Source: Sneathiella limimaris (GTDB lineage Bacteria; Pseudomonadota; Alphaproteobacteria; Sneathiellales; Sneathiellaceae). Taken from it: 64,000 bases of DNA. Shown piece after piece: positions 1-64,000 of this stretch. The stretch covers positions 1,612,001-1,676,000 of the forward strand of contig NZ_JABBYJ010000001.1 in NCBI RefSeq assembly GCF_012932565.1, written 5' to 3'. A program made the position numbers and the translations under genes. The stretch's first letter is position 1; every line of letters begins with the position of its first letter. The notes under the pieces were generated by a model that had not been told where the DNA came from, did no database searches, and saw only the letters and a list, made by a program, of their open reading frames with translations.

Positions 1-2
1 CC

Positions 3-335
3 CTTTACAAATCTCTGACCTTCGGTGTGAGTGCCTTTTACACAGGTGTTGCCGGGGCATTGGGGGCGATTATCGTGGAATTTGTCGCACCGGACAGTTT
101 TACGTTCCAGCTCTCGATCCTGCTCTTTATCGGCCTTGTGGTCGGCGGAACAGGAACCATCTGGGGCGCTATCTTTGGCGGAATGTTCATTCTGCTGGTG
201 CCGAACTTTGCCGAACAGATTTCTACCGGACTGTCCTATGCGGTGTTCGGGGTCATACTAATTCTTGTCATTTACGTCATGCCCTCAGGTTTTGCGGGCT
301 TGGTAAATCTGTTGTTGGCGCGCCTTCGAAGATAG
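3..335 (+). CDS. livM: Branched-chain amino acid ABC transporter permease, C-terminal part (LivM-like)
   Basis: C-terminal 110 residues of an inner-membrane permease; the gene begins before the window. The reading frame is open from base 3, so the GTG inside it is not a true start. Three hydrophobic stretches are visible, and the segment around GTGTIWGAIFGG matches the conserved cytoplasmic-loop region of LivM/LivH-type permeases. In this family LivM pairs with LivH and the ATPases LivG and LivF to import Leu, Ile, Val or related solutes. The substrate-binding gene starts 67 bp downstream on the same strand, which supports one operon. The exact substrate cannot be read from the sequence. Confidence 0.88.
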   Translation, partial: LYKSLTFGVSAFYTGVAGALGAIIVEFVAPDSFTFQLSILLFIGLVVGGTGTIWGAIFGGMFILLVPNFAEQISTGLSYAVFGVILILVIYVMPSGFAGLVNLLLARLRR

Positions 336-402
336 AGGCGGGCCCACAATTGCATCAGTGAGGAGAAGCTCACTTTAATCAAGCAGATAACAGGAGGAAA
401 AC

Positions 403-1620
403 ATGCTAACCGGGAAAAAACTGGCAATGACTCTGATTGCGGCGGCAGGCCTCAGCCTGTCCACACAGTCAGCGTCCGCCGACAAAATGTATGGACCAGG
501 TGTCACCGACACGTCCATTAAAATTGGCAATACCATGCCCTATAGTGGCCCAGCTGCTGCTTATGGCACTATCGGCAAGGCCTCTGCCGCTTATTTCGCC
601 AAAATCAATGCGGAAGGCGGGATCAACGGCCGTAAGATTGAGTTTATCTCACTCGATGATGGTTACAGCCCACCAAAAACCAAGGAACAGACCCGGAAAC
701 TGGTCGAGCAGGAAGGTGTTCTGCTGATGTATGAAGGCCTTGGAACCCCAACCAACTCCGCGGTTCATGCGTATCTGAACCACAAAAAGGTGCCTCAGCT
801 CTTTGTCGCGACAGGGGCCACCAAATGGGGTCAGCCAGATAAATTCCCATGGACCATGGGCTGGCAGCCAAGTTACCAGACCGAGGGGAAACTTTTTGCC
901 CGCTACGTGCTGGATAATGTGAAAGACGCCAAGATCGGCATTCTTTATCAGAATGACGACTACGGCAAAGACTATGTGCACGGCATGAAAGACGAGCTGG
1001 GTGACATGGCGGATAAACTGATCGTGGCCGAAGAAAGCTACGAGGTAACAGATCCAACCATTAACTCCCAGATCATCAAGCTCAAAGACAGTGGCGCTAA
1101 CGTGTTCTTTAACGTGGCAACACCAAAATTTGCGGCGCAAGCGATCAAGAAAGTCCGGGAACTGGAATGGTATCCTGTATTCCTGAACAACTCCGTCTCC
1201 AACTCAGTGGGTGCGGTTTACAAGCCAGCTGGTCTTGAAAACTCCAAGGATATCATTTCTTTGCAGTATTACATGGATCCAACAGCCCCTGAAACTCAGG
1301 AAACCGAAGCCTATAAAAAATGGGCTGCCTGGATGAAGGAATATTACCCAGAAGGCGATATGCTGAACACCTTTAACGTCTACGGGTATTTGAACGCCCA
1401 GACACTGGTGCAGGTGCTGAAGCAGGCTGGTGATAACCTGACCCGCGAAAACATCATGAAAGAAGCTGCTAATCTGGATTTTGAAATCGACATGTTCCTG
1501 CCGGGCGTGAAGATTAAAACCAGCGCGACAGACTTCTATCCAATTGAAGGCATGATGCCGGTCAAATTTGACGGCCAGCGCCCTGTCCCAATCGGAGAAG
1601 TGGTGTCCTTGGACAAGTAA
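403..1620 (+). CDS. Branched-chain amino acid-type ABC transporter substrate-binding protein (LivK-like)
   Basis: Periplasmic binding protein of 405 residues with a clear Sec signal peptide (about residues 1-26, cleavage near SASA/DK). It belongs to the type I periplasmic-binding fold of the Leu/Ile/Val family: the mature start has the usual IKIGNTMPYSG strand, followed by AAYFAKINAEGGINGRKI. An RBS (ggagg) precedes the ATG. It follows the permease fragment and is closed by a strong terminator, so it is probably the last gene of the cassette. Codon use is skewed (CCA Pro, AAA Lys), as in other abundant periplasmic proteins here such as PhoX and the TAXI protein. Ligand could be amino acids, amides or urea-like compounds. 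Confidence 0.9.
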   Translation: MLTGKKLAMTLIAAAGLSLSTQSASADKMYGPGVTDTSIKIGNTMPYSGPAAAYGTIGKASAAYFAKINAEGGINGRKIEFISLDDGYSPPKTKEQTRKLVEQEGVLLMYEGLGTPTNSAVHAYLNHKKVPQLFVATGATKWGQPDKFPWTMGWQPSYQTEGKLFARYVLDNVKDAKIGILYQNDDYGKDYVHGMKDELGDMADKLIVAEESYEVTDPTINSQIIKLKDSGANVFFNVATPKFAAQAIKKVRELEWYPVFLNNSVSNSVGAVYKPAGLENSKDIISLQYYMDPTAPETQETEAYKKWAAWMKEYYPEGDMLNTFNVYGYLNAQTLVQVLKQAGDNLTRENIMKEAANLDFEIDMFLPGVKIKTSATDFYPIEGMMPVKFDGQRPVPIGEVVSLDK

Positions 1621-1650
1621 TCTGAGAGACCCTTTTTAAGGAGTATCAAG

Positions 1651-1682
1651 AATGGCGGGGCCCAAAACCCCGCCATTTTTTG
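1651..1682 (+). terminator. Rho-independent terminator after the Liv binding protein
   Basis: A perfect 10-bp stem (1651-1660 with 1668-1677, AATGGCGGGG/CCCCGCCATT) with a 7-nt loop is followed directly by a T run. It lies 31 bp after the stop codon. The gene that follows runs on the opposite strand. Confidence 0.9.
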
Positions 1683-1714
1683 TTTGGTTTGGTCAATTTC
1701 AGGGGAAGTCGCGT

Positions 1715-2734
1715 TTAGCGATATCTTGCAAAACGAGAGGTGCCGAACATGCGTCTATGTTCAGCTGGTGTCAGGCCCGTTTTCCGTTTAAAGAGCCGCC
1801 GAAAGGAAGGGGTGTCCATATAGCCGACCTGTTCACCAATGTCAGTGATGGAAAGATCCGTTGTCTCCAACAGTTGCCGGGCTTCTTCAATCCGGACTGA
1901 CTGGATATATTCCATGGGGCTTCTGCCTGTTGCCTTTCGAAACCGGCGGGCAAAGGTGGTGGCAGGCAGTTTGGCATTTTCCACCATCTCGGCGACTGGA
2001 TTGTCCACGGCATAATGATCAGCGATCCAGATTTGGGCGTTTTCGATAATCTGGTCATCATGGGGCGCGGTCCGGATCATTGAGTGATAAGGGGCTTGCA
2101 ACTCCCCCCGGTCCGCCATTAACCAGATCTTCGCAGCGCGGGACGATTGTTGCAAACTGCCATAGTTGCTGATCAGGAAAAGGGCCAGTTCCTGCCATCC
2201 TGTGCTGCCGCCTGACGTTACAACCCCCTGTTCCGCGGATCGAAAACAGAGGCCCAAATCAAGACGCAGTCGAACCTTTGGATAGAATTTTTTGAACAGG
2301 TTTTCAAAAGCCCAATGGGTTGTTGCCTCAAGCCCATCGAGCAGGCCAATTTCGGCAAGATAAACAGCCCCGCTACAGGCTGAAACAACGCGGGTGTTGG
2401 TCTGGCTTTTGCTTTTCAGCCACGCAAGGCCTGGATGGTCTTTTGGATCAATCCGCTCATAAGGGGACAGGTTCAGGCCCGGCACAATGATCAGATCACT
2501 TTGCGCTGCTGTCTCAAAGGTGACATCTGGTGCAATCATCATTCCGCTCCCGCAGGAGAATGGCTCAGTACTCGGTCCGACCAGTTTCAGGTCAAAGAGC
2601 GGGGCCGCAGGCTCCCCACTGACCAGCATTTCCCAATCCTGCCCAGCAGCCTTCAGGGTTTCATATAGCCCGGACACACTGGACGCGCTGGTCTCTGGTG
2701 TGGCCATGATCAGGACGGATAGGGGATTTGCCAT
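1715..2734 (-). CDS. GlxA-family transcriptional regulator (DJ-1/PfpI-like domain plus AraC HTH)
   Basis: Cytoplasmic regulator of 339 residues. Residues 1 to about 190 form a class I glutamine amidotransferase/DJ-1-like domain with the elbow sequence VVSACSGAVYLAEIGLLDG, typical of GlxA-type sensors. Residues of about 230-330 form an AraC-type double helix-turn-helix, including GRSPMEYIQSVRIEEARQLL and VGYMDTPSFRRLFKRKTG. Family members control genes for amine, carnitine or amino acid catabolism. No target gene is adjacent in divergent orientation except a doubtful small ORF, so the regulon is unknown. Confidence 0.9.
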   Translation of the reverse strand: MANPLSVLIMATPETSASSVSGLYETLKAAGQDWEMLVSGEPAAPLFDLKLVGPSTEPFSCGSGMMIAPDVTFETAAQSDLIIVPGLNLSPYERIDPKDHPGLAWLKSKSQTNTRVVSACSGAVYLAEIGLLDGLEATTHWAFENLFKKFYPKVRLRLDLGLCFRSAEQGVVTSGGSTGWQELALFLISNYGSLQQSSRAAKIWLMADRGELQAPYHSMIRTAPHDDQIIENAQIWIADHYAVDNPVAEMVENAKLPATTFARRFRKATGRSPMEYIQSVRIEEARQLLETTDLSITDIGEQVGYMDTPSFRRLFKRKTGLTPAEHRRMFGTSRFARYR

Positions 2735-2844
2735 AAGTCATCACTCAAGTGGTCAATTTGCCCCTATATTAGAAGATCTGCATCTCACGATCAAATCTCC
2801 AGTTGCCTATGCTGGGTGAATTCAAGCCCGAACGGAGACCAACC

Positions 2845-3045
2845 ATGCAGACCCTCATGAACACGCTCAAACACTTTTGGAAATCAGAAACAGGCAAATT
2901 CCATTTCAGGCCAAGTCGTCTTTACCTTTCCAAATCCAGCAGCTCCCCAAGGATGGGTCGATGCGCGTATCCCGCCAAAGAAACCTATCCGGAATGGGAT
3001 AATGTTATTCACTTCGGTCAGGATAGCCCCGTTTTCAGGCGTTGA
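2845..3045 (+). CDS. Small hypothetical protein (doubtful)
   Basis: A 66-codon frame starting with ATG, preceded at a reasonable distance by ggaga. The product is basic and Ser/Pro-rich with no signal peptide, membrane segment or motif I recognise. A 63-codon frame on the opposite strand (2884-3075) competes with it. It may not be a gene; it is listed because the stretch 2735-3149 holds nothing else. Confidence 0.3.
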   Translation: MQTLMNTLKHFWKSETGKFHFRPSRLYLSKSSSSPRMGRCAYPAKETYPEWDNVIHFGQDSPVFRR

Positions 3046-3149
3046 GTGATTGCGACTGGCAAATGGGACGGTCACAATTAATTATTGTTTAAAAATCGAA
3101 AATATTTAAACTTTAGGTAGTGGTAAGCGCGTGTGCTATTGGAGAAGGT

Positions 3150-3872
3150 ATGTCCGGAGAGAATTATGATGAGGGCGTTGAACGAGTGCCAATGGCGGGC
3201 GCCCGGTTTCAGTCGTCACAGTCTGCTCTCAGAAGACTTCAAGCCTTGCGCCTTCGCGAGAAGGTGATCGGAACCTTGGTCGCGTTATCATTTGTCCTGG
3301 TGCTTCTCGTGATTTTTAAATTGATGGCGTGGGGCAAGACTGATGCCTCCAAGGCGTTAAAGGAGGCTGACGAAGCCCTTCGGAAAGGCGCGTATGAGCA
3401 GGTTTTAAGTCATGCAGACAATGCGCTTGAATACGAGAATTATGCACCAGAAGCGCATCTTTTTAGCGCCTACGCTTACATATTCCTTGGGCAGTATGAA
3501 AAAGCTATACAGGAAACTGATAAGGCAATTGCGTTGACCTCAGATGAGTTACCCGAAGTTCGAGAATATTGGCTTTTGAAGATACTCTTAACCCCAAAAG
3601 AAAAGGGCATCGATGTTGCTCTGGATCAATTTGCAGAAGCTGTTTGGGAAAAGGCACCTGAAAAGCCGAGTGGTATAACCTCCGCGCAAATAAAAAAAAT
3701 GGATGGAGCTCTCAAGGCAGGCCTCCTCAAAATGCTGGATATCAAGGTGTTGGGCGGGTTTTGCCTTAATAAAAAAATTCCGGGGGTGGAGACGCACAAA
3801 CCCCTGAAACTCCGACTTTGTCTTGGACGGACGCTTTCAAAGCAATTGGCTGATCGTCGCCGTAACTTGTAG
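3150..3872 (+). CDS. Membrane-anchored TPR protein
   Basis: The product has 240 residues. The first 45 or so residues are hydrophilic and cytoplasmic, followed by one transmembrane helix (about residues 46-66, VIGTLVALSFVLVLLVIF). Next comes a helical region with tetratricopeptide signatures: ALKEADEALRKGAYEQVLSHADNAL, then APEAHLFSAYAYIFLGQYEKAIQETDKAI. The ATG at 3150 is preferred over the upstream GTG because ggagaagg lies 5 nt before it. TPR repeats mediate protein-protein contacts; the partner is unknown. The basic C-terminal tail has no recognisable fold. It stands alone between small hypothetical genes. Confidence 0.7.
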   Translation: MSGENYDEGVERVPMAGARFQSSQSALRRLQALRLREKVIGTLVALSFVLVLLVIFKLMAWGKTDASKALKEADEALRKGAYEQVLSHADNALEYENYAPEAHLFSAYAYIFLGQYEKAIQETDKAIALTSDELPEVREYWLLKILLTPKEKGIDVALDQFAEAVWEKAPEKPSGITSAQIKKMDGALKAGLLKMLDIKVLGGFCLNKKIPGVETHKPLKLRLCLGRTLSKQLADRRRNL

Positions 3873-3957
3873 TTGGCATTATCAAATTCTTTCCCCCTAA
3901 TTCTGACTGTGCTAATATAAGGCTGTGCAACTTCGCCTATCCAGATGGGGTTAGCGG

Positions 3958-4329
3958 ATGAAACTCTTGGCTCCACTTAACTTGATGACAATTACCCGCG
4001 TGCAGGCGCTGGCAGTCGTTTTGATTGTCTATCTTCTGCTATTGGCCGCGGCGTCCATTGTTGCCGCGGAGGGCAAGGGCCGACAGTATACGGTTGGGGT
4101 TGCCTATATCCTGACCCGGCCGGATGCCCAGCTTTGTGGAACGTTTAAAGATGCGAGCGGGCAGGAGAGGCCTGAGCTATCCCGGATTGTCCGGCGCAAG
4201 GACACCTTGATCACCGAGTTTGCCGATGGCCGGAAAATTCGCGGGCCCATCTCGCTTAAAAGCTCGCGGCGGACCTGCTGCACGAACGGTGTTTGTGCCT
4301 ATCCCAAACCCAATGTATTCGTCGAATGA
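3958..4329 (+). CDS. Small hypothetical protein with N-terminal membrane segment
   Basis: A protein of 123 residues with a hydrophobic helix at about residues 14-34 (VQALAVVLIVYLLLLAAASI) followed by an Ala-rich, cleavage-like segment, so it is exported or membrane-anchored. The remaining 85 residues are polar and end with three cysteines (TCCTNGVC), compatible with a disulfide in the periplasm. I do not recognise the family. It ends about 108 bp before the VOC gene. Confidence 0.55.
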   Translation: MKLLAPLNLMTITRVQALAVVLIVYLLLLAAASIVAAEGKGRQYTVGVAYILTRPDAQLCGTFKDASGQERPELSRIVRRKDTLITEFADGRKIRGPISLKSSRRTCCTNGVCAYPKPNVFVE

Positions 4330-4437
4330 GCGTGATCTAATCTTATGGATGTTTGATCTTAGGTGCTTCTCTTTCCTTCCTAAGCAGTTTAGTATGACTG
4401 CCGAATAAACAAGCAAGAACCAAAAAAGGAAGGTAAC

Positions 4438-4815
4438 ATGTTTAGTCATATTATGCTGGGGGCGGATGATCTGGAAAAGGCCAAGGCTTTTTACGATGCC
4501 ACTCTGGGCGCACTTGGCATTAAGCCAGGCGTCGTAGACCCGAAAGGTCGCGTTTTTTACTTCACCAAAGAAGGTACCTTTGCCTTGACCAAACCACTTG
4601 ATGGCAAAGCAGCCTCTTGCGGGAATGGCAGCACCATCGGCTTTGCAGCAGCCTCGCCAGATGCGGCAGACAAATGGCACGAAGCTGGCCTCGCCAACGG
4701 CGGGACAACTTGCGAAGATCCTCCAGGTGTTCGCGAAGGTGCGAAAGGCGATCTTTATCTCGCCTACCTCCGTGATCCTTCTGGCAACAAAATCTGCGCC
4801 CTGCACCGCATGTAA
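4438..4815 (+). CDS. VOC (glyoxalase/bleomycin resistance) family protein
   Basis: A 125-residue single-domain protein. It opens with MFSHIMLGADDLEKAKAFYD, the usual first strand and helix of the vicinal oxygen chelate fold, and closes with YLAYLRDPSGNKICALH, the usual last strand carrying a metal-ligand region. Family members are metal-dependent lyases, dioxygenases or antibiotic-binding proteins, so substrate cannot be given. A good RBS (aaggaagg) precedes the ATG, and a terminator follows 25 bp after the stop, so it looks monocistronic. Confidence 0.85.
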   Translation: MFSHIMLGADDLEKAKAFYDATLGALGIKPGVVDPKGRVFYFTKEGTFALTKPLDGKAASCGNGSTIGFAAASPDAADKWHEAGLANGGTTCEDPPGVREGAKGDLYLAYLRDPSGNKICALHRM

Positions 4816-4839
4816 GGCTCAAGATTTTAAGCACAGTGT

Positions 4840-4868
4840 CAAAGGCCCTTCGGGGCCTTTGGTTTTTT
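4840..4868 (+). terminator. Rho-independent terminator after the VOC gene
   Basis: Stem CAAAGGCCC/GGGCCTTTG (4840-4848 with 4853-4861) with a TTCG tetraloop, followed by a T run at 4863-4868. Confidence 0.9.
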
Positions 4869-4943
4869 AAAGGGCACACCTTACCCGCTTTCCTTAACCC
4901 TCTCTTATCCATTGCGCGCTAAAATGCAAAGAATGATCGATTT

Positions 4944-5924
4944 ATGCGTCGATCAGATTATGTTCCGAGTTCAAGAGCGATACAGGTTATGGCCTCTACT
5001 TCCACACATTTTTCCCTTCTTCAACCGGAAACGGGTGAGCAGGCCTCTATCTTGCAGGACGCGATGGAAAACATGGCCCACGGCTTTGCTGTTTGGGATC
5101 GGGATTTAAATATTCTGCTCTATAGCCGCCGGTTCCTGGAATTTTGGGATATTGATGAAGATTTTGTCGCGGCCCATCCTAATTTGCGGGATATCCTGCG
5201 GGTTGTCCTGATGGAGAATGGCGTGACAGCCGAGGATGTAGATGCTGTGATTGCGGAGCGAACCCGGCTTGTAGAAGAAGGTCAAACCGAGTTTACCAGT
5301 TTCATCAATCTTGCCAGTGGCCGGGTGATCGAGAATTTCGTTCGTTTCACACCAGCGGGACGCTGGGTCATCACTTACACGGATATTACGGAACGGCGAA
5401 AAGCTGAATTGGAGCTGCAGGCAGCGGCGACTACCGACGCACTTACGGGGCTGGCCAACAGAAGCGCCTTTTATGAACGGTCGCTGCAGATGCTGTCCCT
5501 TTCCGCGCATAAACGCCGGGGCCTGCCGGTGTTGATGATGGATATTGATTATTTCAAGCAGGTTAATGACGATTTTGGCCACGATGCAGGGGATAAGCTA
5601 CTTGTCTTGGTGGCGGAGACTTTGGGGGCCAGTATTCGCCCTTATGATATCGTTGCCCGTCTTGGCGGTGAAGAGTTTGCGGCTGTATTGTCTGATACAG
5701 ATCCTGATGCCGCCTATCGTGTCGCAGAGCGGATCCGAAAAGCGGTTGCAACCCTGCAACTCAGCGATCAGCCTGATCTCAGGATCAGCATGAGTATCGG
5801 GATTGCTTTTACAAAAGCAGATGCCACGGATATTGATGAAGCCTTGAAGGTCGCCGATACCCAGCTTTACCTTGCTAAGGAAAAAGGCCGCAACCGGGTA
5901 GAGATGGTCAGCAAAAACCGATAA
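4944..5924 (+). CDS. Diguanylate cyclase with N-terminal PAS domain
   Basis: Up to 326 residues. The N-terminal part (about 30-155) is a PAS_7-type sensor domain (AMENMAHGFAVWDRDLNILL). The C-terminal part (about 165-325) is a GGDEF domain that makes cyclic di-GMP from two GTP. The active-site loop reads GGEEF, and RPYD lies exactly five residues before it. That is the RxxD inhibitory I-site, so product feedback is expected. No membrane segment is seen, so it is cytosolic. A second possible ATG is at 4989; neither start has a strong RBS. An EAL phosphodiesterase lies about 600 bp downstream on the other strand. Confidence 0.9.
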   Translation: MRRSDYVPSSRAIQVMASTSTHFSLLQPETGEQASILQDAMENMAHGFAVWDRDLNILLYSRRFLEFWDIDEDFVAAHPNLRDILRVVLMENGVTAEDVDAVIAERTRLVEEGQTEFTSFINLASGRVIENFVRFTPAGRWVITYTDITERRKAELELQAAATTDALTGLANRSAFYERSLQMLSLSAHKRRGLPVLMMDIDYFKQVNDDFGHDAGDKLLVLVAETLGASIRPYDIVARLGGEEFAAVLSDTDPDAAYRVAERIRKAVATLQLSDQPDLRISMSIGIAFTKADATDIDEALKVADTQLYLAKEKGRNRVEMVSKNR

Positions 5925-5932
5925 GCCCGTTT

Positions 5933-6331
5933 TCAGAAGGGAAGCTGATAGTCGGCTGGCAGTCCGATATATTCCAGGGATTGTTTGGGGTCTTCGAAAA
6001 TACCAATCTCAATCATCGCCTGATCGATGGTCGCGGAGGTCATTCGGGAAGTTCCAAACATCAGCTTGGAGGAGACCAGTTGGGCAATTTTGAACTGGCC
6101 CCGCCGGTCATTATGCTTGGCCATAAATTCTGCAATTTCCCGAGTGTCATCACTGCTGAGATTTATGATTTTACAGTCCCGGAAATCCACATGAACCGGA
6201 ATGCCGGGCCAGATATCTGGCAATGCGTTAATCTCTTTTGACGCGCCGATAATGATGTCCTTGTTCAGGACTTCGCCATATTTAACGAAGAAGGCGCCTG
6301 CCTCTCGATCAAAATAAAACTGATGGCCCAT
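5933..6331 (-). CDS. Hypothetical protein, single small domain (STAS/SpoIIAA-like in layout)
   Basis: A 132-residue soluble protein of unknown function. It begins HQFYFDREAGAFFVKYGEVLNKDIIIGASKEIN, with an alternation of strands and a helix that recalls STAS/SpoIIAA-like domains. It ends with EYIGLPADYQLPF. A second copy of this family is encoded at 51947-52381 with the same layout and a matching C-terminus (EYMELPSDHQFPDF). It lies tail-to-tail with the diguanylate cyclase gene, 8 bp apart. The link to STAS is a weak inference. Confidence 0.75.
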   Translation of the reverse strand: MGHQFYFDREAGAFFVKYGEVLNKDIIIGASKEINALPDIWPGIPVHVDFRDCKIINLSSDDTREIAEFMAKHNDRRGQFKIAQLVSSKLMFGTSRMTSATIDQAMIEIGIFEDPKQSLEYIGLPADYQLPF

Positions 6332-6521
6332 CCTTACCCATTCATTTCATTCGATTACGGATCACACCCATAATTATTTTTGGTGTCCTAGGGAGTAACC
6401 TTTTGACGATGGTGGTAAAAAGTCATTTAAAATCAACCATTTCAGACTCTTGTGCCGGTATCCCTAATATACAGGAAATGGGAAAACCGGACATCAAAAA
6501 AAGCGGGCCAGGACCAGGGCG

Positions 6522-7286
6522 TCAGTCTGGCCAGTAAATTTCACTTTCTGGAACCAATCTTTCCAGCTGAGGTTTGGCAAACAGATACCCTTGCATGTAC
6601 TCAACACCAAGTCCCTTCAGGTATTTGTATTCCGCTGCTGTCTCAATGCCTTCGCAAACGACCCGAATATCCAGCGAGTTTGCGATCTGCAGGATACCTT
6701 TGAGGATCGCTTGACGGGCTTCACTTTCGTCGCAACCAGAGACTATATGCCGGTCGATCTTGATTTTGTCCGGCTGGAAATCGGCCAAGAGCCCTAGCCC
6801 TGCATAGCCGGCGCCAAAGTCGTCCAAAGCTGTCAGGTAACCATTGCGTCGATAGGTCTCGATAATGTTCTTAAGGTGGTTCGTATCCTGGACATTTTCC
6901 ACCTCGGTAAATTCAAAGGTAATGAGGTTGGACGGGAAATTATGTTCCGCGGCGGCCTTAATGGTTTTTTGCAGGCAAGCTGTTGGATGATAAACGGCAT
7001 TGGGCATGAAGTTGATGTTCAGCCGCTTCTTCAGACCCAGCCGGGCTGCAATCTCGATGGCTTTGACCCGGCAGCTCTGATCGAAGGCATACATGTTGTC
7101 TTCCGTGACAGACGACAAAACCTGGTAGGCGCTTTCACCGTTTAAGCCCCGGACCAGGGCCTCATATCCGTGAATGGTTTGTGTTTCAACATTGACTACG
7201 GGCTGAAAGGCCATGGTGATGGGAAACTGCTCCAGATCATCGCATTGACCGTTGCAGGTAAATTGTTTTGCTTCTGTTACTGACAT
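6522..7286 (-). CDS. EAL-domain cyclic di-GMP phosphodiesterase
   Basis: A 254-residue cytosolic protein that is almost all EAL domain and hydrolyses c-di-GMP to pGpG. The catalytic set looks intact: the EAL-type motif reads EALVR, with NINFMP, FEFTE, LDDFGAGYAGL, KIDR and CEGIET following. The short N-terminus holds a CNGQC pair. The ATG at 7286 has an agaggg RBS and is preferred to one 45 bp upstream. It stands alone and faces the alpha/beta hydrolase gene divergently. Confidence 0.9.
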   Translation of the reverse strand: MSVTEAKQFTCNGQCDDLEQFPITMAFQPVVNVETQTIHGYEALVRGLNGESAYQVLSSVTEDNMYAFDQSCRVKAIEIAARLGLKKRLNINFMPNAVYHPTACLQKTIKAAAEHNFPSNLITFEFTEVENVQDTNHLKNIIETYRRNGYLTALDDFGAGYAGLGLLADFQPDKIKIDRHIVSGCDESEARQAILKGILQIANSLDIRVVCEGIETAAEYKYLKGLGVEYMQGYLFAKPQLERLVPESEIYWPD

Positions 7287-7435
7287 TTTAGCCCTCTTCA
7301 TTTTCCAAAAGCATAGAAAGAAGGCATTCATAAATAGTTAAAGACGCAAAAAGAATGGCCGGAAGGTCTCCGCTTGTTTCTTGACAATTCTGCCCACTGG
7401 TGCGGATTATGGGAAAAAAGAAAGCGGGGGTAAAA

Positions 7436-8197
7436 ATGACAGGAACAAGCAATATCTGGACAGCGAAAGGCGGGGCCGATACGGGGCCTTTATTGGTCCT
7501 TATCCACGGGCTTGGGGCCAATGCCACCGTTTGGGATAATCTGATTAATGAGGTCTCCGCAAACTGGTCCGGTGGCTGGATGTCAGTTGATATGCGGGGG
7601 CATGGTCGATCAGGTCATCCCGGGCGTTACTCAGTTGGCGATTATGCTGCGGATATTGCCGCCCTGATCCCGGCAGATCGGGAGATCGCCTTGCTCGGAC
7701 ATTCGCTTGGCGGTGTTGTCGCGCTGGCACTGGCTTCCGGTCTTTATGGATTGACCATCCGCTCCTGCACGGCTGTTGGTATCAAAACCAACTGGCCGGA
7801 GGAGGATTTCGCCCGCGCTGCGCATCTGGCGGCACAAGCGCCCAAGCTCTTTGATACGGAAGAGGCGGCAATCGATCGCTACTTAAAGGTAGCGGGTCTT
7901 TTTGGGCTGGTGGAGCCGACAAGTGAGAGCGCCAAGGTTGGGATTACGCTTCAGGGAAGCGCTTACCGGTTAGCGTCCGATCCGAAAACAAACGGGGTCA
8001 CGCCCCTTGATTTTGCGGGTCTGGCAGCTTTGGCCAGATGCCCGGTTCATTTCCTTTGTGGGGACAAGGATCCGGTTGCAACTCCCGCAGGCATGGAAAG
8101 CCTTGGCTATCCGGTAACCCTTCTGCCGGGCGGCGGGCACTATCCTTTTGTGGTGGATCCTGCAGGGTTCTGGACCGCGATCCAGGACCGTCTCTAA
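7436..8197 (+). CDS. Alpha/beta fold hydrolase
   Basis: A 253-residue cytosolic hydrolase. The oxyanion region is HGLGANATVW, the nucleophile elbow GHSLGG (Ser90), the acid lies in CGDKDPVA and the His in GGGHYPFV, giving a complete Ser-Asp-His triad. The substrate is unknown; sequence features fit esterases, lactonases or small C-C hydrolases. The ATG at 7436 follows a ggggg RBS. A thioesterase gene starts 20 bp after the stop, so the two probably share a transcript and may act on linked acyl or ester substrates. Confidence 0.85.
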   Translation: MTGTSNIWTAKGGADTGPLLVLIHGLGANATVWDNLINEVSANWSGGWMSVDMRGHGRSGHPGRYSVGDYAADIAALIPADREIALLGHSLGGVVALALASGLYGLTIRSCTAVGIKTNWPEEDFARAAHLAAQAPKLFDTEEAAIDRYLKVAGLFGLVEPTSESAKVGITLQGSAYRLASDPKTNGVTPLDFAGLAALARCPVHFLCGDKDPVATPAGMESLGYPVTLLPGGGHYPFVVDPAGFWTAIQDRL

Positions 8198-8217
8198 GCA
8201 CAAGGAAATCAGATCGG

Positions 8218-8631
8218 ATGATTATTTATGACTTGATCAAGTCGGGCAAGATGCCGCCCCCGGAATGCGCCAAAACGCTGGGTTTTGAGCTCATCGACTA
8301 TTGCCCGGATCGACTTGAGATCCATGTGGCGTTTGAGGGTCGAGAAACCTTTACCAATCCAGCAGGCAACATTCAGGGCGGGTTCATTTCCGCTATGCTG
8401 GACGACACCATGGGGCCGGCGCTGGTCTTTTCACTTCCCCCGACCCAGTTTGCCCCCACGCTGGAGCTAAAAACCCAGTTTATCAGGGCTGCCAAGCAGG
8501 GACGGCTGGAAGGGAAGGGGCGTGTTATCTCCCGCGGACGGCAAATTTGTTATCTGGAAGGGGAGCTCTATCAGGATGACACCCTGATTGCCAAGGCAAC
8601 GGCAACTGCCATGATCCGGGATCTAGGGTGA
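8218..8631 (+). CDS. PaaI-family hotdog thioesterase
   Basis: A 137-residue hotdog-fold protein. The segment TNPAGNIQGGFISAMLDDTMG carries the typical Gly-rich turn and the acidic residue at the start of the central helix used by PaaI/YbgC-like acyl-CoA thioesterases. The start at 8218 gives the normal family length; a longer frame upstream overlaps the hydrolase gene and is not needed. Likely co-transcribed with the hydrolase 20 bp upstream. The acyl-CoA substrate is not predictable. Confidence 0.88.
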   Translation: MIIYDLIKSGKMPPPECAKTLGFELIDYCPDRLEIHVAFEGRETFTNPAGNIQGGFISAMLDDTMGPALVFSLPPTQFAPTLELKTQFIRAAKQGRLEGKGRVISRGRQICYLEGELYQDDTLIAKATATAMIRDLG

Positions 8632-8649
8632 GCTGGCACAAGCCGGCGT

Positions 8650-9198
8650 TTAGAAGAACTGATCGATCGGGGCGTTTGGAAACAGATCCTCAAAGCACTG
8701 CCCCTCTGGCAACTCCATGTGAATGAGGAAGACTTGAGAGACTTGCTTGCCGTCACTCAGTGGTAAATCCACGCCCACAACCCGCCGGTGGGAGCGTTTA
8801 TACTGATCCAAGTGGCCCTGGATCAGGCCGATGAACGGGCGCTCGGACATTTCGACAAAATAGCGTCCTTCAACCGTTTTCCAGGCTTCAGGATTTATGG
8901 CTTTTTCGCCAAGTAACTTGCCGGTGTAATCAACGCCCCACCATTCGGCCAGTTTGGTCCCCCACAGGGTAAACCGCACATTAAAGGGATCCCGCTCCAG
9001 ATTGACGATGGCAACTCGCCCCCATAAACCTCTGAAATCAGAAAACTCAAAATCCCGGCGCAAGGGTAGCTCATTCCCTTTGCGTTTTGATTGCCATAAG
9101 GAAACTATGGATTGAAAAGGGCCGAAATCAGCGGGATTGGCGTCTAGCGCACACTTGCCATATTCCCACTTGATCAGCTTGCGTTCTTCATCAGACAT
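8650..9198 (-). CDS. Orphan PAS_5-family PAS protein
   Basis: A 182-residue cytosolic protein with no output domain. The middle part shows the PAS_5 layout: W.SKRKGNELPLRRDFEFSDFRGLWGRVAIVNLERDPFNVRFTLWGT followed by the GVDYTGK turn. Such stand-alone proteins are numerous in Rhodospirillales-like genomes, and their role is unknown. A second member is at 35023-35508 and shares the ERDPF..(R/K)..LxGT and DxTGK motifs. The ATG at 9198 is used; an in-frame TTG lies 15 bp upstream. Confidence 0.85.
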   Translation of the reverse strand: MSDEERKLIKWEYGKCALDANPADFGPFQSIVSLWQSKRKGNELPLRRDFEFSDFRGLWGRVAIVNLERDPFNVRFTLWGTKLAEWWGVDYTGKLLGEKAINPEAWKTVEGRYFVEMSERPFIGLIQGHLDQYKRSHRRVVGVDLPLSDGKQVSQVFLIHMELPEGQCFEDLFPNAPIDQFF

Positions 9199-9325
9199 AA
9201 CTTGGGTACTCAACTCAGACCAGGGCAGTGATCCTGCCTTGGCGTCAGTATAAACGAGGGTGGGTTTTTCGCAACTGAGCGAAAGACTTAATCCTCTTGT
9301 GTAGGTCTTAGAAGAGGCTAATGGA

Positions 9326-9901
9326 CTAGAAGTTCAGATGATAGGCGCGCTTCAGTTGCCGATAGAGCCATTCCCGCTCCACTTCCGTCAGGCTTTTCCC
9401 AATTTCAATTCGGTCTTTGCCATGATCAATGGTCAGGCGGCTTGGATGGTCCTGATCGCGCAGCATAAGGGTTTTGATCTCTGGCTTATCAAAATTATAG
9501 ATTTTCCGGCGTCGGATCAGGGACTGGATCCGCGCCTTGGAGCTTCGACCTTGCCGACCGAATTTTCCCGACTGGAAACCGCTGTCATAGCCAAGGTTGG
9601 GTTTGTTCAGCAGAAGTTTTTCCGGTTTTGATGGGCGCAATCCCTGAAACAGCATCCAGACAACCAAAAGGCCCCCAACGCTCCAACCTCCCAGCCAGAA
9701 AATAAGGAAAAAGCCACCGCTGCCTTCTGCGATCTGGTCCCAGGCACTCTTAAAGCCAACGGCCCAGCCGCCGAGCCAAAACAGCAGGAAAAGCATCACA
9801 AAATACTGGGCAGGCCCTTTGGAGTTCATGGGCAGGGTAATCTGGTCCAACCCATTGTGATGATCAACGATTATGTTCGAGCCTTCTGGTGGCAGTTCCA
9901 T
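9326..9901 (-). CDS. Hypothetical inner-membrane protein with duplicated FWLGGW motif
   Basis: A protein of 191 residues. After a 30-residue N-terminus come two transmembrane helices (about 33-50 and 64-86), each carrying the same hexamer FWLGGW at residues 41-46 and 68-73. A basic cytosolic domain of about 100 residues follows. The ATG at 9901 has an excellent RBS (aggggg) and is preferred over a frame start 75 bp upstream. The repeated helix suggests an internal duplication. Function unknown; no partner gene is adjacent on this strand. Confidence 0.65.
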   Translation of the reverse strand: MELPPEGSNIIVDHHNGLDQITLPMNSKGPAQYFVMLFLLFWLGGWAVGFKSAWDQIAEGSGGFFLIFWLGGWSVGGLLVVWMLFQGLRPSKPEKLLLNKPNLGYDSGFQSGKFGRQGRSSKARIQSLIRRRKIYNFDKPEIKTLMLRDQDHPSRLTIDHGKDRIEIGKSLTEVEREWLYRQLKRAYHLNF

Positions 9902-10055
9902 GCAGCGTCCCCCTCTAATCCCTTGATTTGCTACACTGTTCTGAATTGGACGGCAACTGAATAAAGGACTTCTCAAAGGTTTGGCGGGAAAATCTCTTGC
10001 GGGTCCGGCGGCGGCGGCTTAAGAAGAACGCCTGTTCCCTTGAAAGGCATGATCC

Positions 10056-10397
10056 ATGAGCGAGTTTCCTCCCTGTCCAAACTGCAATTCCCCTTATGTT
10101 TATGAGGATGGCGGGTTGCTGATTTGTCCTGAATGCGCTCATGAATGGGCCGCTGGATCTGCTGGCGCGTCGGATGAGCCGGTGGTGCGCGATGCCAACG
10201 GGGCTGAACTGAAAGATGGCGACACGGTAACGGTGATCAAGGACCTGAAGGTGAAGGGATCCTCTTCGGTGGTGAAAGTCGGCACAAAGGTCAAAAACAT
10301 CCGACTGGTTGACGGTGATCATGACATCGATTGCAAGATCCCTGGGATTGGGTCGATGGGCCTGAAATCCCAGTTTGTAAAGAAGGTTGGGGACTGA
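10056..10397 (+). CDS. yjdM: YjdM/PhnA-like zinc-ribbon protein
   Basis: A 113-residue protein matching the YjdM (formerly PhnA) family along its whole length. The N-terminal zinc ribbon has CPNC and CPEC knuckles (residues of about 6-30). A compact SH3-like domain follows, beginning [25 protein letters not shown] and ending with the conserved GLKSQFVKK. Despite old annotation as an alkylphosphonate utilisation protein, its function is not established. It stands alone. Confidence 0.9.
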
Positions 10398-10523
10398 TCC
10401 CAAAAACGGCACCTCACCGCTGTTCACAAATATATGACAACTGGTGAACGCCCGGCCACTGGTGGTTAGAGGGGTGTCCGGTTATATTTAATCCATGGTT
10501 TTGAGGCGGGGCAATGGCTGACC

Positions 10524-11414
10524 ATGGAACTTTATCAGATTAAGTATTTTCTGGCATTATCCGAAACCCTTAATTTTACAAGGGCGGCGGAGCAGTGCCA
10601 TGTTTCCCAGCCGTCCCTTACGCGGGCGGTTCAAAAACTCGAAGAAGAACTTGGCGGGGTTCTCTTCCGGCGGGAGCGGGCACGCACTCACCTCACGGAG
10701 CTGGGCCGGTCCATGCTGCCGTTTCTCAAGAAAAGTCTGGAAAGTGCAGAGGCTGCGAAACATCATGCGCAATGCTATGGCAGCGGCGAGGTTGCGCCGC
10801 TAAAGCTTGGGATGTCTGCCTCCATCGATATTGATATGATAATGCCAAAGCTTCGGGAGCTTTCCCGCGCCATGCCGGGTCTTAAGCTGAAAATGGTGCG
10901 CGGCTGCGCGGATAGCCTGATGCAACAGTTGGAAGAGGGTGAACTGGAGCTTTGCATTACCGCGACAGAAGAAACCAAATGGGAGCGGGTTGATCAATGG
11001 CAGTTGTTTACCGAAGCCTTTCGCCTATTGGCCAGTCCCAATCATCCGGTCTCAACAGCCAAGAAAGTCTGCCTGAAGGATCTGGAGGGGGAACAACTGG
11101 TCAGTAATGCCCTTTGTGAGCATTTCAAGCTGTTGGCGGGGCGGCTTGAGGGCTGCAATATTTCCTTGAGCCATATTCATGAATTGTCGGATCCTTCCGA
11201 TTTCTGTGCCTTTGTCGAAGGCGCACTTGGGGTTGGGATTGCACCCAGCAGCATGCAGCATTCGGACAAAACGGTTTCTATCGCGCTGGATGAGCCGGGT
11301 CTTGTGCGGACGGTTTCGTTATTTGCGGTGGCGGGGCGTCAATATTCGCCCGCGGCAGCGACCTTTATTCGCATGATGCGGGCGGCTGAGTGGCCAGCCG
11401 ATTATGACGCCTGA
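10524..11414 (+). CDS. LysR-family transcriptional regulator
   Basis: A 296-residue regulator. The N-terminal winged helix reads MELYQIKYFLALSETLNFTRAAEQCHVSQPSLTRAVQKLEEELGG, followed by a LysR effector-binding domain from about residue 90. Its 3' end overlaps the convergent peroxiredoxin-like gene by 13 bp. OxyR-like peroxide regulators sit near peroxiredoxins, but the usual OxyR cysteine pair is not obvious here, so I do not call it OxyR. Confidence 0.9.
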   Translation: MELYQIKYFLALSETLNFTRAAEQCHVSQPSLTRAVQKLEEELGGVLFRRERARTHLTELGRSMLPFLKKSLESAEAAKHHAQCYGSGEVAPLKLGMSASIDIDMIMPKLRELSRAMPGLKLKMVRGCADSLMQQLEEGELELCITATEETKWERVDQWQLFTEAFRLLASPNHPVSTAKKVCLKDLEGEQLVSNALCEHFKLLAGRLEGCNISLSHIHELSDPSDFCAFVEGALGVGIAPSSMQHSDKTVSIALDEPGLVRTVSLFAVAGRQYSPAAATFIRMMRAAEWPADYDA

Positions 11415-12082
11415 CGTTCAAGAGCCGTAATGACTCTCTCAACATCCAGCCGTTTACGAAAATCCGGGTCTACATCGGCGACGATCACCTTGCCATTTCT
11501 ATCGATCACATATGTTGCCGGGATCGGCACAAACCAGCCTGCATTTTTTTGACTATTGGCCAGATTGGTCCCGCAAGCGAGCATAGCCTCTTTCAGCATC
11601 TCTCCAATGGGGATCATTAAGCCGAGGGAGAGAGCATAAGCATTATCCATATCGCTCAACAACGGAAAGGGAAGGTCCAGATCTTCCGCCAATCGCCGAC
11701 TGTAGGCGGCGGTTTCCGGCAGGATGGAGATGACATTGGCGCCAAGTTCCCGAATTCGGGGATAGGCTGCCTGATAGGCCAGCAATTCTAGCCGACAAAA
11801 TGAACACCAATGGCCGCGGTTAAAACTAAGAACTAGTGGACCAGATGCGGTCAGTTTCTCAAGGCTCATCAGTCGCCCATTTTGGTCGGGCAGCAAAAAA
11901 TCAGGCAGGTTATCGCCTGTCATGGGGGCATCGGCCCCTGCATTTGTTTGCTCAAGTCGCTGGATCAGATCCGCATACAAGCTTGCCAGATTTGGTGCAC
12001 GCCCCGCCAGGACCTGCTCATACCGGGATAGTTTTTCCGGGAGCGGAGCGGTAATGCAGCTGATTTCTTCAAAACTGGACAT
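11402..12082 (-). CDS. Peroxiredoxin-like (AhpC/TSA fold) protein
   Basis: A 226-residue thioredoxin-fold protein. The active-site loop is RGHWCSFCRLEL, with cysteines at residues 93 and 96, so it has a CxxC pair where classical peroxiredoxins have a TxxC motif. This belongs to the peroxiredoxin-like subgroup that pairs such a loop with a helical N-terminus. It is expected to reduce peroxides or act as a thiol oxidoreductase in the cytosol. It converges with the LysR gene. Confidence 0.82.
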   Translation of the reverse strand: MSSFEEISCITAPLPEKLSRYEQVLAGRAPNLASLYADLIQRLEQTNAGADAPMTGDNLPDFLLPDQNGRLMSLEKLTASGPLVLSFNRGHWCSFCRLELLAYQAAYPRIRELGANVISILPETAAYSRRLAEDLDLPFPLLSDMDNAYALSLGLMIPIGEMLKEAMLACGTNLANSQKNAGWFVPIPATYVIDRNGKVIVADVDPDFRKRLDVERVITALERQAS

Positions 12083-12267
12083 TGAGGGAAAGTCCTACGG
12101 GGCAAAGCGGTTTTCAATCGGCTTCACCATATCTGAAATCGCCATGCGTGACAGGTATGGATTCTATAGCTAACTGATATTTCAAATCGCGAGCGGAAAG
12201 GCGCATCTTCAAGTTGTGGAAGGTCGATACCGGCCTTAACCAAAACCAATGACTTGGAGAATGAAAA

Positions 12268-12540
12268 ATGACTTCTAAGATTTCTGCGAAACACGTTTTG
12301 ATGGCTGCCGCTGCTATGGGCACTGTAATGGCTCTGTCTGCAGGTCCTGCGGCCGCTGCTGGCGATAAAGAAAAATGTTACGGCGTTGCTGCTGCTGGCA
12401 AAAATGACTGCGCAACAGCGACTTCTTCCTGCGCCGGAACTTCAAAAGTTGACCATCAGAAAGATGCTTTCGTTGCGGTTCCAAAAGGTCTTTGTGAAAA
12501 GCTGGCCGGTGGCAGCTTGGAGCCAATGAAAAAAGGCTAA
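12268..12540 (+). CDS. bufA1: Bufferin precursor (BufA1, DUF2282)
   Basis: A 90-residue precursor with a long signal peptide (about residues 1-31, cleavage near AAAA/GDK). The mature part has four cysteines (37, 48, 55, 76) in the DUF2282 pattern KCYGVAxAGKNDC.......C. In characterised bufferins, Cys residues are modified by BufB/BufC and the exported product binds copper in the periplasm. It is the first gene of a four-gene operon (A-B-C-DoxX), with bufB starting 33 bp downstream. The DUF2282 hallmark and the gene order make the call strong; metal specificity here is inferred. Confidence 0.93.
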   Translation: MTSKISAKHVLMAAAAMGTVMALSAGPAAAAGDKEKCYGVAAAGKNDCATATSSCAGTSKVDHQKDAFVAVPKGLCEKLAGGSLEPMKKG

Positions 12541-12573
12541 GACCTCCGCTTTTTGTTCGGGAAGGAAAATCTC

Positions 12574-13470
12574 ATGGTTCAACAGATTTCACCTCTAGAC
12601 TTCGCGAACGCACCGATCCCGGCCAAGGCCGGGATCGGCCTCAAATTTGACCATATTGCCGAAATTATTGAAACCCGGCCGGATGTCGCCTGGTTTGAAA
12701 TTCATGCGGAAAACTTCATGAGCCGGGGTGGTCCTGCCCTTTGGTCACTGGAGCAGATCCGCCAGTCCTATCCCATCTCCGTGCATGGGGTTGGCATGTC
12801 CCTTGGTGGGGCAGACCCTTTATCCAAAGATCATTTGAAACGCCTTAAGACCCTAGTGGATCGGATCGAGCCAGGTCTGGTCTCCGAACATCTGGCCTGG
12901 TGTGGCCGGGGCGGGGCTTTTTACAATGATCTTCTGGCCCTTCCCATGACAGCGGAAGCCCTCGACGTTGTTTGCGCCCATGTGGGTGAGGTGCAGGATA
13001 CCCTGGGCCGGCAGATCCTGATTGAAAATCCGGCGGCCTACCTTGGGTTTGAAACGACTGACATGAGTGAGCCTGAGTTTTTAAACGCTCTTTGCAAGCG
13101 AAGCGGCTGTGGGCTTCTTTTTGATGTGAACAATGTTTTTGTCAGCTCCTCCAACCTTGAATTTGAAGTGACCGCGTATCTGGACGCCCTTGAGTTTAGC
13201 AACATTCAGGAAGTGCATCTGGCCGGGCATCACGTTCGGGAAGTGAACGGCGAGATTTTGCGGATTGATGATCACGGATCACCCGTCAAACCTGAAGTTT
13301 GGGAACTTTATCTAACAGTTTTGCGGCAAACCGGCGAGCTGCCCAGCCTGATCGAGTGGGACACAAATGTCCCGACCCTTGATGTGTTGGTCGCTGAAGC
13401 CACAAAAGCGCAAGCCTATCTGGACACCCTTTCCCTGCCAGAGGAGCAGTTCCATGCCGCAACAGCCTGA
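12574..13470 (+). CDS. bufB: MNIO-family bufferin-modifying enzyme BufB (DUF692)
   Basis: A 298-residue DUF692 protein, a TIM-barrel multinuclear non-heme iron-dependent oxidase. Metal-site stretches are visible: FEIHAENF, SEHLAWCGRGG, ILIENPAAY, LFDVNNVFVSS, HLAGHHV and IEWDTNVP. With BufC it converts cysteines of BufA. The ATG at 12574 follows ggaagg and is preferred over one 21 bp upstream. It overlaps bufC by 17 bp, so translation is coupled. Confidence 0.95.
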   Translation: MVQQISPLDFANAPIPAKAGIGLKFDHIAEIIETRPDVAWFEIHAENFMSRGGPALWSLEQIRQSYPISVHGVGMSLGGADPLSKDHLKRLKTLVDRIEPGLVSEHLAWCGRGGAFYNDLLALPMTAEALDVVCAHVGEVQDTLGRQILIENPAAYLGFETTDMSEPEFLNALCKRSGCGLLFDVNNVFVSSSNLEFEVTAYLDALEFSNIQEVHLAGHHVREVNGEILRIDDHGSPVKPEVWELYLTVLRQTGELPSLIEWDTNVPTLDVLVAEATKAQAYLDTLSLPEEQFHAATA

Positions 13471-14242
13471 TCAGCAAAGTTTGAAAAGCTTGCAGCACCT
13501 GGTTGGTAATGCGATTGAAGCCTATGAGACGGAACCAGCTGTCACGCATATTCGGCGCGGTAAATTTGCCGGGACTGATCTGCTCGCTATTCACCAGAAC
13601 CATTTTCGAAGCTCATTAAGCGATGCGCTTGGGGCCAATTTTCCAGCGATCCTCGCCCTCATTGGGGAGGATTATTTTCAGCATGTGACCCGCCGCTTTG
13701 TGGAGGCATCGCCGCCTCCCGGTGCGATCCTTGCGGAATATGGCTGCGGCTTTGCAGATCATTTGGCAGAAAATGACGCGCTAAATCCCTTTCCGTATCT
13801 GGCGGATGTTGCGCGCCTTGAGTGGCACTGGAATGAAGCCTTTCATGAGGCGGATGCAGCCTCGTTGAGCGCAGAGGAATTAACCGCGCTCGCCACGAAT
13901 GCCACGGAAGAAGCTCCGCTGGATCTGTTTTTACATCCGACGGTTCGGCTGATCCGCTCTCCCTATCCGCTTGCAAAAATCTGGGAGATGGCCCGCTTTG
14001 GGGCGCTTGATCCCGACGATATTGATCTGGCGCCGGCTGATTATCATTACCTGATTATTCGATCCGGACAGATGCCAGAAGTATTTGCGTTGGATGCGGG
14101 TAGTTTCGCGTTTCTGGAGGCGCTCGCCAAAAGCCCTGATTTTGAGGCGGCTGCAGTCGCTGCGATGGCAGCAGCACCGGATTTTTCATTGGAAGGCTCG
14201 CTCGGCAGCCTGCTTCTCAAAGGGGTGTTTCGGCATCCTTAA
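13454..14242 (+). CDS. bufC: Bufferin partner protein BufC (DUF2063)
   Basis: A 262-residue protein with the DUF2063 (putative DNA-binding) N-terminal domain, recognised by LLAIHQNHFRSSLSDALGANFP and VTRRFVEASPPPGAILAEYG. In this system it serves as the RiPP-recognition partner that presents BufA to BufB rather than as a DNA-binding protein. The start at 13454 has a gaggagcag RBS inside the end of bufB. The upstream extension of the frame overlaps bufB and is not coding. Confidence 0.92.
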   Translation: MPQQPDQQSLKSLQHLVGNAIEAYETEPAVTHIRRGKFAGTDLLAIHQNHFRSSLSDALGANFPAILALIGEDYFQHVTRRFVEASPPPGAILAEYGCGFADHLAENDALNPFPYLADVARLEWHWNEAFHEADAASLSAEELTALATNATEEAPLDLFLHPTVRLIRSPYPLAKIWEMARFGALDPDDIDLAPADYHYLIIRSGQMPEVFALDAGSFAFLEALAKSPDFEAAAVAAMAAAPDFSLEGSLGSLLLKGVFRHP

Positions 14243-14271
14243 TCCCCTGTTTTAGTCTATGAAAGGACGAA

Positions 14272-14763
14272 ATGCCCATGAGTGAACAGACCGATATGAC
14301 AACAGCTTCAGTCAATGATGGCAGAGGTCTGAAAGGCTTGATCAACCGTCTTTTTGGATATGCGGAAGCCATCCCCGATAGCGCCCTTTCGGTGGTTGCC
14401 CGGATCGGGATTGCAGGCATCTTCTTTCGCTCCGGCCAGACAAAGGTTGATGGCTTTACGGTGACGGACAGCACTCTTTATCTGTTCGAGGATGAATATG
14501 CACTTCCTCTTCTGGATCCAGTGTTTGCGGCCCATCTCGCCAGCATTGCGGAGCATCTCTTCCCGGTGCTACTAATCATTGGTCTTGCCAGTCGCTTCAG
14601 CGCAGCCGCGCTCCTTTTCATGACGCTGGTCATCCAGATTTTTGTCTATCCAGGTAGCTGGCCTGACCATTTCACCTGGGCGGCAGTGCTCCTCTTTATC
14701 ATGGCCCGAGGGCCTGGTGTTTTCTCCATCGATCACCTGATCCGGAAAAGCTTCGGCTCCTGA
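14272..14763 (+). CDS. DoxX-family membrane protein of the bufferin operon
   Basis: A 163-residue inner-membrane protein with four predicted helices, the DoxX arrangement (RIGIAGIFFRSGQTKVDGF, then HLASIAEHLFPVLLIIGLASRFSA). It is the last gene of the bufABC cluster, 29 bp after bufC, with a gaaagga RBS. DoxX proteins often accompany DUF692/DUF2063 pairs; a role in membrane redox support or metal handling is plausible but unproven. The next gene converges 2 bp away. Confidence 0.88.
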   Translation: MPMSEQTDMTTASVNDGRGLKGLINRLFGYAEAIPDSALSVVARIGIAGIFFRSGQTKVDGFTVTDSTLYLFEDEYALPLLDPVFAAHLASIAEHLFPVLLIIGLASRFSAAALLFMTLVIQIFVYPGSWPDHFTWAAVLLFIMARGPGVFSIDHLIRKSFGS

Positions 14764-14765
14764 TC

Positions 14766-16085
14766 TCAGCGAATAAAGTGAAGGTCCTTGAACTGGCTTC
14801 GATAGGCTTTAACTTCAGTCGCAAGGCTCTCTGGATCATTTGATGTCAGTGCGGCCGCGATCAATTCTGCAAGGCGGGGTATGTCTTGCTCGGTCATGCC
14901 CCAGCGAACCAGTTCCGGGGTGCCGATCCGAAGCCCGTTCAAGTCTCCCTCCACCGGGGTGGTGGGCAGACCAATCCCGCAAGCCAGAAATCCTGCTTTC
15001 CGAAGATGCTGGGAGGCTGCCTGTCCCCCGCCATAAGGGGCAGCGAGCACCGCAAACTGATGGGACGCGGTCATCACGTTGCCCGATTTGAATATCTGAA
15101 TGCCAAGGGCCTGCAGGTTTTCCGCCAGGGCGCGAGCCGTTCGGACCATGGCGGCGGCATAATCCCGACCATGGACTTTCCAGTCGAGCAGACTAATGGC
15201 AAGGCTTGCGGATTTGGCTGCGTCAAAGTTGGCGGTAAGGCCAGGGAAGGCAATCTGGTCAATCTTTTCGGCAAGGTCCGCCCGGTTGGTGACCAGCAGG
15301 CCACCTGCAGGACCGCCAAGACTTTTATAAGTGCTCATGGTCATCAGATCTGCCCCCTCAGCCAAGGGGTTGGGCCAGGCGCCGCCTGCAATTATTCCGC
15401 ATTGATGAGCCGCATCAAATAAAAGGTCTGCCCCTACTTCATCGGCGATTTTACGGATTTCCGCCACCGGGTGCGGGGTGAGGTTGAGGCTGCCCCCGAT
15501 TGTGATCAGTCGGGGTTTGATTTCCCTCGCCATTTCCTCCAGTTTTGCTGCGTCCACCGTGTAGCCATCGCTCGCCACCGGGGCAGCTTTGATGGTCAGG
15601 CCATAAAGCCCGGCAGCCCCTGCTTCATGGTGGGTGACGTGACCGCCAACGGCAGGGGGCGGGACGATAATAGTGTCGCCCGGCTTGCACGTCGCCATAA
15701 AGGCATAGAGGTTGGCAAGCGCGCCGGAGGCGATGCGGATTTCTGCAAAATCCGCGTCAAAAACCTCAGCGGCCAACTCGGCGGCGATTACCTCAATCTC
15801 TTCAATCGCCTCCAGTCCCATCTCATATTTATCACCGGGATAACCGAGGGACGGGCGGGAGCCAAGACCAGCGGCAAGCGCTGCTTCGGCTTTGGGGTTC
15901 ATCACATTGGTTGCGGGATTGAGGTTAAAGCAGTCGTCTTCGTGGATTTCCTTGTTGCGCGCGATCAGGGCATCAATCCGATCCCCGATGTCGTGAGGGG
16001 CACTTGCCTCTACCGAAGTTGCATAAGCCTGAACCAGATCCTCAGACCCTTCGGGCACCCAGCCCCGCCGCACCAGTTTTGCCAT
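14766..16085 (-). CDS. Serine hydroxymethyltransferase-like PLP enzyme (non-canonical active site)
   Basis: A 439-residue fold-type I PLP enzyme of the GlyA superfamily. The PLP lysine lies in TMSTYKSLGGPAGG (Lys254), with Asp224 in FDAAHQCG and the carboxylate-binding Arg in GLRIGTPELVRWG. The SHMT catalytic Glu (E. coli E57, in YAEGYPG) is Leu80 here (PSLGYPG), and the His before the Lys is Tyr253. Canonical folate-dependent SHMT activity is therefore doubtful; a folate-independent beta-hydroxy amino acid aldolase is a reasonable alternative. It is monocistronic, converging with the bufferin operon. Confidence 0.85.
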   Translation of the reverse strand: MAKLVRRGWVPEGSEDLVQAYATSVEASAPHDIGDRIDALIARNKEIHEDDCFNLNPATNVMNPKAEAALAAGLGSRPSLGYPGDKYEMGLEAIEEIEVIAAELAAEVFDADFAEIRIASGALANLYAFMATCKPGDTIIVPPPAVGGHVTHHEAGAAGLYGLTIKAAPVASDGYTVDAAKLEEMAREIKPRLITIGGSLNLTPHPVAEIRKIADEVGADLLFDAAHQCGIIAGGAWPNPLAEGADLMTMSTYKSLGGPAGGLLVTNRADLAEKIDQIAFPGLTANFDAAKSASLAISLLDWKVHGRDYAAAMVRTARALAENLQALGIQIFKSGNVMTASHQFAVLAAPYGGGQAASQHLRKAGFLACGIGLPTTPVEGDLNGLRIGTPELVRWGMTEQDIPRLAELIAAALTSNDPESLATEVKAYRSQFKDLHFIR

Positions 16086-16269
16086 TTACCGCCTCCGTTA
16101 ATCTCTGTGCTGCCAGCAAAGCAGAAAGCGCTCCACCGGGCAAGCAAAGAGGTGAGCCTTCATAATTTCCGACCTCGTTTGACCTCAATCAATTTCATTT
16201 GTCCGTTGCTCTGTTAGATAGGGGTAAATTCGGGGTGATCCCGTTCAAATTCCAGAACAGGAGAGTGGA

Positions 16270-16917
16270 ATGAAAAAAGCAACGATGCTGTCCCTGCTGG
16301 CCGGTACTGCGCTGGCGCTGACAAGTTTGACGCAGCCAGTTTTGGCGAAGGATGCGGGTGACCTGCTGATGCGGGTTCGCGGCATTGCAGTGATCCCGAA
16401 CGAAGGTGGGAGCACTGATGCGATTGGCGGGCAAGTGGATATTGGCGATGCCTATATGCCCGAGCTTGATTTCACTTACTTCTTTACTGAAAACATTGCG
16501 GCGGAGCTGATTTTGGCAACGGCCAACCACAATGTGAAGGTCAAGGACACCTCCCTTTCACGGGATGTGGATCTGGGCGATGTATGGCTACTGCCTCCAA
16601 CCTTGACCCTGCAGTATCACTTCATGCCGAAATCTGCGTTTAGCCCCTACATTGGTGCGGGTTTGAACTACACCTTCTTCTATGGTGAGGATAAGGGTGG
16701 TGATCCGGCTGTGACCAGCGTGAAATATGAAGATAGCCTCGGCTATGCCCTGCAGGCGGGTTTCGATTACCAGCTGGATAACAACTGGTCCCTGAACTTC
16801 GACGTGAAGAAGATTTTCCTGGAAACCGATGTGAAGGTAAATGGCGGCGCTATCAATGCCCGTGACGCCAAGATCGATCCGTGGATCTTTGGTGTGGGTA
16901 TTGGGTACCGCTTCTAG
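16270..16917 (+). CDS. ompW: OmpW-family outer membrane protein
   Basis: A 215-residue protein with a Sec signal peptide (about 1-26, cleavage near LAKD). It forms an eight-stranded barrel and ends with GIGYRF, the C-terminal Phe that directs outer-membrane insertion. The family core WLLPPTLTLQYHFMPKSAFSPYIGAGLNYTFFY is present. OmpW proteins are small barrels implicated in passage of hydrophobic molecules. RBS caggagag; a strong terminator lies downstream. Confidence 0.92.
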   Translation: MKKATMLSLLAGTALALTSLTQPVLAKDAGDLLMRVRGIAVIPNEGGSTDAIGGQVDIGDAYMPELDFTYFFTENIAAELILATANHNVKVKDTSLSRDVDLGDVWLLPPTLTLQYHFMPKSAFSPYIGAGLNYTFFYGEDKGGDPAVTSVKYEDSLGYALQAGFDYQLDNNWSLNFDVKKIFLETDVKVNGGAINARDAKIDPWIFGVGIGYRF

Positions 16918-16950
16918 GGGCGGCTAACCTCCCTTTTAGTCTCTAGCTTC

Positions 16951-16988
16951 GGCCCGTTGCATTCCCCCTTGCAGCGGGTCTTTTTTTG
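16951..16988 (+). terminator. Rho-independent terminator after ompW
   Basis: Stem CCCGTTGCA/TGCAGCGGG (16953-16961 with 16970-16978, one G-U pair), then a T run at 16981-16987. It lies 34 bp after the stop codon. Confidence 0.85.
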
Positions 16989-17090
16989 CCCAACTTATCT
17001 GGGCCGACGTTTTTGTTGAGTTCCCAACTTGTCTGAGCCGACAGTTGGGGTGGTTTTTTGTGCCCAACTTATCTGAGCCGATAGTTGGGG
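16989..17090. repeat. Three related hairpin repeats
   Basis: Copies start at 16989, 17023 and 17063. The core is CCCAACTTrTCTGrGCCGAy. Copies 2 and 3 continue into a right arm (AGTTGGGGTG) that pairs with the left arm CCCAACT. Inside the stem, copy 2 has GTC/GAC and copy 3 has ATC/GAT, a compensatory change. Copy 1 has lost the right arm. Copy 2 is followed by a T run at 17054-17059 and could terminate + strand transcription. Copy 3 ends 3 bp before the stop codon of the convergent oxygenase gene. Confidence 0.85.
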
Positions 17091-17093
17091 TGT

Positions 17094-17870
17094 TCAGCCA
17101 AGTCGTCCAAAGAACGTCATGCGGGCAGGCTCTGAAAGGGCGATACCCGGCTCGCTGTTATAGGCAAGGACAACCATCAGCCGGGTTTTTGATCCTTCTG
17201 TCGGGGTGACCCGGTGCAGGGAATTGCGGCCTCGAAAGAGGGACAGTGTTCCTTCCTCGATGGGCAGGGTGCTCACAGCTGTTGTCCCATTCAGGACGGC
17301 CTCGACCCCGTCGAAATTCATCTCCCCGGCATCTGCATCGCGCAAGTCACGGACATATTGAAATTCCCCGCCGCCTTCAGGGGCTTGCAGGAGCAAGGTC
17401 GTGGCAAAAGAGCTGTTATCAAAATGCCAGTTGAGCTCCCGCCCTTCATCGGCGAAATGCACGTTAATTCCGGCAAGCGGATCGGCATAAGGATAGATTG
17501 CTTCTTCGCCCACAACTTCAGCCACAAATTTCTTGAATTCCGGGCTATCATATAAGGCATGAAGGCCGGAGCCTTCGGGCACCTGGTCGGTGGTGATGCA
17601 GCCTTTCGTGGAGCTGAGCTGGCGATTGAAGATATGGTCCTCTGGCAGGTTCGGATCCGGATCGGTCAGGTAAATGTTATGGGTCTGGGCCGTGTAATAG
17701 ACCAGATCACTCTGCGCTTCCGCCTCCCGGATGATTTCTGAGCGGGCCTCGTCTTTTAAAAAACCGGGCAGCAGCAGGGAGCCATCCGCATCCAGTTTCT
17801 CCCGACATGCCTGAATAAAATCGGGCGAGGTGATCGGATAGGCTTCAAGATTGATCCAGCGATCCAGCAT
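17094..17870 (-). CDS. Fe(II)/2-oxoglutarate-dependent oxygenase
   Basis: A 258-residue protein with a jelly-roll iron site: H149 and D151 in LNWHFDNSSF, H219 in NSLHRVTPTEG and the 2-oxoglutarate-binding Arg230 in SKTRLMVV. This HxD..H..R set is complete, so it should be an active hydroxylase or halogenase-type oxygenase. D151 is retained, which argues against a halogenase, since those have Gly or Ala there unless HalD-like. It resembles the ArpA/HalD group of amino-acid and small-molecule oxygenases in overall layout. Monocistronic; substrate unknown. Confidence 0.85.
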   Translation of the reverse strand: MLDRWINLEAYPITSPDFIQACREKLDADGSLLLPGFLKDEARSEIIREAEAQSDLVYYTAQTHNIYLTDPDPNLPEDHIFNRQLSSTKGCITTDQVPEGSGLHALYDSPEFKKFVAEVVGEEAIYPYADPLAGINVHFADEGRELNWHFDNSSFATTLLLQAPEGGGEFQYVRDLRDADAGEMNFDGVEAVLNGTTAVSTLPIEEGTLSLFRGRNSLHRVTPTEGSKTRLMVVLAYNSEPGIALSEPARMTFFGRLG

Positions 17871-18074
17871 GGGGGTCCTCTTACATGTTTGGCTGCTTCC
17901 AAGGCCGCTTTAAACCGGCGTCAGATAAGGCTGTTGCGATATCCTCCAGTCTAAGGGTTTACAGCTAGAAATCCAGTCCTCAAAAAGGGATGTTTTTGTA
18001 TTAGAGATTAAAGGTTTTTAAAGAAAATTTCCCCAATATCTTACCTCGCAAGTCTGTCGTGGGAACATAGTCTA

Positions 18075-19067
18075 GTGTCGCAGCCGTATATCAGAAGTAG
18101 CCGCTTTTTGGATCTGGTAATCTGTTTTATCGGGATTGTTGTGGCGTTGGCGCTGTCCCACACCTTTGACCTCAGTGAAAGATGGATTGAGTTTTCAGAA
18201 TCCCATGAAGATTGGGAGCTTGATGAGGTCTTGATTGTCTGTGGTGCAGCTTCGGTGATGTTCTTCTGGTATGCACTGAGGCGGCGCAACGAGTTCCTGC
18301 GGGAATATGATCGGCGACTGGAAAGTGAGCTGAAGCTCCAGGCCGATATTGATACCAAAAAACGCATGGATGATTTGTCGTTACTGACGGCCGGCATTGC
18401 CCAGGAATATAACAACAAACTCGCTGTCATTATGGGAAATACTGAACTGCTGGCAGAGCGACTAGGGCCAGGCGTCCCTGAAACCCGTCATATTCTGGAC
18501 GCCGCGAAGCATAGTGCAGTTCTCACTCATCATTTGCTGGCGTTTTCAAAACAGCAGCAAATGTTTTCCAAACCAGAGGAAATGGCACAGCGTCTACAGG
18601 AAATTATTGATAAGGCCTCCCAAAAATATGGGTCAGGTCTGCAGTTCCATTGCGAGATACCTGACCAGTTCTCTCATGCCTTGGTCGACCGTTATCATCT
18701 GGAGGAGGCGATGATGGCCCTGATCGCTAATGCCTATGATGCCCGCTTGGATGATAATCGTATTGAGATTAATTGTCAGGCAGAGCGCCGCGAAGCGCCG
18801 GCGCAGGAGCCGGGCATGGCTGCTACCCAAAAAGACTACGTGCGGATTGATGTGCAGGACCATGGCAAGGGGATGCATGAGATTATCCGCGAGCAGGCGT
18901 TCGAGCCGTTCTTCACCACAAAGGATGTTGGCAAGGGCCTGGGTCTTGGGCTTTCCATGGTTTATGGTTTCGCAGCCCAGTCTGGCGGATTTGTCGAAAT
19001 CCAGTCTGAACTGAATAAAGGGACTAAAGTCTCCTTATTCTTACCCGCCGTGCAAGAGGCCGCCTGA
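18075..19067 (+). CDS. Membrane histidine-kinase-like protein with Gln in place of the phosphoacceptor His
   Basis: A 330-residue protein with a GTG start. Two hydrophobic helices (about 11-30 and 50-67) flank a short acidic loop, then come a coiled linker, an NtrB-type dimerisation helix and a HATPase_c domain. The ATPase boxes look intact: N box ALIANAYDA, G1 DHGKGM, F FEPFFTTK, G2 GKGLGLGLSMVYG. In the dimerisation helix the family motif GxAHDFNN reads GIAQEYNN; residue 110, where the phosphorylated His should be, is Gln (codon CAG at 18402-18404). It cannot autophosphorylate in the usual way. No response regulator is adjacent. Confidence 0.85.
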   Translation: MSQPYIRSSRFLDLVICFIGIVVALALSHTFDLSERWIEFSESHEDWELDEVLIVCGAASVMFFWYALRRRNEFLREYDRRLESELKLQADIDTKKRMDDLSLLTAGIAQEYNNKLAVIMGNTELLAERLGPGVPETRHILDAAKHSAVLTHHLLAFSKQQQMFSKPEEMAQRLQEIIDKASQKYGSGLQFHCEIPDQFSHALVDRYHLEEAMMALIANAYDARLDDNRIEINCQAERREAPAQEPGMAATQKDYVRIDVQDHGKGMHEIIREQAFEPFFTTKDVGKGLGLGLSMVYGFAAQSGGFVEIQSELNKGTKVSLFLPAVQEAA

Positions 19068-19565
19068 AGCATGTGGCAAGCACCAAAAGCCTCGCCAGAG
19101 GGGTGCTCTGCAAGGGCGTGATATCTATGTGGGTTAAGGGCGCCAGGATTGAATTTATTGTTATAATTCAATGATTTTAGGGCGCTAATTTCGGATTGAT
19201 CAACGGATCCTCTCAAAAAAGATCGCCGATGATGCGGTGACTTGATACGGTACTTCTGTTACTACTGCTGACTGGTTACGCGACTGGTGCATCACCGGCG
19301 ACAAGGTTATTTATCGTTGATTTTGCACGTGACGAATTTTGGATCAGATCTGTTGTACCGGTCTTTTGGAACGGCCCTGTCTTCCTTGGCTTCCTGCCAC
19401 TAGAGCCCTCTGTCCCCGGTTGAGTACTTGCCGATACAAGTTCCCGCCCGCACGATCCAGCGCCTGATCACCGGAGGCTGCCACCCCCACTCTTACGCAA
19501 GACGGCTCATGTGGGACCCCACCCCCAAAGCTTCAAGCCTTTTCCTCAAAAAAGTGGAATAAGTA
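19068..19565. other. Intergenic region without a recognisable gene
   Basis: About 500 bp between the kinase-like gene and the CMD gene. Short open frames occur: 19246-19318 reads YGTSVTTADWLRDWCITGDKVIYR then stop, and a frame ending at about 19424 is hydrophobic then Trp/Phe-rich. Neither has a start or RBS. The part from 19320 on is richer in C than the surroundings. It could be a decayed gene or an unannotated RNA; I cannot tell. Confidence 0.4.
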
Positions 19566-20132
19566 TTATTTATTAGTCGCTGACAACCTGTCTGGAAAGG
19601 GTTTGGCGAAGGTTTCATTGGGAAGTTTGGCCACATTCGCGACCATGCTCACCGTGTGATAGGCGCCAACCAGATTGATAAGTTCAAGTTGCTGCTCCCG
19701 GCTCCAGTCACTGGTAAATTCGAGCCATTCGGCTTTGCTCAAATCCGCCCGGTCAATCAGGGTATCCAGGCACCGGATCAGGCGGTATTCTTCTGGGGTC
19801 CAATGGGCTGGGTCGATTTTATCCCGGCAAAGGTCCCTCAACTGAGTGTCCGAAAACCCGGCCGCTTGTTGAAAGACAGCGGCGTGTATGCCCCATTCAT
19901 ATTCGCAGCGGTATCTTGCTGTAATGCGGTGAATAGCGATTTCCCGGATCCGCAGGGGCAGGGGACTTTCCTTGTCGAGCAGGTTGGGGACCCCGTTTTT
20001 CAAAAAGCGCTTACTGTTGGCAAAAGTGCGAAACAGGCTGAGCAGATATCCCTCAACCCGCGGGTAGGGCGCCAGCATGTCTTCAATCTCTGCAGAGAAG
20101 GGGGCGGTCAGGGGGGTAAGTGGATTGCTCAT
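19566..20132 (-). CDS. Carboxymuconolactone decarboxylase-family protein (AhpD-like)
   Basis: A 188-residue all-helical protein. The CMD core is visible at ITARYRCEYEWGIHAAVFQQAAG and in the closing AYHTVSMVANVAKLPNE. Only one Cys is in the core, not the CxxC pair of AhpD, so a peroxidase-reductase role is uncertain. It is transcribed divergently from an HxlR regulator, with two palindromes between them. This fits a regulator/target pair responding to reactive electrophiles or oxidants. Confidence 0.85.
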   Translation of the reverse strand: MSNPLTPLTAPFSAEIEDMLAPYPRVEGYLLSLFRTFANSKRFLKNGVPNLLDKESPLPLRIREIAIHRITARYRCEYEWGIHAAVFQQAAGFSDTQLRDLCRDKIDPAHWTPEEYRLIRCLDTLIDRADLSKAEWLEFTSDWSREQQLELINLVGAYHTVSMVANVAKLPNETFAKPFPDRLSATNK

Positions 20133-20147
20133 TGGGGGATCCTTGTG

Positions 20148-20189
20148 CTACAAAATGTGTAACAGACATATATGCTACATTTTTTGTAG
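20148..20189. promoter_or_regulatory. Paired palindromes, likely HxlR operators (CTACA-N5-TGTAG)
   Basis: Site 1 at 20148-20162 reads CTACA-AAATG-TGTAA (one mismatch). Site 2 at 20175-20189 reads CTACA-TTTTT-TGTAG (perfect). Centres are 27 bp apart in the 75-bp divergent intergenic region between the CMD gene and the HxlR gene. The spacing of the half-sites suits a winged-helix dimer. Confidence 0.75.
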
Positions 20190-20207
20190 CGTCAAGAGAG
20201 GTTTGTA

Positions 20208-20534
20208 ATGGCAAAATTACCGGGTCATCCGGTTCGGGGATCGACGACAGGCCGTCCGATCATGGCGCTTCTGGATCTGCTTGGGCAGCGCTGGACGCTT
20301 CGCATTTTGTGGGAACTGAAGGCGGGCGCCATGACCTTTAGAGCCCTCAGGGAGGTGTGTGATGGGGTGTCGCCGACGTTACTCAACACGCGGCTGAAAG
20401 ACCTTCGTCAGGTGCAGTTTGTGGAACTGACGGATAGTGGATATGCCCTGACCAAAATGGGGCGAGAACTGGTTGAGGAATTTTCCGCTCTGGATCGATG
20501 GGCGGAAGGGTGGGCCAAGACACTCAATCAATAG
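20208..20534 (+). CDS. HxlR-family transcriptional regulator
   Basis: A 108-residue winged-helix protein. The HxlR core is LLDLLGQRWTLRILWELKAGAMTFRALREVCDGVSPTLLNTRLKDL, followed by the wing (VELTDSGYALTKMGREL). There is no extra sensor domain. It lacks the N-terminal Cys of HypR/YodB-type redox sensors. It probably represses itself and the divergent CMD gene through the paired palindromes upstream. RBS gagagg precedes the ATG. Confidence 0.92.
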   Translation: MAKLPGHPVRGSTTGRPIMALLDLLGQRWTLRILWELKAGAMTFRALREVCDGVSPTLLNTRLKDLRQVQFVELTDSGYALTKMGRELVEEFSALDRWAEGWAKTLNQ

Positions 20535-20634
20535 GGCGAACTTGCGAGGCGGACATCCGCTTGCTTTCTCGGACCTCTGATCCAAGTGAGGGGCATGAGC
20601 GTAAACCTAATACCAGCTAAGTGGAGGCCCGAAC

Positions 20635-21192
20635 ATGCGTTTCGTTTTTAGTCTGGTCGTGGCCCTGATCCTGTTCCCGGCGGCGACCCTGGCAAGTGAC
20701 CTTTCGTTAGCCAAGGAGCCTGGCTATTTTGTCATGCTCCGACATGCCTATGCGCCGGGAACAGGTGACCCAGCAAATTTCAGCCTGAACGATTGTCAGA
20801 CCCAGCGAAACCTGAACGCGGAAGGTCGGGATCAGGCCAAAACCATTGGTGATCTTTTTCGGCAGGCGGGAGTGAAATCTGCAGATATATACAGCAGTCA
20901 GTGGTGCCGATGCATGGATACAGCCTGGGAAATGGAGCTTGGGGATGTAAGGGAGCTACCGCCGCTGAATTCTTTCTTTGGACGGTATGAACGGGAAGCT
21001 GGCCAGATGAAGGATCTAAGGGACTGGTTGAGTAAACAGCCCCTTCAAAAGCCGCTGATCCTTGTCACTCATCAGGTTGTGATGACCTCGCTTACGGGTG
21101 TCTTTCCCAGTTCCGGCGAGATTTTCATCCTTAAACGATCAGAAAATGGGAATTTAGATCTGGTGAAACGCATTCGCACGCTTGAGCGTTAA
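20635..21192 (+). CDS. Secreted histidine phosphatase-family protein
   Basis: A 185-residue protein with a signal peptide (about 1-20, cleavage near TLA/SDL). The phosphohistidine motif is LRHAYAPG (His37), with a second conserved His in LVTHQVVM. Residues SSQWCRCMDTA form the helix that carries phosphate-binding arginines. Branch-2-like periplasmic phosphatases share this layout; substrate unknown. Its stop codon overlaps that of the convergent SMR gene. Confidence 0.85.
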   Translation: MRFVFSLVVALILFPAATLASDLSLAKEPGYFVMLRHAYAPGTGDPANFSLNDCQTQRNLNAEGRDQAKTIGDLFRQAGVKSADIYSSQWCRCMDTAWEMELGDVRELPPLNSFFGRYEREAGQMKDLRDWLSKQPLQKPLILVTHQVVMTSLTGVFPSSGEIFILKRSENGNLDLVKRIRTLER

Positions 21193-21527
21193 TGAACCAC
21201 CTTTGAAAAGAGATTAACAACAAGAACGCCGGCGAGGATCAGACTGAGGCCTGCGATGGCAGGTAAGTCCAGTTTCTCCCCAAACCATAGCCAGGAAATC
21301 AAGGCGATTAATACGATCCCCAGCCCAGACCAAATTGCATAAACCACACCTGCGGGCATCACCCGCAAGGGGTAGCTCAGGAGGTAAAAAGCAATGCCAT
21401 ATCCGATGATTGTCACCAGACTGGGATAGAGGCGCGAGAAACTTTCCGAGCGGGCCAGAGAAAGGGTGGCGATCACTTCTGCGGCGACTGCCGCGATCAG
21501 AAAACTATAGGTAAGGCTGAGTGGCAT
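21189..21527 (-). CDS. Small multidrug resistance (SMR) family efflux protein
   Basis: A 112-residue inner-membrane protein with four helices. The essential Glu lies in the first helix (IAAVAAEVIATLSL), and the fourth ends with GLSLILAGVLVVNLFSK. The signature VMPAGVVYAIWSGLGIVLIAL is clear. SMR dimers export quaternary cations or guanidinium by proton exchange. The start at 21527 has a gaaagggaag RBS; the frame extends 42 bp further upstream but has no RBS there. Confidence 0.92.
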   Translation of the reverse strand: MPLSLTYSFLIAAVAAEVIATLSLARSESFSRLYPSLVTIIGYGIAFYLLSYPLRVMPAGVVYAIWSGLGIVLIALISWLWFGEKLDLPAIAGLSLILAGVLVVNLFSKVVH

Positions 21528-21714
21528 GCGACTTCCCTTTCGCTGAATACAAACTGAACGCAGCAGCATAGGGGTCTAAAATTGCCGGGGCAAGGGTGGC
21601 TGAAGGGGACAGAGCTTGTGGCCTAAGAGCCGTCATTTTCGCTTCACAGTGCGGGTGTATCCAGTATTATAATTATCTTAAAGGTTATCCGAATGTCAGA
21701 GGGGGAGCTGCATC

Positions 21715-22431
21715 ATGAATAACGGACCCAGTCTTCGGCGGGAAACCCGCTATGGCATGCCAGCCGCCGACCAGATCCTGTTTAACCGGCATTATGTGCT
21801 CGGCTATTCCTACTATTTTCGGCAGGCCAAATGGGCACTGGAGATTGTCGATCCGGATACCACCGGGCTGGAGCGGGCAGATAATTTTCGCCCCGATTAC
21901 CGCATTCCCCAGATGTTTCGTGCTGACAAGGCGGATTATGTGCATTCCGGCTATGATCGGGGCCATCTGGTCGCCAGCGCGAACCAGATTGAGACGGAAA
22001 TCCAGAATAGCGAGACCTTTTTGCTCTCCAACATGTCGCCGCAGCAGCCCCAGTTTAACCGCCGGCATTGGCGCAATCTGGAAACAGAGGTTCGCCGCCT
22101 CAACGACTTTGAACATATTCTGGAAACCTACGTAATTTGTGGACCCATCTTCTATTTTGACCAGCCCGTTGATTTTATTGGGGCGGAGGATGATAACGGC
22201 GTGACGCTCCCCATCCCCAATGCCTACTTCAAATCTATCCTGACCGAGGATAAGCGCGGCAATCTACATATGTGGTCTTTCATCCTGCCGAACGAGGATT
22301 TGGGCCAGCCTTTTACTTACTATCAGGTGCCGACAAGCAAGGTCGAGCAATATGCCGGAGTGGAGCTTTGGGACCGGCTGGTCGGATCTGAGATCATGGA
22401 AGAGAAAGACAGCCTCCGCACCATGTGGTGA
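21715..22431 (+). CDS. NUC1-type DNA/RNA non-specific endonuclease
   Basis: A 238-residue beta-beta-alpha-metal nuclease. The catalytic motif is DRGH (residues 81-84) in SGYDRGHLVASAN, followed by the metal-binding Asn region SNMSPQQPQFNRRHWRNLE. The enzyme should cut DNA and RNA without sequence preference using one Mg ion. Bacterial members are normally secreted, but no signal peptide is visible after the well-placed RBS (agggggag) and ATG. Confidence 0.88.
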   Translation: MNNGPSLRRETRYGMPAADQILFNRHYVLGYSYYFRQAKWALEIVDPDTTGLERADNFRPDYRIPQMFRADKADYVHSGYDRGHLVASANQIETEIQNSETFLLSNMSPQQPQFNRRHWRNLETEVRRLNDFEHILETYVICGPIFYFDQPVDFIGAEDDNGVTLPIPNAYFKSILTEDKRGNLHMWSFILPNEDLGQPFTYYQVPTSKVEQYAGVELWDRLVGSEIMEEKDSLRTMW

Positions 22432-22446
22432 GGGGGCTAAAGCCTA

Positions 22447-23700
22447 CTACATCAAGTCTTCCTCAAACGGGAAGAGGCTGAGGAGTTCGGTGCCGGTTTC
22501 GGTGATGAGCAGTTGCTGTTCCAGCTTAACCCCCTCTCTGCCGCCGGTAGCGCCGATATAGCTTTCAACGCAGAGGGTCATGCCCGGCTCAACCACCCCG
22601 TCATAGCCTGCATCGGCAAAATCCCTGTGGTGATAGAGATAGGGGTATTCACCAGTCATGCCGCAGCCATGGGCGGAGAGATAATAGCGGTTGGGCTCAT
22701 ATATCTCCGGGATGTTCCAAGCTTTGTCGGAATATTCCCGAAAGGTGAGGCCGGGCTTCAGAATATCCATATTATGATGGAGCTGTTCAAGCGCAGTTTT
22801 GTAGAGGGTGCGTTGGTCATCGGTTGGTTTGTCCGGGCCGGAATGGAAGGTGCGGGAAAAGTCAGAGTAATACCCGTGACAGCCAACAACATCGGTATCG
22901 AGCAGGATCAGGCAATTTTCCCCGATCACATGGGACGAGCTTTCCTGAAACCACGGATTACTGCGTGGGCCTGAATTGAGGAGCCGGGTTTCACAATAAT
23001 CGCCGTTTCGGGCAATGACCGATTGATGCAGGACGGACCAAAGCTCATTTTCCGTGATGCCAGGGCGAATGGCGGCGCGCATATCTGCAACCGCAGCCTC
23101 GGTTGCGCGTAAAGATGCGATGACGCATTTTATCTCCTCATCAGACTTGATGGAGCGGGCCATCTCAACTGGCTCTTGCGCATCGACAATCTCGAACCCT
23201 TCGGCTTTAAGGGCGATGGCGCTGCCTGCGTTGAGCCGCTCAAGCCCGACACGGGCACCTTTTCCAACGAGGGCGGCGATCAGGTTGCCAATGTCTGCCG
23301 CCCAGGCTTTTTCCCGCGCTTCGATATCCGCACCGGCAGCAACAAAGCTTGCGGTGCTGGAGGGGCGAACTTCATCCACCGTCTCGTACCCTTCAGCCAG
23401 ATGCAGGCAGCCGGTAAATTCAAACAGGATGGATTTATCCGCCGTGAGAAGGAGATACCGGGCCGGGGCGTTGCGCATGGAAAAGACCTGCATATTGCGG
23501 GTCCCGGTGGCGTAGCGAATGTTAATGGGGTCGGAGAGAATGACGGCCCCGATATCGCGTTTGTTCATTTCCGCGCGGACCCGCCCAAGGCGATACAGGC
23601 GAACAGCGGCAAGGTCGATGTCGACACTTTCCGGGGCTAGATCCAGGAGCGCCAGATCCGGGTGTGTGCCCCGATCCGCATGCCAGTCCAGTTTGCTCAT
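22447..23700 (-). CDS. DddP-like M24-family metalloprotein
   Basis: A 417-residue pita-bread (M24, creatinase/prolidase) protein that aligns over its length with the DMSP lyase DddP. All six metal ligands recalled for Roseobacter DddP (D295, D297, D307, H371, E406, E421) have counterparts at a constant offset of 27: D268, D270, D280, H344, E379, E394. The substrate-cavity motif SGPRSNPWFQE is also shared. The catalytic base D377 corresponds to Gly350 (HGCGMTGEYP). It is therefore a DddP relative whose DMSP-cleaving activity is doubtful; peptidase or C-N hydrolase activity is possible. Monocistronic. Confidence 0.85.
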   Translation of the reverse strand: MSKLDWHADRGTHPDLALLDLAPESVDIDLAAVRLYRLGRVRAEMNKRDIGAVILSDPINIRYATGTRNMQVFSMRNAPARYLLLTADKSILFEFTGCLHLAEGYETVDEVRPSSTASFVAAGADIEAREKAWAADIGNLIAALVGKGARVGLERLNAGSAIALKAEGFEIVDAQEPVEMARSIKSDEEIKCVIASLRATEAAVADMRAAIRPGITENELWSVLHQSVIARNGDYCETRLLNSGPRSNPWFQESSSHVIGENCLILLDTDVVGCHGYYSDFSRTFHSGPDKPTDDQRTLYKTALEQLHHNMDILKPGLTFREYSDKAWNIPEIYEPNRYYLSAHGCGMTGEYPYLYHHRDFADAGYDGVVEPGMTLCVESYIGATGGREGVKLEQQLLITETGTELLSLFPFEEDLM

Positions 23701-23779
23701 ACCCGTCCCCGTTTCTGTTTTTAGCCACTGTCACGCATATCAGGGTAAGCTGGAGTTTGGGCTGCTGTAAACACAAGAA

Positions 23780-23816
23780 AAGTCGCCCGGCCAAGGGGAG
23801 GCGGCACGGGCGACTT
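23780..23816 (-). terminator. Rho-independent terminator after the MATE gene
   Basis: Stem AAGTCGCCCG/CGGGCGACTT (23780-23789 with 23807-23816). Read on the minus strand it is followed by a T-rich stretch (ttttcttg). It lies about 38 bp beyond the MATE stop codon. Confidence 0.75.
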
Positions 23817-23853
23817 AAGGCCTGCCAAATGGGAAGAGGCAGGAGGAAAAAGC

Positions 23854-25257
23854 TTAGATGTGTCGGTTGGCGTGACGCCAGGCGCCAAGGGCGAGGGCGA
23901 GGGCCGGTACAACACCAAAGAAACAGAGCGAGCCTGAGACAAAATAAAGGAGCTGGCTGAAATCGATGCCGTGATCGCGGACGAAATAACCGCCAATCCC
24001 AACCGCGATGACAAGCCGGCCAACACCGGCAAGGACGGGCCAGATGACCGCATGCGCTCCTTGCGATGCGAAATAAAGAGACAGGCCAAGACCAAAGAAG
24101 AAATAGGCGGGGCCAACTGTTGTGAGGTAAAGGTTCGCAGCCTCCAGCACGGTGGCGCTATCTGAATAAAGCGCAGTCCAGAAACCCGGGAACAGATAGA
24201 CAAAAACACCGATCACAGAGCAGGAGACGGCGGCGAGAATGGCGCCGGTCCAGCCAACCCGCTCTGCCCGGTGGATCTGACCCGCGCCGATATTACTGCC
24301 GATCATGGAGATGAGGGCAGCGCCAATTCCAAAGACCACAGGGATCATGATAAATTCAAGCCGAGCCCCAATCCCAAACCCGGCAATGGCGGCATTACCA
24401 AAGCGGCTGATGAGCGCGGTTAGAAGAACGGCTGTGGTGATGGTGAGAAAAGGATTGATCGCAGCCAACCCGCCAACGCGCAGAAGGTTCCGAATAAGGG
24501 TTTTGTCCAGCGTCATATCAGGGCGTGCAAAGCTGATCCCGGTGCTGCCATTCCAGATCTTGAGGCCAGTGATCAGGGTTCCCGCGATCATGGCAATGAC
24601 AAGGCCAAGGCCAACGCCAGCCACCCCAAGGGCAGGCAAGCCAAACCAGCCAAGGGTCAGCGCACCGCTTATGGTGATTTGTAAAAAGGCAGTGATAATC
24701 ATGCCAACGGCCGGAGTTTTCATATCGCCGGTTCCGCGCAAGAGACTGCAGAAAATATTGAAAAACCAAAGGGAGATAATCCCGCCAAACGCGGTATGGG
24801 CGTAGGCTTCGGCGTGATCAAGGGCGGCCCCCTTGGCGCCAATGGCAGCAGCAATATCCCGGGCCCAGAAGGTAGAGATCAAGGTAAAAAGAAGCGCGCC
24901 AATGATGGCAATGGCAACCGCATGCCAGACGATTCGATGGGCAAGCCGAACGTCACCGGCGCCAAGGGCGCGGGCGGTTGTAGCTGCGATGACCCCACCG
25001 ATGGAGCCGTTGCTGAGCATATTCATCAGCATGACCAGCGGAAAGATCACGGAAAATCCGGCGAGGGCGTCAGTCCCAAGCTGTCCCACATACCACATTT
25101 CGGCAATGGCGACGGCCGCCAATAACAGGAACCCCACCATAGTTGGTGCCGCCAATTTGAGGAGCATGGGCAGAATGGACCCGTTCAGGATTGCCGCCAT
25201 GCGAAGGGATTGGGCCGAGGGGGCGGGACTTATGCCGTCAGTTTCCAGCGTTGCCAT
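23854..25257 (-). CDS. MATE-family efflux transporter
   Basis: A 467-residue inner-membrane protein with 12 predicted helices in two homologous bundles (for example MLLKLAAPTMVGFLLLAAVAIAEMWYVGQLG and its counterpart later). NorM/DinF-type proteins export cationic drugs or metabolites with Na+ or H+. It is divergent from an HxlR-type regulator, with two palindromes between them, so its expression is probably induced when the regulator binds a ligand. Confidence 0.92.
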   Translation of the reverse strand: MATLETDGISPAPSAQSLRMAAILNGSILPMLLKLAAPTMVGFLLLAAVAIAEMWYVGQLGTDALAGFSVIFPLVMLMNMLSNGSIGGVIAATTARALGAGDVRLAHRIVWHAVAIAIIGALLFTLISTFWARDIAAAIGAKGAALDHAEAYAHTAFGGIISLWFFNIFCSLLRGTGDMKTPAVGMIITAFLQITISGALTLGWFGLPALGVAGVGLGLVIAMIAGTLITGLKIWNGSTGISFARPDMTLDKTLIRNLLRVGGLAAINPFLTITTAVLLTALISRFGNAAIAGFGIGARLEFIMIPVVFGIGAALISMIGSNIGAGQIHRAERVGWTGAILAAVSCSVIGVFVYLFPGFWTALYSDSATVLEAANLYLTTVGPAYFFFGLGLSLYFASQGAHAVIWPVLAGVGRLVIAVGIGGYFVRDHGIDFSQLLYFVSGSLCFFGVVPALALALGAWRHANRHI

Positions 25258-25291
25258 TTAAAGGTCCTGTTCTTGTTATTTTTTTATTTGA

Positions 25292-25337
25292 GTTCATTTT
25301 TTGAACTTAATTAAGTTTTAGGTTCATATTTTGAACC
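25292..25337. promoter_or_regulatory. Paired palindromes, likely HxlR operators (GTTCA-N5-TGAAC)
   Basis: Site 1 at 25292-25306 is GTTCA-TTTTT-TGAAC. Site 2 at 25322-25336 is GTTCA-TATTT-TGAAC, extended by a flanking G/C pair. Both are perfect. Centres are 30 bp apart in the 126-bp divergent region between the MATE gene and its HxlR regulator. Architecture equals that of the pair at 20148-20189, with different half-sites. Confidence 0.8.
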
Positions 25338-25383
25338 TGTCAAGCTATAATGACTGTCAGTTCCAGTTAAAGAAGGATCGCTT

Positions 25384-25821
25384 ATGAAGTGGCAAGAGCT
25401 GAAAGCTGAACCCTGTTCCATCGCCAAGACCCTCTCCATCATTGGGGAGCGCTGGACGGTCTTGATTTTGCGGGAATGTTTCCGGGGTGTGACCCGCTTT
25501 GACAAGTTTGAGGCGCGGCTTGGTATGCCCCGCGCCCTGCTGTCGGAGCGTTTGAAGAGCCTTGTTGCGGAAGGGGTGCTGGAGCGGATCCCGGACCCCG
25601 AACATGGACGGCGGTCCCTCTATCAACTGACCGAGATGGGCCAAGAGCTGCGCCCGGTTCTGCTGACCATGATGGCGTGGGGAGATAAACATCTTCAAGC
25701 GGCGGCCCCGCCCAAGGTGGTGGAGCATTTAAGCTGCGGCCATACAATCACACCGACGCTCACTTGTCCCGATTGCCAAGAAGAAATCACCAGCCAGAAT
25801 ATCGTGGTTCGAAATCCCTGA
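25384..25821 (+). CDS. HxlR-family transcriptional regulator with C-terminal Cys/His motif
   Basis: A 145-residue protein. The winged helix has the HxlR hallmark CSIAKTLSIIGERWTVLILRECFRG and RALLSERLKSLVAEGVL. Beyond the usual family length it carries a C-terminal extension with CGHTITPTLTCPDC, a pattern able to bind zinc. It likely controls the divergent MATE gene and itself. RBS aagaagga precedes the ATG. Confidence 0.9.
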   Translation: MKWQELKAEPCSIAKTLSIIGERWTVLILRECFRGVTRFDKFEARLGMPRALLSERLKSLVAEGVLERIPDPEHGRRSLYQLTEMGQELRPVLLTMMAWGDKHLQAAAPPKVVEHLSCGHTITPTLTCPDCQEEITSQNIVVRNP

Positions 25822-25865
25822 CGAACAAAGGATCGGCCGGGGGGTGCCGATCCTTTGGGGAAAGA

Positions 25866-26555
25866 TCAGGTGGGTTCCAGATCTTTCAGGGGATTAAAGT
25901 TGGGTTTGAGCTTGAGCTGTTCAGCCCCGCCGACTTTTTCAAAAGCTGCGATGCTGGTTTTGGCATAGTCCGGGGCATCAGCCGGGGCTTTTTCAGGGAA
26001 AGGCGGGTCCGGATAATATTCGATCCCGAGCTGAAGGGTCTTGGCCACTTTCTCCCCCGCCAGAAGGTCTGCCATGAAAAGACCGGTATCAATGCTCGCT
26101 GAGACACCGGCGCCGGTAATATATTTCCCATCCTGCCAGTAACGGGCGTTCTTGAAGGTGGCACCATAGGATTTGAGATAGTCCTGATAGAACCAGTTGG
26201 TGGTTACCTCTTTGCCTTTTAAGAGCCCTGCAGCCCCCAGCAAACCAACCCCGTTGCAGATGCCGATAGTCCAGGTGCTGGTCGCATCCAGCTCCCGTAT
26301 TTTCTGAAGCCAGCTGTCTTCTTTTTCCAGGGGATAGCCTCCGGGACCGCCCGGAATATAGAGGATATCGGTCGCGGTGACTTCCTCAAAATTTCGGTAG
26401 GACAGAAGGCCCAAGCTTCGCGTGTCGGCGGCGATAACCTCCCGCGATTGAGAGAAAAACTCAACCTCCATCCCCGGCAGACGTGCGAGGATTTCATAGC
26501 CGCCAATGGCATCAAGCGCGGTGACACCATCGTAAATGAGGATTGAAAGCTTCAT
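25866..26555 (-). CDS. DJ-1/PfpI-family protein (isonitrile hydratase-like)
   Basis: A 229-residue stand-alone DJ-1-fold protein. The nucleophile elbow is GICNGVGLLGAAGLLKG, with the conserved Cys, and the N-terminal strand is KLSILIYDGVTALDAIGGYEIL. Such proteins include isonitrile hydratase and amidases of unknown substrate. The ATG at 26555 has an agagaagg RBS and overlaps the stop of the upstream GST gene by 4 bp (ATGA). The two are therefore translationally coupled and probably act in the same detoxification step. Confidence 0.85.
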   Translation of the reverse strand: MKLSILIYDGVTALDAIGGYEILARLPGMEVEFFSQSREVIAADTRSLGLLSYRNFEEVTATDILYIPGGPGGYPLEKEDSWLQKIRELDATSTWTIGICNGVGLLGAAGLLKGKEVTTNWFYQDYLKSYGATFKNARYWQDGKYITGAGVSASIDTGLFMADLLAGEKVAKTLQLGIEYYPDPPFPEKAPADAPDYAKTSIAAFEKVGGAEQLKLKPNFNPLKDLEPT

Positions 26556-27202
26556 GCGGAAGCCTTCTCTTTGGCGAGTTGATCCTGCTGGACCTGCCAA
26601 AGTTGCATTTCAATGGCGATCGATTTGGCGATGGAGGGCCGGGTCTTCAGCCGCTCGACATATTCCTTGATGGTGTCAGGGAGTGCAAATCCGGCGAAGT
26701 TACAGAGGTACAGTGCCCAGCTCAAATACCCATCGACGAGGGTGAATGTCTCTCCCATCGCCCAGGTCTTGCCTTCCAGAATTTGGGCAAGCTGGTTCAG
26801 AATAATCGGTGCCTTTGTGTGAACATAGGCTTTCACTTCTTTTGGGGTATCTGCCTGAAAAAGAGGATAGAGAAGACCCTTATGAAGCTCTGTCCCGACA
26901 AAGCTGAGAAGTTCCTGCAGGCGGTAGCGTTCCAGTGTGCCGGGTGCCGGGGCGAGGCTGTCATTATTGCCATGATCCGCAATATATTGAAGGACGGCGG
27001 CGCTTTCGGTGAGCAGCTCCCCATCATCCGTTTCCAGAACTGGAACCTTCTGTTTCAGGGTCACATCGGAAAAAGGGGTGCCTGTCTTTGTGATACGGCC
27101 TTTTAGAAGGCTCACTTCAAGATAATCAACCTCAAGGCCTGCCTCCAGACAAGCAATGCGGGACGCCAAGGAACAGGCAAGGGGGCTAAAGTAAAGTTTC
27201 AT
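26552..27202 (-). CDS. Glutathione S-transferase (beta-class-like)
   Basis: A 216-residue cytosolic GST. The N-terminal thioredoxin domain opens MKLYFSPLACSLASRI with Cys10, as in bacterial beta-class enzymes, and has the glutathione-binding KVPVLETDDGELLTESAAV segment. The all-helical C-terminal domain follows. It is first in a two-gene operon with the DJ-1 protein and divergent from a TetR gene, suggesting induction by an electrophile. Confidence 0.9.
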   Translation of the reverse strand: MKLYFSPLACSLASRIACLEAGLEVDYLEVSLLKGRITKTGTPFSDVTLKQKVPVLETDDGELLTESAAVLQYIADHGNNDSLAPAPGTLERYRLQELLSFVGTELHKGLLYPLFQADTPKEVKAYVHTKAPIILNQLAQILEGKTWAMGETFTLVDGYLSWALYLCNFAGFALPDTIKEYVERLKTRPSIAKSIAIEMQLWQVQQDQLAKEKASA

Positions 27203-27226
27203 GTCTTCCTCCTGAATAATTTATGT

Positions 27227-27289
27227 ACCGTTTATAACAAAAATAAATTGGCTGACAATATTTATTTTACTATTTAGTATATAAATGGT
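27227..27289. promoter_or_regulatory. Inverted 10-bp half-sites in the GST/TetR divergent region
   Basis: ACCGTTTATA at 27227-27236 and its near-perfect inverse TATAAATGGT at 27280-27289 (9 of 10 match) lie in the 151-bp AT-rich region between the GST and TetR genes. They could be two TetR sites, one per promoter. Weaker than the other operators in this window. Confidence 0.4.
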
Positions 27290-27353
27290 CAGAGAGGGCA
27301 GGCATTAGGGCGATCTGATTGACGGAATTTGTATTCTCTGAAAGAGTGGCGCC

Positions 27354-27965
27354 ATGACAAAAACGGCAAAACGGGAGGCGCGAAGTCGCGGCCGGCCCCG
27401 AAAATTTGACGAGGACAAGGTTCTCGATGCAGCGCTGGAGGTCTTTCGCCTGAAGGGCTATAGCGGCACGTCCATGGACGATCTGGCAGCGGCAACGGGG
27501 CTTAATAAGCCAAGCCTTTATGGGGCTTTTGGCAACAAGCAGGCCCTATATGATGGGTCGGTGAAACGCTATTGGAACCGAGCCGGAGGGAGTTACCTTG
27601 CAGCCCTTTTCACCGGTGGTTCCCTGAAAGACGACCTGAAAGCCTATTTTCACACCTTTATTGACTTGATTACAACGGAGGAGCGGGGCGGTTGCATCGT
27701 GGCCTGCACCTTGCCAAGTGAGGTGTCGGAGGAGCCAACTTTCCTTCGCCGGTATGACAAAATCCTTGGCCAGTCTGATGCAGCCCTCCAGAAGCGGCTG
27801 GAGCAGGGCCAGAATGAAGGGGATCTGCCTGCCGACGTGAATATTGAAAAACTGGCGCAGGTTATTGTGGATATGAGCTTTGGGATCAGTCTTCGGGCTA
27901 GGTCCAGTGCCAGCCCGGCCGAGCTGAAGTCCCAGGCAGATTACGGGGTGGAGGCGTTGATCTGA
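27354..27965 (+). CDS. TetR-family transcriptional regulator
   Basis: A 203-residue repressor. After a basic N-terminus comes the TetR helix-turn-helix (KVLDAALEVFRLKGYSGTSMDDLAAATGLNKPSLYGAFGNKQALY). The C-terminal ligand domain resembles the group with a TetR_C_16/YbiH-type layout. It is divergent from the GST/DJ-1 operon, its probable target. The yjdF gene starts 2 bp after its stop, so that membrane protein belongs to the same transcript. Confidence 0.92.
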   Translation: MTKTAKREARSRGRPRKFDEDKVLDAALEVFRLKGYSGTSMDDLAAATGLNKPSLYGAFGNKQALYDGSVKRYWNRAGGSYLAALFTGGSLKDDLKAYFHTFIDLITTEERGGCIVACTLPSEVSEEPTFLRRYDKILGQSDAALQKRLEQGQNEGDLPADVNIEKLAQVIVDMSFGISLRARSSASPAELKSQADYGVEALI

Positions 27966-27967
27966 GA

Positions 27968-28579
27968 ATGACAGTTTCAATCCGTATGATGATTTGGATG
28001 GGGATCTTTTTTGCGGTTCTCATCTGGTCGGGAATTAATCCCAAAGATCAGCTGACCTGGTTTTTGGAAACTGTACCGGCCATGATCGGCTTTGTGCTGA
28101 TGGCGCTCACCTATAAACGGTTTCCGCTGACGACCCTGCTTTATGGATTGATCCTGCTGCATTCGGTGATTTTGATGGTCGGCGGACATTACACCTACGT
28201 CGAAGTACCGCTTTTTGACGCGATCAAGCCGATCTTTGGCTTTGAGCGGAATAACTATGACAAGGTGGGACATCTGGCGCAGGGGTTCATTCCTGCAATC
28301 CTCGCGCGGGAGATCCTGATCCGGCGGGCAGTTGTCTCGACCCCTGCCTGGCGGAACCTGTTTGTTGTGAGTATCTGCCTCGCTTTCAGTGCATTTTACG
28401 AGCTGATCGAATGGTGGGTGGCACTTCTGTCAGGAGAGGGGGCGGATGCTTTCCTCGGCACGCAAGGATATGTGTGGGATACTCAATCTGACATGTTTTA
28501 CGCGCTGATTGGCGCGATCGCTGCGCTTATTCTGCTGGGTAAACTTCATGACAAGCAGCTTGCAAAAATCTCAGACTGA
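27968..28579 (+). CDS. yjdF: DUF2238 (YjdF-like) membrane protein
   Basis: A 203-residue inner-membrane protein with about six helices. The DUF2238 hallmarks are GGHYTYVEVPLFD, NNYDKVGHLAQGF, AFYELIEWW and QGYVWDTQSDMFYALIGA. The conserved His, Asp and Glu residues lie at membrane borders. Function is unknown. It is tightly coupled to the TetR gene (2-bp gap). Confidence 0.88.
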   Translation: MTVSIRMMIWMGIFFAVLIWSGINPKDQLTWFLETVPAMIGFVLMALTYKRFPLTTLLYGLILLHSVILMVGGHYTYVEVPLFDAIKPIFGFERNNYDKVGHLAQGFIPAILAREILIRRAVVSTPAWRNLFVVSICLAFSAFYELIEWWVALLSGEGADAFLGTQGYVWDTQSDMFYALIGAIAALILLGKLHDKQLAKISD

Positions 28580-28674
28580 GGCTGGTCTGCTTGCCCTTGC
28601 GGATGTAAGCTTTAGTTAAAAAACAAACACGCCCCAAAACGGGCGGCACTTGCCCGCGGTTAAGGAGAACAGAC

Positions 28675-29595
28675 ATGAAGATTGCAGTGATGGGCGCCGG
28701 AGGGATCGGCGGATATTTTGGGGGACGGCTAGCGGCTCGCTTTCCAGATGATGTGACTTTTATTGCGCGCGGAGCCCATATGCAGGCCATGAAGGATCGG
28801 GGGCTGGAGCTGAAAAGTGTTCTGGGCGATACGTTAATATCCCCCGTTCAGGTGACAGACAATACTGCGGAAGTTGGACCGGTGGATGTGATTATGTTCG
28901 CTGTGAAGCTTTATGACATAGACGCGGCATTGGAGCAGATCCGTCCCATGGTAGGGCCGGATACGGCGATTATTTCCTTGCAGAACGGGATCTGGACCGA
29001 GGATCGGATTGCTGAGGTTTATTCACCGCAAAATGCCGTTGGCGGCATTGCCTATGCACCGATTGCCATCGAAAGCCCGGGTGTGATCCGCCATGAGGGC
29101 AATTTCGCCAGCATTTCCTTTGGTGAGCTCAATGGGGAGAAATCTGCCCGGCTGGATGAATTTAGCGATATGTGCGCCAAGGCCGGGGTGGATGCCCTTT
29201 ACACGACTAAAATCAAGCAGTCCCTTTGGAAGAAGTTTGTGTTCCTGGCCAGTTTTGCAGGTATCACGGCCACCACTCGTCAGAAGGTGGCTTACCTGCA
29301 GTCAGAGGAGTTGGCCATGGATCTGTTTCAGCAAGCCATTACAGAGGCTGTTGCAGTTGCGGCCGCAGAAGGAGTAACGCTGGATGAAGATGTGGTCGAG
29401 AGTACCGTTAAGATGACTGCTGGGATGGCCCCGTCCGCCCAATCATCCATGCTGACGGATTTTGAGGCCGGCAAGCCGCTGGAAGTGAACTGGTTTTCAG
29501 GTGAAATCGTTAGACGCGGCCAAAAGCATGGGGTGCGAACACCGGTGCATCAGGCTTTTTATGTAGCTATGAAGCCCTTTGCGGCGGGGCAGTGA
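28675..29595 (+). CDS. 2-dehydropantoate 2-reductase-family protein (ApbA/PanE-like)
   Basis: A 306-residue NADP-dependent reductase. The N-terminal Rossmann motif is MKIAVMGAGGIGGYFGGRLA. The catalytic Lys region reads KIKQSLWKKFVFLASFAGITA, and the C-terminal domain carries the conserved Glu/Ser region (SSMLTDFEAGKPLEVNWFSG). PanE makes pantoate for coenzyme A, but paralogues that reduce other 2-oxo acids are common. A good RBS (aaggag) precedes it. Confidence 0.88.
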   Translation: MKIAVMGAGGIGGYFGGRLAARFPDDVTFIARGAHMQAMKDRGLELKSVLGDTLISPVQVTDNTAEVGPVDVIMFAVKLYDIDAALEQIRPMVGPDTAIISLQNGIWTEDRIAEVYSPQNAVGGIAYAPIAIESPGVIRHEGNFASISFGELNGEKSARLDEFSDMCAKAGVDALYTTKIKQSLWKKFVFLASFAGITATTRQKVAYLQSEELAMDLFQQAITEAVAVAAAEGVTLDEDVVESTVKMTAGMAPSAQSSMLTDFEAGKPLEVNWFSGEIVRRGQKHGVRTPVHQAFYVAMKPFAAGQ

Positions 29596-29600
29596 CGGAT

Positions 29601-30800
29601 TTAGTCTTCCTCCAGGAAGCGGATGATTTCCTGATTAAGCTGTTCCCAGGTCGGGGTTTGGGGTAGCTGGATATGGTTGGGGCTGTCCAGCATGACAAAT
29701 CGGGCATTGGGAATTTCACTGGCGAGGAGCTTGCCCTGCTCGATCGGCTGAACGCTATCAAAACGGGAATGGATGACAAGGGTCGGGACCTGCAAGCTGG
29801 AGAGGCGGTGGCGAACATCAAAGCCGTCGACGATTTGCCTGAGCTTTACAGCAGTTTCGGCGCTTGCGGACGCTAGCTGAATTTTAACAAGCTCGTCAAT
29901 TTGCTGGGCCGTTGCATCGGGCAGGAAGAGGGATGAGAACGCCTTCATAAATGCGCTTTGTGGTTTGCCCCACCCATTTCGGATGAGGGAGAGGATCGCA
30001 TCCTCGTCGATATCCCCTTGCAGGTTTTCCCGCACTAGGCGGCCCGTTGCATAGCCGCCGTGCAGGATCAGCTTGCTGACCCGTTCAGGGTAGAGAGCTG
30101 CATATTCGATGGCGATGGGGGCGGCCTGAGACGGCGCGTAGATGGGGAACCGATCCAATCCGGCGGCATCGGCCACAGCCGCGATATCGCCAACAAAGTC
30201 ACCAAGTGAGGAGTGACTGATATCACCTTCAGAAAAGCTTGTTCCGCGCTGGTCATACCGATAGAGCGTGAAATGCTGCCCCAGTCGTTCCAGAAAGGAA
30301 TGCCAGATATTGCTGTGCCAATCCAGCTCCAGATGGGAGAGCCAGTGGCCGGCTTTCAGAAGTGGTGGCCCTTCCCCGGATTTTGCATAACCGAAGGAAA
30401 GCCCATCAGCAGATCGGGTGTAGGCAATGACCTGATGATCTTCGATTTTTATCTCGGGCCTTTGTGTTTCTGTTTCTGTGTCTGCGACCTTGTCGGTGGT
30501 CACCTCGGCGGCAAAGCGAAATCCAAGACGCGGCACTGTTTGCAGCAGCCGGTTTGATTTATCCGTATCCCCGATGGCTTTACGTGCGGCATTAATGCGG
30601 GCGCTGATGGCTGAGTCTGAAATGTTCAGCGATTTCCAGACAATCTCGATCAATTCTTCTTTTGTGACCAGATCCCCTGCGCGGCTGACGAGTAGTGTCA
30701 GTAGTTCAAAAACCTGCGGTTCAATTTTGACCGGTGCTCCGGCCCGAACCAGTTCATGCCGGGTCGTATCAAGCGTGCAATCAGCGAATGAGTATATCAT
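29601..30800 (-). CDS. Winged-helix (OmpR/CadC type) regulator fused to an alpha/beta hydrolase
   Basis: A 399-residue soluble fusion. Residues 1-100 form a Trans_reg_C winged helix (VFELLTLLVSRAGDLVTKEELIEIVW and TVPRLGFRFAAEV). Residues of about 125-398 form an alpha/beta hydrolase: FTLYRYDQRGTSFS, elbow IYAPSQAAPIAIEYA, acid in HSRFDSVQP, His in DSPNHIQL. The elbow lacks the usual GxSxG (it is APSQA), so it may sense a ligand rather than hydrolyse one. It lacks the membrane helix of CadC. Target genes unknown. Confidence 0.85.
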   Translation of the reverse strand: MIYSFADCTLDTTRHELVRAGAPVKIEPQVFELLTLLVSRAGDLVTKEELIEIVWKSLNISDSAISARINAARKAIGDTDKSNRLLQTVPRLGFRFAAEVTTDKVADTETETQRPEIKIEDHQVIAYTRSADGLSFGYAKSGEGPPLLKAGHWLSHLELDWHSNIWHSFLERLGQHFTLYRYDQRGTSFSEGDISHSSLGDFVGDIAAVADAAGLDRFPIYAPSQAAPIAIEYAALYPERVSKLILHGGYATGRLVRENLQGDIDEDAILSLIRNGWGKPQSAFMKAFSSLFLPDATAQQIDELVKIQLASASAETAVKLRQIVDGFDVRHRLSSLQVPTLVIHSRFDSVQPIEQGKLLASEIPNARFVMLDSPNHIQLPQTPTWEQLNQEIIRFLEED

Positions 30801-30947
30801 CAGGCGGTGGTCTCGAGCTTGGATTTAACATTGTAATTATTGAGTTAACTAAAATAAGGGAATTCTAAAGAAAACCACAAGCTTTTCATCAAGCAGGCTT
30901 TTCAGAATGGGTGTTTAGTAAGGGTATTCCAAACGAGGAGAAAGACC

Positions 30948-31154
30948 ATGACAGATTTTAACACCCCAACAATTCACCGCCGTCCAGATGGTAGCATCGA
31001 TACAGCCGCATATGCAGAAACAGCGCGCCTGCATCGCAGTGAAGCCTTCCATCGCATCGCCCTTCAGGGTGCTGAGGTTACGAACACACAAGCCGATAAA
31101 CAGGTATCAGGCGGTTTTAAAGGGTTGTTCGGAATTAGGCTTCGTCAGGCATGA
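30948..31154 (+). CDS. Small conserved-type protein (68 aa)
   Basis: A 68-residue soluble protein with a strong RBS (gaggagaaag) and ATG. It contains RRPDGSIDTAAYAETARLHRSEAF, a sequence style seen in small alphaproteobacterial proteins of unknown role, followed by a Gly-rich basic end (GGFKGLFGIRLRQA). It lies between the winged-helix/hydrolase fusion and the secreted protein gene; no operon partner is evident. Confidence 0.65.
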   Translation: MTDFNTPTIHRRPDGSIDTAAYAETARLHRSEAFHRIALQGAEVTNTQADKQVSGGFKGLFGIRLRQA

Positions 31155-31316
31155 GGCTATGCAAAGCGGTCATATAGTTGAGGCTTTTTCTAACCAGAAA
31201 GGGGTTGTAAATTTTTTTTGAACCTTTCCCTGATAAGTGACGACAGACGAAGTAACTGCAGCGTTGTTTAGCTGCCAAGATTACTTTAGATTTATGTCAC
31301 TTGAGGGGGCATTAAA

Positions 31317-32738
31317 ATGAAAACAACATCACTTTTGAAAGCCAGTGCATTTCTGTTTGCGACAGGTTTTGGTTTGGCCGGCCTGGGCGGAGGCGCAGAA
31401 GCTGCCTCCGGCACTTCTAAATTTGTGAAGGATGTGACCCTGACATTCACTGGTCAGGCAGCGCAGATCACAATTAAGAACGAAGCTACAAAGAAACACA
31501 TCAATTTTCTGAACCCACAGGTGCAGGAAAGCAAACTGTACTTTGATATTTCAGGCAATGCGACCTGTAAGAAAGGCAGCTCGATCAACGGTGTTGGTGC
31601 CTACATGTTCTTCGGAACTGTATCAATTAACGGTGATAAGCTGAACTCTTTCAATACGTTGCACAAACAGGGCAGCATGAATATCGCTTGGCATGATGGT
31701 GATAAAGTTGTCGAAGCCCAGTACGATACCTATGAAGTTCCCTTGAGTAAGGTGAAGCAGGGGCATCCAGCCCTTCGGGTTGATGCTGTTGAGGAATTGA
31801 AGAAAAAGGCCCAGGCCTATGTCCAAGGCGGTGGCACGCTGGTGGATTTCTACCGTCAGGATCAGCATCTGGTGCTGCAGCGGCCGTTATCATTGGCGGC
31901 TGTTTGCCGGAAATACACCAATCAAGAAGGCAGCTTCGGCTATGACACTAAGCTTCACACGATCCAGATTACCTATAAGGGCGATCCGGAAATCACAGAC
32001 AAAGCCCAGTTGAACCCACAGTTGGTTAGCAATTTGGGTGGCAATGGCGGAAAGCAGGCGCCAGAAGTTCCGTTCAAACTGACGGCTGCTGATTTCATGG
32101 CCAATATTCCCCACCACAATGGCAAATGTCTTCCAAGTCAGAATCCGATGCTTCGGGTAAATATGAAGGCGACTGGTTCTGAGTTGGGCGCAGTTCACTT
32201 GGTCGTCTACTCGCATAGCAACACATATTCAAACTACGGAAACTACTACGAGGCATCCGGGATTGTGTATAACCCTGAAGTTGGTGACGCTCATGTGGAT
32301 TTCTCGTTCCCACTGAAGGATATGCTGTCTCAGGATAAATATTCTTACATGGCTATCCATGACGGCAAAACCTATCACCATAACATGCGCATTAAAGCCC
32401 GCTGGAAAACTCTGCCAGATGGTGAATGGGGTGCTTTTCAGGAGTTTGATACCGGCACTTTCAAACATACTTGCAAGCCACAGGTCGCTGTTCCTCTGGG
32501 TGGTCAAGGTGGAAAACTTGGTTACGGTGAACAGGGCGGTTCTCCAAAACTGGATAAAGCCCCAACGGAGCCATCTGAGCCAAAATTACCCAAGAAACGG
32601 GCCCCAGCTGAACCTGTAGATCCAGCACCAAAACGGGCGAAACTGGCGCCAACTGATCCAGTGGATCCTAAACCAAGCCTCGACAAGGTTGCCCCGGCTC
32701 CTCAGCCATTGCAGCTGAAACGGGCAACGACTGACTAG
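31317..32738 (+). CDS. Secreted protein of unknown function with two Cys-bounded domains and Pro/Lys-rich tail
   Basis: A 473-residue exported protein with a signal peptide (about 1-29, cleavage near AEA/ASG). The mature part has only four cysteines, at 84, 197, 271 and 386, giving two regions of similar span (113 and 115 residues), each possibly closed by a disulfide. Both are rich in beta-type sequence. Gly-rich linkers (LGGNGGKQ; LGGQGGKLGYGEQGG) follow the domains. Residues 410-473 form a low-complexity tail with repeated PVDP and KR(A) units. I do not recognise the family. Monocistronic with its own strong terminator. Confidence 0.8.
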   Translation: MKTTSLLKASAFLFATGFGLAGLGGGAEAASGTSKFVKDVTLTFTGQAAQITIKNEATKKHINFLNPQVQESKLYFDISGNATCKKGSSINGVGAYMFFGTVSINGDKLNSFNTLHKQGSMNIAWHDGDKVVEAQYDTYEVPLSKVKQGHPALRVDAVEELKKKAQAYVQGGGTLVDFYRQDQHLVLQRPLSLAAVCRKYTNQEGSFGYDTKLHTIQITYKGDPEITDKAQLNPQLVSNLGGNGGKQAPEVPFKLTAADFMANIPHHNGKCLPSQNPMLRVNMKATGSELGAVHLVVYSHSNTYSNYGNYYEASGIVYNPEVGDAHVDFSFPLKDMLSQDKYSYMAIHDGKTYHHNMRIKARWKTLPDGEWGAFQEFDTGTFKHTCKPQVAVPLGGQGGKLGYGEQGGSPKLDKAPTEPSEPKLPKKRAPAEPVDPAPKRAKLAPTDPVDPKPSLDKVAPAPQPLQLKRATTD

Positions 32739-32764
32739 TCAGTCCCGAGCCGAGGGGTAGAAGG

Positions 32765-32797
32765 AAAAGGCGGTGAGAACTCACCGCCTTTTCTGAT
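32765..32797. terminator. Strong hairpin terminator between convergent genes
   Basis: Perfect 13-bp stem AAAAGGCGGTGAG/CTCACCGCCTTTT (32765-32777 with 32780-32792), ending in T on the + strand and preceded by A residues that give T on the minus strand. It can serve both the secreted-protein gene and the convergent EamA gene. Confidence 0.85.
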
Positions 32798-32830
32798 TTT
32801 GAATAGAACCGTCTTCTGCTTGGGGTGGTG

Positions 32831-33739
32831 TCAGGCCTGCGGGATTGGGGTGACCTTTTCCTTTGCGGCAAGGGCAATCAGGATACCGGCAATGGCGATG
32901 ATCAACCCAGCCAGAAACGAGGTGGTGATGGCTTCCCTTAAAAAGATGGCGCCAAGCAGCGTGGCTGTAATGGGGCCCAGGCAAAGGAACATGGTAACAG
33001 TGGTTGCCGCCAGATGTTTGAGTGACCAGAGCCAGGTGAAATAGCCAATCCCGCTACTTGCGCCAACGGCGACAAGCGCCCACCAAACACCGTCTGACAG
33101 GGTTGGGATCTCCCAAAAGGCGTCAGTTGGCAGGGAGTAAAGAAATAGGAAGGCGACGGAGGCAAACATGGCGAAGGTGCTGACAGTCGTTGTAGCATAT
33201 CGCTCCAGATAAGGGCGGTAGAAGATACTGCAGGTGGCCCCGCACAATCCGCTTGCGGCTGCCAGTAGAATACCGATCCAGGCCTGATCATTGCCATCAG
33301 AAGAAAAGAGAGTGCGCCATTCCGTTACTGCAAGTCCCAGAATGGTTAGAATGATGCCAAGAGATTTCTGCCAGGTTAGTTTCTCCCGGCCCAGCACTGC
33401 CGCAAGGATCATGGTCTGCAAGGGAAGGGTCGAGAAAACCAGTGCCGCCCGGGCAGATGAAATGTAATTCAGGGAATGGTTCAGCAACAAAATGAGGATC
33501 GCAAATTGACCGATCCCCAAGATAGCAACCGGAAGGATGTCTTTGAGTTTGAACCATCCTTTATAGGCAGGGATTGCGATGGGCAGAAAACAGAGAACCC
33601 CGAAGCTATAGCGGAGCAGTGCAAGTATCTCCGGTGTGGTTTCCTTCATTACATAGCGGGACAGAACAACCGCAACCCCGACAATTGCACCAGCAACCAT
33701 CGCGGAGAGAATGGCCAGAAGATGCTGAGGTTTGCTCAT
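32831..33739 (-). CDS. EamA/DMT-family transporter
   Basis: A 302-residue inner-membrane protein with ten predicted helices in two EamA repeats. Family members export amino acids or other metabolites. Its ATG overlaps the stop codon of the MarR-GNAT gene (ATGA, 4 bp), so the two are co-translated and the regulator/acetyltransferase probably governs or complements its export function. Confidence 0.9.
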   Translation of the reverse strand: MSKPQHLLAILSAMVAGAIVGVAVVLSRYVMKETTPEILALLRYSFGVLCFLPIAIPAYKGWFKLKDILPVAILGIGQFAILILLLNHSLNYISSARAALVFSTLPLQTMILAAVLGREKLTWQKSLGIILTILGLAVTEWRTLFSSDGNDQAWIGILLAAASGLCGATCSIFYRPYLERYATTTVSTFAMFASVAFLFLYSLPTDAFWEIPTLSDGVWWALVAVGASSGIGYFTWLWSLKHLAATTVTMFLCLGPITATLLGAIFLREAITTSFLAGLIIAIAGILIALAAKEKVTPIPQA

Positions 33740-34665
33740 AGGTCTTTGGTCCAGAACTGGCCGACCAAGTCTTTGCCGTAACTGTGATGCGGCTCCTCTG
33801 AGATTTTTTCAAAACCAAGCTTTTCATAGATGGCGATTGCCGCGTGTAGATTGGCATTGGTCCAGAGATTCATTCGCTCATACCCAACGGAGCGAGCGAA
33901 ATTCAGACATTCTTCTACCAGACGCTTGCCGATGCCGGTCCCGCGCGCCGGACGATCGAGGATCACCAGTCTCAGTTTAGCGGTTTTTTCATCTTCCTCG
34001 ACAACCACAGCAGAGCCAAGATTTTGACCCGCTCGCTCTGCAATCCAGCAGATTTCCCGGCCCGGTTTATAATTGTTGAGAAATTCTGCGGCGATCTCAG
34101 CCACCATGGCCTCAAAATCCGTGTTCCAGCCATATTCTTCGAAATACAGGCGCCCATGCGCGGACACAATCCAGCCCAGATCTCCAGGTCGATGTGGGCG
34201 GATGATGACCGGGTCTGAAGGCGACCGGGAGCCCTTCAGAAGAGTTTCGATTGTGCCCATTGCCTCCAGCAGGGTGGCCTGTTGAGCATCCGAAAGGTCT
34301 TTGAGCAAATTGCCAAAGAGGGCAGATGATTTCTGATCCAGATTGTTAAACTCACTCTGCCCCCGATCGGTCAGCGTGATATTCATCTGACGCCGATCCT
34401 CACAGGCTGGAGATTTCTGGATCAGGCCTAGTTTTTGCATTTTTTTCAGGCAGCGACTGATGTATCCGGGATCCAGTTCCAGATCGGCGGATAATTCCTT
34501 GGCTGAACAGGTTTGCCGGACTGCCATTTCGTATATCAGCCGGGCTTCGGTAAGCCCATAGGCGCTGTCCAATAAGACTTCGTTCAGGACCCCAGCTTTT
34601 TGTGTATAAAACCGGGTAAAATGGCGCATGTAGGCGCTGCGGGAGGCGAGAGTGTTGCCAGTCAT
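33736..34665 (-). CDS. MarR winged helix-GNAT acetyltransferase fusion
   Basis: A 309-residue bifunctional protein. Residues 1-145 are a MarR domain (ELSADLELDPGYISRCLKKMQKLGLIQ, with the wing EDRRQMNITLTDRG). Residues of about 155-309 are a GNAT domain; the acetyl-CoA loop is VILDRPARGTGIGKRLVEECL. This fusion is a known family that may acetylate and sense the same compound. It is first in a two-gene operon with the EamA exporter, which fits a detoxification unit. Confidence 0.9.
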   Translation of the reverse strand: MTGNTLASRSAYMRHFTRFYTQKAGVLNEVLLDSAYGLTEARLIYEMAVRQTCSAKELSADLELDPGYISRCLKKMQKLGLIQKSPACEDRRQMNITLTDRGQSEFNNLDQKSSALFGNLLKDLSDAQQATLLEAMGTIETLLKGSRSPSDPVIIRPHRPGDLGWIVSAHGRLYFEEYGWNTDFEAMVAEIAAEFLNNYKPGREICWIAERAGQNLGSAVVVEEDEKTAKLRLVILDRPARGTGIGKRLVEECLNFARSVGYERMNLWTNANLHAAIAIYEKLGFEKISEEPHHSYGKDLVGQFWTKDL

Positions 34666-35022
34666 TGGATGTCTCGTTCGTTTTATTGTTGTTTAAATTA
34701 TCTAAAATATGTGCTTTTGGCAACTAATAATCCGCTTGCGATCATTTTGTTTTAGAACCACTATAAAGAGTAAATATATAGAGAACTTCATGATCTCCTG
34801 GAGAGTTTCTGGTTCCGGTCCGGTGGGTAGGATCGGCATAAAGGGCAAAAATCAAAGAATCTCAAGCCTGTTTTGAGTGCCCTATTGATGCAAAGCCAGG
34901 TTGCGGGATATTATGTTCAAGAAGTCTTATTTAGTAGTCTGTGAAGGGTTAGAGATGAAAAGCCGACAATCCGGGTCCATGCCAAAAGCAAGAAAACGAA
35001 CTCAGATGGCAGGAGTAGGATC
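34666..35022. other. Intergenic region, promoters of MarR-GNAT and PAS genes
   Basis: About 357 bp between divergent genes. The first 100 bp next to the MarR-GNAT gene are AT-rich (for example tttaaattatctaaaatat) and may hold its promoter and operator, but no clean palindrome was found. The rest holds no open frame with a start and RBS. Nothing else recognised. Confidence 0.4.
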
Positions 35023-35508
35023 GTGACGTCAAAAGCAGAAGAAAGTTTGGCGCGCGGCAAGGCACTCGCAGACAAAATAACGCAATGGCAATTGAAGTCG
35101 TTGATTGATTACTGGGTGAAGATCCATCCCGGAGATCACTTGCCGAGCCGCAAGGAATTTGATCCCATGGATATCCCCAGGTTGCTGCCGCATATTTCCA
35201 TGATGGATGTGGAGCGCGATCCCTTCCGATTGAAGATCCGGCTTCTAGGAACCGCCATCAATAATGCGTTTGAACGGGATTTTACTGGGAAGTATTTTGA
35301 CGAAGTGTTCCCTGATTATGAGAACTCGGTTGGGTATCATCAACGCAAAGAAGTCGCGGAAACGGGAATGCCCAAGCATTTCTTCGGTCAGGGAAAACTA
35401 CGCTATAATCTGGATTTCAAATCAGTTGAATGGATTCTTCTGCCGCTGGCGAGCGACGGCGAAACGGTTGACCTGATCCTGAGTGCCATTTCCTATGGTG
35501 GGGAATAA
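35023..35508 (+). CDS. Orphan PAS_5-family PAS protein
   Basis: A 161-residue cytosolic protein with a GTG start behind aggagtagg. It consists of a PAS_5 domain: W..HPGDHLPSRKEFDPMDIPRLLPHISMMDVERDPFRLKIRLLGT and the DFTGKYFDEVF turn, with YHQRKEVAETGMPKH following. No output domain. Paralogue of the protein at 8650-9198. Its role is unknown. Confidence 0.87.
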   Translation: MTSKAEESLARGKALADKITQWQLKSLIDYWVKIHPGDHLPSRKEFDPMDIPRLLPHISMMDVERDPFRLKIRLLGTAINNAFERDFTGKYFDEVFPDYENSVGYHQRKEVAETGMPKHFFGQGKLRYNLDFKSVEWILLPLASDGETVDLILSAISYGGE

Positions 35509-35545
35509 GGGGTCGGCCAAAGGCACACAAAATTGACCAACCCCT
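35508..35545 (-). terminator. Hairpin after the NAD(P)-binding protein gene
   Basis: Stem AGGGGTTGGTCAA/TTGGCCGACCCCT as read on the minus strand, 13 bp with two G-U pairs that form only on that strand. The T-tract is poor, so termination strength is uncertain. Confidence 0.5.
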
Positions 35546-35557
35546 CAGCCGATGGTG

Positions 35558-36196
35558 TCAGGCACCAACGGTGAACCGCTGCCGGATGTGTCGCCGGTTT
35601 TGGGCTTCATCCAGAATGGCGATAGCAAAATCCTCCATACTGATGTGGGAGCTGCCATCAGCAGCCGTGACAAGTTCATCCTGACCCATCCGATAAGTCC
35701 CTGTTCGAACACCCGGTTGCAAGAGAGCTGGCGGGGAAATGTAGGTCCAGTCGACTTGATCGACACGCTCGAACAAATCCGATTGTCGCTGGCAAGCCTC
35801 GGCAATGGGGCGAATAGCATCGGGTAAGAACCCCGGTTCGGTTAAAACTGTGGTGTTTTTACCGGGAAGTTTCAGGCGGGCTGCACCACCGACTACAAGA
35901 AGGGGAGTGGCGACCTGCTCAGCGTTCCTGATCAGCATGGCAGTTAATTTTGGAAGCAAGTCTTCGTCACCTTCCGGCGGGCGAAGAGCGCTGATGATCA
36001 AGTCATGGCCTTTCATTAAATCTTTAAGGTCACTGTCCGGGGTGAGATTACCAAAGACGGTGCTGGTTCCGCTGGGGAGCGTTGCGGCTCTGTTCGGGTT
36101 TCGCACATGGGCGGTGATGGTCAGGTTGCGGGACTGGGCTTCATCGAGAACGCGTCGACCGACATCGCCAGCAGCACCGAAGAGAAGAATATTCAT
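35558..36196 (-). CDS. NmrA/NAD(P)H-binding-like protein (atypical SDR)
   Basis: A 212-residue Rossmann-fold protein. The nucleotide motif is LLFGAAGDVGRRVLDEA near the N-terminus, followed by HVRNPNRA. No SDR Tyr-x3-Lys pair is evident, as usual for atypical members. They act as isomerases, quinone reductases or redox sensors. The start at 36196 has an aaagga RBS; a longer frame overlaps the transporter gene and is rejected. It follows the EamA gene by 35 bp and is probably in the same operon. Confidence 0.87.
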   Translation of the reverse strand: MNILLFGAAGDVGRRVLDEAQSRNLTITAHVRNPNRAATLPSGTSTVFGNLTPDSDLKDLMKGHDLIISALRPPEGDEDLLPKLTAMLIRNAEQVATPLLVVGGAARLKLPGKNTTVLTEPGFLPDAIRPIAEACQRQSDLFERVDQVDWTYISPPALLQPGVRTGTYRMGQDELVTAADGSSHISMEDFAIAILDEAQNRRHIRQRFTVGA

Positions 36197-36231
36197 TTGA
36201 GTTTCCTTTAAATTTTGAAATAGCGGTGGGT

Positions 36232-37110
36232 TCAGTTGGATTGGGCGGTTGCCAAAGTGGGCTGAGGGCGCGGTCGGTATTGGCTGAGATAGAGGCTGAC
36301 CATGATGACCACAATGCCGAGCAGCTGTATGCTGGTGAGCGGCTGACCAAGCACTATCCAGCCGAGCAGGAGCGCTGAAGTCGGGCTTAAAAAGCCAAGG
36401 GTCGAGATGATCGACGGTTCTATTCGGGCAACCCCGCGAAACCAGATCATGTAAGTTGCAGCAGCGCCGATCAGGCTGAGATAGCCAAGACCGATCCAGT
36501 TGTTGGTGGTCAGGGTTGGTAAAGAGGGTTCCACAAAGAAAGCGAGGGGGGCGAGTAAAATCCCGCCAGCAGTCAATTGCCAGGCCGTTACGGTCAGGAG
36601 TGAGACGGGCGGCGCCCATTTCCGGGTAAAGATAGTACCGAGCGCCATGGAAAGAGCCCCGCCAAGACCCGCAGTGATGCCAATCGGATCAAGTGTTGCC
36701 TCTGGCCCCAATAAGAGAAGGGAAACACCGCCGACGCCGAGGATGGCCGCAATGATGGATAAAACGCGAATTGGGCTTCCGATCACAAAGCGGGCGAGGA
36801 AGATGACGATCAGGGGCTGCAAGGCGCCGACGGTTGCCGCAACCCCGCCCGGCAGGCGATAGGCGGCAATAAAAAGCAATGTCCAGAAAATGGAAAAATT
36901 AAATGCCCCGAGCAAAAAGATTCGCGGCCACCAGATACCGCTGGGCAGTTGCCGGACCAGCAGCAACAACAGAAGTCCGGCCGGTAATGCACGGAGAAAA
37001 GCAACTGTGATCGGATAGCCAGCTGGCAGCAGTTCGGTGGTTACAATGTAGGTGCTGCCCCAGATAGCGGGGGCCAGCGCCGTAAGAGCGAGATCAGAAT
37101 ATCGGGTCAT
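36232..37110 (-). CDS. EamA/DMT-family transporter
   Basis: A 292-residue inner-membrane exporter with ten helices in two EamA repeats (ALAPAIWGSTYIVTTELLPAGYP starts the first). The ATG at 37110 follows ggaga and is preferred over upstream starts that lie inside the operator. It is divergent from a MarR gene with two strong palindromes between them, so it is probably repressed by that regulator. The NAD(P)-binding gene follows 35 bp downstream. Confidence 0.92.
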   Translation of the reverse strand: MTRYSDLALTALAPAIWGSTYIVTTELLPAGYPITVAFLRALPAGLLLLLLVRQLPSGIWWPRIFLLGAFNFSIFWTLLFIAAYRLPGGVAATVGALQPLIVIFLARFVIGSPIRVLSIIAAILGVGGVSLLLLGPEATLDPIGITAGLGGALSMALGTIFTRKWAPPVSLLTVTAWQLTAGGILLAPLAFFVEPSLPTLTTNNWIGLGYLSLIGAAATYMIWFRGVARIEPSIISTLGFLSPTSALLLGWIVLGQPLTSIQLLGIVVIMVSLYLSQYRPRPQPTLATAQSN

Positions 37111-37126
37111 GGGGGTCTCCATATTT

Positions 37127-37168
37127 ATCTTGATGTCAAGATAAAACATAAAATCTTGACGTCAAGAT
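37127..37168. promoter_or_regulatory. Two 16-bp palindromes, likely MarR operators
   Basis: ATCTTGATGTCAAGAT at 37127-37142 (one central mismatch) and ATCTTGACGTCAAGAT at 37153-37168 (perfect). Centres are 26 bp apart in the 82-bp region between the divergent EamA and MarR genes. Half-site ATCTTGA suits a MarR dimer. Confidence 0.85.
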
Positions 37169-37192
37169 AAATTCTTGGATAAAGTCCGTGAC

Positions 37193-37690
37193 ATGGATCA
37201 CATTGATATGATTACGGAGCAATGGGGCCGGGAGAGACCGGACCTTGATGTTACGCCCATGGCCCTGATCGGTCGCATGGGGCGGGTGACAGCTCATTTA
37301 AAGCAGGACATGGGAAAAACCTTTGCCAAGCATGGTTTGCAGGCAGCGAGTTTTGATGTGCTGGCGACTTTAAGGCGCGCAGGTAAGCCTTATGCGCTGT
37401 CCCCAGGTGATCTGATCAAAAGTACCATGGTGACCTCGGGCACCATGACAAATCGTATCGACCAGCTTGAAAAAGCAGGTTTGGTTAAGCGGGTGGTGAA
37501 CCCGGCAGATGCCCGCAGCCGAATGATTTCCCTGACAGAAAAAGGCTTCACCCTCATTGACAAGGTTGTTGAGGAACATGTTATGACTCAGGCTAACCTG
37601 GTTTCAGGCCTGAGTGAGGCGGAGCAAAAGTCCCTAAACGAACTGCTTCGGAAATTTCTGGGGACTTTTAAGGATGATCCGACGTCATAG
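37193..37690 (+). CDS. MarR-family transcriptional regulator
   Basis: A 165-residue winged-helix protein. DNA-binding part: LSPGDLIKSTMVTSGTMTNRIDQLEKAGLVKRVVNPADARSRMISLTEKG. The N-terminal MITEQWGRERPDLDVTPMALIGR is typical of a widespread subgroup. The ATG at 37193 is chosen; an upstream TTG lies next to an operator, and a second ATG is at 37208. It likely represses itself and the divergent EamA operon. Confidence 0.9.
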   Translation: MDHIDMITEQWGRERPDLDVTPMALIGRMGRVTAHLKQDMGKTFAKHGLQAASFDVLATLRRAGKPYALSPGDLIKSTMVTSGTMTNRIDQLEKAGLVKRVVNPADARSRMISLTEKGFTLIDKVVEEHVMTQANLVSGLSEAEQKSLNELLRKFLGTFKDDPTS

Positions 37691-37820
37691 AGCCGTCACC
37701 AAAGTCTGGGAAAGACGTTAGAAACCAGCTTCCCTTTTCCAGACTTCAGGTGTATTGGAATGCCTCCTTAGGAAAAGTGGGTTTCAATGGGAGCTGGCGA
37801 TGGCACAAGGGGAGACGTTT

Positions 37821-39230
37821 ATGGCGAAGAAAAATCAATCTATTGTGGTCGGATGGGACGAATGGGTATCTTTGCCCGAGCTCGGTCTCTATGCGATCAA
37901 AGCCAAGATTGACACCGGCGCGCAAACCTCATCGCTACATGCAATCAACATCGAAGCCTATGAGAAGGGCGGCGTTCAAAGGGTCCGGTATCTTGTGCAT
38001 CCTTTGCCAGAACGGCCTGACGTGGAAATTCAATGTGATTCCCAAGTAGTGGATGTCCGCAATATCATCAGCTCCAACGGGGAATCTGAAGAGCGGTATA
38101 TCGTCAGGACACCTTTTCGAATTGATGGGCAGGAGTGGCCGGTCGAGCTGTCCCTGACCAACCGGGAAGATATGCAATACCGGATGCTGGTAGGGCGTTC
38201 CACCATGTCAGGACGGATTGTCGTGGATCCTGATCAATCCATGCTGTGCGGGGAACTTTCCCCAGCCCTTTATGATGAGATCATTAAAGAGCATACAGGC
38301 GATCAGCGGTTGAAGATGGCGATCCTGAGCCGGGAGCCTGAGAATTATTCTACCCAGCGTCTGGTTGATGCTGCGGTGAGCCGTGGTCATTCCGTGGATG
38401 TGATTAACACAACTCGCTGCTATATGAACATCACGTCCGATAAGCCGGACATTCATTATCAGGGGGTTTCCCTGCCTGCCTATGATGCGATTATTCCGCG
38501 CGTCGGTGCCTCCATTACCTTCTACGGTATGGCCATTGTTCGTCAGTTTGAGATGATGGGGACCTATTCACTGAATAATGCAGAAGCAATTGGTCAATCC
38601 CGAGACAAACTGTTTGCGCATCAGTTACTGGCGCGTGAAGGCATTGGTATGCCGGTAACCGGTTTCGCGCATTCCCCATCAGATATTCGCGACATGCTGA
38701 AATCTGTCGGTAAGGCGCCTTTGGTGCTGAAGCTGCTGGAAGGAACACAAGGGCGCGGTGTGGTGCTTGCGGAAACCCAGAAAGCGGCCGAGTCTGTTAT
38801 TCAGGCGTTTAGGGGCTTGAAAGCCAATATTCTGGTGCAGGAGTTTATTGCCGAAAGTAAAGGCGCGGATGTCCGCTGTGTCGTGATTGGCAATAAGGTG
38901 GTTGCCGCCATGAAACGGCAAGCTGAGGAAGGGGAGTTTCGCTCCAACCTGCATCAGGGCGGAACAGCGTCCAAAGTGAAAATCAGTCCTGCAGAACGGG
39001 CCGCAGCGGTCCGGGCCGCAAAAGCATTGGGGCTTCGGTTTGCTGGTGTGGATCTCTTGCGCTCCAACGATGGGCCAAAGGTGTTGGAGGTCAATTCCTC
39101 GCCCGGGCTTGAGGGCGTTGAGAACGTGACCGGTCTTAATATTGCCAGTCAGGTGATCGAATATATTGAGCAGGGTGTCAAGCGGCGGAAAGCAGCCGCC
39201 CCCCGACGAAAAGCGGCGAAGAAAGCCTAA
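37821..39230 (+). CDS. rimK: RimB-like retropepsin domain fused to RimK ATP-grasp ligase
   Basis: A 469-residue fusion. Residues 1 to about 150 form the RimB/ATP-dependent zinc protease domain (PF05618), with the aspartic protease motif [12 protein letters not shown] (Asp31). Residues of about 160-460 form Rim[47 protein letters not shown], and the Mg-binding [17 protein letters not shown]. RimK adds glutamates to the C-terminus of ribosomal protein S6, and RimB trims or counterbalances this in systems where they are separate. A Lys/Arg/Ala-rich tail ends the protein. ATG at 37821 follows ggggaga; an ATG at 37800 is also possible. Confidence 0.9.
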
Positions 39231-40159
39231 CCAACGGCCAGCTGACCCTGGTGCTTTTCAAACTCATTTTGATGGACAACCACTTCTTCCAGAAGGATGT
39301 CATAAAGCAGCCTGGCGGCTGGTCCGACGAGATCAGGGTTGGGCTGGGTGAGGCTTAATGTTGCTTGTCTTTTTGTTGGCGTTTCCATCTCCAACCGGAT
39401 GATGTGTCCGGATGATAATTCATTACTCATCAGGCAGGTTGGCATCCATGCAAAGCCATGACCGTTCACGATGGCTTGCCGGGCTGAGCCAAGATTGCTG
39501 AAGGTCCAGCGTTGCTCTGCTTTTTGCCAGCCTCCTTGCCCCCGACGGCTCATGCCACTATCCCGGACAATGATTTGCCGGTGACGGGAGAGAAGCTGAA
39601 AGGTGACTTTCCCCTGATGCTGGGCAAGGGGGTGATCCGGGGAGCAGACCAGATTAAACTGGATATCCATTAAGGGTACACCGCTGACGCCAGCTGGAAG
39701 TCCGCTGCAGATGGCCAGATCAACGGCTTGCTGCAGGATCAGATCCTCGGTCCCGGACATGACGCTTTCAATAATTTCAACCCGAGTGTGAGGAGCAGTT
39801 TCGGAGAGCCTTTCCAAAGCCCTCATCAAGATTCCCGTTGGAAAAAGGACTTCTGAAGCGATGGAGATGGTCGGCTCCCACCCTTGATTAAGGGAGCGGG
39901 CAGCGGCTTCCAGATTTTCCGCTTCCTCCAGCAGGGTGCGAGAGCGACGAAGGAGAAGTTCACCTGCCTCGGTCAGTTCTGCTTTTCGCCCCCGGATGGT
40001 CAGGATCTCCATGCCCAACTGTTCCTGCATCTTGGCAACAGCGTAACTGACAGCACTCTGGCTTTTATTCAGCTTCTGGGCGGCCTGGGCAAAGCCGCCT
40101 TCGGTGATGATGCTATGCAGGATGCGCCACTGTTCCAGACTGACTTTCGGGCTTGCCAT
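39227..40159 (-). CDS. LysR-family transcriptional regulator
   Basis: A 310-residue regulator. The helix-turn-helix reads [39 protein letters not shown], with the effector domain from about residue 90. It is divergent from the azoreductase gene across 115 bp, the classical LysR arrangement, and is probably its activator. Its stop overlaps that of the RimB-RimK gene by 4 bp (convergent). Confidence 0.9.
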
Positions 40160-40187
40160 GATAAACCTATCAATTTTTTAGATCATA

Positions 40188-40200
40188 ATTATCAGATAAT
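40188..40200. promoter_or_regulatory. Palindrome between LysR and azoR genes
   Basis: ATTATC-A-GATAAT, perfect 6-1-6 inverted repeat, 29 bp before the LysR start and 75 bp before azoR. A candidate LysR recognition site; evidence is sequence symmetry and position only. Confidence 0.45.
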
Positions 40201-40274
40201 AGCGTTTTTAAATCAGAAAAACAGATACTAAATTCAAGTCATGCAAAATTGATTGTCAGCCGAAGGAGCAGACC

Positions 40275-40880
40275 ATGACTAAAATTCTTTATCTCAAAAG
40301 CAGTATCCTGGGTGAACATAGTGCGTCCAATGGCCTGAGCCAGAAATTTGTCGATCAGTATCTGGCAACCCATAGCGGTAGTGAACTGATTGAGCGCGAT
40401 CTGGGTGCAAATCCGATTCCACACCTGACAGGCGAAGCCCTTGGTGGTTTTGGCGCCGATGAGGCAGACAGGAGCCCTGCACAGGTGGAAGCCGCAAACC
40501 TGTCTGATCAGTTGATTGATGAATTGAAATCCTCTGATGTTATCGTCCTTGGCCTGCCCATGTACAACTTCGGTGTACCATCGGCTTTGAAAGCCTGGAT
40601 CGATTATGTGGCGGTTGCCGGAAAAACTTTCCGCTATACCGAAATGGGTGCTCAGGGTCTGGTTCAGGGTAAGAAGGTTTACATCTTCGCGACCCGGGGC
40701 GGCAAATATGTAGGCACGCCAGCCGACACCCAGACAGGTTTCATGAATACATTCCTGAACTTCATTGGCATCACAGATATTGAGTATGTGTATGCGGAAG
40801 GCCTGGCCCTCGGTGAGGATCCAAAAACAGAAGCAGTTCAGTCCGCTGAAGAGCAACTCGAGGTTCTGGCGGCGGCGTAA
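40275..40880 (+). CDS. azoR: FMN-dependent NADH-azoreductase (AzoR)
   Basis: A 201-residue flavodoxin-fold enzyme. The FMN phosphate loop is LKSSILGEHSASNGLS, with the flavin-contact motif PMYNFGVPSALKAWIDYVAVAGKTFRY and ATRGGKY, all typical of AzoR. It reduces quinones and azo dyes with two electrons from NADH, protecting against thiol-specific or quinone stress. RBS gaaggag. A strong terminator follows; the divergent LysR is its probable regulator. Confidence 0.93.
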   Translation: MTKILYLKSSILGEHSASNGLSQKFVDQYLATHSGSELIERDLGANPIPHLTGEALGGFGADEADRSPAQVEAANLSDQLIDELKSSDVIVLGLPMYNFGVPSALKAWIDYVAVAGKTFRYTEMGAQGLVQGKKVYIFATRGGKYVGTPADTQTGFMNTFLNFIGITDIEYVYAEGLALGEDPKTEAVQSAEEQLEVLAAA

Positions 40881-40905
40881 GCCAAAGTTAAAAATGATGG
40901 ATGAG

Positions 40906-40937
40906 AAGAGGGTGCATTTTTGCGCCCTCTTTTTTCA
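40906..40937 (+). terminator. Rho-independent terminator after azoR
   Basis: Stem AAGAGGGTGCA/TGCGCCCTCTT (40906-40916 with 40921-40931, one G-U pair), TTTT loop, then a T run. Confidence 0.9.
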
Positions 40938-41038
40938 TGGGGCCGGTTTTCTTAATGAAAAGTTAAAGGTTGCTTTCTACCCTCCTAATATTAGGTGAAT
41001 TCGCATATTCAGCGATCAGGTAAAGGACACAAGCAGCC

Positions 41039-41782
41039 ATGATGAACCCGGCGCATCGATCCAGCGGAAATGATGACTTAGAAGTTGGCCTTGGACATAA
41101 CCGGGCGCATATTCCACCAGAAGAATTGGCCGCTGAACTCGAAGCGCTGAAAGCTGCAGAAGCCCGAACCGGTGCGGCAGGCTCGCCAGCTCCAGAGCTT
41201 GTCGATTATGTCTATGAAGTTCGGTTTTATCCGGGGGCAAGTCCCGTATCCGGCGAGCTGCAGGCCTTCGATCTGCCCCATGCCCGCAGGGTCTTGAACG
41301 TAATCCTTGGGGTCACGCGCTTGCCGGTTGATACCCGCATTACCCAAAAAGATATTGTTGAGCAGCAGTATAAAGAGCAGATCGCAGCCCGAAGCCGCTA
41401 TCTTCTGAAAACCCTGACGACCCATCATCAATGGTTACAGGGAAACCGGGAAGGGCAGCGGGCTGATCTATCCGCGGAAGATCTTGCCGGTGCTAACCTG
41501 GAAGGCCGGAACCTGACCATGGTAAGTCTGGCCAATGCAAACTTGAGCGGCGCTAATCTCAAGAACGCAAATTTAACCGGTGCAGACCTGACCGGGGCTG
41601 ATCTTAGCGGTGCAGATCTGCAAGGCTCTGACCTCAGCAATGCGTCTCTAGCAGAGGCAAATCTGATCGGCAGCAACCTTTGTAATGTCATTCTGCATTC
41701 AACAGATTTCTGGCGCGCCAATTTGGCAAGAGCCCAGATCTCCCCGGATTTGCTCCACGAAGCGCTGGGCTGCAAGACCTGA
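41039..41782 (+). CDS. Pentapeptide-repeat protein
   Basis: A 247-residue protein. The N-terminal 135 residues are helical and not recognised; residues of about 145-235 carry consecutive A(D/N)LxG pentapeptides (for example GADLTGADLSGADLQGSDL), which fold as a right-handed quadrilateral beta-helix. There is no signal peptide, so it is cytosolic. Some such proteins mimic DNA and bind gyrase, but most have no known role, and nothing here points to one. Confidence 0.88.
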   Translation: MMNPAHRSSGNDDLEVGLGHNRAHIPPEELAAELEALKAAEARTGAAGSPAPELVDYVYEVRFYPGASPVSGELQAFDLPHARRVLNVILGVTRLPVDTRITQKDIVEQQYKEQIAARSRYLLKTLTTHHQWLQGNREGQRADLSAEDLAGANLEGRNLTMVSLANANLSGANLKNANLTGADLTGADLSGADLQGSDLSNASLAEANLIGSNLCNVILHSTDFWRANLARAQISPDLLHEALGCKT

Positions 41783-41807
41783 ATTCTAGTTTAATTGTTT
41801 TAACCGG

Positions 41808-42176
41808 TTACTTTGATTTATTCCGCAAAACGGTGTAGGCGAAGATCAAGCCTGAGATTAAGGTCAGCACAGATCCTGCCTTTGCTGGTGATTCAGTCGT
41901 CCCATCGAGGGCAAGCGCAATTCCCGGTGTGAGAATAATAACCCCTAGTGTGGCGACCCCGAAATGGATCTTGGCGAGTAACTTTTCACCGGCAGTTGGA
42001 ACCAGATGATAATAGAAGCCATAAATCGCCATGCCGACCCAGCCGATCAGGTTGAGATGCGCATGGGCCGGTGCCAACATATGATCCCCTGATGCGGACA
42101 TTTGAATGCCCCAGATCATCCCGAGCACAACATAAATAGATGCTGTTCCCAAGAACAGATACGAAATTCCCCTCAT
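41808..42176 (-). CDS. Short heme-copper oxidase subunit I-like membrane protein
   Basis: A 122-residue inner-membrane protein with four helices. The stretch HMLAPAHAHLNLIGWVGMAIYGFYYHLVP resembles the early His-containing helix region of cytochrome oxidase subunit I (CcoN/NorB type), but the protein is far too short to hold the heme-copper centre. Small proteins of this kind are annotated only as hypothetical. It may bind a heme through the HAH and YYH histidines; function unknown. Confidence 0.7.
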   Translation of the reverse strand: MRGISYLFLGTASIYVVLGMIWGIQMSASGDHMLAPAHAHLNLIGWVGMAIYGFYYHLVPTAGEKLLAKIHFGVATLGVIILTPGIALALDGTTESPAKAGSVLTLISGLIFAYTVLRNKSK

Positions 42177-42261
42177 TTTACCACTCCATCTAATTTTAGT
42201 TTTTTGTTATGGAGCTAGTATTAGTCAATTATCTATATGGGGCAAATAAGAAAGTAGAAAT

Positions 42262-43332
42262 TCAGCTTATAAGCGGAAGTCTGTGTTGCGCGGTGTCTTT
42301 CTTTGAGTAGTCCCGATATATATCAATGGTGATCTCTGACTGACCCAGCGTGAAGATACCGGTGGCCAGAGTTTGACCGTAATCATCGCCCCCATCTTTT
42401 GGCATCCGCAAGATTTCCTCGCCACTCTTCTGATCAAAGAGGATGTTCTTTGGATCAGGATACGGGGTTTCCAGGGCCTCGACGAGAGCTTCTGAACGGC
42501 ATTGACGATTACCGGAAGAAGTCGTGATCTCTTGATCGATGCCTTTAAATTCCTCAAACACGAGATGGTTAGCATGTGTTGAGGGTGCGCCGGAGACTTC
42601 CTTGATGGCGCAGCCGCTCGCCGGTGCCTCAACTGAGAGGAATTTTTCTTCTTTGGCGGATCCGAGATTATGATGGAAGCCAGACGCTCGGTCTTTTCGT
42701 TTTAGGTGAGATATGGCTTCGTCCATGCTGCTGCTGCCAAGGATCGCACGGCAGATGAAATGACGGGGTAGGCCAGGTTTCAGATCATGTACCCGGATGT
42801 TGTTAATGGTTTGCACAATGCCTGCAGAGTTAGCCCCCATGGAATGTCCAGCGATCATGCCGGGATACAGAAAGCTCTCAAAAGCGGGACCGTTTGAGGG
42901 ATTTGCCTTCAGCCAGAAACAATGCCCTTCGTAATCGAAGGAGCCGTCCTCATTATGGGCGATCATTCCGGGATTACCATCTGCGGGTGGGATGATGACA
43001 GAGGTGCAGCCTTCGGCAAGATTGGCAGCCATTTCCGGTGAAATATCATCCGGCCAGCGCAGATCCCCCCGGCAATTCCAGATGAAGGCCCGCTCAAAAC
43101 CAATGTCCATTCCTTCGGCCAGTCCACGTAATTCTTCCATAAAGGCGGGATAGACGTCCTTGGTTAGGGACATCATTTGCTTGATATAGTCACTACCGGT
43201 CCATCTCCGTTCAGCCGCCACAAACTCTTCATTATGGATACTGATGGATTGGACTGTGGCTTTAATGGCAGTTCCGATTTGATGACCAAGTTCAAAAGGA
43301 GTGCCGGAGGCTTCGATGAGAGAGAGGGGCAT
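42262..43332 (-). CDS. C45-family autoproteolytic acyltransferase/hydrolase
   Basis: A 356-residue Ntn-hydrolase of the acyl-CoA:6-aminopenicillanate acyltransferase family. The N-terminal part has SGTPFELGHQIG. The self-cleavage site is GCTSVIIPP, where Cys109 becomes the N-terminal nucleophile, followed by IAHNEDGS. Such enzymes cleave or transfer acyl groups from amides; substrate unknown. The ATG at 43332 is used, since the frame upstream begins with TTG. Confidence 0.88.
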   Translation of the reverse strand: MPLSLIEASGTPFELGHQIGTAIKATVQSISIHNEEFVAAERRWTGSDYIKQMMSLTKDVYPAFMEELRGLAEGMDIGFERAFIWNCRGDLRWPDDISPEMAANLAEGCTSVIIPPADGNPGMIAHNEDGSFDYEGHCFWLKANPSNGPAFESFLYPGMIAGHSMGANSAGIVQTINNIRVHDLKPGLPRHFICRAILGSSSMDEAISHLKRKDRASGFHHNLGSAKEEKFLSVEAPASGCAIKEVSGAPSTHANHLVFEEFKGIDQEITTSSGNRQCRSEALVEALETPYPDPKNILFDQKSGEEILRMPKDGGDDYGQTLATGIFTLGQSEITIDIYRDYSKKDTAQHRLPLIS

Positions 43333-43437
43333 GGTGCGAAGGAAACTCTTTTCGTGATTGAAGATAAAAAATTTAGCCAAAGAATGGGGTAAGTTCTAGC
43401 CTAAATGAAAACATTCAAAACTTTAGGGCTGCTGGCA

Positions 43438-44304
43438 TCAGGTGCCGGCGATTAGAATGACCCCGACACCGACGACGGTGGTGAGAATGCCAAGGGCTTG
43501 GCGCACATTCCAGGAAGCTGTTTTAAAGACCAGCGAGCTGAGCAGAAGGGTGGCTAACGGGTAGGTGGCAATGAGAGGGGAGACTTCGGCCACCTCTCCA
43601 ATATTCAGGGCACTATAGGTCAGCAGGACCGCGACGCCATTGACCAGACCGGCAGAGATAAACCAGGGGCTGCCAGGAGAAGTCCAAATTGCCCGGCTGT
43701 TGCCGCGCTTGAAGACAAAATAGGCAGAGAGCATGATGGCAGAGACAATATAGCCGATGGTGCCTGCTACAAGTGGTTCAGGCCAGTAGCTAAGTCCCCA
43801 CTTGATACCGGGTTGAGTGATGCCCCTTACAAAAGCCCCGCCAAGCGGCAGCAGCAGCGCGATATAAGGCCATGGTTTGTCACTGGCAAGGCGGGTGAAA
43901 GTCAGCAACGTGGCGCCAATGATGACGATGCCAATCCCGGCAACCTGATAGACCCCGATCTGCTCCCCCAGGACAAGAACACCTAAAAAGACCGCAAAGA
44001 CGGGCGTCAAATTGCCGATGGCACTGGTGATATTGGGGCCAAGTTGGGCGTTACTGGCAAAGACGAGCAGCGTGACAGAGGCCGGAAACATGAGGCCAAT
44101 GGCAATGAAGATCCAGATCGCGGTCATATTGAACTGGCTGAAATCGACCTGAACACCAGAGAGCAGGGTAAACAGAACAGCAGCAACTGGTGCTGTAATG
44201 GCAGCCCCCTGAAGTGGGGACAGGTATCGAAGGCCCAGCTGGATTAGGACCAATCCAAGTCCGTAGCAGAAGGCCGCACCCAAAGCCAGAAACCAGGCAA
44301 GCAT
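43438..44304 (-). CDS. EamA/DMT-family transporter
   Basis: A 288-residue inner-membrane protein with ten helices in two EamA repeats (ALGAAFCYGLGLVLIQLGLRYLSPL; QLGPNITSAIGNLTPVFAVFLGVLVLGEQIG). It is a metabolite exporter of unknown substrate. No regulator is adjacent. It is the third EamA protein within 12 kb, but the three are not close copies. Confidence 0.9.
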   Translation of the reverse strand: MLAWFLALGAAFCYGLGLVLIQLGLRYLSPLQGAAITAPVAAVLFTLLSGVQVDFSQFNMTAIWIFIAIGLMFPASVTLLVFASNAQLGPNITSAIGNLTPVFAVFLGVLVLGEQIGVYQVAGIGIVIIGATLLTFTRLASDKPWPYIALLLPLGGAFVRGITQPGIKWGLSYWPEPLVAGTIGYIVSAIMLSAYFVFKRGNSRAIWTSPGSPWFISAGLVNGVAVLLTYSALNIGEVAEVSPLIATYPLATLLLSSLVFKTASWNVRQALGILTTVVGVGVILIAGT

Positions 44305-44421
44305 AACAGAGAACTTTCAGTTAGATATCCCGCCGATTTTGTTTTTATTTGCGCGGGCTTTTTCAATTGTACTTGGTTCAGGGTAGCAGAGTTTCTTAAA
44401 CCCTGCCAAGGCCAATGTCCG

Positions 44422-45324
44422 TCAATCGGGGAAGTCGTCAGCAAGCGCACGCCTTGCCAGTTTTTCGTAGTCTTTTCTGAACACGTTGGGTGACCAAGTC
44501 AGTGAAGGAGTGACAAAGTCGGCAGTTGATCGGAGCTTTAAAACCGCGCTGGAAATATCACTCATGGTTTTATGTGTGATACCGTTTTTGGAACATCCGA
44601 CATAGGCAACAGTTTCATTAGGTTCATTTTGAATAGGGAGCAATGAGAGTTCATGCTCTTCACCGCTTGAAAGCGCGATGTTGTAAATTTCAAGAGGAGA
44701 GCCCAAGAGCCCTGAAAGGCGGCCTGCCAGCAATTGTTTTGCTCGCAAATTGAAACGCGGCATTCCGCGATGCAGTCTGAGATTCTCGTTCTCCTCATGC
44801 CTCAAATCACGGAGCATTGTGTCGAGCGATGGGGAATATGATCTATCCTGCATGACAAAGAGGCTAAAAGTCTCGTTTTGGAGAAGTGCCTTGAGGTCCA
44901 GCTTTCCCGCCTCGTCTCGATAGGGCGCGAGTTTTTCCAAATTGGATTTGGTTGTCACCAGGCTTGTCGGCTGGGCTAGGAGTGCAGCCGGTGAGAAATG
45001 CATGAATGTTTCCCGGATCGGGGTTTTCAGGATACCCATAAAACAGAAACGCGAGTCGCCTTTGAGTTCCTCAACAACGCGGGGAAGGCTCATGCTGATT
45101 TGTCGGTGATTATAATCTGACAGCTCCGCCATGAGCAGGCGCAAACGAACATCCATGATGCCCATGCCTTTATTCGCACCAGAGGTAATCCAGACGGGAA
45201 ATTCGTCCACAATGCCCCAAATGATAGTCTTTTTCTCATGAGCTAAGGAAAGGGTCGCTGACAGCAGTAACCAACTGAAGGCAGCCAGGCAACAGGCGAG
45301 AAGCCGCGCAAAGAGATAAGACAT
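44422..45324 (-). CDS. Periplasmic solute-binding-like protein (type II PBP fold)
   Basis: A 300-residue exported protein with a signal peptide (about 1-28, LLSATLSLAHE). The mature start KTIIWGIVDEFPVWITSGANKGMGIMDVRLRLL is the first lobe of an SBP_bac_3-like fold, as in orphan proteins of the TIGR02285 type. No permease or ATPase is adjacent, so a sensory rather than transport role is possible. ATG at 45324 follows ggtgag. Confidence 0.75.
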   Translation of the reverse strand: MSYLFARLLACCLAAFSWLLLSATLSLAHEKKTIIWGIVDEFPVWITSGANKGMGIMDVRLRLLMAELSDYNHRQISMSLPRVVEELKGDSRFCFMGILKTPIRETFMHFSPAALLAQPTSLVTTKSNLEKLAPYRDEAGKLDLKALLQNETFSLFVMQDRSYSPSLDTMLRDLRHEENENLRLHRGMPRFNLRAKQLLAGRLSGLLGSPLEIYNIALSSGEEHELSLLPIQNEPNETVAYVGCSKNGITHKTMSDISSAVLKLRSTADFVTPSLTWSPNVFRKDYEKLARRALADDFPD

Positions 45325-45354
45325 TTTACTCACCATACATAGCCCAACTAACAA

Positions 45355-45665
45355 CTTCAGGTCTCAGCGCTTTCACCGCAATTGTTTTGGTCAAACCTTC
45401 TCTGGCCTTCAAAAAGCAAGGCAAAGGGAAGGCCAAAGTAACAGACCGTTAGTTTACGTAAAGCAGCTTAAAAATAGGTAAAATTTTGGAGTTTCGAATT
45501 CATATCATTTGGATTTCAAAAGTCATATTAGAGCTTTCGAAAGTTGCGCCCGTAACAAATTTGAAAAAATACCGCAATAAAAGAGAAATCGTCCAAATCT
45601 AGTTTCTTCAGCGATGTCATTATCAGGCGATCTTCTATCAGGGGCGGTCGCTTTTTCAGTTCAAG
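45355..45665. other. Divergent intergenic region upstream of the ugp operon
   Basis: About 310 bp, AT-rich near the middle. At 45491-45530 it holds weak 11-bp-phased repeats (GTTTCGA, ATATCAT, ATTTCAA, CATATTA) that could be a degenerate Pho box for ugp. No open frame with a start is seen. Confidence 0.35.
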
Positions 45666-46769
45666 GTGTCGCAATTGAAGTCAATCACGTTTGACCGTGT
45701 CGTTAAATCATGGGCTGATGCTGTTGCTGTCAACAGGATCAGCTTCACCGTACCAGAAGGGAGTTTTACCGTACTTCTGGGGCCTTCAGGCTGTGGGAAA
45801 TCCACAACGCTTCGCCTCTTGGCCGGGCTTGAGGACTGTAGCGGGGGACAAATTTTGATTGATGGTGAGGATGTGACCCATCAGGGACCGTCTTCGCGGA
45901 ATCTCTCAATGGTATTCCAGTCCTATGCCTTGTTTCCTCACCTGAGTGTGGCGGAAAATATCCTGTTTGGACAAAAGATCCGCAAGGTCTCCAAAGCAGA
46001 CCAGCAAGCCCAGCTGCAGAAAACGGCAAGCCTTCTTAATTTGCAAGGATTGCTGGATCGGAAGCCTTCTCAGCTATCTGGTGGACAGCAGCAAAGGGTT
46101 GCCCTCGGCCGTGCGATCATATCTGAAAAACCGATCTGCCTAATGGATGAGCCGCTGTCCAACCTGGATGCAAAACTGCGTCACGAGATGCGCGTTGAAA
46201 TCCGGGAATTGCAGCAGAAACTTGGCATTACGATGGTCTATGTGACCCACGACCAGGTGGAGGCGATCAGCATGGCGGACCAGATTGTCCTGCTGAATAA
46301 TGGGCAGATTGAGCAAATCGCCACCCCAACCGAAATTTATCAAAACCCAGCGACAGCTTTTACGGCCCGATTTATTGGCACGCCGCCGATGAACCTTCTC
46401 TCTCTTGAGAATTCAGAAGGTGTTTTTGGCGTTTCGGGAAGCAATGAAAAAATCGCTGAGGTCCGGAGCGAAGGTGCGCCGGAAAAGCTAGTGATGGGTG
46501 TGCGCCCGGAAGATGTCCTTGTTGGTGAGCAGGGGATCCGGGCGACAGTTATCAGCTCGGAATTTTTGGGGGCCGATACCTTGGTGGATTGCCGGATCGG
46601 CACTGAAACCCTGACCCTCAGAACAGATAAAAACAAAAATTTTGCGCAGGGCGAGAGCCTTTTCCTGTCTTGGAAAGAGGACGACCTGCATGTCTTTGAT
46701 GCGAATTCGGGTTCCCGTCTGGAGAAATCAGACCTGTTCGGAAACCTGCAATACCGGGCACATGCCTGA
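45666..46769 (+). CDS. ugpC: Glycerol-3-phosphate-type ABC transporter ATP-binding protein (UgpC-like)
   Basis: A 367-residue ATPase of the MalK/UgpC class with a GTG start. Walker A GPSGCGKST, signature LSGGQQQR, Walker B ICLMDEP and H-loop VTHD are intact. The C-terminal TOBE domain has MGVRPEDV. It energises import through UgpA and UgpE at the inner membrane. It is first in a ugpC-B-A-E operon, with ugpB 29 bp downstream. The linked phoX supports a phosphate-scavenging role; MalK-type sugar import is the alternative. Confidence 0.88.
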   Translation: MSQLKSITFDRVVKSWADAVAVNRISFTVPEGSFTVLLGPSGCGKSTTLRLLAGLEDCSGGQILIDGEDVTHQGPSSRNLSMVFQSYALFPHLSVAENILFGQKIRKVSKADQQAQLQKTASLLNLQGLLDRKPSQLSGGQQQRVALGRAIISEKPICLMDEPLSNLDAKLRHEMRVEIRELQQKLGITMVYVTHDQVEAISMADQIVLLNNGQIEQIATPTEIYQNPATAFTARFIGTPPMNLLSLENSEGVFGVSGSNEKIAEVRSEGAPEKLVMGVRPEDVLVGEQGIRATVISSEFLGADTLVDCRIGTETLTLRTDKNKNFAQGESLFLSWKEDDLHVFDANSGSRLEKSDLFGNLQYRAHA

Positions 46770-46798
46770 CCTGTTACCTAACCGATTTGAGAGAGACA

Positions 46799-48088
46799 AT
46801 GTTAAAACTAGCGAAAAAAATGGGACTGGGCGTAGCTGCTACCGCCGTGACCTTAATGGCGTCTTCGGCAGCTTTTGCTGTAGATCTGCAATTCTATTTT
46901 CCGGTGGCTGTTGGCGGTAAGGCCGCAAAAACCATTGAAAGCCTGACATCTGAGTATGTGAAGAACAACCCAGATGTAACTATCGATGCGGTTTACGCCG
47001 GCTCTTATCAGGACACAGTCACCAAGGCGCTGACAGCTGTTCGGGGTGGCAAGCCACCTCAGCTGTCCGTGATCCTGTCTGTGGACATGTTTACCCTGAT
47101 CGATGAGGGTGCGATCGTTGCCGTTGATGACCTGATCAGCACTGATGAAGAGAAGAAATGGCTGAAAGGTTTCTATCCTGCATTTATGGAAAACAGTCAA
47201 ACGGGTGGCAAGACTTACGGCATTCCATTTCAGCGGTCCACTCCGGTTTTATACTGGAACAAGGAAGCTTTCAAAAAGGCAGGTCTTGATCCAAATAAGG
47301 CCCCTGCAACCTGGGAAGAAATGGTTGAGATGGGCAAGAAGCTGACCGTAAAAGATGCGTCTGGCAACGTCACTCAATGGGGTGTTCGCATTCCATCATC
47401 CGGCTTTCCTTACTGGCTATTTCAGGGCCTGACCACACAGAATGATGTGATCCTCGCCAACTCCGAAGGCAACAAAACCAACTTTGACGATCCAAAAGTT
47501 GTTGAAGCCCTTCAATATATGGTTGATCTTTCCACCAAGCATAAAGTGATGGGCCCAGGTATTCTGGAATGGGGAACAACACCGAAGGCTTTCTTTGAGG
47601 GTCAGACAGCCATGATGTGGACATCCACAGGTAACCTGACCAATGTTCGCAACAATGCCCCGTTTGATTTCGGCGTGGCCATGCTGCCAGCCAATAAACG
47701 CCGCGGTGCGCCAACAGGTGGTGGTAACTTCTACATCTTCGAAGGCTCCTCTGATGAGCAGAAGAAAGCGTCCCTTGATTTCGTGAAATGGATCACCGCG
47801 CCGGAACAGGCTGCAAAATGGACGATTGCAACAGGCTATGTTGCCCCGCGTCCGGATGCTTGGGAAACTCCTGCAATGAAGGCCTATGTGAAAGACTTCC
47901 CACCAGCCCTCGTCGCGCGTGACCAGTTGGAATATGCCGTTGCGGAGCTCTCCACATTTGAAAACCAGCGGGTTACTAAAATCTTCAATGAAGCGCTGGA
48001 AACCGTCATCACAGGTAAGATGGATGCCGCCTCTGCGTTGAAGGATGCCCAGCAGAAAGCTGATCGCGTTCTGAAGGCTTATCGCTAA
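46799..48088 (+). CDS. ugpB: Glycerol-3-phosphate-binding protein (UgpB-like)
   Basis: A 429-residue periplasmic binding protein with a signal peptide (about 1-26, cleavage near AFA/VDL). The mature protein shares UgpB landmarks: the start DLQFYFPVAVGG, STPVLYWNKEAFKKAGLDP, MMWTSTGNLTNVRNNAPFDFGVAMLP and GGGNFYIF. It captures glycerol-3-phosphate or its diesters in the periplasm and delivers them to UgpAE. The start ATG at 46799 has a gagag RBS; an in-frame TTG lies 12 bp upstream. Confidence 0.9.
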   Translation: MLKLAKKMGLGVAATAVTLMASSAAFAVDLQFYFPVAVGGKAAKTIESLTSEYVKNNPDVTIDAVYAGSYQDTVTKALTAVRGGKPPQLSVILSVDMFTLIDEGAIVAVDDLISTDEEKKWLKGFYPAFMENSQTGGKTYGIPFQRSTPVLYWNKEAFKKAGLDPNKAPATWEEMVEMGKKLTVKDASGNVTQWGVRIPSSGFPYWLFQGLTTQNDVILANSEGNKTNFDDPKVVEALQYMVDLSTKHKVMGPGILEWGTTPKAFFEGQTAMMWTSTGNLTNVRNNAPFDFGVAMLPANKRRGAPTGGGNFYIFEGSSDEQKKASLDFVKWITAPEQAAKWTIATGYVAPRPDAWETPAMKAYVKDFPPALVARDQLEYAVAELSTFENQRVTKIFNEALETVITGKMDAASALKDAQQKADRVLKAYR

Positions 48089-48154
48089 GAACTCAGCTTT
48101 GGGTCAGGGCGTTCCTCTCCCTGTCGTCCTGACCCAGTTTTTCTTGAGGTTTAT

Positions 48155-49030
48155 ATGTTACACCGCCCCGCCCGGTTATATGGATGGTTGCTGGTTTTGC
48201 CAGCGTTGGTCTTGCTGTTTGCATTTACCCACTATCCGACTATTGCCACGATCTGGAACAGTTTCTTCACGACGCCAAAGGGAAGCCGTCCGGCCAGGTT
48301 TATTGGGCTGGATAACTACGAATATTTATTGACCGACAGTGTTTTCTGGCAGGTCCTTTGGAATAACGCGATCTACGCTTTTGGCACCATTCCGCTTTCT
48401 ATCATCCTGTCATTGGCCATGGCCCTTTGGGTGAACGGTCATATCCGGGGCCGGGCCTTTGTTCGCATGGCCTATTTCACGCCAACCGTATTGCCGTTGA
48501 TTGCTGTCGCAAATATCTGGATGTTTTTTTATACGCCCGGCTTTGGACTGATCTCCCAAATTCAGGCGTTTCTGGGTTTTCCCTCACAGAACTGGCTCGG
48601 TGATCCGGACAGTGTTCTTTACGCCGTCATGGCGGTGGCGATCTGGAAGGAAGCGGGGTTTTTCATGATTTTCTATCTGGCTGCCCTGCAAGCTATCCCA
48701 CCCAGCCTGCATGAAGCTGGAAAAATTGAAGGCGCGAGCAGGTGGTATATGTTCTGGCGGATTACATTCCCGCTCTTGATGCCCACAACATTATTTGTTT
48801 CCATCAACGCAGTGATCAATTCGTTTCGCCTGATTGACCATATTTTCGTGATGACCAATGGTGGTCCGAATAATTCCAGTTCCCTGCTGCTATTCTACAT
48901 TTATGAAACCGCGTTCAAATTCTGGGATACGTCCTATGGCGCGACGCTGACGACGGTTCTATTGCTGATACTGGGGTTGATAGCGGTTGGTCAGTTCTAT
49001 TTGATGGACCGGAAGGTACATTACCAATGA
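48155..49030 (+). CDS. ugpA: Glycerol-3-phosphate ABC transporter permease (UgpA-like)
   Basis: A 291-residue inner-membrane permease with six helices. The EAA loop that contacts the ATPase reads EAGKIEGASRWYMFWRITFPLLMP. LPALVLLFAFTHYPTIATIWNSFF opens the protein as in UgpA. It overlaps ugpE by 4 bp (ATGA), so the two permease subunits are made together. Confidence 0.92.
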   Translation: MLHRPARLYGWLLVLPALVLLFAFTHYPTIATIWNSFFTTPKGSRPARFIGLDNYEYLLTDSVFWQVLWNNAIYAFGTIPLSIILSLAMALWVNGHIRGRAFVRMAYFTPTVLPLIAVANIWMFFYTPGFGLISQIQAFLGFPSQNWLGDPDSVLYAVMAVAIWKEAGFFMIFYLAALQAIPPSLHEAGKIEGASRWYMFWRITFPLLMPTTLFVSINAVINSFRLIDHIFVMTNGGPNNSSSLLLFYIYETAFKFWDTSYGATLTTVLLLILGLIAVGQFYLMDRKVHYQ

Positions 49031-49872
49031 GTGACATGACTGAGATTTCATCTGCCCGCCGTTCGTTTGACTATGACAGGCTGCTTCATAACGTTGGGGC
49101 GTGGACATTGGCATTACTATGGTTTTTGCCACTTTTTTATGCCTTCTGGACAGCCATTCACCCGACGGCCTATTCGGCGAGTTTTGACCTCTTCGCGCCA
49201 TTGACATTCGAGAATTTCCAGAAAGCCTGGAACGCAGCTCCCTTTGCGCGGTATTTCCTCAATACGGTCATGCTGGTGACGTTGATTTTGGCAGCTCAGC
49301 TTGTGCTCTGTACCCTTGCGGCTTTTGCGTTTGCCCGCTTCGAATTTCCGGGCAAGAACCTTCTGTTTGTACTTGTTCTGCTGCAGCTGCTGGTGATGCC
49401 TGACATTCTGATTGTCGAGAACTATCAGACTATGGGAAAACTCGGGCTCATTGACACCATTACTGCAATCGGGTTGCCCTATATGGCTTCTGGTTTCGGG
49501 ATTTTCCTGCTCCGTCAGACGTTCAAGACAGTACCTATAGAGCTGGAAGAAGCAGCAAAGGTGGAAGGCGCTAATCTCCTGCAAATTCTCTGGAAGGTTT
49601 ATGTGCCGCTTGCCATGCCCGTATATCTGGCTTACGGACTGGTTTCCGTCAGTCATCACTGGAACAATTATATCTGGCCGCTCATTGTCACCAACTCGGA
49701 AGAGACACGACCGCTGACAGTAGGACTTAGTATTTTTGCATCCATCGATCAGGGAGTGGACTGGGCGCTGATCAATGCGGCGACCCTGATGACATCGGCG
49801 CCGTTGTTGATTGCTTTTTTGCTATTTCAACGGCAATTCGTGCAGTCTTTCATGCGCTCCGGGATCAAGTGA
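49027..49872 (+). CDS. ugpE: Glycerol-3-phosphate ABC transporter permease (UgpE-like)
   Basis: A 281-residue inner-membrane permease, partner of UgpA. EAA loop: EEAAKVEGANLLQILWKVYVPLAMP. The motif SHHWNNYIWPLIVTNSEETRPLTVGL is typical of UgpE and MalG-like proteins. It is the last transport gene of the operon; phoX starts 124 bp downstream behind a Pho-box array, so it has its own promoter. Confidence 0.92.
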   Translation: MSDMTEISSARRSFDYDRLLHNVGAWTLALLWFLPLFYAFWTAIHPTAYSASFDLFAPLTFENFQKAWNAAPFARYFLNTVMLVTLILAAQLVLCTLAAFAFARFEFPGKNLLFVLVLLQLLVMPDILIVENYQTMGKLGLIDTITAIGLPYMASGFGIFLLRQTFKTVPIELEEAAKVEGANLLQILWKVYVPLAMPVYLAYGLVSVSHHWNNYIWPLIVTNSEETRPLTVGLSIFASIDQGVDWALINAATLMTSAPLLIAFLLFQRQFVQSFMRSGIK

Positions 49873-49906
49873 TCCTGTAGACGCTTTGATCCGTATTTCT
49901 TTCATC

Positions 49907-49946
49907 CTGAAGCGGGACTTTCATCAATCTGAAAAGAAACTGTCAC
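49907..49946 (+). promoter_or_regulatory. Pho-box array upstream of phoX
   Basis: Four 7-mers at 11-bp spacing: CTGAAGC (49907), CTTTCAT (49918), CTGAAAA (49929), CTGTCAC (49940), with AT-rich 4-bp gaps after the second and third. This matches the PhoB-box layout (CTGTCAT plus 4 bp, repeated). It lies 50-90 bp upstream of the phoX start. Confidence 0.75.
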
Positions 49947-49996
49947 AGCCGATCCCGATAATCCGGACCACAAAGATCCTGAGCTAGGAGGCGAAG

Positions 49997-51883
49997 ATGA
50001 TTGATCGTGAAGATCTGACTTTTGATGAATTTGATGAAATTGAAAACCCGGGTCCTGAACAGACCGACTTTGAAATCCTGACAGACAAGATGCTGGCCCG
50101 CCGCAGCTTTATGAAAGGGGGGCTTGCCCTTGGTCTGGGGTCCCTGGTTCTGGGCTCCACTGTCCTTTCCAGCCGCGATGCAATGGCAACCAGCCGTTTG
50201 GCCTTCAAGGCTGTAGCAGCCAATTCCAACGACACCATCACAGTTCCAGACGGATATGACTGGCAGGTTGTTGTCCGTTGGGGTGATCCGCTTTGGTCAA
50301 AAGGCGTGAATTTCGATCATGCCACGCGCGGAAACGGAGAAAGCCAGGAGCTGTCTTTTGGAGACAATAACGACGGTATGGCCCTCTTTACCCATGAAGG
50401 GCGCTACATTCTGGCTGTGAATAATGAATATACAAACCGGAAAATCATCTATCCTGGTAACGACGGCAAGCCAGCAACGGCCGATGATGTTCGCAAAGGC
50501 AAAGCCGCCCATGGTATTTCTGTGCTTGAGCTGTCCAATGCGGATGGATATTGGACTGTTGTAAAAGACTCAAAATATAACCGCCGTCTGACAGCAGATA
50601 GCCCAATGGAAATCACAGGTCCGGCCCGCGGACATGAGTTGCTGAAAACCGCTGCGGACCCCTCCGGTACAAAGAGCCTTGGAACCTGGAATAACTGCGG
50701 AAACGGCCGCACACCATGGGGCACGTACCTGACTTGCGAAGAGAACTTTAACGGTTATTTCTCCAGCAGTGATGAAAACTATCAGGTGGATCCAGCCTTA
50801 AAACGCTACGGCGTTGGCCTCAAAGACTGGGGCTATGGTTGGGCGATGACGGATGAGCGGTTTGATATTTCCAAGAACCCGAACGAGCCAAACCGTGCTG
50901 GTTACATCGTTGAGATTGATCCGCTGGATCCAACTTCAACACCGAAAAAACGCACCGCGCTTGGTCGGTTCAAGCATGAAAACGCGGAATTGGTCGTGGC
51001 CAATGATGGTCATGTAGTGGTTTATCTTGGCGATGACGAGCGGGGTGAGTTCCTGTATCGTTTTGTGTCCGCTGGCAAATATGTTCAAGGCGGCGACAAC
51101 AGCAATCTTCTGGAAGATGGCACGCTTTATGTGGCGAAATTTCATGAGGATGGCAAAGGCGAATGGCTTGCCCTGACCCCTGAAACAACTGGCATGAAAT
51201 CCAAGGCTGAAATCTGTATTCATACCCGGATGGCCGCTTCTGCTGTTGGTGCGACGACGATGGATCGTCCTGAATGGGTTACCTCTCATCCTTCCAAGGC
51301 TGAAGTTTACTGCGCACTCACCAATAACAAAAACCGGGGTGTGAAGCCAAATAAAGGCGGCGATGAAACCCCAGTTGGTGGTCCAAACCCACGGGAGAAA
51401 AACCTGTTTGGCCAGATTGTCCGCTGGCGCCCAGAAGGCGGCGATCACACAGCTAAAGGATTTGGTTGGGATCTGTTCGCCATGGCTGGCAACCCAGCAG
51501 TTCACAATGACCTGAGAAAGGGGTCTGCAAACATCACCGAGGAGAATATGTTCAACTCCCCGGACGGTCTGGCATTTGACAGCCAGGGCTTCCTTTGGAT
51601 CCAGACGGACGGTAACTATTCTAATGCCAAGGACTTTGCAGGTCAGGGCAACAATCAGATGCTATGCGCGGACACGGAAACCGGTGAAATCAAACGCTTC
51701 TTGGTTGGTCCAAAAGAGTGTGAGGTTACAGGTATTACCTGGAGTGCGGATCGCCGTACCATGTTTGTCGGTATTCAGCATCCTGGTGAACGTGGTGACA
51801 GCCATTTCCCAGATGGTGGTGATGCAGCGCCGCGCTCTGCCGTAATTGCCATAACCAAAAAGGACGGTAGCGTTATTGGCTAA
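49997..51883 (+). CDS. phoX: PhoX-family alkaline phosphatase (Tat-exported)
   Basis: A 628-residue PhoX (DUF839) enzyme. A Tat signal lies at residues of about 35-57 (ARRSFMKGGLALGLGSLVLGS). PhoX is a calcium/iron-dependent phosphomonoesterase in the periplasm. Family landmarks include NNEYTNRKIIYPG, WNNCGNGRTPWGTYLTCEENFNGYF, YIVEIDPLDP, RFKHENAELVV, GDDERGEFLYRFVS and NSPDGLAFDSQGFLWIQTDGN. RBS taggaggcg. With the upstream ugp operon it forms a phosphate-starvation module: PhoX frees phosphate from esters, and Ugp imports glycerol-3-phosphate. Confidence 0.95.
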   Translation: MIDREDLTFDEFDEIENPGPEQTDFEILTDKMLARRSFMKGGLALGLGSLVLGSTVLSSRDAMATSRLAFKAVAANSNDTITVPDGYDWQVVVRWGDPLWSKGVNFDHATRGNGESQELSFGDNNDGMALFTHEGRYILAVNNEYTNRKIIYPGNDGKPATADDVRKGKAAHGISVLELSNADGYWTVVKDSKYNRRLTADSPMEITGPARGHELLKTAADPSGTKSLGTWNNCGNGRTPWGTYLTCEENFNGYFSSSDENYQVDPALKRYGVGLKDWGYGWAMTDERFDISKNPNEPNRAGYIVEIDPLDPTSTPKKRTALGRFKHENAELVVANDGHVVVYLGDDERGEFLYRFVSAGKYVQGGDNSNLLEDGTLYVAKFHEDGKGEWLALTPETTGMKSKAEICIHTRMAASAVGATTMDRPEWVTSHPSKAEVYCALTNNKNRGVKPNKGGDETPVGGPNPREKNLFGQIVRWRPEGGDHTAKGFGWDLFAMAGNPAVHNDLRKGSANITEENMFNSPDGLAFDSQGFLWIQTDGNYSNAKDFAGQGNNQMLCADTETGEIKRFLVGPKECEVTGITWSADRRTMFVGIQHPGERGDSHFPDGGDAAPRSAVIAITKKDGSVIG

Positions 51884-51905
51884 CCGACCTAACTATAAAA
51901 GACTG

Positions 51906-51933
51906 ACGGGAGGCTTCTGCCTCCCGTTTTTTG
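51906..51933 (+). terminator. Rho-independent terminator after phoX
   Basis: Stem ACGGGAGGC/GCCTCCCGT (51906-51914 with 51919-51927), TTCT loop, then a T run. Confidence 0.92.
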
Positions 51934-51946
51934 TTCTGGAGTTTGA

Positions 51947-52381
51947 TCAGGCGAAACTGAGAAAGTCAGGGAACTGATGATCGGAAGGGAGTTCCATATA
52001 CTCGATTACTTTGTTTTTTAAATTCGGAGTATCAGTTCTGAATATCTGAGGGCTGTCAGCTCGACCTTCGACAAAGGTGTCATACATTCGGACAAGCCCA
52101 TGGGCGAGTTCACTGTCCAGAATCATGCAGGCGTGAATTTTTCCGTCTGTCGGCCAGTTGGTGTTAATGAAAATGGCAATCTGGCGAAGTTCCTCTGAGG
52201 TGAGCTCAAATTTAACGCCGCTGAGTTCCGTCAGGGTATGAAAGTGGTTTTCATAGCTGGTATCGGTTCGGGCAGTTATCGCCATTTCTTTTGCTATTGG
52301 AAAAGACAGGACCCCAAAAATTCGCGCAAACATAGATGTATGGGGAGGGTCGATGAAGTATTTAAAACCTGAATTTGTCAT
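51947..52381 (-). CDS. Hypothetical protein, paralogue of the 5933-6331 protein
   Basis: A 144-residue soluble protein of unknown function. The layout MTNSGFKYFIDPPHTSMFARIFGVLSFPIAKEM matches the N-terminus of the 132-residue protein at 5933-6331, and both end with a shared segment (EYMELPSDHQFPDF here, EYIGLPADYQLPF there). The start at 52381 is chosen from that comparison; a GTG 45 bp upstream is also in frame. A small strand-helix domain, possibly STAS-like. Confidence 0.72.
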   Translation of the reverse strand: MTNSGFKYFIDPPHTSMFARIFGVLSFPIAKEMAITARTDTSYENHFHTLTELSGVKFELTSEELRQIAIFINTNWPTDGKIHACMILDSELAHGLVRMYDTFVEGRADSPQIFRTDTPNLKNKVIEYMELPSDHQFPDFLSFA

Positions 52382-52462
52382 CTGAAATGGCTGGTACTCA
52401 TTGTTATTCTGTTTTACTACAACCACTTACTTTGGCTTAAGTATATAGAAAATAACAAAAAA

Positions 52463-52496
52463 TAAAAGGCCGCTAAAAATTTCTTTAGCGGCCTTT
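52463..52496 (-). terminator. Terminator after the TRAP permease gene
   Basis: Stem AAAGGCCGCTAAA/TTTAGCGGCCTTT (52465-52477 with 52484-52496). Read on the minus strand it is followed by a T-rich stretch, so it serves the TRAP permease gene. Confidence 0.85.
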
Positions 52497-52520
52497 CAGG
52501 TTTCGACTTATTGGTTGCCG

Positions 52521-54506
52521 TCAACCGGTGGCAATGCTTTTCCTTTTGTTGACAAGCAAAGTCACAATGATCGCGGGCGCCAGCAGAATTAAGGCATAGG
52601 CTCCGAGCTCATAGTTGGTGAACGGTATCAATCCGCCGCCCGGTGTGGCCAAGGCCAACCCGGCAAGGATAATCAAAGCCCGAACGACAAGACCGCCTTG
52701 TGGATGGATGTCCAGTTTGCCGACCCAGGCAAGATAGCCTTGTAGACCACTGGCAATTAGCCAGACACCAACGAGAGCGGTCAAAACGACTTTAGTAATC
52801 GTATAGGCATCCCCTTGCAGGATGAGGGCTGGGTTGAGGACAAAGAAGAAGGGAATGAAGTAAATGATACTTCCGAGCTTCATTGCCTGAAAACCAGTTT
52901 CCATTGGCTTGGCACCTGCCACTGTTGCCGCCGCAAATGCGCCAAGAGCAACCGGTGGGGTGATAAAGCTGAGCATACCCCAGTAAAGGATGAAGAGATG
53001 AACCGCCATAGGATCCAGACCTGCACTGATCACCGCTGGTGCCAGTGAAATCGCCAGGAAGATATAGGCGGCTGTCACAGTCATTCCAATCCCGAGGATA
53101 AAGCTTGTCAGTGCGCCCATGAAAAGCAGCACGAGAGCGTTACCACCTGCAAGGAAGATCAGGTCGTTGGCGATGGTGCCGGACATACCAGTCACTGCCA
53201 ATGCACCAACGATCAGACCAACACCGCAAAGGATGCCTGCAAGTTCTGCAAACAGGCTGGCTGTACCCATGACGAATTTCTTCAAATCTTCCCAGCCCCA
53301 ACGGGAGTAGGGGAAGATCTGGTTAATGATGATGAGTAGAGCCGTTGCGTAGAAAGGTGCAATCGCTTCCTGTTTCAGGAACACCAGAAGCCAAACCAGA
53401 ATGACGAAGACGGCAATGAAGTGCCACCCTTCTTTCAAGGTTTGCTTCAGGGATGGCAGTTCTTCCTGTGGGAGCCCCTTCAGGTCATTCTTTGCTGCAT
53501 AAGAGTCTATCTGGATGAACAGACCAAAGAAATACAGCAGAGATGGAATGATCGCTGCAATCGCAATGTCGATATAGGGAACTTCAAGGAAGGTGGCCAT
53601 AATGAAGGCGGTTGCCCCCATAATCGGAGGCATGAGGACGCCGCCCGTGGAGGCGCAGGTTTCAACACCACCCGCATAGGAGCGAGAGAAACCCACGCGT
53701 CGCATAGCAGGAATGGAGAGAACACCAGTTGTCAAAACGTTTGTGATCACGCTACCGCTCATGGAGCCCATCAGGCCGCTTGAGAAAATAGCCACTTTCG
53801 CAGGTCCGCCCCGAACATGACCCAGAAGGCCAAAGGCAAAGTTAATGAAGAATTTGCCGCCGCCCGTATATTGAAGAGCAACACCAAAGACCAGGAAGCC
53901 AATCACCAGATTGGTAAACGCCCGCAACGGAATGCCAAGCACACTTTCCGAACTCATGGTATGGAAAATGGCTGTATCCGGTAGGGTTGCTGCCGCGCCT
54001 GCAATAGGACCTGGCATTACATCTGCAAACAGCGGATAGAAGGAGATAACCACCACGATCGTGAAGATGGCTAGGCCGCCGGCCCGTCGAGTACATTCAA
54101 AGATGAGAGCCCAAAACAGGTAGCTCATATAAATCGCATAGTCAGGCGCGAGATATTCCCAGCCTTCATCCAGGATTTTTTCGCTGCTATAGGCGAAAAA
54201 GAAACAGATGACCAACGTGGCCAATGCCAGGATCGCATCATAAATTGGCACAGATGTTCGGCTGGATTTAGTTGTTGCTGGCCACATGATAAAAATCAGC
54301 GGCAGCAGGAGACCTGCAATGATGTAGGCATATTGGTTTGAGAGAAATGTATAGCCGACAAAAAAGCCGAAGTTGAATAGCTGGTTGATCGACAAGATCA
54401 GGACAACGATCGCAGAGATATAGGGCAGCAAGGCCCAGGGACCAGAGAGTTGACGGCGGCGGGTTGGCTCTTCCACAACGTCTGGAGCGGTTACTTTGTC
54501 TGTCAT
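52521..54506 (-). CDS. TRAP transporter fused 4TM/12TM permease (TAXI-type)
   Basis: A 661-residue inner-membrane protein combining the small (DctQ-like) and large (DctM-like) TRAP subunits, as usual for TAXI-type systems, with about 16-18 helices. Landmarks: GLLGHVRGGPAKVAIFSSGLMGSMSGSVITNVLTTG, GGVETCASTGGVLMPPIMGATAFIMA and LDPMAVHLFILYWGMLSFITPPVALGAFAAA. It imports an organic anion with Na+. It lies 293 bp downstream of the TAXI binding-protein gene, same strand. In-frame GTG 9 bp upstream is an alternative start. Confidence 0.92.
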   Translation of the reverse strand: MTDKVTAPDVVEEPTRRRQLSGPWALLPYISAIVVLILSINQLFNFGFFVGYTFLSNQYAYIIAGLLLPLIFIMWPATTKSSRTSVPIYDAILALATLVICFFFAYSSEKILDEGWEYLAPDYAIYMSYLFWALIFECTRRAGGLAIFTIVVVISFYPLFADVMPGPIAGAAATLPDTAIFHTMSSESVLGIPLRAFTNLVIGFLVFGVALQYTGGGKFFINFAFGLLGHVRGGPAKVAIFSSGLMGSMSGSVITNVLTTGVLSIPAMRRVGFSRSYAGGVETCASTGGVLMPPIMGATAFIMATFLEVPYIDIAIAAIIPSLLYFFGLFIQIDSYAAKNDLKGLPQEELPSLKQTLKEGWHFIAVFVILVWLLVFLKQEAIAPFYATALLIIINQIFPYSRWGWEDLKKFVMGTASLFAELAGILCGVGLIVGALAVTGMSGTIANDLIFLAGGNALVLLFMGALTSFILGIGMTVTAAYIFLAISLAPAVISAGLDPMAVHLFILYWGMLSFITPPVALGAFAAATVAGAKPMETGFQAMKLGSIIYFIPFFFVLNPALILQGDAYTITKVVLTALVGVWLIASGLQGYLAWVGKLDIHPQGGLVVRALIILAGLALATPGGGLIPFTNYELGAYALILLAPAIIVTLLVNKRKSIATG

Positions 54507-54799
54507 GTTAGTCACACTTGTAAAGGATTGCAGTTCTGCAGGGACCGACAGGTCTGACCATAAAGAACCCTGAGGCGAAAGCGTTCAAAGCTTGCCTTAC
54601 AGGGACTGCTCGATTTCTTTTTTTGGTAGGAGCAGATGTCACTTTTCGGTGTCTCCCGTTAGGTTTTCATTTTTCCGGCTTCTTGTTGTAGTCCGGTTTT
54701 ACTGATCTCCCAGTAGATCAGTGGTTCCCTCATCTTAGGTTAGAGTCAGGAGAAGGGTTTGGCGAAGGGATAGCTCCGCCAAACCCCAATTTTGAAGTA

Positions 54800-55960
54800 T
54801 TATTTTACACCGACAGGAAGGCCAGCTGCTTCAAGAGCTTTGATCCGAGCGGCAGACCAGCCAGCTTTAAACTCATCGTCAGATGGGTTTGTTGCTTTGT
54901 AGGCTGCATAGGCTTTCATCAAAACATCCTGACGTTTGATGAGGCCATCGTTGTGAGCCTGAGCAGCGTCAGACCATTTGCCAATTTCCTTGAAGTATTT
55001 CACTGCACCTTCATGGTAAGGCAGGATCCACTCGAATGACTGGCTGTCAATATGCCAGCCTTTGGCGCCAGGAGCGTTGTCTTTGTATGCATCATGCTTT
55101 TCAACAAGCGCTTTTGTCAGCGTATAGACTTCATCAGCTGAACGTGGTGCGTTCGTCACCAGGATTGGGTAAGGGTAACCTGCACCGTTCCATGGTTTGT
55201 CTTTTGAAATTTCTGCACCGACAACCGCTTTGGTTGGTGAGAAGTATGGCGCAACACCGTTTAGCTGGCTCCAACCTTTTGCGTCATCAGCAGCCATTGG
55301 TGTCCAAGTGATACCACGTGGACTTGCAGCCAGACGTTTCAGATGTGGAGATACTGTGGATGAGAAAGCTGCGTCAGCTTGGCCGTTAATGACGCCGTCG
55401 ATGGAGTCTTTAAAGCCAGGGAATTCAACTTTCGTAACATCATCCCAAGTTAGTCCAGCAAAAGCCATCATGGCTTCAGCACCGATGTTCAACGCATCTG
55501 AACCCCGAACCCAGGCAATGCGTTTTCCTTTCAGGTCAGCAGGCGTTTTGATACCAGCGTCACCAGCAACAGCAAGGCCAAGGCCGAATGAACCTTTAGA
55601 GGTCATAATAACCCGAAGAGGCTGTGGACCCCAGTCAGGAGTCGCAAACTGCATTACGCCTTCCTGGCCGAAATAGCTGGCGATACCGCAAGCACAGTAG
55701 TCTGCTTTACCAACTTTCAATGGTGTCATCCGGGAAATGTCATTCTTACCAGGCAATACCCGAATAGATGTCCCGTATTCATTCTTAAGCATATTTCCCA
55801 TTGCAACAGACTGGGCATAGCCACTGGATGTGGTGCCGTAGGCTGTCCAAATCAGGGACTTTGGCAAATCGGCTGCGCCAGCTGAAGTTGCAATACCTGC
55901 AACCAGACCAGCTGCGACTGCGATCGCTTTGCCGAAATTTCCTGTACGTGAAATGTGCAT
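54800..55960 (-). CDS. TAXI-family TRAP transporter solute-binding protein
   Basis: A 386-residue periplasmic protein with a signal peptide (about 1-29, cleavage near AGA/ADL). The TAXI motifs SLIWTAYGTTSSGYAQSVAMGNMLKNEYGTSIRVLPG and KRIAWVRGSDALNIGAEAMMAFAGL are present. It binds the substrate for the fused TRAP permease encoded downstream. TAXI ligands are mostly unknown, with glutamate and 2-oxoglutarate known in a few cases. Strong ggaggaaa RBS. Confidence 0.93.
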   Translation of the reverse strand: MHISRTGNFGKAIAVAAGLVAGIATSAGAADLPKSLIWTAYGTTSSGYAQSVAMGNMLKNEYGTSIRVLPGKNDISRMTPLKVGKADYCACGIASYFGQEGVMQFATPDWGPQPLRVIMTSKGSFGLGLAVAGDAGIKTPADLKGKRIAWVRGSDALNIGAEAMMAFAGLTWDDVTKVEFPGFKDSIDGVINGQADAAFSSTVSPHLKRLAASPRGITWTPMAADDAKGWSQLNGVAPYFSPTKAVVGAEISKDKPWNGAGYPYPILVTNAPRSADEVYTLTKALVEKHDAYKDNAPGAKGWHIDSQSFEWILPYHEGAVKYFKEIGKWSDAAQAHNDGLIKRQDVLMKAYAAYKATNPSDDEFKAGWSAARIKALEAAGLPVGVK

Positions 55961-56302
55961 AGATTTCCTCCCGATTATTATTTTACCTGAGACTTGTTTC
56001 GTTACTTTGTTGATGTCTCACTGAAAATGATTGTGAATATGCTTCGCCGTTTCTGCAAGTGTAATTTAGAGAAAATTTAGTAAATATCCGCAATCAAAAG
56101 AGAAATATTAGATTTCAGACCATATAATTGCCTAATATTTCATCGCTAGCAACTTCAGGTTTAAATATATATGGCGGGAAGCTCTTTAAGGAAGAAACTA
56201 CAAGAATCCCCGTTTCAGCAGTGCGGGGAAATTAACGTAGGGGATAAGAGTGTTCTTGAGTGTAAACTGGGCCAGCATTTCATCTTGCTGGCCCAGCCAA
56301 GG
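55961..56302. other. Intergenic region, AT-rich; thiolase terminator hairpin
   Basis: About 340 bp between two minus-strand genes. A perfect 11-bp stem CTGGGCCAGCA/TGCTGGCCCAG (56267-56277 with 56286-56296) lies next to the thiolase stop and may end its transcript, though the T-tract is short. The remaining AT-rich part should hold the TAXI promoter. No gene seen. Confidence 0.55.
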
Positions 56303-57463
56303 TTAGCTTGCTTTTTCTAAAATGCTGCAATAGTTGGCAACGCCTGAACCACCCATATTGAAGACACAGCCGAGCTCCGCCCCTTCCTTCTGAATGCCAC
56401 CAGCAGTTCCAGTCAATTGCATAGCTGCGAGGACGTGCATGGAAACACCGGTTGCACCAACCGGGTGCCCCTTGGCTTTCAATCCGCCTGAAATGTTAAT
56501 CGGCAAGCGGCCATCCGCCATGACGGTGCCTTCTTTGATAAGGTTGGCCCCTTTACCCGGTTCAGCAAGACCCATTGCTTCATAGATCATCAATTCTGCA
56601 ATGGTGAAGCAATCATGGACTTCTGCAAAATCCAGATCATTTACAGAAATTCCGGCCTCAGAAAAGGCATTAGCGAAAGCTGTTTTTGGTCCTTCGAATT
56701 TTAGGGGGTCCCGTTTGGACATGGGAAGGAAGTCATTGATATGGGCCGCCGCGCGGAAGGCAATGGCATTATCGAAATCAGCAGCCCGGTCGTCTGACAC
56801 CATAATCAAGGCTGCAGCCCCGTCACTGATGGGGGAACAGTCGGTTAGTCGAAGCGGGGGCGCAATCAGCGGGTTTTTATTTGTCACCGTATTGAAGAAA
56901 TCGAAATCCAGATCCTTCCGAATGTGAGCAAGCGGATTATTGAGTGCATTTCGGTGATTTTTTTCTGCAATCCGGGCCAGAGTTTCGGAACTGTCCCCAT
57001 GCGCATTGAAGTATGCGGCCGCAAACTTACCAAAAATTGCAGGGAAGGAGAGGTCAGCCTCTTCCTTTTGGTAGGACGCACCAGCCAAGGCTTTGGTAAC
57101 GCCAGCTGTATCCAGTTCTGTCATTTTCTCAGCACCGATCACCAGAGCGACCTTGGAGGATCCAGCCTTAATGGCATTGCGAGCTGAGTACACAGCAGCG
57201 GATCCGGAAGCACAGGCGTTTTCAAGTCGCGTGGCAGGTGTGAACCGAAGGCTGTCATCCAGATTGAGCGCGAGTGAAGAGGCAAATCCATCTGGAACCA
57301 TACCGGAGTTGAAATGTCCCAGCCATATACTGTCAATGTCTGAGGGTTCTAAGCCAGCGTGATCAATGGCTTCTTTTGCTGCCGTAATGATCAGATCTTC
57401 AATCGTTTTATCTTCATGTTTGCCAAAGGGCGTGTGACCCCAGCCAACAATTTTCGCATCCAT
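56303..57463 (-). CDS. Thiolase-family acetyl-CoA acetyltransferase (SCP2/SCP-x type)
   Basis: A 386-residue thiolase-fold enzyme. The acyl-enzyme Cys lies in LENACASGSAA. The second site reads VHDCFTIAELM, and the His is in GGLKAKGHPVGATG. These are features of the SCP-x/archaeal-type thiolase class rather than of FadA. It would catalyse thiolytic cleavage or Claisen condensation of 3-oxoacyl-CoA. It stands alone, divergent from the BCCT transporter. Confidence 0.9.
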   Translation of the reverse strand: MDAKIVGWGHTPFGKHEDKTIEDLIITAAKEAIDHAGLEPSDIDSIWLGHFNSGMVPDGFASSLALNLDDSLRFTPATRLENACASGSAAVYSARNAIKAGSSKVALVIGAEKMTELDTAGVTKALAGASYQKEEADLSFPAIFGKFAAAYFNAHGDSSETLARIAEKNHRNALNNPLAHIRKDLDFDFFNTVTNKNPLIAPPLRLTDCSPISDGAAALIMVSDDRAADFDNAIAFRAAAHINDFLPMSKRDPLKFEGPKTAFANAFSEAGISVNDLDFAEVHDCFTIAELMIYEAMGLAEPGKGANLIKEGTVMADGRLPINISGGLKAKGHPVGATGVSMHVLAAMQLTGTAGGIQKEGAELGCVFNMGGSGVANYCSILEKAS

Positions 57464-57779
57464 TCTTCTTCTCCTTCACATGACCCGTGTGTGGGTTTAT
57501 TCGGTTATATATAAGTTCTGTTTTGGAACCTACAAAAAAATCTAGGATTTGTGACATAGCAGACACAGCCAACTCTAATCCAGTCTCAGCGCGCTGCTCA
57601 GAGGTACTTGCGGAATTTATTTATTAGGAAATGGCGAAATTTGAACAGGAAGAGGCTGCTGTCTGGTTTTTTGACCACCGTAAAAAGGCTTAGGCTGTTA
57701 AGGTCGGGTGAGTTTTCTTAAGCCCAGTGACGCATCCCGTTGGGGCTGTGGAACTGTCAACATTAGGGAGGGTGATGAC
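57464..57779. other. Divergent promoter region between thiolase and BCCT genes
   Basis: About 316 bp, moderately AT-rich, no gene. No clear operator palindrome or regulator gene is present, so control of either gene is unknown. An in-frame extension of the BCCT gene into 57708-57779 is not needed. Confidence 0.4.
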
Positions 57780-59402
57780 ATGACAGATATCAACGATACC
57801 CATCTGAATCCAATCGATACTGATCATGAAATAGGACAACATAATGTTTCCCCATTTGGGTTAGATATTCATAATCCTGTTTTCTTGATTTCAGGCATCG
57901 CGATTGTTGCGTTTGTTCTGATCACATTAATGTTTCAGGCTGAGGCTACTGAGTTTTTTGGTTGGCTACGGCCTTTTCTCACGTCCAAGTTTGATTGGTT
58001 TTTCCTGAGTGCAGCAAATATATTTGTGCTGTTTTGCCTATACCTTTTGGTCTCGCCGCTTGGGAAAATTCGATTGGGCGGAATGGAGGCTGAGCCGGAT
58101 TACAGTTACATAAGCTGGTTCGCGATGCTGTTCGCCGCTGGTATGGGTATTGGCCTGATGTTCTTTGGCGTGTCAGAACCGATGTCTCATTTTGCGTCCT
58201 CCATGGGAGGGACAGCGGTAGAAAATGGGGTTCGAACAGACTGGGCTCCTCTTGGTGCTGCTGCTGGTGATCATGATGCAGCGCTTGGCCTTGGAATGGC
58301 AGCTACGATTTTTCATTGGGCCATTCATCCTTGGGCCATTTATGCTGTTGTCGCTCTGGCTCTCGCTTTCTTCTCATTTAACAGTCATCTACCCTTAACA
58401 CTGCGCTCAGCATTCTATCCCCTATTTGGCGAACGGGTATGGGGCTGGACTGGTCACATCATTGATACGCTTGCGGTATTCGCAACGTTATTTGGGCTGG
58501 CAACGTCTTTGGGTTTTGGAACAGAGCAGGCTTTGGCTGGCTTAAACTTCCTATTTGGCTGGAGCACGGGCAACCTGGCCAAGGTCCTGTTGATTTCGTT
58601 CATTACAATCCTGGCATTGATATCCGTTCTGCGCGGTCTTGATGGCGGCGTTAAAATCCTCTCTGAGGTTAACATAGCGCTAGCGGGCCTGTTGTTGATC
58701 TTTGTGCTCTTCGTCGGACCAACAGGCGAAATCTTCACGACCATGTTTGAAGGGAGCCTTGCCTATCTGAAAGACGTTGTTCCGCTGTCCATGCCATTCG
58801 GCCGGGAAGATAACAACTTTACGCAAGGCTGGACTTCCTTTTACTGGGCTTGGTGGATTTCCTGGTCACCATTTGTCGGAATGTTCATCGCTCGTGTTTC
58901 AAGAGGGCGTACAGTTCGGGAGTTTGTCTTCTGTGTGATTATCATTCCAACACTTGTAACCGTCGTTTGGATGAGCGTTTTTGGTGGGACAGCTATTTCG
59001 CAGGTATTTGCTGATGCAACAGCCCCAGTTAAAGATGCTGCACTTGAGCTCAAACTCTTTGTCATGCTGGAACCTCTTCCGTTGGCAGCCATTACATCAT
59101 TCCTGGGAATTATTCTGGTGCTGGTGTTCTTTGTCACCTCATCCGATTCCGGCTCGCTGGTGATTGATACCATCACAGCAGGTGGAAAGGTGGATGCCCC
59201 AGTAGCGCAACGGGTTTTCTGGTGTTCCTTTGAGGGGATCGTTGCAGCAACCCTGTTGCTGGTTGGTGGTGCCAGTGCCCTGACGGCACTGCAGGCCATG
59301 GCCGTTTCCACCGGTTTCCCGTTTGCCATCGTGCTGCTGTTGATGTGTGTCAGTTTATATCTGGGACTTAGCCGAGTACATAAACAGACGAAAGAAGGAT
59401 AA
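57780..59402 (+). CDS. BCCT-family transporter (betaine/choline/carnitine type)
   Basis: A 540-residue inner-membrane carrier with 12 helices. The BCCT hallmark in helix 8 reads FTQGWTSFYWAWWISWSPFVG, with FIARVSRGRTVREF following. The family takes up quaternary ammonium or sulfonium compounds such as glycine betaine, choline or DMSP with Na+ or H+. The ATG at 57780 has a strong agggagggtg RBS. The C-terminus is short, without the regulatory tail of BetP, suggesting nutrient uptake rather than osmosensing. A strong terminator follows. Confidence 0.92.
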   Translation: MTDINDTHLNPIDTDHEIGQHNVSPFGLDIHNPVFLISGIAIVAFVLITLMFQAEATEFFGWLRPFLTSKFDWFFLSAANIFVLFCLYLLVSPLGKIRLGGMEAEPDYSYISWFAMLFAAGMGIGLMFFGVSEPMSHFASSMGGTAVENGVRTDWAPLGAAAGDHDAALGLGMAATIFHWAIHPWAIYAVVALALAFFSFNSHLPLTLRSAFYPLFGERVWGWTGHIIDTLAVFATLFGLATSLGFGTEQALAGLNFLFGWSTGNLAKVLLISFITILALISVLRGLDGGVKILSEVNIALAGLLLIFVLFVGPTGEIFTTMFEGSLAYLKDVVPLSMPFGREDNNFTQGWTSFYWAWWISWSPFVGMFIARVSRGRTVREFVFCVIIIPTLVTVVWMSVFGGTAISQVFADATAPVKDAALELKLFVMLEPLPLAAITSFLGIILVLVFFVTSSDSGSLVIDTITAGGKVDAPVAQRVFWCSFEGIVAATLLLVGGASALTALQAMAVSTGFPFAIVLLLMCVSLYLGLSRVHKQTKEG

Positions 59403-59422
59403 CCATCCTGACGACTGACTTG

Positions 59423-59455
59423 AAAATGCCCGCAAATTAGCGGGCATTTTTTTGC
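59423..59455 (+). terminator. Rho-independent terminator after the BCCT gene
   Basis: Stem AAAATGCCCGC/GCGGGCATTTT (59423-59433 with 59440-59450), 6-nt loop, then further T residues. Confidence 0.92.
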
Positions 59456-59540
59456 TAATTCGCTGCAGCAGGTGGCGTGGGGGTTTACGGATTTCAAAAG
59501 CAGCGGCATAATCGCGCCAAAACGCATTGGAGCGATAAAA

Positions 59541-60215
59541 ATGAATATTGAAGACGCCATCCAATCCCGAAAATCTGTCCGGGCCTTTCTTGATACACCA
59601 GTGGAAAAAGACACGATTGAGAGAATTCTAAGGCTCTCCCAGAGATCGCCAAGTGGCACAAATACGCAGCCATGGCATGTGTATGTCTGCACCGGCGAGG
59701 TGAAGGATGCCATTGTTCGAGATGTTTGCGCTCTTTTTGATCAGGGCAAAGCCAGCAAATATGAGGACTATGATTATTACCCCGCAGAATGGAAGCCTGT
59801 TCATCGGGATCGGCGGCGCCAGCTCGGCTGGGAGCTGTATGGCTTGCTTGGCATTGAAAAAGGGGATCGGGAGAGAACGGCACAGCAGTCTCGCCGAAAT
59901 TTCCAATTCTTTGATGCGCCAGTTGGGCTTTTCTTTACGACGGATGCCTATCTTGGGCGTGGAAGCTGGTTTGATGCTGGTCTTTATATGCAGACAGTAA
60001 TGCTGGCAGCACGGGGAGAGGGGCTGCATACCTGCCCGCAGGCAGCATGGATTTCATTTCAGGAGCCAATTTTCCGCCATCTGAATATTCCAGAAGATCA
60101 GGTTTTACTGTCCGGTCTGGCAATGGGGTATGAAGATACTTCGGCGATTGAAAACACCTTGGTCAGCCAGCGCGAAGAACTGGAGAATGTGGCAACCTTT
60201 CTCGGATTTGACTGA
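59541..60215 (+). CDS. Nitroreductase-family FMN protein
   Basis: A 224-residue flavoprotein. The FMN phosphate site is the N-terminal SRKSVRAFLDTPV, with RSPSGTNTQPWHVYV following and an FMN-contact Gly near PVGLFF. It reduces nitro groups, quinones or enones with NAD(P)H. The ATG at 59541 follows ggagcg. It is separated from the BCCT gene by a terminator, so it is not in that operon. Confidence 0.9.
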   Translation: MNIEDAIQSRKSVRAFLDTPVEKDTIERILRLSQRSPSGTNTQPWHVYVCTGEVKDAIVRDVCALFDQGKASKYEDYDYYPAEWKPVHRDRRRQLGWELYGLLGIEKGDRERTAQQSRRNFQFFDAPVGLFFTTDAYLGRGSWFDAGLYMQTVMLAARGEGLHTCPQAAWISFQEPIFRHLNIPEDQVLLSGLAMGYEDTSAIENTLVSQREELENVATFLGFD

Positions 60216-60234
60216 GCGGCGTTTTGTCAGCAGG

Positions 60235-60996
60235 TCAGGTTCTTTGCCCTCGGGTCATCAAAGAGATCAGGTAACCCAGAGGGCGGATCCGGGCGCCAAG
60301 AAAATACCAAAGTCTTTCAATATATGCACCGACAGGTGTTGCAATGGCAAAAGGCAGCACAAGCAGTGTAATCGCGCCCCCGCCAACGATGACATCGCTC
60401 AGCCAATGAGCGCCGCTGAAAAGCCGCGGCAGATTGTTGAGGAATGCAAAGATAACAGCGAGTGTTGTGATTGTTCGGCTTTTGATCAGCAGGATGACCA
60501 GGATGGAATAGATGAAAGTCGTAACGCCATGGTCGCCAGGAAACGAGTGGCTGGACTGAACTTTGGTTTTTAATCCGACGGTCATTTCATTGAGATTATA
60601 AAAAGGCGTCAGGACAAGGGAGGGGCTCAGCCGTTCCATTTCCTGAAATCCTGTTTTACTCACAACAATGCCCAGACATACAAACAGGGCAACCAGCGTA
60701 AAGGCTGCCAGTTTTTTCTCTCCAGTGTCTTCACGATGCGTGAAAACATAGAAGAGCAGCAGTACAACCATGAACACGCCTGCGACCACATTTGCCACAT
60801 GCATGTTGAGGTAAGCCCAGAAATAAGTCCAAGCAGGACTTACCGTCAGGCTACCGTTCAGCAGATAAAATGCCTGGCTATCAACCTTTTCCCAGACAGC
60901 CGCCGCAGGCGCCCACAAAAGGCTGGTGGAGAGGAGGGCAACGCCGAGAAAGCAGAGCGCAAAACACAAGATGCGGTTTCGAGTGCTGGTGATCAA
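60235..60996 (-). CDS. PAP2-family membrane phosphatase
   Basis: A 253-residue inner-membrane protein with six helices and a TTG start (no ATG precedes the first helix). The PAP2 motifs are variant: the PSGH site reads FPGDHG, the last motif RLFSGAHWLSDV keeps the Arg, His and Asp. The first motif (K-x6-RP) is incomplete. It may dephosphorylate undecaprenyl pyrophosphate or another lipid phosphate at the outer face of the membrane. It converges with the nitroreductase gene. Confidence 0.8.
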   Translation of the reverse strand: MITSTRNRILCFALCFLGVALLSTSLLWAPAAAVWEKVDSQAFYLLNGSLTVSPAWTYFWAYLNMHVANVVAGVFMVVLLLFYVFTHREDTGEKKLAAFTLVALFVCLGIVVSKTGFQEMERLSPSLVLTPFYNLNEMTVGLKTKVQSSHSFPGDHGVTTFIYSILVILLIKSRTITTLAVIFAFLNNLPRLFSGAHWLSDVIVGGGAITLLVLPFAIATPVGAYIERLWYFLGARIRPLGYLISLMTRGQRT

Positions 60997-61080
60997 AGTT
61001 ATAACCTGATTAGTGACAGTTCCGGGTCAGGCTTCTTACCTTTTCAGCTCCAGAAAATCCAGTCTAATTCGTGACGAGTT

Positions 61081-61572
61081 TCAATTCGCGGCTCGTTGCT
61101 TTTCGAATTCCGGTATCCGATAGATTGCCTCTGATAGCAGGCTTTTTGCGAGTATTTCCGCAGGGTTCGGTTTCGCCGCTTCCTTCATGATTGTGGCCAA
61201 TGTTGTATAAGTTTCAACCCAAGCCGCTTTTACATCTTCTGTAAAGGCATCGCCCAAGCCTTTTCCCAGGGTCCAGATCAGGGCTTCTGCAACGGTATCA
61301 TAATGCCGGTCCTGAACACCGTAATCCTTATGGGATTTGCCAAGGGCTTCAACTGTTGGACGGATCTTTTCCAGGTTTTTCAAGCTTGAGACAGCGACCC
61401 CTATCGTAGCCATCAGCTTCTTACCTTGCTCCTTCATGTTGCCCTTAAAGAGTGGCTTCAATGAAGGGTCCAGTTCAAAAAGTCGGTTGTAGAACAGTTC
61501 CGCAGCCTGTTCACTGATGGCCGCAACGGATTTGAAGCTGGTCTGAACCAATTCAATTTGCTTGGGTGTCAT
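61081..61572 (-). CDS. Single-domain globin (Vitreoscilla hemoglobin-like)
   Basis: A 163-residue globin without a reductase domain. The proximal His81 lies in LGKSHKDYGVQDRHY, PheCD1 at residue 42 in LFKGNMKEQ and Gln at E7 (residue 49), the pattern of bacterial FHb/VHb-type globins. It binds O2 or NO and could support NO detoxification or oxygen delivery. It is divergent from an aldehyde dehydrogenase, 300 bp apart. Confidence 0.92.
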   Translation of the reverse strand: MTPKQIELVQTSFKSVAAISEQAAELFYNRLFELDPSLKPLFKGNMKEQGKKLMATIGVAVSSLKNLEKIRPTVEALGKSHKDYGVQDRHYDTVAEALIWTLGKGLGDAFTEDVKAAWVETYTTLATIMKEAAKPNPAEILAKSLLSEAIYRIPEFEKQRAAN

Positions 61573-61872
61573 TTAAACTCTCCATTGTTAAAACCGCTAA
61601 GAAGAGCTTTAAAGAAAATAAGTAAACAATAATATAATGGGCGGTGGGGCCGACCGTTACCTGAAATGCTACAAAAAATATATTTTTTATGATCAAACTG
61701 TATCATTTTAAGAAATAGGCCTTGCGCTGACGTTGGGGAAGGGGCAAGGTAGCCCGCAGAAATGGGCGGTCGGTTTTGCCGGCGGTGTGAATATTCTATG
61801 TGATACCCCAGGTGAGCAATCCCACTGAAATACCTCCAATTCAGAAGGCTTGCCGGGGAGAACTAAAAATAA
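61573..61872. other. Divergent region between globin and aldehyde dehydrogenase genes
   Basis: 300 bp. AT-rich next to the globin start (61573-61720), then GC-richer. TGAT-N8-ATCA at 61690-61705 is an inverted repeat, but its spacing does not fit FNR (N4). No gene seen. Confidence 0.35.
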
Positions 61873-63327
61873 ATGGGAGAAAACAAGGTGTTAGATAAAC
61901 GGAAATTTTATATCAATGGCCAGTGGGTAGATCCTTCGCAGCCAAATGATCTTGAAGTCATCAATCCTTCGACTGAAGAAGCCTGTGCAGTGATTTCACT
62001 GGGCAGCCAGGCTGATACAGACGCGGCGGTTGCTGCAGCAAAAGCAGCTTTTATTCCCTGGAGTGAAACTCCGAAGGAAGAGCGTCTAGCCAAAGTTGAA
62101 AAACTGGCAGATATCTATGAAGCACGTGCTGAGGAAATGGGTCAAGCCATCTCAATGGAAATGGGGGCTCCGATCTCCATGTCCAAAACAGCGCAGCAGG
62201 GTTCTGGCTCCTTCCATATCCGGAACTTCATTCGGGCTTTCAAGAAGTTTGAATTTGAGCGCCCACTGGGCCCACATGCGCCGAATGATCGGATTCTATA
62301 TGAGCCAGTGGGTGTTTGCGGACTGATTACGCCATGGAACTGGCCAATGAACCAGGTAACTTTGAAGGTTGTTCCTGCGGTAGCTGTTGGTTGTACTGTT
62401 GTCCTCAAGCCATCTGAGATTGCTCCGCTTTCTTCTATGTTGTTTGCTGAATTTATGGATGAAGCTGGCTTCCCAGCCGGTGTTTTCAACCTGGTGAACG
62501 GCGACGGTATGGGTGTGGGTACGCAGCTGTCTGGTCACGAAGATGTGGATATGATCTCCTTCACAGGGTCAACCCGTGCAGGTATTGCCATCTCCAAAAA
62601 TGCAGCGGATACCGTGAAACGGGTCGCGCTGGAGCTGGGTGGTAAAGGTGCCAATGTCATTTTCGCAGATGCTGATGAGAAAGCCGTAAAACGCGGTGCG
62701 ATGCATTGCTTTAATAACTCTGGTCAGTCCTGTAACGCACCAACACGGATGCTTGTAGAAAGCAGCATTTATGATGATGCTGTTGAGTCAGCTAAGCAGG
62801 CTGCTGAGGCAACTGCAGTTGATTTGTCAGATAAGGAAGGCCGTCACATCGGTCCTGTTGTTTCTGAAGCTCAGTACAACAAGATCCAGGGTCTGATCGA
62901 AAAAGGCATTGAAGAAGGTGCAACACTGGTAGCGGGTGGCCCAGGCCGACCTGCAGGCCTGAACAAAGGTTATTTCGTGCGCCCAACAGTTTTTGCTGAC
63001 GTCACGGAAGATATGACGATTGCTCGTGAAGAGATCTTCGGTCCAGTTTTGTCTATCATGAAATTCGATACTGAAGAAGAAGCTGTCAAAGTTGCCAATA
63101 ACACAGTTTATGGTCTGACAAACTATGTTCAGACTCAGGATCCAGCACGGCTTCGCCGCATGGCGCGTCGCCTCCGTTCAGGCATGGTTGAAATGAACGG
63201 CCAGGCACGCGGCGCAGGTGCACCGTTTGGTGGATACAAGCAATCAGGTAATGGGCGCGAAGGCGGTGTCTGGGGCCTTGAAGATTTCCTTGAGGTGAAA
63301 TCTGTCAGTGGGTGGTCAGACGACTAA
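61873..63327 (+). CDS. Aldehyde dehydrogenase family protein
   Basis: A 484-residue NAD(P)-dependent dehydrogenase. Cofactor and catalytic motifs are intact: WNWPMNQVTLKVVPAVAVG, FTGSTRAGIAI, general base Glu in ELGGKGANV, and nucleophile Cys in NNSGQSCNAPTR. The C-terminal PFGGYKQSGNGREGG is typical. It oxidises an aldehyde to the acid; substrate unknown. The high proportion of preferred codons suggests strong expression. RBS ggggaga; terminator 27 bp downstream. Confidence 0.93.
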   Translation: MGENKVLDKRKFYINGQWVDPSQPNDLEVINPSTEEACAVISLGSQADTDAAVAAAKAAFIPWSETPKEERLAKVEKLADIYEARAEEMGQAISMEMGAPISMSKTAQQGSGSFHIRNFIRAFKKFEFERPLGPHAPNDRILYEPVGVCGLITPWNWPMNQVTLKVVPAVAVGCTVVLKPSEIAPLSSMLFAEFMDEAGFPAGVFNLVNGDGMGVGTQLSGHEDVDMISFTGSTRAGIAISKNAADTVKRVALELGGKGANVIFADADEKAVKRGAMHCFNNSGQSCNAPTRMLVESSIYDDAVESAKQAAEATAVDLSDKEGRHIGPVVSEAQYNKIQGLIEKGIEEGATLVAGGPGRPAGLNKGYFVRPTVFADVTEDMTIAREEIFGPVLSIMKFDTEEEAVKVANNTVYGLTNYVQTQDPARLRRMARRLRSGMVEMNGQARGAGAPFGGYKQSGNGREGGVWGLEDFLEVKSVSGWSDD

Positions 63328-63353
63328 CGCAACCGATAGTATACTTTTTTATG

Positions 63354-63391
63354 AAAGAGCCGCGGCTAAACCAAGTCGCGGCTCTTTTTTT
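63354..63391 (+). terminator. Rho-independent terminator after the aldehyde dehydrogenase gene
   Basis: Stem AAAGAGCCGCG/CGCGGCTCTTT (63354-63364 with 63377-63387), 12-nt loop, then a T run. Confidence 0.92.
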
Positions 63392-63484
63392 AAGGTTTTA
63401 TAAAGGATATTTTGACAGCCTTAAATCAGTGAGAATTCTGACCTTAATGTTGCGGCAAGCCCTCAACACACAAAGGGGGCGAAA

Positions 63485-64000
63485 ATCAAAACGGTTTACC
63501 ATCTGGCTGTAGTCCTTGTGCTAACTGTCCTGTGCATCTCTCCAGCATCTGCTGCTGAGGTTCAATGCACGGAGGGTGAGACAATTACGCTTGCTGCCGA
63601 GGATTCCTTTTTCCCTTATTCTGGTCTTCACAATGGTAAACAGCGCGGATTTTCGTTCGATATTGTCAGGGCCGCCTACGCAGCGGTTGGCTGTCAGCTG
63701 AACCTTCTCTACGTTCCCTATAACCGGTGCATGGAAAAGGTCGAAAACGGAACCTTCCTCGGCTGCTTCAACACAACCAATTCCTATGAAAATAGCCGAA
63801 AATATATTCTGCATAACAAGCCATTGCTCTATGGAAAAATCCTGATTTACGCCCGTAAGGGACATCCAAAAGAGTTTGATCAGTCATCATATCATAACGC
63901 TCGGTTTGCTGTTGTTCGTGGGTATACGTACACAGATGAATTCGATCAGGATGAAAAAATCAAGAAGGTCTTCGTTGACTCAGATCTGCAAACCTTGGCG
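63485..64000 (+). CDS. Periplasmic substrate-binding protein (SBP_bac_3 type), N-terminal part, ATC start
   Basis: First 172 codons of an exported binding protein that continues beyond the window. The signal peptide (KTVYHLAVVLVLTVLCISPASA) leads to EVQC and then the family-typical ITLAAEDSFFPYSGLHNGKQRGFSFDIV and YNRCMEKVENG. The only start that keeps the signal peptide is ATC at 63485, 6 nt after an ideal RBS (aaggggg). No ATG, GTG or TTG exists in frame between the upstream stop and the hydrophobic core. Mature cysteines suggest a disulfide. Confidence 0.85.
   Translation, partial: MKTVYHLAVVLVLTVLCISPASAAEVQCTEGETITLAAEDSFFPYSGLHNGKQRGFSFDIVRAAYAAVGCQLNLLYVPYNRCMEKVENGTFLGCFNTTNSYENSRKYILHNKPLLYGKILIYARKGHPKEFDQSSYHNARFAVVRGYTYTDEFDQDEKIKKVFVDSDLQTLA

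Follow-up and report, generated by a model that had tools for sequence, protein, structure and literature searches.

A DddP-like M24 protein of Sneathiella limimaris with glycine in place of the catalytic aspartate belongs to a conserved clade that is very probably not DddP and may act on betaine-type compounds

The window, a stretch of 64,000 nucleotides of the Sneathiella limimaris genome, contains an M24-family gene (22447..23700, minus strand) that is preceded by a MATE transporter gene 153 bp away. Its ATG lies at 23700, the open reading frame was confirmed as real, and the product is a DddP-like protein of 417 amino acids (M24 protein), which profile matches, structure-database matches, and a tree assign to a clade with glycine at position 350 (Gly350 clade). 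With the Pfam model PF00557 (Peptidase family M24) it scored 110 bits, well above the gathering score of 23. Among solved structures, the top matches are those of DddP, 4b28 (E 8e-72), 4s01, 4rzy, and 4s00 (to 5e-68); Xaa-Pro peptidases are far weaker matches. Identity to crystallised DddP is 32-35%, with the full length aligned. The AlphaFold model of the M24 protein (mean pLDDT 84) superposes on DddP over 404 residues with Z 43 and an rmsd of 2.2 A, compared to Z ~33 for peptidases. The initial annotation had described a 417-residue M24 protein that follows DddP throughout, and both the alignment and the superposition of the model agree with this description.

Several other genes of the window were also noted. 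An MbnB/TglH/ChrH enzyme (MNIO, DUF692) is encoded at 12553-13470 and is followed by a DUF2063 protein at 13367-14242, both on the plus strand, and such an MNIO and DUF2063 pair (12553-14242) is typical of modified-peptide clusters. The gene at 14766-16085 (minus strand) specifies a PLP enzyme resembling SHMT, which scored 280 bits with the SHMT model (cut-off 335) and 174 bits with that of fluorothreonine transaldolase. At 17094-17870, also on the minus strand, lies the gene of a hydroxylase-like oxygenase of the HalD/BesD superfamily with an HxD motif. Homologues of this HalD-like protein (at the loci L196, L142, L191, L173, L174, L151, and L195) occur mostly in sister groups of the Gly350 clade. 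Finally, the gene at 37755-39230 (plus strand) encodes a fusion of a complete RimK ATP-grasp ligase and a domain that is putatively an ATP-dependent zinc protease.

The metal site of DddP is retained in the M24 protein. Codon coordinates were obtained by arithmetic from the ATG, and all codons given here lie on the minus strand. In the alignment, the metal ligands are Asp268 (DddP D295; 22897..22899), Asp270 (D297; 22891..22893), Asp280 (D307; 22861..22863), His344 (H371; 22669..22671), Glu379 (E406; 22564..22566), and Glu394 (E421; 22519..22521). Asp270 is a sixth ligand that is absent in M24 peptidases. In addition, DddP Y366 corresponds to Tyr339 (22684..22686), and all seven residues are kept at the constant offset of 27 that the initial annotation had listed. 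The DddP motif HGVGLCDEWP aligns with HGCGMTGEYP in the M24 protein. The chain of 4s01 is a D377N mutant and reads HGVGLCNEWP, which fixes the Asp377 column at Gly350 (22651..22653), also the column of a peptidase His; the alignment places no other Asp there. The metal site of DddP binds the carboxylate, and abstraction of the alpha proton is attributed to Asp377 (PMC4108388, PMC5395565). Since the Asp base is missing from a protein that keeps the scaffold and the metal site, the DddP-type DMSP lyase chemistry is probably lost or changed, and this is the strength at which the earlier claim of lost or changed chemistry can be upheld.

The M24 protein is very probably a separate functional line and not DddP. 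It scored 316.8 bits with the NCBIfam DddP model NF043017, for which the cut-off is 600. Some congeners carry true DddP (692-703 bits), and a pair of species, G294 and G307, have true DddP as well as an orthologue of the M24 protein. A tree was built from 92 family proteins, 29 with Gly350, 58 with Asp350, and five with Asn or Val at this position. One clade (27 rows, 99% SH-aLRT) unites the Gly350 sequences of the type found in the window, and DddP falls in a different one; the two remaining Gly350 proteins, L178 and L019, are not part of the 27-row clade. Alignment with DddP and a tree of the surrounding M24 proteins had been recommended in the initial annotation, and the outcome is a clade set apart from DddP. 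When peptidase outgroups were added, the Gly350 clade was kept, but the rooting did not settle the base of the tree, and either Asp or Gly may have come first at position 350.

Family comparison revealed that residue 350 covaries with two other positions. Tyr278 (22867..22869; Cys in DddP) stands two residues before Asp280, and Arg76 (23473..23475; His in DddP), in the N-terminal domain, is the third member of the coupled set. All 29 Gly350 proteins among the 92 sequences have Arg76 together with Tyr (26) or Phe (3) at 278, and neither Tyr/Phe278 nor Arg76 is found in 57 of the 63 proteins that lack Gly350. Asp350 proteins mostly have His at 76, and 48 of the 58 have Cys278, as in DddP. Two of the five Asn350/Val350 proteins have Asp278 and one has Glu278; with an acid at 278 in three of five, positions 350 and 278 are probably both part of the active site. 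The combination of Asn or Val at the Asp377 position with Asp or Glu at 278, seen in L184_018, L186_043, and L193_021, looks like a move of the active-site acid. The pattern is suggestive of an acid or an aromatic ring tending to arise at 278 when the carboxylate at 350 is lost, with at most three independent changes of residue 350 on the tree, where an independent-pairs test of the 350/278 coupling was not significant. In the AlphaFold model, strand 278-286 holds both position 278 and the ligand Asp280. Because the two residues are two apart in one strand, Tyr278 is probably on the same face as Asp280, as judged from strand alternation.

In 84,980 species genomes of bacteria and archaea, a scan returned 80 loci (~69 to 77% identity), including ones from Roseovarius, Roseibium, Sinorhizobium, Burkholderia, Caballeronia, Pseudomonas, Marinobacterium, Halomonas, Streptomyces, and Acidimicrobiales. 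The orthologues span alpha-, beta-, and gammaproteobacteria as well as Streptomyces and Acidimicrobiales. Gly350 and all six ligands are present in 90 of 90 orthologues (the 80 scan loci plus further genomes), and the ligands are complete in 90 of the 92 family members. Gly350 is therefore neither chance nor a sequencing oddity; the change is old, and its conservation across phyla argues for a working enzyme. Within the genus the gene is patchy, with 5 of the 26 Sneathiellaceae genomes searched carrying it. The literature searched, on M24 proteins together with betaine, BCCT, carnitine, or trimethylamine methyltransferase, contained no description of the Gly350 clade.

The gene neighbourhoods of relatives point to betaine-type compounds. 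Neighbour families were named by profile search and comprise BCCT, OpuAC/choline-binding, choline dehydrogenase-like, trimethylamine methyltransferase-like, dimethylglycine dehydrogenase-like, and GbdR-like proteins. For 46 of the 89 orthologue loci, the distance to a LysR gene is at most 1 kb and nearly always at most 250 bp, and this gene is mostly divergent. In the same 89 loci, all seven BCCT transporter matches fall within 1.2 kb, and nine of the 12 matches to OpuAC-type binding proteins lie on the strand of the M24 gene, at most 1.3 kb away. Pooled, 16 of these 19 lie within 3 kb, the flanks extending to at most 9 kb (binomial p ~7e-6, uncorrected for shared ancestry). The M24 gene is upstream of a betaine-type transporter gene in ~15 of the 89 loci, which represent few independent lineages. 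Sister groups adjoin GbdR-like, MttB-like, and betaine ABC genes, for example in Caballeronia and on Sinorhizobium meliloti pSymA. An expanded array was observed at locus L186 (G086:C7:628500-648400), with five DddP-like M24 genes in 20 kb together with MttB-like, LysR, and aldehyde dehydrogenase-like genes. At L051, from a member of the same genus (G296), a gene ~1.5 kb downstream of the M24 gene resembles gamma-butyrobetaine dioxygenase at its N-terminus, as judged by eye.

In the window itself, no LysR, BCCT, or OpuAC neighbour stands beside the M24 gene, and the betaine context is thus borrowed from relatives. Two candidate partners were rejected. The best match to a LysR partner elsewhere in the genome reached only 32%, and many species of the genus that have no M24 gene nevertheless possess the BCCT gene (57708-59402 in the window), which therefore does not qualify as a dedicated partner.

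On balance, we read the M24 protein as an enzyme for an imported betaine-like compound that works without the Asp base, and we consider a betaine-type substrate class reasonably probable. The substrate would be a carboxylate-bearing betaine-type compound (a quaternary ammonium or sulfonium zwitterion), imported in other bacteria via transporters encoded by adjacent genes. The six-ligand, two-metal site would grip the substrate carboxylate as in DddP, and the place of the lost Asp base would be filled by Tyr278, on the strand of the ligand Asp280. A metal-bound hydroxide or Tyr278/Tyr339 would then bring about bond cleavage, with C-N likelier than C-S. That Tyr278 or a metal hydroxide stands in for Asp is a tentative proposal. 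It is likewise conceivable, though doubtful, that the clade is a new M24 enzyme class, widespread in sea and soil, which cleaves a quaternary ammonium zwitterion via Tyr278 or a metal-bound hydroxide and whose gene is switched on, along with that of its own transporter, by a dedicated LysR.

The close likeness to DddP raises another scenario, in which the M24 protein is still a lyase of DMSP (or of a related sulfonium compound) and tyrosine is the new base. The fold and the six ligands are the same as in DddP and Tyr366 is kept. Moreover, a tyrosine base has been proposed for DddQ and was an alternative for DddP (PMC4108388, PMC5395565). BCCT transporters carry DMSP in some bacteria, and DddT structures are among the matches recorded when the neighbour families were named. 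However, the DddP family cut-off is missed by almost half, true DddP is kept beside the orthologue in two species, and the clade is found in the soil genera Burkholderia, Caballeronia, Streptomyces, and Sinorhizobium, which makes such a lyase unlikely.

It is improbable that the M24 protein is an Xaa-Pro-type or aminopeptidase P-type peptidase, despite its M24 fold and the name "Xaa-Pro peptidase family protein" that plasmid records give to relatives. Xaa-Pro peptidases (M24B) are recognized by two substrate-binding histidines. In the alignment, the Xaa-Pro dipeptidase has one His in the Phe251 column and one in the Gly350 column; the M24 protein replaces both and has the sixth ligand, and betaine transporter genes adjoin its relatives. 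According to a review, DddP has Asp and Phe in place of these two histidines (PMC5395565), and DddP, sharing their loss, was inactive on Val-Pro (PMC5395565). The missing histidines and the presence of Asp270 also speak against a peptidase-like ancestor form, which the initial annotation had offered as one explanation. Its other suggestion, Glu351 as a substitute base, fails as well, because all 92 family members have Glu here, including DddP (Glu378), and it cannot mark the Gly350 variant. Its interpretation thus stands for the scaffold, the metal site, and the lost Asp base; it had missed the fixation of Gly350 in a widespread clade, the changes at 278 and 76, and the betaine-type transporter genes beside relatives.

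A two-step route with the HalD-like hydroxylase, whose gene lies 4.6 kb off in the window, is improbable. All seven HalD-like matches in 154 loci are within 477 bp of a DddP-like gene, but no close M24 orthologue in these loci has a HalD-like gene nearby. In Sneathiellaceae, 19 of 26 genomes carry a HalD-like gene whatever their M24 content, and this gene was rejected as a partner in the window. The link may therefore hold for sister groups and not for the M24 gene here. Loss of catalysis, with a role as a sensor or partner protein, would fit the missing catalytic residue presumed for DddP but is very improbable, since pseudoenzymes usually lose ligands, whereas the six ligands are invariant here (90/90 orthologues, 90/92 family members), and since the M24 gene leads a transporter gene set in some loci.

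If the clade is a new enzyme class, DddP would itself belong to a broader family dealing with betaine-type compounds. If the betaine reading is true, the clade would mark an unknown breakdown step of common osmolytes in the sea and in soil. Ocean surveys count DddP genes to judge DMS release. Gly350-type sequences match DddP structures at E ~1e-70 and may be miscounted as DddP despite the missing Asp base. In addition, the position pair 350/278 offers a naturally occurring test case for changes of chemistry at an M24 site.

Among known systems, DddP (Roseobacter denitrificans 4b28, Ruegeria lacuscaerulensis 4rzy) is alike in its whole-length fold, six ligands, Tyr366, Glu378, and the Phe that replaces one peptidase His. 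The M24 protein differs in having Gly for Asp377, Tyr for Cys305, and Arg76 for a His of the N-terminal domain, and also in reaching about half of the family cut-off score and belonging to another clade. Xaa-Pro dipeptidases and aminopeptidase P (M24B) have the pita-bread fold and five metal ligands in common with the M24 protein, which lacks both of their substrate-binding histidines and has the extra ligand Asp270. DoeA/EutD and creatinase share the M24 fold and act on small osmolyte-type substrates, but their sequence match to the M24 protein is weak: the ectoine hydrolase DoeA models gave 56.2 bits against a required 575 (NF038259) and 37.5 against 613 (TIGR02993), and creatinase gave E ~1e-6. 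The M24 protein of Sinorhizobium meliloti pSymA (CP140933, 45% identical) has Gly350, Tyr278, and Arg76 and belongs to the same larger clade; unlike the gene in the window, it is set among MttB-like, GbdR-like, isochorismatase-family, and betaine ABC genes.
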